This document shows positions 1-31,494 of a stretch of 31,494 bases of DNA, piece by piece. The DNA is from a virus. The DNA is taken from positions 1 to 31,494 of IMG/VR virus record IMGVR_UViG_3300020190_000238; one strand, 5' to 3'. The translations under genes were made by a program, and so were the position numbers. The first letter of the stretch is position 1, and each line of letters starts with the position of its first letter. A model generated the notes under the pieces. The model made no database searches and had not been told where the DNA came from. It saw only the letters and a list, made by a program, of their open reading frames with translations.

Positions 1-150
1 TAAACCAATGTATTGCTTCTGATTTACATTATTTGTGATGGAGTAAATGTATGCCAAAATGGTGAAAATGCTTCTCTATGATATTTATTTTGAAAAGGTT
101 AATTTTGTGTAGTTTGGTTGTGATTAAAGTCGGTCCATTATAGCACGAAC

Positions 151-176
151 CTCAGAGAAATGCAACCCCCTCTGAG
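151..176. repeat. Short inverted repeat, possible hairpin
   Basis: CTCAGAG (151-157) and CTCTGAG (170-176) are perfect 7-base complements around a 12-base loop. No T tract follows, so this is not a standard terminator. It could be the remnant of an upstream transcription end or a weak regulatory hairpin. Confidence 0.35.
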
Positions 177-212
177 ACACTCCCAGGACCGCACAGAAGG
201 CATCACAAACCC

Positions 213-242
213 TTGACAGATACACCCCATCTGATATATACT
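213..242 (+). promoter_or_regulatory. Sigma70-type (early) promoter
   Basis: TTGACA (213-218) and TATACT (237-242) are separated by 18 bases. The expected start is near 249, giving a leader of about 19 bases before the ATG at 268, with AAAGG (255-259) well placed as a ribosome binding site. In T4-like cyanophages, early genes are read from promoters of this host-like form. The same -35, spacing and -10 recur at 1281-1310. Confidence 0.65.
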
Positions 243-267
243 AGGAGGACACTCAAAGGTTTAACAA

Positions 268-483
268 ATGATCACTCAGAGCGTTACTGAAGAAGCACAG
301 TTTCTCCTTGAAGAAGTATTCCAAGGAGACACGGTAGCAGAGGCAATCTGTCTGCGAGATTTAGTAGATTGGGCTGGGGAAGATCCGCAGTTCATTGATG
401 CTATAGGTCTCGCACAGTTAGTCATTTATTCCGAGGACAAACTTCGGGAGCTCTTTGACATCTACTGTGACATTAATGAGTGA
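268..483 (+). CDS. Small acidic protein, unknown function
   Basis: A 71-residue protein that I do not recognise as a named family. It is strongly acidic (many Glu and Asp, few Lys or Arg) and looks wholly alpha-helical, with no membrane segment or cysteine cluster. The ATG start is supported by AAAGG 8 bases upstream and by the promoter at 213-242. The TGA stop lies just before a 17-base inverted repeat (498-548). Its position as the first gene after a sigma70-type promoter, and its higher GC than the virion genes, fit a small early gene; in such phages these often act on host functions, but nothing here shows which. Acidic early phage proteins sometimes mimic DNA or bind host enzymes, which is only speculation. 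Confidence 0.7.
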   Translation: MITQSVTEEAQFLLEEVFQGDTVAEAICLRDLVDWAGEDPQFIDAIGLAQLVIYSEDKLRELFDIYCDINE

Positions 484-497
484 TATCAAGGGGTTTG

Positions 498-548
498 AGT
501 TTTGTTAACATAACCCCCCTAAATATGCCCAGTTATGTTAACAAAACT
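498..548. repeat. Perfect 17-base inverted repeat
   Basis: AGTTTTGTTAACATAAC (498-514) is exactly complementary to 532-548, around a 17-base loop. Each arm also contains the small palindrome TGTTAACA (503-510 and 536-543). No T tract follows, so a standard terminator is unlikely. It may be an operator bound by a dimeric or tetrameric protein, an mRNA hairpin between two small genes, or a transcript-end stabiliser. Confidence 0.75.
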
Positions 549-581
549 ATGAGACCTCTAAAGTATAGACATCTGGGTGAA

Positions 582-725
582 ATGAACATTCTCAGAGTAC
601 CTCACCGTACTGCCACTATTCTACCACAACTGCAAGACCTAATGCAACAATTAGAGGAGAACGGTAGGGATAGCTGTGAGGTAATATCTGAGGTCTTGGA
701 TAACATCGCCGACACTCTGAGGTAA
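582..725 (+). CDS. Small helical protein, unknown function
   Basis: A 47-residue protein if the ATG at 582 is used; GGGTGA at 574-579 is a weak ribosome binding site close to it. The frame is open back to a GTG at 480 and has further ATGs at 525 and 549, but those starts would place coding sequence inside the 17-base inverted repeat, and the ATG at 525 would sit in its loop. I therefore prefer 582, with low certainty. The product looks alpha-helical, with a Gln/Glu-rich middle (LPQLQDLMQQLEENG) and an acidic end. No known family is recognised. It belongs to the cluster of small, higher-GC genes at 268-1276 and is probably early expressed. Confidence 0.55.
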   Translation: MNILRVPHRTATILPQLQDLMQQLEENGRDSCEVISEVLDNIADTLR

Positions 726-780
726 CTAAACATGGGGGCTTTTAAAGTGTCTCTGTAGTGTAAGAACGAACGACGACACA

Positions 781-1026
781 GTGAGCACCACTTTCCAACG
801 CAACATTCTCTCCACTGAGTATAACGGTTGGGAGAACTATGAAACCTGGAATGTTGCACTCTGGATCAACAATGATGAGGGTTTGTATCACCTTGCTTCT
901 GAGTGTGGTGATTATCAAACCTTCTGTGATTGCGTTGGTTCAGATGCAGTAACTGGTGACGGAGTTAAGTATAATGACCCCAAGGTAAATGTCATTCAGA
1001 TTAACTCTGACGTGTTCGACTTCTAA
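781..1026 (+). CDS. NYETWNVALWI-motif protein (DUF7249-like), unknown function
   Basis: An 81-residue protein starting at GTG; no ATG is available in this frame before residue 15 or back to the stop at 727-729, so GTG is the best choice although no ribosome binding site is visible. Residues 15-30 carry the motif NGWENYETWNVALWI, which I recall from small conserved proteins of cyanophages and cyanobacteria (DUF7249-like; name from memory). The C-terminal end, with DGVKYNDPKVN and an SDVFDF ending, also resembles small hypotheticals of Synechococcus phages. The function of the family is unknown to me. The protein is acidic, has several Trp and Tyr residues and three Cys, and has no signal peptide or membrane segment. 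It stands in the small early-type gene cluster. Confidence 0.75.
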   Translation: MSTTFQRNILSTEYNGWENYETWNVALWINNDEGLYHLASECGDYQTFCDCVGSDAVTGDGVKYNDPKVNVIQINSDVFDF

Positions 1027-1105
1027 GTTACATTGACCCTGGAGAGTAGGGGTCATTAAATATACCTCTCCGACCACAACAGTTTCTAACACTTTTCTTC
1101 TTAAA

Positions 1106-1276
1106 ATGTCCAAGTCCGTAATGGTTTCCCTGCTGCGTCAAGGTAACACTGGCAATGAAATTCTGTCCATTCTGGATACACTCGTTGCTGATAATGTAAG
1201 CGGTTATGAGTATATCGAATCGCCTATGATTGAGTCCGCTCTGGGTATTCCTACTGCGTTTGAATTGCAGTTCTAA
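1106..1276 (+). CDS. Conserved cyanophage small protein, unknown function
   Basis: A 56-residue protein (start MSKSVMVSLLRQGNTGNEIL) that I recall as a type of small hypothetical found in T4-like cyanophages. It has a helical N-terminal half (SILDTLVADN) and no membrane segment. No clear Shine-Dalgarno precedes the ATG; the upstream bases are T-rich. A short hairpin (1034-1055) lies between the previous gene and this one. GC and codon choice (CTG, TCC, CGT) match the neighbouring small genes and differ from the AT-rich virion genes downstream. Function unknown. A strong-looking promoter starts 5 bases after its stop, so it probably ends this small transcription group. Confidence 0.7.
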   Translation: MSKSVMVSLLRQGNTGNEILSILDTLVADNVSGYEYIESPMIESALGIPTAFELQF

Positions 1277-1280
1277 ACAC

Positions 1281-1310
1281 TTGACAACTGTGCTGCCCTT
1301 GGTGTATACT
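1281..1310 (+). promoter_or_regulatory. Sigma70-type promoter with flanking dyad
   Basis: TTGACA (1281-1286) and TATACT (1305-1310) are separated by 18 bases, the same arrangement as at 213-242. A perfect 7-base inverted repeat, CTGCCCT (1293-1299) and AGGGCAG (1312-1318), brackets the -10 box, which suggests an operator for a repressor. The likely start is near 1317. The first gene I can support downstream begins at 1485, so the transcript would have a leader of about 170 bases or include a non-coding RNA. Confidence 0.6.
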
Positions 1311-1484
1311 GAGGGCAGTTACTATGCGTTTTTTAAGTATCCGTTTTGACAGTGATTTGGGGGCGTTTGGTTGCGCGGTCGGGGGGCGATGCGTTATATA
1401 ATTTTTTGGGTCCCTCTAAGCTATAAAACTTTGAAAACCCGAACTCAATATCACTCTCTCTAAAAAAATTTTTGGTATATAAAA
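1311..1484. other. Gene-free stretch with GC-rich block
   Basis: No convincing gene is seen. A 25-codon frame (1324-1401) starts just after the promoter but has no ribosome binding site and an unconvincing product. Bases 1358-1391 form a G-rich block (runs of 5 and 6 G), out of keeping with the AT-rich surroundings, followed by TTATATAATTTTTT. The stretch could be a long leader or a small RNA ending near the T run at about 1405; no stable stem was found by eye before that T run. Confidence 0.4.
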
Positions 1485-1613
1485 ATGTCCACAACCCCCT
1501 ATTGGAATTTTTGGAAAGTCATCTTAGCTGGTTGGTTAATCAGACACCCCAGAAAGTTCCTCAATATTGTTCTACTATTCTCTGCATTTATCCTTGTTAG
1601 AATTCTAAATTGA
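1485..1613 (+). CDS. Small hydrophobic membrane peptide
   Basis: A 42-residue peptide starting MSTTPYWNFWKVILAGWLI. Residues about 6-19 are hydrophobic and aromatic, a basic turn follows (RHPRK, residues 20-24), and residues 26-40 (LNIVLLFSAFILVRI) form a clear membrane-spanning stretch. This suggests one or two passes of the inner membrane, with the basic loop probably cytoplasmic. No known family is recognised. Single-span phage peptides of this size can be spanin or holin-like or modify host membranes, but no lipobox or lysis neighbour is seen. There is no Shine-Dalgarno before the ATG; the upstream sequence is A/T-rich. It begins a run of small genes leading to the glycosyltransferase gene. 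Confidence 0.6.
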   Translation: MSTTPYWNFWKVILAGWLIRHPRKFLNIVLLFSAFILVRILN

Positions 1614-1637
1614 TATATAAAGAAAAATACTTTACAT

Positions 1638-1796
1638 ATGGACTATACAGCAGAATTTAGATATGATGAAGAAAAAGAAGAATACTACATTCACATTCCA
1701 AGTGAACTGCAAGAAACATTAGAATGGGAAGAGGGAGACACTCTCGATTATAGTTTTGAGAATAACAAATTAACTATCGAAAACATCTCTCTGTAA
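1638..1796 (+). CDS. AbrB/SpoVT-like small protein
   Basis: A 52-residue protein. The pattern IHIPSELQETLEWEEGDTL (residues 18-36), followed by a short beta-rich end (DYSFENNKLTIENI), resembles the swapped-hairpin AbrB/SpoVT/MazE-type DNA-binding fold: a beta strand, I-P, a helix ending in L-x-W-x-x-G-D, then strands. Family members are small dimeric DNA-binding regulators or antitoxins. This copy is very acidic, which is unusual for a DNA binder, so it may instead contact protein. The start shares the context TTTACATATGG with the gene at 2033 and lacks a Shine-Dalgarno. I recall similar small proteins in cyanomyoviruses. The fold call is inference from a short motif. Confidence 0.65.
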   Translation: MDYTAEFRYDEEKEEYYIHIPSELQETLEWEEGDTLDYSFENNKLTIENISL

Positions 1797-1819
1797 AAAA
1801 TTTCCCGGAGAAAAAAATT

Positions 1820-1984
1820 ATGCAAAAAGAAGAGATATATCACATTTATCAAAGAGACAATGTAGTTGCTCACAGTCTTAGCTTTGAGCAACTTTGTGAT
1901 AAAATTAAAAAAGATGAGATTAATATTAAAGAAGTTGAAGTAGTTCAGTTATCACCACCTTCATACACTGAAGCATCTTATTGA
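1820..1984 (+). CDS. Small protein, unknown function
   Basis: A 54-residue protein starting MQKEEIYHIYQRDNVVAHSL. CGGAG at 1806-1810 serves as a ribosome binding site 9 bases before the ATG. The predicted layout is two short beta strands, then a helix (SFEQLCDKIKKDEI) and a strand (EVEVVQLS). No known family, membrane segment or metal-binding cluster is recognised. The stop overlaps the -35 element of a possible promoter for the glycosyltransferase gene. It lies 23 bases after the AbrB-like gene and is probably co-transcribed with it. Confidence 0.65.
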   Translation: MQKEEIYHIYQRDNVVAHSLSFEQLCDKIKKDEINIKEVEVVQLSPPSYTEASY

Positions 1985-2009
1985 CAACTTCTAAATAGCA
2001 CGGTAAAAT
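1981..2009 (+). promoter_or_regulatory. Possible sigma70-type promoter
   Basis: TTGACA (1981-1986) and TAAAAT (2004-2009) are 17 bases apart, the ideal spacing. The -35 box overlaps the stop codon of the preceding small gene. The start would fall near 2016, giving a leader of about 17 bases before the glycosyltransferase gene at 2033. The -10 is one base from consensus TATAAT. In AT-rich DNA a chance match is possible. Confidence 0.5.
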
Positions 2010-2032
2010 AATAATGAAATAATTTTTTACAT

Positions 2033-2779
2033 ATGGCTAAAGGATTTACAGTTATCGCAAACACTCCAAAAAAGTCAGCAGATACATTTGATCTTGACAA
2101 AGCAAAAGAAATGGTCAAGGGTAAGTCAGTTGTCTTTTGTCTTCCTGGTCGTGGGTGTTCATATATTTTTCTAAAAAACTTTGTTCAACTTTGCTTTGAT
2201 TTGGTGCAAGCAGGTGCATCAATTCAAATTTCACAGGATTATTCATCCATGGTGAACTTTGCACGATGCAAGTGTCTTGGTGCAAATGTTCTTCGTGGTC
2301 CAAGTCAGAAACCCTGGGATGGTAAACTGGAATATGATTACCAACTTTGGATTGACTCAGATATTGTCTTTGACACTGAAAAGTTCTATCGTCTTGTCTT
2401 TCATGACAAAGATATTATGTCTGGATGGTATTGCACAGAAGACGGTAATACTACATCCGTTGCTCACTGGTTGGAAGAAGACGACTTTAAGAACAACGGT
2501 GGTGTGATGAATCATGAAACTTTAGAGACCATTCAGAAACGTAAAAAACCATTTACAGTTGATTACACTGGATTTGGTTGGGTTTTGATTAAGAAAGGTG
2601 TTTTTGAGAATCTTGAGTATCCTTGGTTTGCTCCGAAGATGCAGGTCTTTAACTCGGGTGAAGTTCAAGATATGTGCGGAGAGGATGTATCATTCTGTCT
2701 TGATGCGAAAGCAAAAGACTATGAGATCTGGTGTGACCCTGTAATTCGTGTGGGACATGAAAAAACTCGTATTATTTAA
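2033..2779 (+). CDS. GT-A type glycosyltransferase (family 2-like)
   Basis: A 248-residue soluble protein. It has a beta strand with a small-residue turn near the N-terminus (VVFCLPGRGCS, residues 33-43), a DxD motif in WIDSDIVF (Asp108 and Asp110) for divalent metal and nucleotide-sugar binding, GEDVSFC (216-222) in the place of the usual acceptor-site ED motif, and DPVIRVGHEK near the end, where His242 would be the third metal ligand. This order is typical of GT-A fold glycosyltransferases. The sugar and acceptor are unknown; virion protein, host surface or phage DNA are all possible. A close relative is, as I recall, well conserved in T4-like cyanophages next to the baseplate genes. The start is ACATATG without a Shine-Dalgarno, with a possible promoter at 1981-2009. 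Confidence 0.8.
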   Translation: MAKGFTVIANTPKKSADTFDLDKAKEMVKGKSVVFCLPGRGCSYIFLKNFVQLCFDLVQAGASIQISQDYSSMVNFARCKCLGANVLRGPSQKPWDGKLEYDYQLWIDSDIVFDTEKFYRLVFHDKDIMSGWYCTEDGNTTSVAHWLEEDDFKNNGGVMNHETLETIQKRKKPFTVDYTGFGWVLIKKGVFENLEYPWFAPKMQVFNSGEVQDMCGEDVSFCLDAKAKDYEIWCDPVIRVGHEKTRII

Positions 2780-2793
2780 TGGAGATACTCTAA

Positions 2794-2931
2794 ATGGCTA
2801 AAGGACAGAATAAGGTTATATTTGAACCTGGAGCACCGAAGAAAACTCGTCAAGGGCGTTCTCCTCGAACTCTTCTCTCGGCAACTTCTCGTAATGGTAA
2901 AAAGAAAAAATATCGAGGGCAAGGTAAATAG
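2794..2931 (+). CDS. Small basic protein, unknown function
   Basis: A 45-residue, very basic protein with many Lys and Arg and an end of the form NGKKKKYRGQGK. It starts MAKGQNKVIFEPGAPKKTRQ. GGAG (2781-2784) lies 9 bases before the ATG. The charge and absence of hydrophobic stretches suggest nucleic acid binding and a disordered chain. I recall similar short basic proteins in T4-like cyanophages without assigned function. It begins 14 bases after the glycosyltransferase stop and is presumably read from the same transcript. Confidence 0.7.
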   Translation: MAKGQNKVIFEPGAPKKTRQGRSPRTLLSATSRNGKKKKYRGQGK

Positions 2932-2952
2932 TTAAAACAAAAAACTTAACAT

Positions 2953-3672
2953 ATGTCTTGCTTAATCGCCAATCTACCTTCACAAGAAGTCTGGGTTCGT
3001 AAAGAGTATCTAACTGATCACCAAAGTGGTTGGGGTGAATTTGTAAAAGGTGTCTGGGTATCAGCTAAGTCAATACCTGGACGTGCTTTTTATTTTGAGA
3101 CATACTTACCAGAGTATGCTGCGATGTACGATAAGTTGCCTATCAGTGCCTTTGTAGCACGTCCTGAAACACCAGATCCTGACCTGAATCTACCTAATCT
3201 ACAATTCTGGAATTGTATGGACTATGGAGTTGTTGCAGTTCAAAAACAATTTATTGGATCTATGGATTATGAGTGTTACACACGTGACTTTGGACTTCAA
3301 AAAGGCACGTATATCTGCACTCTAGATAACTATCATCAAGATCCAGATGTGATTGACTATGCAACAAGTGAGAATCCTACCGAACATAAGTCACATAATC
3401 TGATTGAATTGCAAAATGGACAGTTTGCACTTTATCCTAATAACAGAATTCGTATCTATGACAATAGTTTAACGCCTAAAGAGCCAAAAACACCTGATTT
3501 TAAGGTCTCTACTCGATATTATCAAGTAGAAAATGGTCATGAACGTCTTGGAATGGGGCATGAAGACGAATATTTTTGGAAAACAGCAAAAGAAAGGGAT
3601 AGCAACCCCTTAAAAAGTTCTGTTTTTACCTCAGAAAAGGAGAAAACAGATGGCAATGAGTCCAAATCCTGA
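2953..3672 (+). CDS. Conserved cyanophage protein, unknown function
   Basis: A 239-residue protein starting MSCLIANLPSQEVWVRKEYL. The first 190 residues are rich in aromatic residues (WGEFVKGVWV, YFETYLPEY, NLQFWNCMDYG), suggesting a compact beta-rich fold; the last 50 are charged and probably flexible. There is no signal peptide, membrane segment or recognised catalytic motif. I recall such a protein just before gene 25 in T4-like cyanophages, where it is annotated as hypothetical. Its start is ACATATG with no Shine-Dalgarno. The 3' end overlaps the next gene by 23 bases. The location suggests a role in virion assembly, but it lies before the terminator and late promoter and so may be expressed at a different time. 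Confidence 0.75.
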   Translation: MSCLIANLPSQEVWVRKEYLTDHQSGWGEFVKGVWVSAKSIPGRAFYFETYLPEYAAMYDKLPISAFVARPETPDPDLNLPNLQFWNCMDYGVVAVQKQFIGSMDYECYTRDFGLQKGTYICTLDNYHQDPDVIDYATSENPTEHKSHNLIELQNGQFALYPNNRIRIYDNSLTPKEPKTPDFKVSTRYYQVENGHERLGMGHEDEYFWKTAKERDSNPLKSSVFTSEKEKTDGNESKS

Positions 3673-3829
3673 CCGAAATACTCAATTTATGAAAGAAAAT
3701 TGGGGAACAATACGATTAATCACTGATTATTTCCCAATTAAACGTAAAAATGACCCTCCACAAGATCGATATTCTCGTCCTTGTGGAGGAAAAGATGGAT
3801 TTGATGATTATGTCGAAAGGTGGCATTAA
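3650..3829 (+). CDS. Small protein, unknown function
   Basis: A 59-residue protein starting MAMSPNPDRNTQFMKENWGT. AAAGGAG (3636-3642), 7 bases before the ATG, is the best Shine-Dalgarno in the window and lies inside the end of the previous gene, which this one overlaps by 23 bases in another frame; translation is probably coupled. The product is mixed-charge with a Pro/Arg-rich middle (KRKNDPPQDRYSRPCGG) and no membrane segment. I do not recognise a family. A rho-independent terminator follows its stop by 11 bases, so this is the last gene of the upstream operon. Confidence 0.7.
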   Translation: MAMSPNPDRNTQFMKENWGTIRLITDYFPIKRKNDPPQDRYSRPCGGKDGFDDYVERWH

Positions 3830-3840
3830 TAAAGCTATCT

Positions 3841-3866
3841 AAAGGGACTTCAAAAGTCCCTTTTTT
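3841..3866 (+). terminator. Rho-independent terminator
   Basis: AAAGGGACTT (3841-3850), a 3-base loop and AAGTCCCTTT (3854-3863) form a perfect 10-bp stem, followed by T residues to 3866. It ends the transcript of the upstream small-gene and glycosyltransferase region. Confidence 0.9.
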
Positions 3867-3868
3867 AG

Positions 3869-3876
3869 TATAAATA
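3869..3876 (+). promoter_or_regulatory. T4-type late promoter
   Basis: TATAAATA at 3869-3876 is an exact match to the T4 late promoter -10 element, recognised by RNA polymerase with phage sigma gp55. It lies directly between the terminator and gene 25, so it should start the late operon near 3882. The resulting leader before the GTG at 3898 would be only about 16 bases. Confidence 0.85.
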
Positions 3877-3897
3877 AGTCAGTATTAGTACAAAACT

Positions 3898-4299
3898 GTG
3901 CCTTTAGAGAATATTAGTCGTAGTTTTAAGGATATTAGCCTTTCATTTAAGGTCCATCCTATCACATACGACATACTTTCACTAAACAATGTAAGTGCAA
4001 TTAACAGATCATTAAGAAATTTGGTATTAACATTAAATGGCGAGAGACCATTTAATTCACTTTTAGGTACTAGTGTTAACAGAAGTCTTTTTGAAATTCT
4101 CGATATTCGTATTACAACTGATATTGAAAATGAAATTCGCAATGTAATCAATAACTTTGAACCTAGAGTTCGTTTAAGGACTGTAAATGTGACTCCAGAC
4201 TTTAATCAAAATGGATATCATGTTTTAATTGATTATGAAGTTATTGGAGATTCAGTTCCACCACAACAAATTAATTTTATACTTCAAACGGTTCGATAG
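3898..4299 (+). CDS. 25: Baseplate wedge protein gp25
   Basis: A 133-residue protein, almost the same length as T4 gp25 (132). gp25 is the lysozyme-like-fold wedge subunit that joins the gp6-gp7 bundle to the sheath and is conserved in contractile machines (TssE in type VI secretion). The diagnostic EPR triad is present at residues 88-90 (NNFEPRVRLRTV), followed by the expected final strands. The start is GTG with no Shine-Dalgarno; it is the first codon that gives the family N-terminus and lies just after the late promoter. The stop codon abuts the ATG of gene 6, suggesting coupled translation. Confidence 0.92.
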   Translation: MPLENISRSFKDISLSFKVHPITYDILSLNNVSAINRSLRNLVLTLNGERPFNSLLGTSVNRSLFEILDIRITTDIENEIRNVINNFEPRVRLRTVNVTPDFNQNGYHVLIDYEVIGDSVPPQQINFILQTVR

Positions 4300-6216
4300 A
4301 TGCCACAGATAAACTTTTCAAATTTAGATTTTGGTCAGATTAAATCTACGATTAAAGATTATCTGAGGGCAGATCCAAATTTTACTGATTTTGATTACGA
4401 AGGTTCTAACTTATCAACATTAATTGATATTTTAGCATACAATACATACTTGAATTCATTTAATGCAAATATGATTGCCAATGAAGTTTTTATTGGCAGT
4501 GCAACATTGAGAGAAAATCTTGTTGCCCTTGCAAGAAACATTGGATATATTCCAAAGTCAGTATCCTCTGCTAGAGCACGTATATCATTTTTAGTTGATA
4601 CGACACCTTACCTTGTAAAGCCATTAACACTAACTCTTAAATCTGGAGTATGTGCGGTATCTAATTCATTTGGTTTGGAAAGTTATTCTTTTTGTATCCC
4701 TGAAGACATTACAGTTCCAGTAAATAATTTTTTAGCAACATTTAATGATGTTGAAATTTATGAAGGAACTCTAACTACACAAACATTTGTAGTTGATAAT
4801 TCCCTCTATAATCAAAGATTTATTTTAAATAATTCTGGTATTGATACCTCAACAATTAGGGTTTTTGTTCAGAACAGCATCACAGATACTATAAAAAAAA
4901 CTTATAAACAAGTTGAAAATATTGGAAATATTGGATCAACAAGTGAAGTTTATCTTTTACAAGAAATTGAAGATGAAAGATATGAACTTATTTTTGGTGA
5001 TGGAGTTTTTGGAAAAAAACTTTCAAATGGAAATGTCATAACTATATCATATATTGTTTCAAAAGGAAAAACAGCCAATGGAATTGGATTATTTACCTTT
5101 TCTGGAAGAATACTTGATAATAATGGTAACATTATTTCTCTAGGAATTTCTAATGTTACAACTCTCGAAACTTCAATCGGTGGGGGAGATATAGAATCCG
5201 TGGCTTCCATTCGTAATTATGCCCCAAAGTCATATGCCACTCAAAATAGAGCTGTAACTGCATCTGATTATGAAGTAATAGTTTCTAAAGTTTTTCCAGA
5301 GGCAGAGGCTGTAACTGTTTTTGGTGGAGAAGATTTGGATCCTCCGCAATATGGAAATGTTTTCATATCAATTAAACCAAAAAATTATAATTATATTTCA
5401 GATATTGTAAAAAGAAAAATTGAAAAAAATTTAAAAATATATTCTGTTGCTGGCATTAGGCCAAAAATTATTGATTTAAAATATCTATTTGTTGAAATAA
5501 CATCTTCAGTTTATTATAATTCAAATCTAACTTTATCTCTAGATGACTTAAAAACAAAAATTATTTCATCTATTAATTCATTTGCCAAATCCTCAGACTT
5601 GAATAGATTTGGAAGTAAATTTAAATATAGTAAATTTTTAAAAATAATTGATGATGTCGATCCAGCAATTACATCTAACATTACCGTACTAAAAATTAGA
5701 AGAGATTTAAGAGCATTTTTGAATAGTATTGCAGATTATGAAATTTGTTTTGGTAATCAATTTCATTTAAAATATGATAAAAGTGGAAATAGAACTCCAT
5801 TTAATATAAAATCAACCGCGTTTAATATTAAAAATGTTTCGGGTGATGTTTACCTCTCAGATTTTCCAAATGAAAATGGATTGACAGGAACTATTTTTAT
5901 CTTCAGAAAACTATCAAATTCTCAATATCAAGTTATCAAAAATAATGTTGGAACCATAGATTATATAAAAGGAGAGATTATTTTAAACTCATTAAATATA
6001 CTAGACACACAAATTAAAAATCCAGAAAATATTATTCAAATAGATGCAATTCCAGAATCTAACGATGTAATTGGTTTGCAAGATTTATTTTTACAACTTG
6101 ACACCGATTCTCTTAATATTACAATGCTTTCAGATACAATGTCATCAGGAGCAGATACTTCTGGATATTCATACACAAGAACATCTAGTTTTTCTAACGG
6201 ACCAATAAGTAGATAA
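4300..6216 (+). CDS. 6: Baseplate wedge protein gp6
   Basis: A 638-residue protein, near the length of T4 gp6 (660). gp6 forms the ring of dimers that links the wedges around the hub and belongs to the baseplate J-like family. The N-terminus (INFSNLDFGQIKSTIKDYL and YNTYLNSFNANMIANE) is the typical start of this family: a helix aiming for a fixed spacing, then the recurring N-x-x-x-N-E pattern. The middle carries FGDGVFGKKLSNG (about residues 232-244), a usual beta-domain marker, and the segment RAVTASDYEVIV near residue 320 is typical of J-like domains. The last 30 residues are rich in Ser and Thr. It starts with no gap after gene 25, and gene 7 begins 1 base after its stop. Confidence 0.92.
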   Translation: MPQINFSNLDFGQIKSTIKDYLRADPNFTDFDYEGSNLSTLIDILAYNTYLNSFNANMIANEVFIGSATLRENLVALARNIGYIPKSVSSARARISFLVDTTPYLVKPLTLTLKSGVCAVSNSFGLESYSFCIPEDITVPVNNFLATFNDVEIYEGTLTTQTFVVDNSLYNQRFILNNSGIDTSTIRVFVQNSITDTIKKTYKQVENIGNIGSTSEVYLLQEIEDERYELIFGDGVFGKKLSNGNVITISYIVSKGKTANGIGLFTFSGRILDNNGNIISLGISNVTTLETSIGGGDIESVASIRNYAPKSYATQNRAVTASDYEVIVSKVFPEAEAVTVFGGEDLDPPQYGNVFISIKPKNYNYISDIVKRKIEKNLKIYSVAGIRPKIIDLKYLFVEITSSVYYNSNLTLSLDDLKTKIISSINSFAKSSDLNRFGSKFKYSKFLKIIDDVDPAITSNITVLKIRRDLRAFLNSIADYEICFGNQFHLKYDKSGNRTPFNIKSTAFNIKNVSGDVYLSDFPNENGLTGTIFIFRKLSNSQYQVIKNNVGTIDYIKGEIILNSLNILDTQIKNPENIIQIDAIPESNDVIGLQDLFLQLDTDSLNITMLSDTMSSGADTSGYSYTRTSSFSNGPISR

Positions 6217-6217
6217 T

Positions 6218-9200
6218 ATGATAGAAACAAGAATATCTGCAAAAACAGTAATAGAAGGACAAATACCTCTTTTCATGCAAGAGGAGTATCCCCTGTTTAG
6301 TCCTTTTTTAAAACAATACTACGAATCTCAAGAATATTTTTCATCCCCGATTAATATTGTTAAAAATATTGATCAACTTGTGAAAGTTGGTACTTACACT
6401 TCAAATTTAATCACAAACCAATCCACAATAACAACTGAGTTTGTTGATTTTACTGACTCAATAATCTATGTCGAAAGCACAATAGGTTGGCCTGATAGAT
6501 ATGGATTATTAAAAATTAACGAAGAAATTATTACATACACCGGAATCGGATCAACTTCTTTTACTGGATGTATTAGAGGATTTAGTGGAATTACAACTTA
6601 TAATTTTTATGGCAAACAAGTTAGTTATGAGACAACATTAAATGATAATCACGAAATAGGGTCTGAGGTAAAAAATCTTAGCACTTTATTTTTAAAGCAA
6701 TTTTTTAATCAAATTAAATCTCAATTTTTACCTGGATTTGAAAATATTCAATTTCATGCAAATTTAAACCAACCCTCTCTTCTAATACAATCAAAAGATT
6801 TTTACACAACTAAAGGAACTCCAGTAGCAAATAATATTTTATTTAAATCTTTATATAACGAAAAAGTAGAAACAATTAAACCTCAAGATTATCTTCTCAA
6901 ACCATCTGCGAATGATTATAGATTAGTAAAACAATTAGTTGTAAGTCCAATTGAAGGAGATCCACTTAATCTTTCTGGGGGGATTCTTTTTCAAGAAGTA
7001 AAAACTTCAACAGGAATTACAAGTTCATATGGGTCTGTTTCTGATGTAGAGCCTAATTTTAGAGGTAGAGATCCATATTATACAGTGGATATTGATTTTG
7101 GATATGACCGTGACCTCAGAACTTTTGGAAGTATTTTTGGTGAATTTAAAATACATCCCAAAACTAAAGTTATTGGGGTTTCTTCCTCATCTTTATTTGT
7201 TGACTCTACAGTTGGATTTGCAAATTCAGGATCTATTAGTGTTACTGATGTTGTAGTAACTTACACTGCAAAAACAAATAGTGAATTTTTAAATTGTGTT
7301 GGAATTTCAACAGCTAAAATAGGTGAAAATGTAACTTCCACAGACTATAGAACTTATGGATTTGATGCAAATCAAAATCAAATTGATGTAAGAGTGACTG
7401 GAGTATTAGAAAAAATAATTGTAGATGACAATAATGATAATGAAAACTATTATCATAGACCAGAAGATCCGATTCTTGTAAGAAGTCTTGGAATTATTAA
7501 AGATAAGAAAGATCCAAAATTTAATTCTTGGAATTTTAATACATCAACAAAATTTAATGCAAGTTTAATAGTATGGAATGGGCAATATTTTGTTGTAACA
7601 ACTTATGAAGATCACAATCTTTTGTTAAATGATGACATTCAGTTTGTGGATAAAAGTAACAATACTATTATCGTTGGAAGAGTTAGAAAAATATTATCTG
7701 ATAAAAGAATACAAGTATCTGCAAATTTGGATAGAAGTCGGACAGATCTTCAAAACTCTTATTTTATAAGAAGATCTCTAAAAGTATCTCAACCATTAGT
7801 AACCACAAATAGTTTTAAACAAGATGTTCAAGATGTGTATGATAATAAAGGAAATATTATTGTTTCCTCAGCATCTTTACCTTCTTATGAAATAAGAGCA
7901 ACAAATAGATCTAAAACTATCAGCATTTCACCCAACACATTAATTACCGAATTGACAATACCAAATCATAATTTTTATAGTGGTGATATTGTTTATGTTT
8001 CTTCGGCATCAACAGTTTTCACTGAAAAAATTAAAAACTATTTCGTAAAAAAAATTGATAATAATAATATAAAATTAGGTTTAAGTAATTCAAATATTGC
8101 TAATAATTTGTTTTATGAAATTAATAATTCGTCAGGATCAAATCTGGTACTAAATTTAACTCCATTAAACAATGTTAACAAACAATTAACATCTCAAAAA
8201 TTAATTAGAAAAATTGATTCACCAGTTAATATATCAAAAAAAGAGAAAACAATACCTAATGAAAAAATTGGTATTCTTGTAAATGGTGTTGAAATTTTTA
8301 ATTATAAATCTCAAGAAGTTGTTTATTATGGAGCAATTCAATCTATTGATGTTTTGGATGGTGGTGAGGATTATGATGTAATAACCCCCCCAATAATTTC
8401 TATTACAGATTCTACTGGAGTTGGAGCTACAGGAAATTGTGCAATAAAAGGGTCACTAAAATCAATTGAAGTTATTGATGGTGGATTCGATTATTTAAGC
8501 ACGCCGTCAATTAACATAAGTGGTGGAAATGGTTTAGGTGCTGTAGCTGAAGCAAAATTATCTAAAATTTATCATGATGTTTATTTTAATGCTTTAGGAA
8601 TTTCAACTTCTCTTGGTGGATTTATAAGTACCTCAACAAATATTATTGGGTTTAATACTGAGCATAAATTTAGTTTGGGTGAAGGTGTTATTTATAATTC
8701 TTTTGATGGGACCAAAATTGGAATAGGATCTACATCAGGAGATGTTTCCACAAAACTTTATCTTCAAGATAATTCTGTTTATTATGTTTCGGTTATTGAT
8801 GATAATAACATTAAAATTTTTAACACAGAAGATGATGCTTTTAAAAATATTAATGAAATTAATATTACATCTACAGGAACAGGAAATCAAAGATTAAGAT
8901 CTATAAGGAGAAAAAATATTTTAACTTCAGTTAATATCATAAGTGGTGGGAGCAAATACGAAAATAAATTAAGATTAGTTCAACCTGCAGGAATTAATAC
9001 TGCAAATAATAGTATTAATATTTTAAATCATGGATTTGAGTCTGGTGAAATAGTTACATATAATACTTCAGGAACTCCCATAGTAGGATTAAACACATCC
9101 ATAAACTTTTACATAATAAAAATTGATCAGGATAATTTTAGATTAGCACCTGCAGGAATTGGGACCACAATTTCAAATACAAGTTATCTCACAAATCAAT

Positions 9201-12200
9201 ATGCAATTTTACAAACACAAGGAACATCAAATCATTTCTTTAACTATCCACCAATAACTGTAACAGTTAAAGGAAATATTGGAGTATCTAGAACAAATAC
9301 GGAAAAATATCAAGCAACTGTAAGTGCTAAGTTTAGAGGGTCTGTCACGTCTATTCAAGTTACAAATGGTGGATCTGGATATGGTTCAACAGATGTTATT
9401 AATTTTGATAAACAACCAATAATAACATTAAATAGTGGATCTGAAGCTATATTAAAACCAATAATAAGTGGTGAAAAAATTATAGATGTGATTGTTTTAA
9501 ATTCAGGAAAAGATTATAATTCAAATCCATCTTTTGTCTTTTATGGTGGAGGATCATATGCAAAATTATCCTCGGTAATTACAGAAGGTAAAATTACTAG
9601 TGTTAAAGTCATTACTGGTGGAGTTGGATTTTCTACAAATAAAAGTGAAATTTCTGTTGTTCCAAGTGGAAAAAATGTAAAATTACGAGCAAACATTAAA
9701 AAATGGACCGTCAATCTTGTAGAAAAATATAAAGATATTTTTTCACAGTCTAGAGATGATGGTATTTTAATTCCTGGACCTTTAAGTGGATTACAATATG
9801 TAAATTTATTTGCCCCAAGATCTTTGAGAGAAACACTTCCCTCAAAAAATAATGATGGATCATTAAATTATATCAATCAAGATTTAATTTTTAACACCTT
9901 TGAAGAACTCTCTACTGTTCACTCTCCCATTATTGGTTGGGCATATGATGGAAATCCAATCTATGGACCATATGGGTATTCCTCTGCCACTGGAGGCACT
10001 ATTAAAGCGATGGTGCCTGGTTATGTAAGAAAATTGAGTTTAGATAGGCCAACAGGATTTATAGATGGATTTTTTGTAGAAGATTATACTTTTTTGGGAG
10101 GGGAAGATTTAGATGAAAGTAATGGAAGATTTTGCAAAACACCAGATTATCCAAATGGAGTTTATGCATATTTTGCAACTATAGATCCAGTCAATTATGA
10201 TTCTACATACGGAAACTACAGAAGGCCTATTTTTCCATATTTAATTGGAGATTTTTATAAATCAAAATCAAATAATTTTAATAACCTACCTTCCTCAAAT
10301 CAGGAAACTTTTGATTTAACAACTGGAGAATATATTAAAAATACTTATCCATATAAACTCAATAATACAGAAAGTGAATATGAATTTATAGTGCAACCAT
10401 TTAAAATTTCTAATCAACTAGCAATAGTTGATTCCATTACTAATGGATCTATTGAATCCATAGGAATTTCAAGTATTGGATCTAATTATAAAGTCGGAGA
10501 TTCAATTGTTTTTAATAACAACAATACAAATGGAAAAGGATTAATTGCTCGTGTAAATGAAATTGTTGAAAAAGAAATTGTTTCTATTGAATCAATTACA
10601 AATACCATTGAAAATGTTTCTTTAAATATTATTGATACAAATGGAACAATAGAGGGAATAACCACAACTCCACACAATTTATTCAATCTGGATATTGTCA
10701 ATGTTTCTAAAATATCTGATGAAAAATTTATTAAACTTTCTGGATTTTATCCAATTAATGTTTTAAGAAACAATTTTATTTTATCATCTGGAATTGCAAC
10801 ACCAGGAGTAACTGGATTAACAACATTTTTATCTTTTATAAACACAGTTAATGAAACTAACCTAAGACCAAATGATATTTTAAAAATAACCAGTAGTTCA
10901 GGTGTTAGCACAGAAAAATTATTAGTTCTTAATGTAGACAACACTTTCAATAGAGTTAGAGTCAAGAGACAGCACGAAGGAACTATAGGATATGCTTACA
11001 GTGCTTTTACAGTTGTAAATGAAGACCCACGTAGATTTACTTATAGTAGTGGGTTTTCTACCTCAGTAAATACAAATATACAAAGAAAAATATTTTTTAA
11101 TCCACAAACTTCTGTTGCAATAGGAACAGTTGGATCTGGCACTACAATTTATATACCCGAGGGATCCGAGTTCAGGCAAAGATTCGTACGTTTACAATCA
11201 ATTTATCTACCAAGTCATGGATTCATTACTGGACAAAGATTAGTTTACTCAAATGAGGGAAATACCTCATTATCAATATCTACAAGTGGTATTGGAACCA
11301 TAACAACATTAGGTAATAATTCGAGTGTATATGTAGCTAAATTTACAGACGATTTAATTGGAATTTCTACACTTCCAATTGGAATCGGATCAGCTGGAGG
11401 ATTTGTTGGTGTTGGGTCTACAGCAAATTTACTTTATTTCTTATCTTACGGAACAGGATTATTTCACAGTTTAAAAACTCAAGAACAGGAAATAACATCT
11501 ATTATTCAAAAAAATATTTGTACATTAACATCAAGAAAAAATCATGGACTATCTCTAAACTCATTATTTAATCTAAATGTAGTTCCTGGTATAAGTACAA
11601 CAGTAATCATAAAATATAATTCTTCTAATAGAAGATTAGTAGTAAATCCAAAATCTTTTAGTGGATCTGGAATCAATACTTCTACCAGTTCTATAACGAT
11701 AGAAAATCATGGATATCAAACTGGAGATAAGTTGATTTATACATCAACTTCTGTGGCATCTGGATTGATCAATGATAAAATTTATTATGTTGTAAGATTT
11801 GATAAAGACTCATTTAAATTAGTTGATAATTATTATCAAAGTACAATCTCCAATCCAAATTATGTAAGTATAGCCAGCACGGGTTCATCTCATGAACTTT
11901 CTCAGATAAATCCTCCTTTAGAAATAATTAATGGATATAATGTAATCTTTGATTTATCAGATTCATCTTTAGCAGATATTAATGGTGGGTCAAAAGTTCA
12001 ATCATTTGAGTTTGATTTATATGAAGATTCATCCTTCACTAATAGATTTATTACTTCCTTAGACTCATCATCATTTGAAGTAGTAAAAACTGGAATAGTT
12101 GGGGTAACTAATGATGCCAAATTAACCCTCTCCGTTAATAATTTTATTCCCAAAAAACTTTATTATAAACTTACTCCACTTTTTGGAAAAACCTACCTAT

Positions 12201-15200
12201 CTAGAGAAAAATTAGAAATCATTATTGATAAAGATATTTTGGATGGAAGTTCATTAAATTTTATCAATAGTAAATTTAATGGATCTTATTCAATTGCAGG
12301 AGTTGGTTCCACAACTTTTAAATTTAACTTAAATTCATACCCAGAAAAAACATCCTATACTTCTAGTAATTCACTTATTGAATATAAATCAAAAGAATCC
12401 AATGCAGTAGGATCCATATCAAAAGTTGAAATTTTATATGGTGGTTCTTCTTACGAAAATGTTCCTGGAATTTCCTCGATAACTTCATTAAATGGATCTG
12501 GATCCATTTTGTTTCCTTTTAGTTCAAAAATAGGTAAAATATTAAAAACTTCAATTCAAACTCCAGGATTTGAGTATCCATCAGATCCAACATTAAAACC
12601 AATAGCAGAACTTACTCAAAGAATTTTTATTGATCAGTTGTATACTATTCAATCTGTTGGATTGTCTTCTGGAGGTAAAAATTATTCTACTCCACCCTCT
12701 TTTGTAGTAATAGACCCAATTACCGATGAAATAAAATCAGAAGTAAAACTAAAATCATATCTCAGTGGAAATATTGTAAGTAAAGTAGAAATTCTATCAA
12801 ATACAAAAACTTTGTTTGGTCCACCAAAAATTATTACGATTAATAATAATAATGGAATTGGTGTTACAAATATATCCTTCAATTCAACTACAAAATTAGT
12901 AACAATAAATCTTGCCACTGGATTTAGTACTGCTAAAGAGTTCCCATTCCGCATAGGAGATAGGATTTTAATAGAAGGTATCGGAATTGGAACTCTGGGA
13001 TCTGGATATAATTCTGCGAATTATAATTATAAATTATTTACTTTAACAGGCGTTACCAGTGCAATTGGTGGATCAACTGGCATCTTATCATTTAAACTTG
13101 ATAATCAAAATAATCCAGGAACATTTTCTAGGGAAAATTCTCTTGCAAATGGATCAAATTCATATGGAAGAATTGTCCCCGAAAAATATCTTCCAGTTTT
13201 TAATCCAATAGTTTATTTTGGTGAATCCAAATATAACAAAAATGAAGAAATATACATTGGAAATGAAAAAGTTGGAGATGTTGTAAGTTGGAATGAGGTT
13301 TCAAAATTATTAAAACTCACTAATACAAAAAGAAAACTTATCTCTGGAGAGGTTATTAGAGGAAAAACCACAGATAATAGATCAAAAGTTGTTGATTCTT
13401 ATTCTTCAAATGCAACATTTGTTGTAAGTTCTTTCAGTGAAAAATTAAAAGATTATAGTAAAGATACCGGAAGATTAAGTACATTTTTACAAGTATTGCA
13501 AGACGGTGACTATTATCAAAACTTTTCTTATTCATTAAAATCAAAAGTTCCTATCGAAAAATGGGATGATAAAGTTGATTCACTAACTCACACTCTTGGG
13601 TTTAAAAAATTCTCTGATTTACAAGTAGAGTCCGAATCTGTTGGTATTAAAACAACTTTTAATATTTTAGAATCAAATCTATCATCATTTGCAGATTTAA
13701 TACAAGAAAAGTCTTTTGATTGCTACGAAGATTTTGCATTTGCTAAAGAATTTACAAAAACTTTTGGTGGTTCTTTAGTTTCCGATCAAATTTATTTTGA
13801 TAATTTAAGGATTTTAGATTACACTGAATTTATATCAAATAGAGTGCTTGAAATTGACGATATCAGTGATGAATTTGATGATACTCCTAGTATTTTTAAT
13901 TATGCCATCATTGGAACCTTTGATATAACAAAATACAATTCTGCACAGTTCTATGTTTTAATTAAAGATGCTCGTTTCTTTGGAGAAAAAGAAATCATCA
14001 TTGTGAATGTTGTCTACGATGGAACAAATGGATACTTAACAGCATACGGCAGAAACGAAACTGTATTGGATTTGGGAGAATTTTCTTTTAGAAGATCTGG
14101 GAATGTTGGTGAAGTACTTTTCTATCCCAAAAAATACGAATATAATAGTTATGATTTTGCAAATATTAGTGTTAACATTGCTGGAGCCGGAACTTCTACT
14201 GTTGGTGTAGCAAACCTTGGTGATATAGTAAGTTTTGCAAGCACGGCTGTTGCAATATCATCATCCCCTTCACCATCTGCAAATACAATTGTATCAATTT
14301 CAACAAGTCAATATACTTCAGCAAAAATTTTATTGGCAGCTTCCTCGTCAAATGATAATGTTCAATTCAATGAAATTAATTTAACACATGCTGGGGGAAA
14401 CACCTACTACGAATTCTTTGGTGATGTTGATTCTGGAGATTTAACATCTTCTTTTGGTGAAGGAATTGTTGGATCAGTTGGTGTTACAACATCATCGGGA
14501 AATACTTTGGTTACTTTTACTCCAAATCAAAATCTTACCGTAAATGTAAGGGCACTTTCTATACTTTTAGGAAATACCTCTACAACAGGTGTAGGGACCT
14601 CTGTTTTATATAAAGGTCAGTTGTCATCACATTATGTGTCAATAGCGTCTTCTAGCTCACCACAGGCATCTGTGATTGCTGGATTTGGAACTACCAGCGC
14701 CAATCCACACGAAGGTGCTCTTTATTATGTTCAAATTCACGATACAACAAATAATAGAGTTCAATTTTCAGAACTTGTTCTTACAAATGATTTTACTCAT
14801 ACTCCAACAATTTCTGAATATGCAGTTTTAACCTCTGGTGTTGAATTAGGAACTATTGGAGCAGCAAAATCTACGACCAATACAAATTTAACTTTTATTC
14901 CTCTTCCAAATATTGATGTTCAAGTCAGAGTTTATCAGAAAACACTTCAACTAACTCCAAAACAATCTCCAAATGATATTGATCTTAATAGTGCAATTAT
15001 TAGGTCAGATATTATACCATTAAGTTTTGAAGGGACTCAATTATCTACTAAAAAATCTTTTAATCTTACTCATAGAACTTCGCCAATATTCAAAAAAATT
15101 ATTGATGGATCTTCGTCTTCAGTAGTTGATGTATTTAATAATTCCATCAATATTCCAAATCATTTCTTTGTTACTGGAGAAAAAATAGATTACTCTGTTT

Positions 15201-18200
15201 CTGCGGGTGACACTAGAATTGGAATCGCAACAACATCAATTGCTGGAATTGGAACAACAAGTCTTTTACCAACAACATTGTATGTTGTAAAAATAAATGA
15301 TAGTCTAGTTAAGTTTGCAGATAGTCCACAAAAAGCTCTCAAGTTTAATCCAGAAGTTTTAGACATTACTTCGGTCGGTATCGGAGCATCTCATACCTTT
15401 GCTTCAAATTATAAATCAAATTCAAAATCACTCATTTGTATTGACAACATTATTCAAAATCCTATTCTTAAAACTAATAAAACAAGTTATCTTATTCAAG
15501 ACACTAATGAAGCAATCTCTGTCTCTCTATTGCTTTTTGATGATGTTCGTGGATTTTATGCTGGAGATTTAATAAAAATAGATGATGAATTTTTATTAAT
15601 TACTGATGTAGGTATTGGAGCTACTAATGCAGTTTCTTGTAGACGGGAACAATTAGGAACAATATCTACAATTCATACAACTGGATCAACTATAATAAAA
15701 TACAGTGGAAATTATAATATTGTAGATGATATAATTTATTTTATTGAAGCTCCACATGGAGATGAAGTTGACACCGAAAGAATTTCAAGTTTCCAAGGAA
15801 GAATATTCCTAAGGTCTCAATCAGTTGGATCTTCTCTAAGTGCTTATTACAATAATGATGTTTTTGATGATGTATCTGATCAATTTAATGGGACTAAAAA
15901 AGTATTTGATTTAAAATCTCAGGGATACCCTATTTCTGGTATTGTTTCCACGACTTCAACTTCTGCAGGAATTTTATTAGTTAACAATATTTTCCAAAAA
16001 CCAAAATATCCAGCAGCGGGGATTGCCCAAACTTACACATATGAAGTTGTGGAAGGTGTTGGTATTTCTAGTGTTATTTTCAGTGGAAATGTGGTTGGAT
16101 TAACTACAAATAATATAACTGGGCCAATGAAATATGATATTAATAGTGCTGGATTACCAAGAGGTGGTATAATTGTTTCAGTAGCTTCTACTCAAGGATA
16201 TGGATTCCAACCACTTGTATCTGCAGGGGGAACTGCAATAGTTTCTATTGCAGGAACAATTCAGTCAGTTTCTATTGGAAATAGTGGATCTGGATATAGA
16301 TCAGGTATTCAAACTTCTATTGTTGTTTCTGTTGCAAATTCTACAGGGGGAAAAATAGCAATTGGAACTGCATCTGCGGTGAATGGAAAAATTGTTGCAA
16401 TCGCAGTGACGTATTCTGGAATTGGATATACAACAACGAATCCACCCAATATAATAATTGATGCACCACTAAATTATGAAAATATTTCTTTAGTTTATGA
16501 TTCTTCTAATAGTGGAATTGGAACTGAGGCTAAAGTTAATATATTTGTTGGTTATGGTAATAGCGTAGTTGATTTTAATATCACTAATAGTGGATATGGG
16601 TATTCCACCGGAAATATTTTAACAGTTGATGTTGGTGGAACAACAGGAATTCCTACTGTATCATCGTTAACATATCGACCATTCAGAATAACTGTTGATG
16701 AAATATTTAAAGATAGTTTTAATGCCTGGTATCCAGGGCAGTTTGTAGTTTTAGATGACTTTGATGATGAATTCGATGGATTTAGAAAAACATTTAAATT
16801 AAAAGAGAATGGAGTTTTGTCAAACTTTATTTCTGCAAAGGGATCACCTCTTCAACTAGATCAAAATCTTCTCATTTTCATTAATGATGTATTACAAATT
16901 CCAGGTGAAGCATATAAATTTGAAGGAGGCTCTCAAGTAGAATTCTATGAGGCACCAAAGGAGGGGTCAAGTGTAAAAGTTTTATTCTATAAAGGATCTG
17001 ATTCCGATATTAGATTTGTCGATGTTGAATCAACAATTAAAGTGGGTGACACATTAACCCTCACTGATAGATTAAGGCCTATATTAGATGAGTATACCCA
17101 AAATCCAAGAGTCGTTACAGAAGTTTCATTTGTTGATTCTGTTTTTACTAATTCATATTTTGGTCCTGGAATTACATCTGATAGTGCAATATCAAGAACA
17201 GTAGAATGGTGTAAGCAAAGAGAAGATTTCTATATCGATGAAGTTCTTATCTCTAAGAGTAGAGAAGAGTTAAATTGTAACATTCATCCAATTACTAATT
17301 TGATCAGACCAATAGGAATTGGAAGCACAGTTATATCTGTTCAAAACACAAAAGCTTTGTTTAATTACACCCCAGAAATTTTACCATCAGGAAAACAGAC
17401 ACTCAGAATTATTAGTCAGGATAATAAAGTTTCTGCTATAGCTACTGCAATTGTATCAGTTGCGGGAACAATTTCCGAAATAAAAATTTCATATGGAGGT
17501 CTTGGATTTAGCACTGTTCCATCCATATCAATCTCAACTCCTCCCTCCGGAACTATTGCTATTGCAACTTGCACTATAAGTGGTATTGGTACAATAAACA
17601 ATGTTATAGTTACAAATCCAGGATCAGGATACACAACGACAAACCCACCCAAAGTTTTGATAGAATCAGAAACCCTCAAATATGAGATAATTACAAATGC
17701 TCAATATGAAGGTGATTTTGGAATAATTAGTGGAGTTGGAACCACGAGTATATCTGGAGTTTCTACTGGTATAACATTTGATTTTTATATTCCCAAAGAT
17801 TCTATTTTAAGAAATTCAAATGAAGTTGGAGTTGCTTTAACAATTTCAGGTATTCAAACTGGATATTATTTTGTTGTTTCTGAATCTGTGATAGGAAATG
17901 GAGTGACTTCAATTAATGACGACGGAAGTGTTCTTGGTATTGGATCAACTTACATTGATAATGTCTATCAAGCATTCGATGTTAAAAATATTACTGGAAA
18001 TGCAGTTGGAGTTGGAAATACTGTAGAATTAGTAAGAGTAATCACTAGTGTGAATTCCTATAATAATTTAACTGGGCTTGGTAATAGTCAGTTTCTTGGA
18101 CTTTTCAGTTGGGGAAGAATTTATAGCTTTGATCGGGGAGTTAATCCTCAAAGCTTTAATGTGGATCTCTCAGGAGGATTGTCTGGAGTAACGACATCAC

Positions 18201-18247
18201 CACTTATTGTTAGATTAAATCCAATGAGATCACTATATACCTCATAA
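6218..18247 (+). CDS. 7: Giant baseplate wedge protein gp7
   Basis: A 4009-residue protein at the place of gene 7; T4 gp7, 1032 residues, starts wedge assembly. Two gp7-like segments are seen: residues about 20-240, with EEYPLFSPFLKQYYES and KDFYTTKGTPVANNILFKSL (compare T4 YDFYSTKGIEASYKFLFKVL), and residues about 2432-2472, with YYQNFSYSLKSKVPIEKW and HTLGFKKFS (compare T4 YYVMKIKSNLPSSRW and HPVGFGF). About 2190 residues separate them and about 1540 follow. The added parts are beta-type repeats: at least 14 GGxGY modules, about seven NHGF-TG-Y modules, a YHYH-like domain (about 1228-1350), two or three tandem beta domains (about 2560-2910) and two FDG-K-F-L modules (from 3217 and 3513). 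No membrane segment or catalytic motif is seen. Giant proteins here are known from marine T4-like phages. One unbroken frame covers it. Confidence 0.88.
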   Translation: MIETRISAKTVIEGQIPLFMQEEYPLFSPFLKQYYESQEYFSSPINIVKNIDQLVKVGTYTSNLITNQSTITTEFVDFTDSIIYVESTIGWPDRYGLLKINEEIITYTGIGSTSFTGCIRGFSGITTYNFYGKQVSYETTLNDNHEIGSEVKNLSTLFLKQFFNQIKSQFLPGFENIQFHANLNQPSLLIQSKDFYTTKGTPVANNILFKSLYNEKVETIKPQDYLLKPSANDYRLVKQLVVSPIEGDPLNLSGGILFQEVKTSTGITSSYGSVSDVEPNFRGRDPYYTVDIDFGYDRDLRTFGSIFGEFKIHPKTKVIGVSSSSLFVDSTVGFANSGSISVTDVVVTYTAKTNSEFLNCVGISTAKIGENVTSTDYRTYGFDANQNQIDVRVTGVLEKIIVDDNNDNENYYHRPEDPILVRSLGIIKDKKDPKFNSWNFNTSTKFNASLIVWNGQYFVVTTYEDHNLLLNDDIQFVDKSNNTIIVGRVRKILSDKRIQVSANLDRSRTDLQNSYFIRRSLKVSQPLVTTNSFKQDVQDVYDNKGNIIVSSASLPSYEIRATNRSKTISISPNTLITELTIPNHNFYSGDIVYVSSASTVFTEKIKNYFVKKIDNNNIKLGLSNSNIANNLFYEINNSSGSNLVLNLTPLNNVNKQLTSQKLIRKIDSPVNISKKEKTIPNEKIGILVNGVEIFNYKSQEVVYYGAIQSIDVLDGGEDYDVITPPIISITDSTGVGATGNCAIKGSLKSIEVIDGGFDYLSTPSINISGGNGLGAVAEAKLSKIYHDVYFNALGISTSLGGFISTSTNIIGFNTEHKFSLGEGVIYNSFDGTKIGIGSTSGDVSTKLYLQDNSVYYVSVIDDNNIKIFNTEDDAFKNINEINITSTGTGNQRLRSIRRKNILTSVNIISGGSKYENKLRLVQPAGINTANNSINILNHGFESGEIVTYNTSGTPIVGLNTSINFYIIKIDQDNFRLAPAGIGTTISNTSYLTNQYAILQTQGTSNHFFNYPPITVTVKGNIGVSRTNTEKYQATVSAKFRGSVTSIQVTNGGSGYGSTDVINFDKQPIITLNSGSEAILKPIISGEKIIDVIVLNSGKDYNSNPSFVFYGGGSYAKLSSVITEGKITSVKVITGGVGFSTNKSEISVVPSGKNVKLRANIKKWTVNLVEKYKDIFSQSRDDGILIPGPLSGLQYVNLFAPRSLRETLPSKNNDGSLNYINQDLIFNTFEELSTVHSPIIGWAYDGNPIYGPYGYSSATGGTIKAMVPGYVRKLSLDRPTGFIDGFFVEDYTFLGGEDLDESNGRFCKTPDYPNGVYAYFATIDPVNYDSTYGNYRRPIFPYLIGDFYKSKSNNFNNLPSSNQETFDLTTGEYIKNTYPYKLNNTESEYEFIVQPFKISNQLAIVDSITNGSIESIGISSIGSNYKVGDSIVFNNNNTNGKGLIARVNEIVEKEIVSIESITNTIENVSLNIIDTNGTIEGITTTPHNLFNLDIVNVSKISDEKFIKLSGFYPINVLRNNFILSSGIATPGVTGLTTFLSFINTVNETNLRPNDILKITSSSGVSTEKLLVLNVDNTFNRVRVKRQHEGTIGYAYSAFTVVNEDPRRFTYSSGFSTSVNTNIQRKIFFNPQTSVAIGTVGSGTTIYIPEGSEFRQRFVRLQSIYLPSHGFITGQRLVYSNEGNTSLSISTSGIGTITTLGNNSSVYVAKFTDDLIGISTLPIGIGSAGGFVGVGSTANLLYFLSYGTGLFHSLKTQEQEITSIIQKNICTLTSRKNHGLSLNSLFNLNVVPGISTTVIIKYNSSNRRLVVNPKSFSGSGINTSTSSITIENHGYQTGDKLIYTSTSVASGLINDKIYYVVRFDKDSFKLVDNYYQSTISNPNYVSIASTGSSHELSQINPPLEIINGYNVIFDLSDSSLADINGGSKVQSFEFDLYEDSSFTNRFITSLDSSSFEVVKTGIVGVTNDAKLTLSVNNFIPKKLYYKLTPLFGKTYLSREKLEIIIDKDILDGSSLNFINSKFNGSYSIAGVGSTTFKFNLNSYPEKTSYTSSNSLIEYKSKESNAVGSISKVEILYGGSSYENVPGISSITSLNGSGSILFPFSSKIGKILKTSIQTPGFEYPSDPTLKPIAELTQRIFIDQLYTIQSVGLSSGGKNYSTPPSFVVIDPITDEIKSEVKLKSYLSGNIVSKVEILSNTKTLFGPPKIITINNNNGIGVTNISFNSTTKLVTINLATGFSTAKEFPFRIGDRILIEGIGIGTLGSGYNSANYNYKLFTLTGVTSAIGGSTGILSFKLDNQNNPGTFSRENSLANGSNSYGRIVPEKYLPVFNPIVYFGESKYNKNEEIYIGNEKVGDVVSWNEVSKLLKLTNTKRKLISGEVIRGKTTDNRSKVVDSYSSNATFVVSSFSEKLKDYSKDTGRLSTFLQVLQDGDYYQNFSYSLKSKVPIEKWDDKVDSLTHTLGFKKFSDLQVESESVGIKTTFNILESNLSSFADLIQEKSFDCYEDFAFAKEFTKTFGGSLVSDQIYFDNLRILDYTEFISNRVLEIDDISDEFDDTPSIFNYAIIGTFDITKYNSAQFYVLIKDARFFGEKEIIIVNVVYDGTNGYLTAYGRNETVLDLGEFSFRRSGNVGEVLFYPKKYEYNSYDFANISVNIAGAGTSTVGVANLGDIVSFASTAVAISSSPSPSANTIVSISTSQYTSAKILLAASSSNDNVQFNEINLTHAGGNTYYEFFGDVDSGDLTSSFGEGIVGSVGVTTSSGNTLVTFTPNQNLTVNVRALSILLGNTSTTGVGTSVLYKGQLSSHYVSIASSSSPQASVIAGFGTTSANPHEGALYYVQIHDTTNNRVQFSELVLTNDFTHTPTISEYAVLTSGVELGTIGAAKSTTNTNLTFIPLPNIDVQVRVYQKTLQLTPKQSPNDIDLNSAIIRSDIIPLSFEGTQLSTKKSFNLTHRTSPIFKKIIDGSSSSVVDVFNNSINIPNHFFVTGEKIDYSVSAGDTRIGIATTSIAGIGTTSLLPTTLYVVKINDSLVKFADSPQKALKFNPEVLDITSVGIGASHTFASNYKSNSKSLICIDNIIQNPILKTNKTSYLIQDTNEAISVSLLLFDDVRGFYAGDLIKIDDEFLLITDVGIGATNAVSCRREQLGTISTIHTTGSTIIKYSGNYNIVDDIIYFIEAPHGDEVDTERISSFQGRIFLRSQSVGSSLSAYYNNDVFDDVSDQFNGTKKVFDLKSQGYPISGIVSTTSTSAGILLVNNIFQKPKYPAAGIAQTYTYEVVEGVGISSVIFSGNVVGLTTNNITGPMKYDINSAGLPRGGIIVSVASTQGYGFQPLVSAGGTAIVSIAGTIQSVSIGNSGSGYRSGIQTSIVVSVANSTGGKIAIGTASAVNGKIVAIAVTYSGIGYTTTNPPNIIIDAPLNYENISLVYDSSNSGIGTEAKVNIFVGYGNSVVDFNITNSGYGYSTGNILTVDVGGTTGIPTVSSLTYRPFRITVDEIFKDSFNAWYPGQFVVLDDFDDEFDGFRKTFKLKENGVLSNFISAKGSPLQLDQNLLIFINDVLQIPGEAYKFEGGSQVEFYEAPKEGSSVKVLFYKGSDSDIRFVDVESTIKVGDTLTLTDRLRPILDEYTQNPRVVTEVSFVDSVFTNSYFGPGITSDSAISRTVEWCKQREDFYIDEVLISKSREELNCNIHPITNLIRPIGIGSTVISVQNTKALFNYTPEILPSGKQTLRIISQDNKVSAIATAIVSVAGTISEIKISYGGLGFSTVPSISISTPPSGTIAIATCTISGIGTINNVIVTNPGSGYTTTNPPKVLIESETLKYEIITNAQYEGDFGIISGVGTTSISGVSTGITFDFYIPKDSILRNSNEVGVALTISGIQTGYYFVVSESVIGNGVTSINDDGSVLGIGSTYIDNVYQAFDVKNITGNAVGVGNTVELVRVITSVNSYNNLTGLGNSQFLGLFSWGRIYSFDRGVNPQSFNVDLSGGLSGVTTSPLIVRLNPMRSLYTS
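9900..10265 (+). other. YHYH-like domain inside gp7, histidines lost
   Basis: Residues about 1228-1350 of gp7 contain WAYDGNPIYGPYGY, then DESNGRF, TPDYPNGVYAYF and FPYLIGDF, in the same order as the YHYH domain (PF14240-like), whose usual form is D-G-x-P-I-Y-G-P-x-G-Y, L-D-x-x-N-G and P-D-Y-x-Y-H-Y-H. Here the H-Y-H is replaced by A-Y-F and only the N-terminal His before GWAY remains, so metal binding through that site is unlikely. The fold is probably kept for a structural or binding role. Confidence 0.7.
13900..14950 (+). repeat. Tandem beta domains inside gp7
   Basis: Three consecutive stretches of about 100-120 codons share one plan: an Ile/Ser start, a T-S or K-Y-x-S-A segment, a strand with V-Q-F-x-E-I or E-I-I-I-V, a Y-x-x-Y-G or E-Y-x-V segment, an L-G-x-F or L-G-T-I turn, then L-x-F-x-P and a V-x-V-R end. 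The second (about 14240-14570) and third (about 14630-14950) are the most alike; the first (about 13900-14170) is more distant. This points to internal duplication. No function is known to me. Confidence 0.55.
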
Positions 18248-18250
18248 ATA
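18243..18250 (+). promoter_or_regulatory. Late promoter variant before gene 8
   Basis: CATAAATA, a common one-base variant of the T4 late -10 element, overlaps the gene 7 stop codon and lies 15 bases before the gene 8 ATG. The predicted leader would be only a few bases, so use for gene 8 translation is uncertain, but the placement between genes supports it. Confidence 0.5.
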
Positions 18251-18265
18251 AATAAAAAACTTTAA

Positions 18266-19840
18266 ATGGCTGCGATAATAACAAACCAATTTAGAATTTT
18301 AAACTCTGAAAATTTAATCGCTGGTATAGCATCAACCAGTAGCAATAGTTATTACATGTTTTTGGGTCTTCCAAATGCTACATCGGTTAGTGCAAATTGG
18401 GATTCCTCTACACCAAATCCAGTAGATAGTTTTGATCAATATAATGAATTTTGGGATACAATAATTGCGATGAAAAAATTAAATTCATCAGATATATCAA
18501 AGGTTATTAGAAAGATAACATGGACATCTGGAACAACCTACGATATGTATCGTCATGATTATTCTGCAAATAATCCAGCACCAAACAGTGGGGCAACTCA
18601 TTTATATGATGCAAATTATTATGTTGTGAACAGTGATTTTAGAGTTTATATTTGTATTAATAATGGAACAGACCCCGAAAATACATTAGGAAAACCATCA
18701 ATTGATGAACCACTTTTTGTTGATCTTGAACCCAGGGCAGCTGGAGTGAGTGGAGATGGATACACTTGGAAATATTTGTTTACCATAAAACCATCGGAAT
18801 TAATTAAATTTGATGCAACTAATTATATACCAGTCCCTAGAGATTGGGAGGCAAATACAAGTGTCGCTGCAGTAAGAGACAATACATCTGTTAGTAAACA
18901 ATTAAAAACAGTTTTAATTTCTAATCGAGGACAAGGATACACTCCAAATACTTACAATAATGTTTCTATAAAAGGAAATGGTAGTGGAGCACTCTGTTCA
19001 GTGGTAGTTGGTGCTGATCAAAAAGTTTCCTCTATTTCTATCACAAATGGTGGATCTGGATATACATACGCAACTGTAGATTTGACGGCAGCAGGTATAT
19101 CAAATGGACCTACTGATAAAGACGCAGAGTTTATTGTAATTATTCCACCTCCAGGTGGTCATGGATATAACATTTATAAAGAACTAGGAGCAACAAAAGT
19201 TTTAATTTATTCTAGATTTGAAAATGATAGTATTGATCCAGATTTTATCACAGGAAATCAATTTGCCAGGGTTGGAATAATTAAAAATCCAACATTTTAT
19301 AGTTCATCTACAATTCTAACAAAACAAAAAGCAAGTGCGTTGTATGCATTAAAGTTGGGTGGATTGACAACATCAACAACCTATACTTTAGATACAGAAA
19401 TAACACAAACTATTGGAATAGGTTCAACTGCTGTAGGGACAGTAGCATCTTGGGATAATAGAACTGGAGTTCTAAAATATTGGCAGGAAAGAAGAGTTTC
19501 TATCTCTACCCAAAAAGATTCTTTCAATAATCCAATTCCACCAAGATATGGATATGAAGTATTTGATTTTACTTCATATCCAGACACAAATGGATCATTA
19601 ACCATTCTTGGAGGATCTAGTAATCTGGCAATACAAACAACATTTGGGAGCACTAATAATCCAGGCATATCAACAGAGATAAATAACATTACTTATTATC
19701 TTGGGCAAACTTTTATCAGGGGTATAGCATCACCTGAAGTTGAAAAATACTCTGGAGAAATACTCTATGTTGATAATAGACCCTCCGTGCTTAGAACTTC
19801 CGTCCAAAAGGAAGACATTAAAGTTATACTGCAATTCTAA
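18266..19840 (+). CDS. 8: Baseplate wedge protein gp8
   Basis: A 524-residue protein; T4 gp8 is 334. gp8 dimers attach to gp7 and gp10 in the wedge. Family landmarks are the N-terminus with ITNQFRILNSENLI, a GDGYTWKYLF segment (about residue 163; T4 GDGYVWEYLF), NQFARVGIIKNP (T4 FRQISIITNP) and the C-terminal YSGEILYVDNRP (495-506; T4 HSGEMIYMENRP). The extra length lies between these: two GGxGY modules (ISNRGQGYTPN near 218; ITNGGSGYTYA near 258) and an A-V-G-T-V-A-S-W module near residue 385, of the types found in gp7 and gp14. No Shine-Dalgarno is seen. The next gene starts 5 bases after its stop. Confidence 0.9.
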   Translation: MAAIITNQFRILNSENLIAGIASTSSNSYYMFLGLPNATSVSANWDSSTPNPVDSFDQYNEFWDTIIAMKKLNSSDISKVIRKITWTSGTTYDMYRHDYSANNPAPNSGATHLYDANYYVVNSDFRVYICINNGTDPENTLGKPSIDEPLFVDLEPRAAGVSGDGYTWKYLFTIKPSELIKFDATNYIPVPRDWEANTSVAAVRDNTSVSKQLKTVLISNRGQGYTPNTYNNVSIKGNGSGALCSVVVGADQKVSSISITNGGSGYTYATVDLTAAGISNGPTDKDAEFIVIIPPPGGHGYNIYKELGATKVLIYSRFENDSIDPDFITGNQFARVGIIKNPTFYSSSTILTKQKASALYALKLGGLTTSTTYTLDTEITQTIGIGSTAVGTVASWDNRTGVLKYWQERRVSISTQKDSFNNPIPPRYGYEVFDFTSYPDTNGSLTILGGSSNLAIQTTFGSTNNPGISTEINNITYYLGQTFIRGIASPEVEKYSGEILYVDNRPSVLRTSVQKEDIKVILQF

Positions 19841-19845
19841 TTCTC

Positions 19846-22800
19846 ATGCCACAGGAAACTAATTTAAATAGAACCCCATATTTTGATGATTTTGATGCGG
19901 ATAAAGACTTTCATAAAGTTCTTTTTAAACCAGGATATTCCGTCCAGGCTAGGGAGTTAACTACATTACAATCAATATTACAAAATCAAATTGAAAAATT
20001 TGGAACTCACTTCTTTAAAGAGGGAGCAAGAGTAATTCCAGGATCAATTACATATAGTTTAAATTATAGAAGTGTCCAAGTAGAACAAGAATTTTTAGGA
20101 TTACCAATAAGTTTATATCAAGATAAACTAATTGGAAAACAAATTAAAGGTTCAATAAGTGGTGTAATTGCAACAGTTACAAATATTGAAGTAAATCCAG
20201 ATACAAATAATATAATTCTATACATCAATTATGAAAATTCTGGATCAAATTTTATAGATAATTTATTCGTAAATGGAGAAAATTTAATAACTTTAAGTGA
20301 TATTACTTTTGGATTATCTAATATTATTGCTTCAGGGGAAGAATTTTCAAAAGTTATAAATTCAAATTCAACACAAATTGGATCGGCAGCATTTATTTCT
20401 GAAGGTGTCTATTTCATAAGAGGATATTTTGTAAGGGTTGCATCACAAACAATAGTTTTAGATAGATTTTCAAGTCAACCAACTTATAGGGTTGGATTAT
20501 TTATTAATGAAGAAATTATAACATCTTCTCAAGATGAAAGTTTATACGATAATTCTAGAGGATTTTCTAACTTTACTGCTCCTGGTGCAGATAGATTAAA
20601 AATTTCAACATCTTTATCAAAAAAACAAATTGATAATTTTGAAGATGAAAATTTTATTGAATTATTGAGATTAAATGCTGGAGTTTTAGAAAAAATAGTA
20701 GACAAAACTCAATATAATATTATTGCGGAGGAATTAGCAAGGCGAACTTATGATGAATCTGGTGATTATTATATAACTCCATTTTCAATGGTTTTAAAAA
20801 ATACTTTAAATGATAGGATTGATAATCAAGGATTGTTTCTTGAAAATCAATTGACAAGAAATGGAAATATCCCATCGGACAATCTATTCACATATAAAAT
20901 ATCTCCAGGAAAAGCTTATATCAGAGGATTTGAAGTAACTAAAGATAATCAATCTTTTATTGATATTGAAAAACCAAGAACAACAGCAAGGGTAAACGCA
21001 GAGGGAATTTTTTTTAATGCAGGTCCGTCAATATTTGTAACTAATACTCTTGGGCAACCATCAGTTGGGATAGCAACAACATCAATTTTAAGTCTAAGAA
21101 GTTCAAGACTTGGATCACCAAAAACATCCCCAGCTGGAGATGAAATTGGTGTTGCTAGAGCATATGATTTTAGTTTTGTGGGATCTACGGGAATAACAAC
21201 AACACATCAATTAAGATTATTTGATGTTCAAACATTTACTACAATAGGACTTAGCACAAATATCTCTTTAAGTGCGTCTTCTTTAATAGAGGGTAGAACT
21301 AGTGGTGCTAAAGGATATGTAAAAACAGAAGTTATCAATTCAACCAATATTACACTCTACAATGTTGTTGGAAAATTTGCAAAAGATGAATCAATTAATG
21401 TAAGTGGAATTGGAACATATGGACATTTTATAAGAACATCCAGAGATTACAAACTTTCAGAAGTTAATTCGATTTATTCATATAGATCAACAGCAACCAA
21501 CGATACTGGATTTAATGCTGATGTTTTATTGGATTTAGAAATTCCACCAACTTTAAATATACTAAATGCTGCAACTAATGTAACAATTCCATCCTTTACA
21601 ATTAGTGCAAGAGATCCAGTTACTGGAATTTCTACTGTAACTTCATCAACCACCAATTTTATCGGAGTTGCAACTGTAGGAAATATTATCAGTTATACAA
21701 GACCAGGATTTTCAACAGTCACTTTTAACACCATTTCTTCTATTTCTGCAAGTGGAAGAGTTCTGGAGCTTTCCAGTGTTGCCTCAGTTCCTGGAATTTG
21801 TGATGGTTCAACGACAACCTCTACAATAACTACCTCCGATTTATCTATTCGTGCTTCAAAAATTCAAAATATTTCAGATCCTTCTTTTACAACAAAATTA
21901 TCAAAACTTAATGTAAAAACAATTGATACAGAAAATACTGATGTGATTTTAAAAAGGCAATACAACATTGCTTCTTTTAGTGCGAATACACTTATAGCAC
22001 CATCATTAGATACTGATTTTATCTATCAACCATTTTCAGCAGAAGCTTATGCCCTATGTTATTCAAATGGAAAACTAGAAACATTGACTTTTGATAAATT
22101 TATTTTTACAAATGGACTTAAAAATTTAGAAATTAGAAATTTAAGTGAAGTAAGTGGTTCTAATGCTACTCTCATAGTTTCATTAAAGAAAAATAAAGTA
22201 AAAGAAAAAATTAAAAAATTAAATAAAGTAAATACTTTGACTATAAGTAGATCACTTAATAGTGCCTCTGGAATTGGAGGCACAACTTTAAATGATGGAC
22301 TAAGTTATAGTAGTGTTTATGGAACTAGAGTGCAGGATAATGAAATTTGTCTAAATGTTCCTGATGTAGTAAAAATTCTTGGTATATTTGAATCATCAGA
22401 TGTTTCGGAACCAGATCTACCAGTTTTGTCATTTGTAGTGGCTTCATTAACCGGACCAAATAATTCTGCAAATGATGTTCTAATTGGTGAAAAGATAATA
22501 GGAGCTGATAGCAGTGCAGTTGCTATTGTAGTCTCAAAATCTACATTGTCAATTGAAATAGTTTATTTGAATGCATTAACTTTTACACCTGGAGAACTTG
22601 TTTCATTTGATGAATCAAAAATTAGTGGAATTTGCAACGCAGTGACCAGTGGAGATAAAAATATCTCCTTGTACTATGTCTTAGATGATGGGCAAAGATT
22701 AAATTACTATGATTATGGGAAAATCATCAAAAAAAGTTCAACATTTAATCCAAGTAAAAAAATAAAAATTATTTTTCAAAATTATGAAATAGATTCTTCT

Positions 22801-25800
22801 GATAGTGGAGATGTATATACGGTCGATAGTTATCCAATTGAAAAATATTCTGAAATTTCTACATTAAATGGAATTAGATTATCTGATTTAATTGATATAA
22901 GACCTAGAGTTAGCACATATAGTTACACTTCATCGTTGTCACCATTTGAATTTTCATCTAGAAATTTCTCATCAGTTGGGCAATCTTCACCTTATCAATT
23001 AGCACCAAATCAAACTTTTATTACTAGTTTTGAGTATTATCTACCAAGAATAGACAAAATATTTTTAAGCAAAGAAGGTAATTTTCAATTACAAAAAGGA
23101 GTTCCTGCAGATAGACCAGCAGCACCAAAAGATCCTGATGGAATGTTAGAGATTGGAACGATTGTTTTGCCAGCTTACATGTATGATATTAATGATGCAA
23201 AATTAACTTATGCATCTCATAAAAGATATAGAATGCAAGATATTTGTAGGCTCGAAAGTAGAATTGCTACATTGGAATATTACACACAACTTTCACTTCT
23301 AGAAATTTCTACAGATTCACTTTCCATAAAAACAAATGGATTAGATAGATTTAAGTGTGGATTTTTTGTTGATAATTTTAAGTCACATTCCGCGCACGAT
23401 GTATCAAATCCAATTTTTAAATCTAGTATTGATATTGGAAGGGGACATTTAAGACCAGTTCATTATACAACTGCGATTGATTTAATAGGACAGTCTGTTG
23501 CAATTGGTATTGGTGTAACAGAAGACACAAAAGCAGATTACAGATATGAAGAAAATGCTCAAGATGAAAATATCAAGAAAAATAAAAAAATTGTAACTTT
23601 AAGTTATACTGATATAATATTTGCCAAAAATGAATTTGCAACTAGAATAGAAAATGTCACTCCTTTCTTAGTTACTTCATATAGTGGGTCTATTGAATTA
23701 AATCCATCTTCTGACACTTGGGTTGATACTAATAGAATTGATCCAAATAGAGTTACTATAGAAGGTAGTTATAGTTCAACCATTCAGCAATTAAATGTTA
23801 ATCAAAATACTGGATTTAGTCCAATTGATTGGGGTGCTTGGCAAACTGACTGGATTGGAGTAAATGTTTCATCAAGTCTTAGTCTTGATGTTAAAGAGGA
23901 TCAAGTTCTCAGTGATAAAACTCAAAACTTTTCAAGAACACAAAATTTTGCATGGACTCAAGCTGGAAGACAACTAAGATCTAGAACCACTACAGGAAGA
24001 GAAAGGACAACTACAACCGCTGACTTGTTAAGTATTGGATCAAACGTAAGCGTAACCAATACTGCTAATCAATCTAGACAAGGAATTAGATGGAATGTAA
24101 CTGAACAGATTGATTCTCAAATGTTAGGTCCAAGAATTGTTAATAATCAATTCATTAGATACATGAGAGCAAGAAATATAGAATTTGTTGCTCGTAGATT
24201 AAAACCAAACACACAAGTTTATTCATTTTTTGATAGTGTTGATGTAAACTCTTATGTTTATCCAAAATTAATTGAAATTTTAATGACAGATAGAGTTTTT
24301 ACAGTAGGAGAAAGTGTAAATGTTTATGATCCAGCAAATACTTCTCAAATAACAGCCACTGTTCGAGTTGCTCAATCTAATCATAAGTATGGTCCATACA
24401 ATGCACCAACAGTTACATATTCAATAAATCCATATGATGTTAACACCACAATTCCAAATGCCTATACATCTTCTTCAACTATTTTAAATATTGATACTGC
24501 ATCTTTAGAAGAAGCCGCTCTTGGAAAGTTTTACGGATTAATTAAGAATGGAGCCACTTTAATTGGAGCAACAAGTGGTGCAAGAGCACGAGTTACAGGA
24601 GTCAGATTAATTACTGACAATATTGGTACTATAATTGGTTCTTTCTTTGTGCCCCAATCAAATACACTTTCATTTGAAACAGGTATTAAGAAATTTAAAC
24701 TCATCAATGTTCAAAACAACAATCCAATTCCAGGATCAATAAACACTTCAGCAGAAGAGTCTTTCTATTCTTCAGGTCTCCTTCAAACTTCTCAAGACAC
24801 ACAACTTGGAATCAGAAATGCTAGAGTTAGAAGGGAAACTGAGACTGAATCCAGAACTTTATCGTCTTCAGCTTCAAGTTCTGCCCAAGCATCTCAATTT
24901 ATTAATACAACAACTGGTATTACTACAAATATAACCAATATAACAGAAGCTTACCATGATCCTCTTGCACAATCATTTAAAATTGATGCTCCAAATGGAT
25001 TATTTGCAACTAAGGTAGATCTGTTCTTTGCAAGTAAACCGACTACAACTAATGTTCCAGTTATTGTGCAACTTAGACCACTTGAAAGTGGAGTGCCAAG
25101 CACTGTTGTTTTACCTTTCTCTGAAATAGAATTATCGCCAGGACAAATAACAACATCAACTGATGGAACAATTGCAACCACAGTAACTTTTGAAGCTCCT
25201 GTTTTCTTAGAAAATTTGAAAGAATATGCAGTTGTTTTACTTTCAGATTCAACTGAATATCAAGTTTGGATTTCTAGAATGGGAGAAGAAGATATCACTA
25301 CACGAAACAGACCAGAATCTGCTAGAAGAATTGTATCCCAACAACCAACACTTGGATCACTATTCAAATCTCAAAATGGATCTACATGGGAACCAAGTGG
25401 ATACGAAGATTTAAAATTTATTATATACAAAGCAGAATTTACAACAAATCCTGGTTCATATTCATTATATAATCCAGTTGAAGGTGGTGAATATTCAACT
25501 TTATTAAAGATTAATGAAACTGATCTATCTACAAACTCTAATAGACTTGTAATTGGATTATCCACTAATATATCAAACTATATTGGTATAGTTCCTGGCA
25601 TCAGTATTGGTATCACCGATAAAACAATTAGTGGAAATCTAATTGGAATCGCAGGATCTGTCTCTACTACTGTTGGATTTGCACTTACAACATATTCAGT
25701 TGGGACTGGATACACAACATTTAGGTATGATAATTTAGAATTAAAAACAATCACCGGTAATGGTAGAGGTCTTACCGTTAGTGCATATTTCCAAGATAAT

Positions 25801-27492
25801 GAGTTAAACCTTTCTTCTTCTGGAATTGTGACAGTAACAAATGGTGGTTTTGGATATAGAGTTGGGGATATTGTAGGAATTCCAACTTCAGTAGGATTTG
25901 GAAATGGAGCAAGATTATCAGTTCAAACTATAGGGTCCTTTAACACTCTCATACTTGATAATGTTCAAGGTAATTATGATGGTGTAGTTGGTAAGAGGTT
26001 GACTTACATTCCATCTACAGGAATTACAAGTTTCATAGGTTTAGCAACTGTTTCATATTTAAATCAAGATACAACATATGATGGGTTACACTTTAAAGTT
26101 GACAGTTATAATCATGGTATGTATGCAACAAATAATCTAGTTAGAATAAATGGAATAAAAAGTGATTTAAAACCAGCAAAACTATCTGCTGCGTACAATT
26201 CTTCCGAAACTTCTAATATTCAATTAAATTCAGTCTCTATTTTTAATAATTTTGAAAATGTAGGAGTTTCATCTACTAATCCAGGATATATAAGAATTAA
26301 AAATGAATTAATTAGTTATACTGGAGTTAATAGCACTACAAACACTTTAACAGGTATTACTAGAGGTATCGATGCAAATGTTTTAGGAACTGATATCAGT
26401 GGATCAATAGCACACTCCGTTAATGATACAGTAATGAAATATGAGTTTAATAATGTTTCTCTAAGGAGAATTAATAGAATTCACAATATGTCCTCCCCAT
26501 TAGCAACAGTTCCAAATCCAATTGATATTGATTTTTATCATATTAAAATTGATATGAGTAATACAAACTATGGTATAAACAGAAATAATAATGTAGATGG
26601 GATACCAAATCTTTTCTTTAGTGAAACTAAAACTGGAAGTGACTTTGGTTATTCTCCGAACGATTATGCAATCACTACTAAAAATATCATTTATTCATAT
26701 GTTACCCCGAATGTAAATATTTTTTCCCCTAAAGGCACAGGCGTCGGATCCAGAATTAGAACTATTAGTGCAACAAGTGTGGATGGATCAGAATTATCAT
26801 TTGAAGATCAAGGATTTGAACAAGTGCAATTGAACGATATCAATACATTATCATCATTAAGAATGATTGCAAATGCAGACAATGAAAATTCAGTTCTTAG
26901 CCTAACAGAGTTTCCTGGAAAAAAATCTTTTACCCTTGTTATCGATTTATTCACCGGAGATAAAAATGTTTCACCTGTTCTCGATTTAGAAAGAGTTAAC
27001 ATGATTCTCACATCAAATAGATTAAATAGACCAATGACAACATGGCCAGGAACAGACGAAATTTCACTTGAAACTAAAAGAGAAACTTCCGATCCACACG
27101 CAGCAGTGTATATTTCCAATGATATTAACTTAGCAAATTCCGCAACTTCATTAAAAGTTCTTTTCTCTGCAGTAAGAAAAAATACTTCAGAAATTAGAGT
27201 GATGTATAAATTAATAAGAAAAGACTCAGATGACTTTAGTAATGTTTATGAATTTTTTCCAGGATACGAGAACATAAATTCTAATGGTGAAATTATTAAT
27301 CCTTCTGAAAATAATGGAAATCCAGACCAAAATATTGAAACAAGTTCAACTTTAGGTGATTTTAAAGATTATGAATACAGTATTGATAATTTATCAAAAT
27401 TTGATGGATTTGCAATTAAAATAATTATGAGCGGAACAGATCAAGCGAATGTTCCACTGATAAAAGATCTTAGAGGAATTGCGTTAGCATAA
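19846..27492 (+). CDS. Giant DUF4815 virion structural protein (gp9/gp10 position)
   Basis: A 2548-residue protein. Residues 12-60, with YFDDFDADKDFHKVLF, PGYSVQARELTTLQSIL and QIEKFGTHFFKEG, are the typical start of the DUF4815 family, found in baseplate or tail-fibre-attachment proteins of T4-like cyanophages and other large myoviruses. A Ser/Thr-rich linker (about 1665-1690) is followed by a second conserved part: YHDPLAQSFKID (about 1703), FATKVDLFFASKP and QNGSTWEPSGYEDLKF (about 1840). The C-terminal part carries a GGFGY module (about 1996), an NHGMYATN module (about 2085) and an E-L-I-S-Y-T-G...R-G...H module (from about 2147). The end, KDLRGIALA, is typical of these proteins. By position it replaces T4 gp9-gp10 and probably carries the host-contacting fibres; whether it is truly homologous to gp10 is uncertain. 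Confidence 0.85.
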   Translation: MPQETNLNRTPYFDDFDADKDFHKVLFKPGYSVQARELTTLQSILQNQIEKFGTHFFKEGARVIPGSITYSLNYRSVQVEQEFLGLPISLYQDKLIGKQIKGSISGVIATVTNIEVNPDTNNIILYINYENSGSNFIDNLFVNGENLITLSDITFGLSNIIASGEEFSKVINSNSTQIGSAAFISEGVYFIRGYFVRVASQTIVLDRFSSQPTYRVGLFINEEIITSSQDESLYDNSRGFSNFTAPGADRLKISTSLSKKQIDNFEDENFIELLRLNAGVLEKIVDKTQYNIIAEELARRTYDESGDYYITPFSMVLKNTLNDRIDNQGLFLENQLTRNGNIPSDNLFTYKISPGKAYIRGFEVTKDNQSFIDIEKPRTTARVNAEGIFFNAGPSIFVTNTLGQPSVGIATTSILSLRSSRLGSPKTSPAGDEIGVARAYDFSFVGSTGITTTHQLRLFDVQTFTTIGLSTNISLSASSLIEGRTSGAKGYVKTEVINSTNITLYNVVGKFAKDESINVSGIGTYGHFIRTSRDYKLSEVNSIYSYRSTATNDTGFNADVLLDLEIPPTLNILNAATNVTIPSFTISARDPVTGISTVTSSTTNFIGVATVGNIISYTRPGFSTVTFNTISSISASGRVLELSSVASVPGICDGSTTTSTITTSDLSIRASKIQNISDPSFTTKLSKLNVKTIDTENTDVILKRQYNIASFSANTLIAPSLDTDFIYQPFSAEAYALCYSNGKLETLTFDKFIFTNGLKNLEIRNLSEVSGSNATLIVSLKKNKVKEKIKKLNKVNTLTISRSLNSASGIGGTTLNDGLSYSSVYGTRVQDNEICLNVPDVVKILGIFESSDVSEPDLPVLSFVVASLTGPNNSANDVLIGEKIIGADSSAVAIVVSKSTLSIEIVYLNALTFTPGELVSFDESKISGICNAVTSGDKNISLYYVLDDGQRLNYYDYGKIIKKSSTFNPSKKIKIIFQNYEIDSSDSGDVYTVDSYPIEKYSEISTLNGIRLSDLIDIRPRVSTYSYTSSLSPFEFSSRNFSSVGQSSPYQLAPNQTFITSFEYYLPRIDKIFLSKEGNFQLQKGVPADRPAAPKDPDGMLEIGTIVLPAYMYDINDAKLTYASHKRYRMQDICRLESRIATLEYYTQLSLLEISTDSLSIKTNGLDRFKCGFFVDNFKSHSAHDVSNPIFKSSIDIGRGHLRPVHYTTAIDLIGQSVAIGIGVTEDTKADYRYEENAQDENIKKNKKIVTLSYTDIIFAKNEFATRIENVTPFLVTSYSGSIELNPSSDTWVDTNRIDPNRVTIEGSYSSTIQQLNVNQNTGFSPIDWGAWQTDWIGVNVSSSLSLDVKEDQVLSDKTQNFSRTQNFAWTQAGRQLRSRTTTGRERTTTTADLLSIGSNVSVTNTANQSRQGIRWNVTEQIDSQMLGPRIVNNQFIRYMRARNIEFVARRLKPNTQVYSFFDSVDVNSYVYPKLIEILMTDRVFTVGESVNVYDPANTSQITATVRVAQSNHKYGPYNAPTVTYSINPYDVNTTIPNAYTSSSTILNIDTASLEEAALGKFYGLIKNGATLIGATSGARARVTGVRLITDNIGTIIGSFFVPQSNTLSFETGIKKFKLINVQNNNPIPGSINTSAEESFYSSGLLQTSQDTQLGIRNARVRRETETESRTLSSSASSSAQASQFINTTTGITTNITNITEAYHDPLAQSFKIDAPNGLFATKVDLFFASKPTTTNVPVIVQLRPLESGVPSTVVLPFSEIELSPGQITTSTDGTIATTVTFEAPVFLENLKEYAVVLLSDSTEYQVWISRMGEEDITTRNRPESARRIVSQQPTLGSLFKSQNGSTWEPSGYEDLKFIIYKAEFTTNPGSYSLYNPVEGGEYSTLLKINETDLSTNSNRLVIGLSTNISNYIGIVPGISIGITDKTISGNLIGIAGSVSTTVGFALTTYSVGTGYTTFRYDNLELKTITGNGRGLTVSAYFQDNELNLSSSGIVTVTNGGFGYRVGDIVGIPTSVGFGNGARLSVQTIGSFNTLILDNVQGNYDGVVGKRLTYIPSTGITSFIGLATVSYLNQDTTYDGLHFKVDSYNHGMYATNNLVRINGIKSDLKPAKLSAAYNSSETSNIQLNSVSIFNNFENVGVSSTNPGYIRIKNELISYTGVNSTTNTLTGITRGIDANVLGTDISGSIAHSVNDTVMKYEFNNVSLRRINRIHNMSSPLATVPNPIDIDFYHIKIDMSNTNYGINRNNNVDGIPNLFFSETKTGSDFGYSPNDYAITTKNIIYSYVTPNVNIFSPKGTGVGSRIRTISATSVDGSELSFEDQGFEQVQLNDINTLSSLRMIANADNENSVLSLTEFPGKKSFTLVIDLFTGDKNVSPVLDLERVNMILTSNRLNRPMTTWPGTDEISLETKRETSDPHAAVYISNDINLANSATSLKVLFSAVRKNTSEIRVMYKLIRKDSDDFSNVYEFFPGYENINSNGEIINPSENNGNPDQNIETSSTLGDFKDYEYSIDNLSKFDGFAIKIIMSGTDQANVPLIKDLRGIALA

Positions 27493-27493
27493 A

Positions 27494-27721
27494 ATGAAAA
27501 ATTTAATACCAGTTGAAGGCAGACCAAATCTACATAGGGATAAAAATTCAGGTGCAATTGTAAACACTGATAGTAGTGCATATCAACAACATTTGAAACA
27601 TATTCAAAAAATTGAAAATGAACAAATTAAAATAGAAAATCTTGAAAATGAAGTTAAATCTATGAAAAATGATATTATGGAAATAAAAAATTTATTACTC
27701 AATTTAGCAAATAAATCATAA
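27494..27721 (+). CDS. Small coiled-coil protein before gene 13
   Basis: A 75-residue protein. Residues about 10-30 (LHRDKNSGAIVNTDSSAY) match a short motif I recall from small conserved proteins next to gene 13 in cyanomyoviruses. From about residue 38 to 72 a heptad pattern of Ile and Leu among Lys and Glu (IENEQIKIENLENEVKS, then MKNDIMEIKNLLLNL) predicts a coiled coil, so it is probably an oligomer. It starts 1 base after the giant protein's stop with no Shine-Dalgarno. A virion-assembly role is likely from its position; the actual function is unknown. Confidence 0.8.
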   Translation: MKNLIPVEGRPNLHRDKNSGAIVNTDSSAYQQHLKHIQKIENEQIKIENLENEVKSMKNDIMEIKNLLLNLANKS

Positions 27722-27724
27722 ATA
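27717..27724 (+). promoter_or_regulatory. Late promoter variant before gene 13
   Basis: CATAAATA overlaps the stop of the preceding small gene and lies 21 bases before the ATG of gene 13, giving a leader of about 15 bases. AAAGGT (27732-27737) in this leader is one of the few ribosome-binding-site-like sequences in the late region. Confidence 0.6.
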
Positions 27725-27745
27725 CCTCTATAAAGGTAGATTATA

Positions 27746-28591
27746 ATGGCTCAACCATCTACAAGACAAGAACTCATAGAATATTGTAAAAGAAAACTGG
27801 GTTATCCTGTTTTAGAAATTAATGTTGCAGATGAACAAATAGAAGACCTTGTTGATGATGCTGTTCAGTATTTTCAAGAGCGGCATTTTGATGGTGTTAT
27901 TCAGATGTATTTGAAATATCAAATAACCCAGGCAGATATTGATAGGGGAAGAGCTCCTGGAAATAATTCAACTGTTGGTATTGCAACAACATCAGCGCAA
28001 GCAACTATAGTTGGAACTGCGACTACTTTTTCATATATAGAAAATTCAAATTATATACAAATTCCACCCACTGTCATCGGGATAAATAAAATTTTTAAAG
28101 TAGATGGCAATAATACTGTTTCTCAAGGAATGTTCAATATTCAATATCAATTGATGTTAAATGATGTTTATTATTTCAATACAATTGAACTTTTAACTTA
28201 CACAATGGTTAAAAGATATCTTGAAGATATCAGTTTTTTGTTAAATCCAGAGAAAATGATTAGATTTAATAAAAGACAAGATAAACTCTATATTGATATG
28301 GACTGGGGATCTGTTAAAGTAGGTCAATATTTAATTATCGATTGTTATAGAGTTCTGAATCCAGACGATTGCTCAAAGGTTTGGAACGATTCATTTTTAA
28401 AACCCTTTTTAACATCATTAATTAAAAAACAATGGGGACAAAATTTAATTAAATTTAGAGGAGTTAAATTACCTGGTGGGGTTGAACTTAATGGTAGAGA
28501 AATTTATGAAGATGCTATAAATGAACTAGAGGATATTAAAAAACGTATGATGACAGAATTTGAATTACCTCCACTGGATATGATTGGATAA
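27746..28591 (+). CDS. 13: Neck protein gp13
   Basis: A 281-residue protein (T4 gp13: 309). gp13 and gp14 form the neck that closes the filled head and receives the tail. The N-terminus, RQELIEYCKRKLGYPVLEIN followed by ADEQIEDLVDDAVQYF and ERHFDG, is the usual beginning of cyanophage gp13. The middle (residues about 70-100) has a Thr/Ala/Gly-rich stretch with VGIATTSAQATIVGTATT, a composition like the repeat proteins of the baseplate. The C-terminal half has the conserved LLNPEKMIRFNKRQDKLYID and WNDSFLKPFLTSLIKKQWG segments. AAAGGT 8 bases before the ATG serves as a ribosome binding site. The stop overlaps the ATG of gene 14 (TAATG). Confidence 0.88.
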   Translation: MAQPSTRQELIEYCKRKLGYPVLEINVADEQIEDLVDDAVQYFQERHFDGVIQMYLKYQITQADIDRGRAPGNNSTVGIATTSAQATIVGTATTFSYIENSNYIQIPPTVIGINKIFKVDGNNTVSQGMFNIQYQLMLNDVYYFNTIELLTYTMVKRYLEDISFLLNPEKMIRFNKRQDKLYIDMDWGSVKVGQYLIIDCYRVLNPDDCSKVWNDSFLKPFLTSLIKKQWGQNLIKFRGVKLPGGVELNGREIYEDAINELEDIKKRMMTEFELPPLDMIG

Positions 28592-29970
28592 TGTTAAATC
28601 CTTTTTTCTTGCAAGGTTCTCAAGGAGAACAAGGACTTGTTCAAGATTTAATTAATGAACATCTAAGAATGTTTGGGGTAGAAATACATTATCTACCTAG
28701 AAAATATATTACAGAAAAGACAATAATTAAAGAAGTTATTGAATCTAGTTTTGATAAAGCATATCCAATAGAAGCTTACATTTCAAATTATGAAGGATAT
28801 GCAGAAAATACTGATGTTCTTACAAAATTTGGATTAACAGTATCTGATGAAATCACTTTGATCATTTCGGCAGAGAGATTTGAACTATACATTAAAGATT
28901 TAATAAAAGATCAACCAAATATAAAATCTTCTCTTAGACCAAATGAAGGAGATTTAATTTTTTTCCCCCTTGGAGAAAAGTTATTTGAAGTAAAGTTTGT
29001 TGAAAGAGAAAAACCATTTTATCAACTCGGAAAAAATTATGTTTATGAACTTCGTTGTGAACTCTTTGAATATGAAGATGAAGATATTGATACTGGGGTT
29101 ACCGAAATTGATGAGGTAATTAAAGATCAAGGTTATATTGCCACTATTTCTTTAGTTGGGATTGGCACTACTGCCACAGCAACAACTACTCAAGTTACCG
29201 GTGGAGTCCAAACAATCACTCTTATAAATGACGGACAGGGATACACTTCCGCACCTAGAGTTGCAATATCACCACCGACATCTGGAGTTACAGCTGAAGC
29301 TGTTGCAATAATGACATCCAGAACTGGTCTAACCACAGCATTTTCTATTGATAAAGTTTTCATAACAAAACCTGGATCTGGATATACATACTCACCCTCA
29401 ATATTCTTTATTGGTGGTGGGGGAATCGGAGCTGCGGCGACAGTTGGTGTCGCAACTTCAGGAGCATCTATTGGCACTATAACCATTACAAATGGTGGAA
29501 GTAAATATACTTCTTCACCCACAGTTACTTTTTCCTCACCATCAAATGTTTCTTATGCAATTACAGCAACTGGAATTGCTGTTGTTTCTGCAGCAGGAAC
29601 TATCTCTCAAGTAAGAATTACTAATTCTGGAATTGGATATACAATTACTCCAATAATAACTATATCAAGCCCATCTTCAGTTGGAACAGGAGTATATAGT
29701 TATAATGAAGTTGTTACTGGATCTGCAACATCTACAACTGCAAAAGTTAGAGAGTGGAATGCAGTTACTGGAAAACTTGAAGTTTCAATTATAGATGGAT
29801 CTTTTGCAGTTGGAGAAACTTTGGTTGGATCGTCTTCTTCTGCAATATATACAGTTCAATCTGTAACCACTGATAATTTAGTTGATGAATATGCTCAAAA
29901 TAATATCTTTGAATCTAAAGGTGACTCTATAACTGACTTCACTGAACGAAATCCGTTCGGGGAAGTTTAA
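28591..29970 (+). CDS. 14: Neck protein gp14 with internal repeat insertion
   Basis: A 459-residue protein; T4 gp14 is 256. Residues 1-180 follow T4 gp14 closely: LRMFGVEIHYLPRKYI (T4 IQMRGVECYYVPREYV), an N-x-x-G-Y segment, EGDLIFFPLGEKLFEVKFV and PFYQLGKN (T4 DPFYQLGQN). The last 28 residues (EYAQNNIFESKGDSITDF and NPFGEV) match the T4 end. Between them, residues about 190-425 are absent from T4: four GGxGY modules (near 210, 259, 297 and 342), then an A-K-V-R-E-W module (near 375). These are the module types of gp7, gp8 and the DUF4815 protein. They probably project from the neck surface. Translation is coupled to gene 13 by a 1-base overlap. Confidence 0.87.
   Translation: MLNPFFLQGSQGEQGLVQDLINEHLRMFGVEIHYLPRKYITEKTIIKEVIESSFDKAYPIEAYISNYEGYAENTDVLTKFGLTVSDEITLIISAERFELYIKDLIKDQPNIKSSLRPNEGDLIFFPLGEKLFEVKFVEREKPFYQLGKNYVYELRCELFEYEDEDIDTGVTEIDEVIKDQGYIATISLVGIGTTATATTTQVTGGVQTITLINDGQGYTSAPRVAISPPTSGVTAEAVAIMTSRTGLTTAFSIDKVFITKPGSGYTYSPSIFFIGGGGIGAAATVGVATSGASIGTITITNGGSKYTSSPTVTFSSPSNVSYAITATGIAVVSAAGTISQVRITNSGIGYTITPIITISSPSSVGTGVYSYNEVVTGSATSTTAKVREWNAVTGKLEVSIIDGSFAVGETLVGSSSSAIYTVQSVTTDNLVDEYAQNNIFESKGDSITDFTERNPFGEV
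29200..29690 (+). repeat. GGxGY module array in gene 14
   Basis: Four copies of a 38-49 codon module with core [I/V]-T-[N/K]-[G/S/P]-[G/S]-x-[G/K]-Y-T-x-[S/T]-P are seen, at INDGQGYTSAP, TKPGSGYTYSP, TNGGSKYTSSP and TNSGIGYTITP. Each is followed by strands ending in S-P or G-G. A 19-base tract, 29373-29391, is identical to 19051-19069 in gene 8. The array has few stops on the opposite strand, which gives a spurious 110-codon minus-strand frame. Confidence 0.8.
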
Positions 29971-29978
29971 TTGTTAAA

Positions 29979-29986
29979 TATAAGTA
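29979..29986 (+). promoter_or_regulatory. Weak late-promoter-like element before gene 15
   Basis: TATAAGTA, one base off the late element TATAAATA, lies 15 bases before the ATG of gene 15. AAAGGG (29986-29991) could serve as its ribosome binding site. In AT-rich DNA the match may be chance. Confidence 0.25.
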
Positions 29987-30001
29987 AAGGGTAATACTAA
30001 A

Positions 30002-31027
30002 ATGTTTGGTCATTTTTATCACGAAATTTTTAGAAAAACTATTATAGCATTTGGAAATATTTTTAATAATATTGAAATACATCATACTAATAATTCCGAT
30101 GATACTATTAGTATTATTAAAGTTCCACTAGCTTATGGTCCAATTCAAAAATTTCTTGCAAGAATTGAACAAGATCCAACGGCTTTGAAACCAATCAAAA
30201 TGTCATTACCCAGAATGTCATTTGAATTTGTTGGATTAAACTATGATTCCTCTAGAAAAGTTTCAACAACACAAAGTTTCATTACTAATACTGGTAAAAA
30301 AGTTTATATGCCAGTCCCCTATAATATGCAATTTGAGGTAAATATTATTACAAAATTAAATGACGATGCACTTCAAATTGTTGAACAAATTCTACCATAT
30401 TTTCAACCTAGTTATAATCTAACTGTTAAATTAGTACAACCAATAAATGAAAAAAGGGATATACCTATTATTTTAGATAGTGTTTCTTTTACTGATGATT
30501 ACGAAGGAGATTACACAAAAAGAAGATCACTAGTTTATACTTTAAGATTTACTGCAAAAACTTATCTATTCGGTCCTATTCCATCATCCTCTACTGGAGT
30601 TATCAAAAGAGTTACTCTTGATTATATGTCTGGAGTTGAAATTAAGAAGAGAGAAATTAGATATACCGTAACTCCTAGAGCAACTAAAGATTATAATAAT
30701 GATTCAACAACTATACTTTCAGCAGATATAGATCAAATCACTACATACATCACGGTAGATGATGCAACTTCAATAACTACTGGTTCTAGAATATACTTAG
30801 ATTCTGAATTAATGTACATAAAATCAAAAGATGGAAATGATTTAGTTGTTATCAGGGGATATGAAGATTCTAAAATTGAAGGACATATTGCAGGAACTTC
30901 TATTAATCTAGTTACTGCTGCTGATGATGCCCTAATAGAACCTGGAGATGACTTTGGATTTAATGAAGATACAACTTTCTTCCAAGATTTTAAAGAATAC
31001 AGTCCATCACAAAATACTGATTTATAA
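30002..31027 (+). CDS. 15: Proximal tail sheath stabiliser gp15, extended
   Basis: A 341-residue protein (T4 gp15: 272). gp15 forms the ring ending the tail tube and sheath and joins the tail to the neck. The start, MFGHFYHEIFRKTIIAFGNI, with NNIEIHHTN after it, is typical of the family, as are PLAYGPIQKFLARI, LPRMSFEFVGLNYDS, VPYNMQFEVNI and QILPYFQPSYNL. The core ends near residue 225. The remaining ~115 residues are an added tail with ITTYITVDDATSITTGSRIY, SELMYIKS, VIRGYEDSKIEGHIAG and an acidic end (EPGDDFGFNED). The SELMY...IRG...H pattern also occurs in gp7 and the DUF4815 protein. The gap to gene 16 is 2 bases. Confidence 0.9.
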   Translation: MFGHFYHEIFRKTIIAFGNIFNNIEIHHTNNSDDTISIIKVPLAYGPIQKFLARIEQDPTALKPIKMSLPRMSFEFVGLNYDSSRKVSTTQSFITNTGKKVYMPVPYNMQFEVNIITKLNDDALQIVEQILPYFQPSYNLTVKLVQPINEKRDIPIILDSVSFTDDYEGDYTKRRSLVYTLRFTAKTYLFGPIPSSSTGVIKRVTLDYMSGVEIKKREIRYTVTPRATKDYNNDSTTILSADIDQITTYITVDDATSITTGSRIYLDSELMYIKSKDGNDLVVIRGYEDSKIEGHIAGTSINLVTAADDALIEPGDDFGFNEDTTFFQDFKEYSPSQNTDL

Positions 31028-31029
31028 TT

Positions 31030-31464
31030 ATGAAAGATAAATTTGAAAAATTAAATGAAACATTTGATATTGAAAGAACACCCGAGGAAACCAGTTTATC
31101 TGTTCCTTCAGAAGTGCTGCTTGCAAAAAATGAAATTATTGCCGCAGATAATGATATAACAAAAGATTATGAATATACTAGAGGTAACTTATACTCTTTA
31201 ATTGAAAAGGGGCAAGAAGCAATCAATGGAATTTTAGATTTAGCTCAACAAACTGATGCTCCTAGAGCATACGAAGTTGCTGGGCAACTTATTAAAAATG
31301 TCGCCGATGCCACAGATAAATTATTAGATCTTCAAAAAAAATTAAGAGATATTGATGAAACAAAAATAAAAGGACCCACTACTGTTAATAATGCACTGTA
31401 CGTTGGATCTACTTCAGATCTTTTAAAATTAATAAAACAGAGTAAACAAACTGATGTTCCTTAG
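31030..31464 (+). CDS. 16: Small terminase subunit gp16
   Basis: A 144-residue protein (T4 gp16: 164). It recognises or holds the concatemeric DNA and stimulates the large terminase gp17 during packaging. Conserved parts are the linker-like N-terminus, DYEYTRGNLYSLIEKGQEAI (about residues 46-65), YEVAGQLIKNVADATDKLLD (about 80-100) with its helical hairpin, and a C-terminal NNALYVGSTSDLLKLI segment, which in T4 binds gp17. The helical middle is expected to form the oligomeric ring. It lies 2 bases after gene 15, without a Shine-Dalgarno. Confidence 0.88.
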   Translation: MKDKFEKLNETFDIERTPEETSLSVPSEVLLAKNEIIAADNDITKDYEYTRGNLYSLIEKGQEAINGILDLAQQTDAPRAYEVAGQLIKNVADATDKLLDLQKKLRDIDETKIKGPTTVNNALYVGSTSDLLKLIKQSKQTDVP

Positions 31465-31473
31465 AACAATTTT

Positions 31474-31494
31474 ATGAGAAGATTTCTTACAGAA
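31474..31494 (+). CDS. Start of next gene, possibly large terminase (partial)
   Basis: An ATG 9 bases after the gene 16 stop opens a frame of seven codons (MRRFLTE) to the window end. In T4-like phages gene 17, the ATPase and nuclease of the packaging motor, follows gene 16 directly, so this may be its beginning. Seven residues are too few to confirm it, and no Shine-Dalgarno is visible. Confidence 0.3.

Follow-up and report, generated by a model that had tools for sequence, protein, structure and literature searches.

A late promoter inside a start-proximal inverted repeat probably forms part of a two-layer timing device for a small gene of T4-like cyanophage-type viruses

The leaders of T4 genes e, soc and 49 form inhibitory RNA structures on long early transcripts, and late promoters bypass these structures (PMC3014915). 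In I-TevI, the late promoter is located in a hairpin that hides the start codon on early and middle read-through RNA, and the protein also represses its own late promoter via an overlapping operator (PMC2988022). Here we describe an inverted repeat that probably serves as a comparable double lock, in which an RNA hairpin and autorepression would together time the expression of the gene at 549–725. The proposal builds on conservation, stem covariation, a fixed promoter position and co-variation of boxes and protein, all computed from related loci, from which we infer early and late promoter use, a translation block, DNA binding and repression. As in T4 I-TevI, I-TevII, I-TevIII and segB and in Aeh1 mobE, a late promoter lies inside a hairpin, here predicted to hide the start, and the gene is linked to a homing-endonuclease-type protein. 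The locus differs from I-TevI, which has one overlapping operator, in that two inverted boxes, to which binding is proposed, flank the promoter. It further differs from these systems in that the product is the small domain only, without a nuclease, that no Shine-Dalgarno sequence is visible before the start codon (ATG549) and that three natural specificity classes exist. T4 genes e, soc and 49 share the bypass of an RNA structure by a late promoter, as predicted here, but autoregulatory boxes are not described for them and their products are unrelated.

The window, i.e. the whole stretch of 31,494 bases that was analysed, is a virus record with the T4-type baseplate genes gp25 and gp6, and its best nucleotide matches are Synechococcus and Prochlorococcus myoviruses; the source virus is uncultured and of the T4-like cyanophage type. 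A single open frame of 4009 aa (6218–18247) follows gp25 and gp6 directly and occupies the place of the other baseplate wedge genes in cyanophages. The inverted repeat is found near the left end of the window within a block of small genes, between an ORF of 71 aa to which no function is assigned (268–483) and the gene starting at 549 (all features are on the + strand). Its left arm (AGTTTTGTTAACATAAC, 498–514) and right arm (GTTATGTTAACAAAACT, 532–548) are 100% complementary and enclose a 17-nt loop (515–531), and TGTTAACA occurs once in each arm, at 503–510 and 536–543. The earlier note had described perfect 17-base arms, each with an 8-base palindrome, around a 17-base loop between two small genes, and the sequence bears this out in every respect. 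However, many relatives carry the non-palindromic TGATAGCA/TGCTATCA or TGTCCC/GGGACA in arms that are still complementary, so the inner palindrome is present here but not essential.

With 17-bp arms, the element is the longest perfect short-range inverted repeat in the window. In dinucleotide-shuffled versions of the window, perfect arms of at least 14 nt with loops of 3–60 nt averaged 0.03 per shuffle; since these counts cover arms of at least 14, the expectation for 17-bp arms (well below 0.01) is extrapolated, and a chance origin of the arm pair is very unlikely. Recurrence at the same place in many viral contigs is stronger evidence than this argument. IMG/VR pattern scans yielded 11 contigs with the same box spacing when the arms were used and 14 when the right arm plus start was used; in each contig from both scans, the right arm is followed immediately by ATGAGACC, with which a homologue of the 549–725 product begins. 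The comparison of relatives that the earlier note had proposed shows the element kept directly 5' of a gene for 55–59 aa in 45 distinct viral loci. It precedes the homologous start codon in 32/32 stand-alone loci encoding LG(E/D)M proteins (EM class) or LGxG(V/S)MIRV proteins (GVM class), and is also present in 13 distinct loci of a third class with LG(K/T)T(D/E)R(I/M)RV proteins (KTDR class). None of the isolated phages searched carries the element, which was found in metagenomic virus contigs only, and an Rfam search with it gave no match. The initial blastn matches were not to the element; they fall in the gene that follows, DUF7249.

PeSL cassettes of T4-type phages are small regulatory stem-loops at the boundaries of exchangeable genes. 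As an intergenic stem among small exchangeable genes, the repeat could be viewed as such a cassette of the T-even kind, with an early promoter and a terminator, or simply as a transcription terminator. This is scarcely credible, however: the long loop contains a promoter that is late, not early, the stem adjoins a start codon, and a sequence scan called no terminator-like site and no T tract at the repeat, the latter absence having already been recorded in the earlier note.

When relatives were aligned, substitutions 3' of ATG549 were found to respect codons and to keep M-R-P-L-K-Y-x-x-L-G. Judged from this pattern, ATG549, directly 3' of the stem, is the true start of the 58-aa protein gene (MRPLKYRHLGEMNILRVPHRT..., 549–725), and the right arm ends at, or just 5' of, the start codon in every case. 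The earlier note had pointed out an ATG at 525 within the loop, which does exist, and had suggested that the hairpin could hide it. Concealment of a start is supported by prediction for ATG549 but not for ATG525, which falls in the late-promoter region, is absent in most relatives and lies in a loop whose length varies (17/18). A mini-ORF in the right arm that overlaps ATG549 (ATGTTAACAAAACTATGA) was also rejected, being absent in the KTDR class.

The earlier note had overlooked a T4-type late promoter inside the loop, CTAAATA at 519–525. The late promoter of Aeh1 is CTAAATA starting at -12 (PMC1524935) and that of cyanophages is NATAAATA (PMC2984593). Counting 12 bases from the C of CTAAATA places the predicted RNA start at 531, one base before the right arm (531–532, the right-arm edge). 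Outside the promoter motif, the loops of relatives vary widely in sequence and in length; in most of them TAAATA, or a variant differing by one base, is found at a constant position, and several have motif variants only (CAAATA, ATATAT, CATACATA and TATAGATA). Wherever TAAATA is present, it lies at -28 to -30 from the ATG in EM/GVM stand-alone loci and at -33 in HNH-linked loci (see below). The same hexamer is found 27–28 nt 5' of late genes of the window, namely gp25 (3898), 27746, 30002 and 2953. Further upstream, a sigma70-type (early) promoter-like site, TTGACA-18-TATACT (11/12), is located at 213–242, and 35/38 related loci have a similar site, at -292 to -380 relative to the start codon. 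The small-gene block of the window also contains a near-identical sigma70-like promoter at 1281–1310.

In the first layer of the proposed mechanism, an early RNA from 213–242 would cross gene 268–483 and run into the hairpin, thus carrying both arms; the 17-bp hairpin would cover the leader up to ATG549 and block initiation. RNA started at ∼531 by the late promoter would have the right arm as its 5' leader and lack the left arm, making it translatable. Folding with ViennaRNA, a check suggested in the earlier note, agrees with this prediction. In the window, the mean unpaired probability from -13 to +6 is 0.16 in read-through RNA and rises to 0.53 in late RNA; across the EM/GVM stand-alone loci, predicted accessibility goes from 0.00–0.30 to 0.31–0.66, the exception being L076, in which the stem is weak (12/17) and the start accessible in both RNAs. 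The window fold has a z of -3.4. An additional outer helix (488–496 with 551–559) was discarded, as its register is not conserved. The locus is thus predicted to combine the features of T4-type control, namely a start region within a read-through stem, a late promoter that excludes the 5' arm and an early promoter upstream.

Stem covariation was assessed in an alignment of 31 EM/GVM loci (29 distinct sequences). Stem cells are paired in 98.1% of cases, with 30 double-sided changes compared with at most 3 in slid register. L028, whose arms are in direct orientation, departs from the perfect stem, as does L076. For the HNH-linked genes, the corresponding values are 83.6% paired and 5 doubly changed pairs, the best register being +2 of the structure tested. 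Counting against a two-layer device, perfect arms could in part be maintained by copying between them. Template switching or gene conversion, acting between the inverted copies, might even account entirely for arm identity, the stem itself not being selected, and the tandem duplicated arm of L074 and L010 together with an inverted loop would be the trace of such events: in L074 (2170–2272; also L002 and L010), arm and loop are tandemly duplicated, giving three boxes, and the loop is inverted relative to other loci, an arrangement suggestive of template switching or inversion. Since this explanation accounts neither for the protein-motif match nor for the constant position of TAAATA nor for conservation in >45 loci, we regard it as very improbable.

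Could the arms instead be an operator only, that is, two boxes of the downstream protein around its promoter, with the hairpin as a by-product without an RNA role? Taken alone, each arm approximates a 16-bp palindrome, the boxes of L028 and L076 are in direct orientation, and the class/box co-variation described below would be expected. On the other hand, the asymmetric GVM and KTDR boxes are inverted in 24/24 cases (11 ATAG/CTAT and 13 TCC/GGA) and the right arm invariably stops at the start codon or shortly 5' of it. Moreover, the HNH-linked genes, which follow the EM/GVM box rule only loosely (L048 and L033), retain pairing even where the box departs from the class rule, as in L071 (TGCTACTT). 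We therefore consider an operator without an RNA role rather unlikely.

In the second layer of the proposed device, the 58-aa protein would be a small DNA-binding protein whose dimers bind a near-palindromic box in each arm (probable upstream box GTTTTGTTAACATAAC within 498–514, probable downstream box GTTATGTTAACAAAAC within 532–548) and, flanking the late promoter, shut it off again. Box flanks (TTxTG...CAxAA) are almost constant across classes, whereas the arm centre follows the protein: it is TTAA in 18/19 EM loci, ATAG/CTAT, ATAT or CTAG in 13/13 GVM loci and TCC/GGA in 13/13 KTDR loci. L036 and L050 are nearly base-for-base alike in upstream gene, flank and loop, but differ at four paired box bases and in a cluster that changes GEM to GPG. 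In addition, the loop CCCCCCTAAATACCCCCA is common to EM arms (L040, L043 and L044) and GVM arms (L066 and L069). A single linked tract cannot explain the class/box match: the arms are separated by the loop, and yet the same loop occurs with different arms. The EM/GVM motif changes ∼6 times on a tree of the gene's 3' part, with one independent pair on well-supported branches, so that tree support alone for co-variation is weak.

A search for box pairs, also proposed in the earlier note, located exact boxes at the gene's own promoter only in nearly all genomes searched: two copies are present in each of 11 contigs of 34–284 kb, the exceptions being the HNH contig G003, which has no exact box, and G018, a cassette-less contig with one (TTTTGATAACAAAA). 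A role as regulator of other genes was rejected, given that, save for the TTTTGATAACAAAA box in G018, exact boxes occur nowhere else. Taken together, the class/box match, the loop evidence and the confinement of the boxes suggest that the arms are most likely the target of the 58-aa protein, which would thereby control its own promoter. Co-variation of the protein motif with both arm centres in three classes likewise lends support to the two-site binding by a DNA-binding protein envisaged in the earlier note.

A hairpin acting alone, with a block in the style of T4 gene e, an embedded late promoter and no arm binding, would be sufficient for the stem covariation, the promoter position and the conserved early promoter; the class match would then reflect linkage, and exchange of entire cassettes next to identical upstream flanks is indeed observed. 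We consider this quite unlikely, as it is difficult to reconcile with L036 and L050, whose loop and flanks are the same while four box bases and the GEM/GPG motif differ, with the occurrence of one loop with both EM and GVM arms, and with a third class that has its own box.

Concerning the protein that would mediate the second layer, an AF2 monomer shows an extended segment (residues 10–18) followed by helices at 19–38 and 43–57 (pLDDT 80); a second AF2 monomer has helices at 20–35 and 40–54 (pLDDT 82). Ribbon-helix-helix repressors include MetJ (8-bp met boxes), Arc and CopG. The arrangement predicted for the monomer resembles theirs in that a short protein has an extended segment and then two helices, and in the paired near-palindromic boxes, with changes in the extended segment tracking the box centre. 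However, no ribbon-helix-helix match to the 58-aa protein was obtained in Pfam, PHROGs, NCBIfam or PDB sequences, no Pfam family scored above cut-off (the closest, PADR1_N, at E 9e-5, is under cut-off), and the predicted model gave no PDB fold match; a ribbon-helix-helix fold is therefore a lead only. No homologues were found in cellular genomes.

About 11 further distinct loci encode a ∼140-aa protein consisting of an HNH-type nuclease part and, C-terminal to it, the same domain as the 58-aa protein, in which the HNH domain is absent. The HNH part matches Pfam HNH at E 0.002–0.004, under cut-off, and annotated phage HNH endonucleases by tblastn at E down to 9e-17. These HNH-linked genes stand behind a similar hairpin, in most cases with the late-promoter motif in the loop, and their upstream neighbour is the gene that also precedes the stand-alone versions. 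We infer that the HNH-less small gene is the derived form, the reverse order being possible. L043, L143 and L139 share an identical upstream flank, followed by an EM, KTDR or HNH cassette; the differences begin at the left arm, indicating cassette exchange. At the same site, L018 (3219–3420) and L019 (621–822) have no hairpin and encode another protein, of 60 aa (MVFAPKYQTPGVTVRVRIPEYY...), which is similar in plan and possibly a distant relative.

These comparisons suggest that the control logic of I-TevI, a late promoter in a start-hiding hairpin combined with self-repression, is also used in cyanophage-type T4-like viruses, here for a tiny gene resembling an HNH endonuclease relative that lacks the nuclease. 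It is conceivable, if doubtful, that the HNH-less mini-genes confer trans-acting immunity against a homing-type endonuclease: having retained its DNA-binding domain and promoter boxes, they could sit on its site, so that an incoming HNH version of the same class would be neither expressed nor able to cut. If so, the three box/protein classes would be diverging immunity specificities, like phage immunity groups. With boxes and motifs matched in each, the three natural classes provide a ready set for studying how a tiny protein reads DNA, and the same set bears on whether nuclease-free genes protect a phage from their endonuclease relatives.

Two other elements were observed in the left part of the window. 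A 52-aa protein (1638–1796) has a weak match to MazE/AbrB-type antitoxins (E 3e-5, just under cut-off). A further inverted repeat, in this case imperfect (20 nt, 80%), is located at 962–1068, and its right arm contains ATTAAATATA, a late-promoter-like motif 49 nt 5' of ORF 1106.
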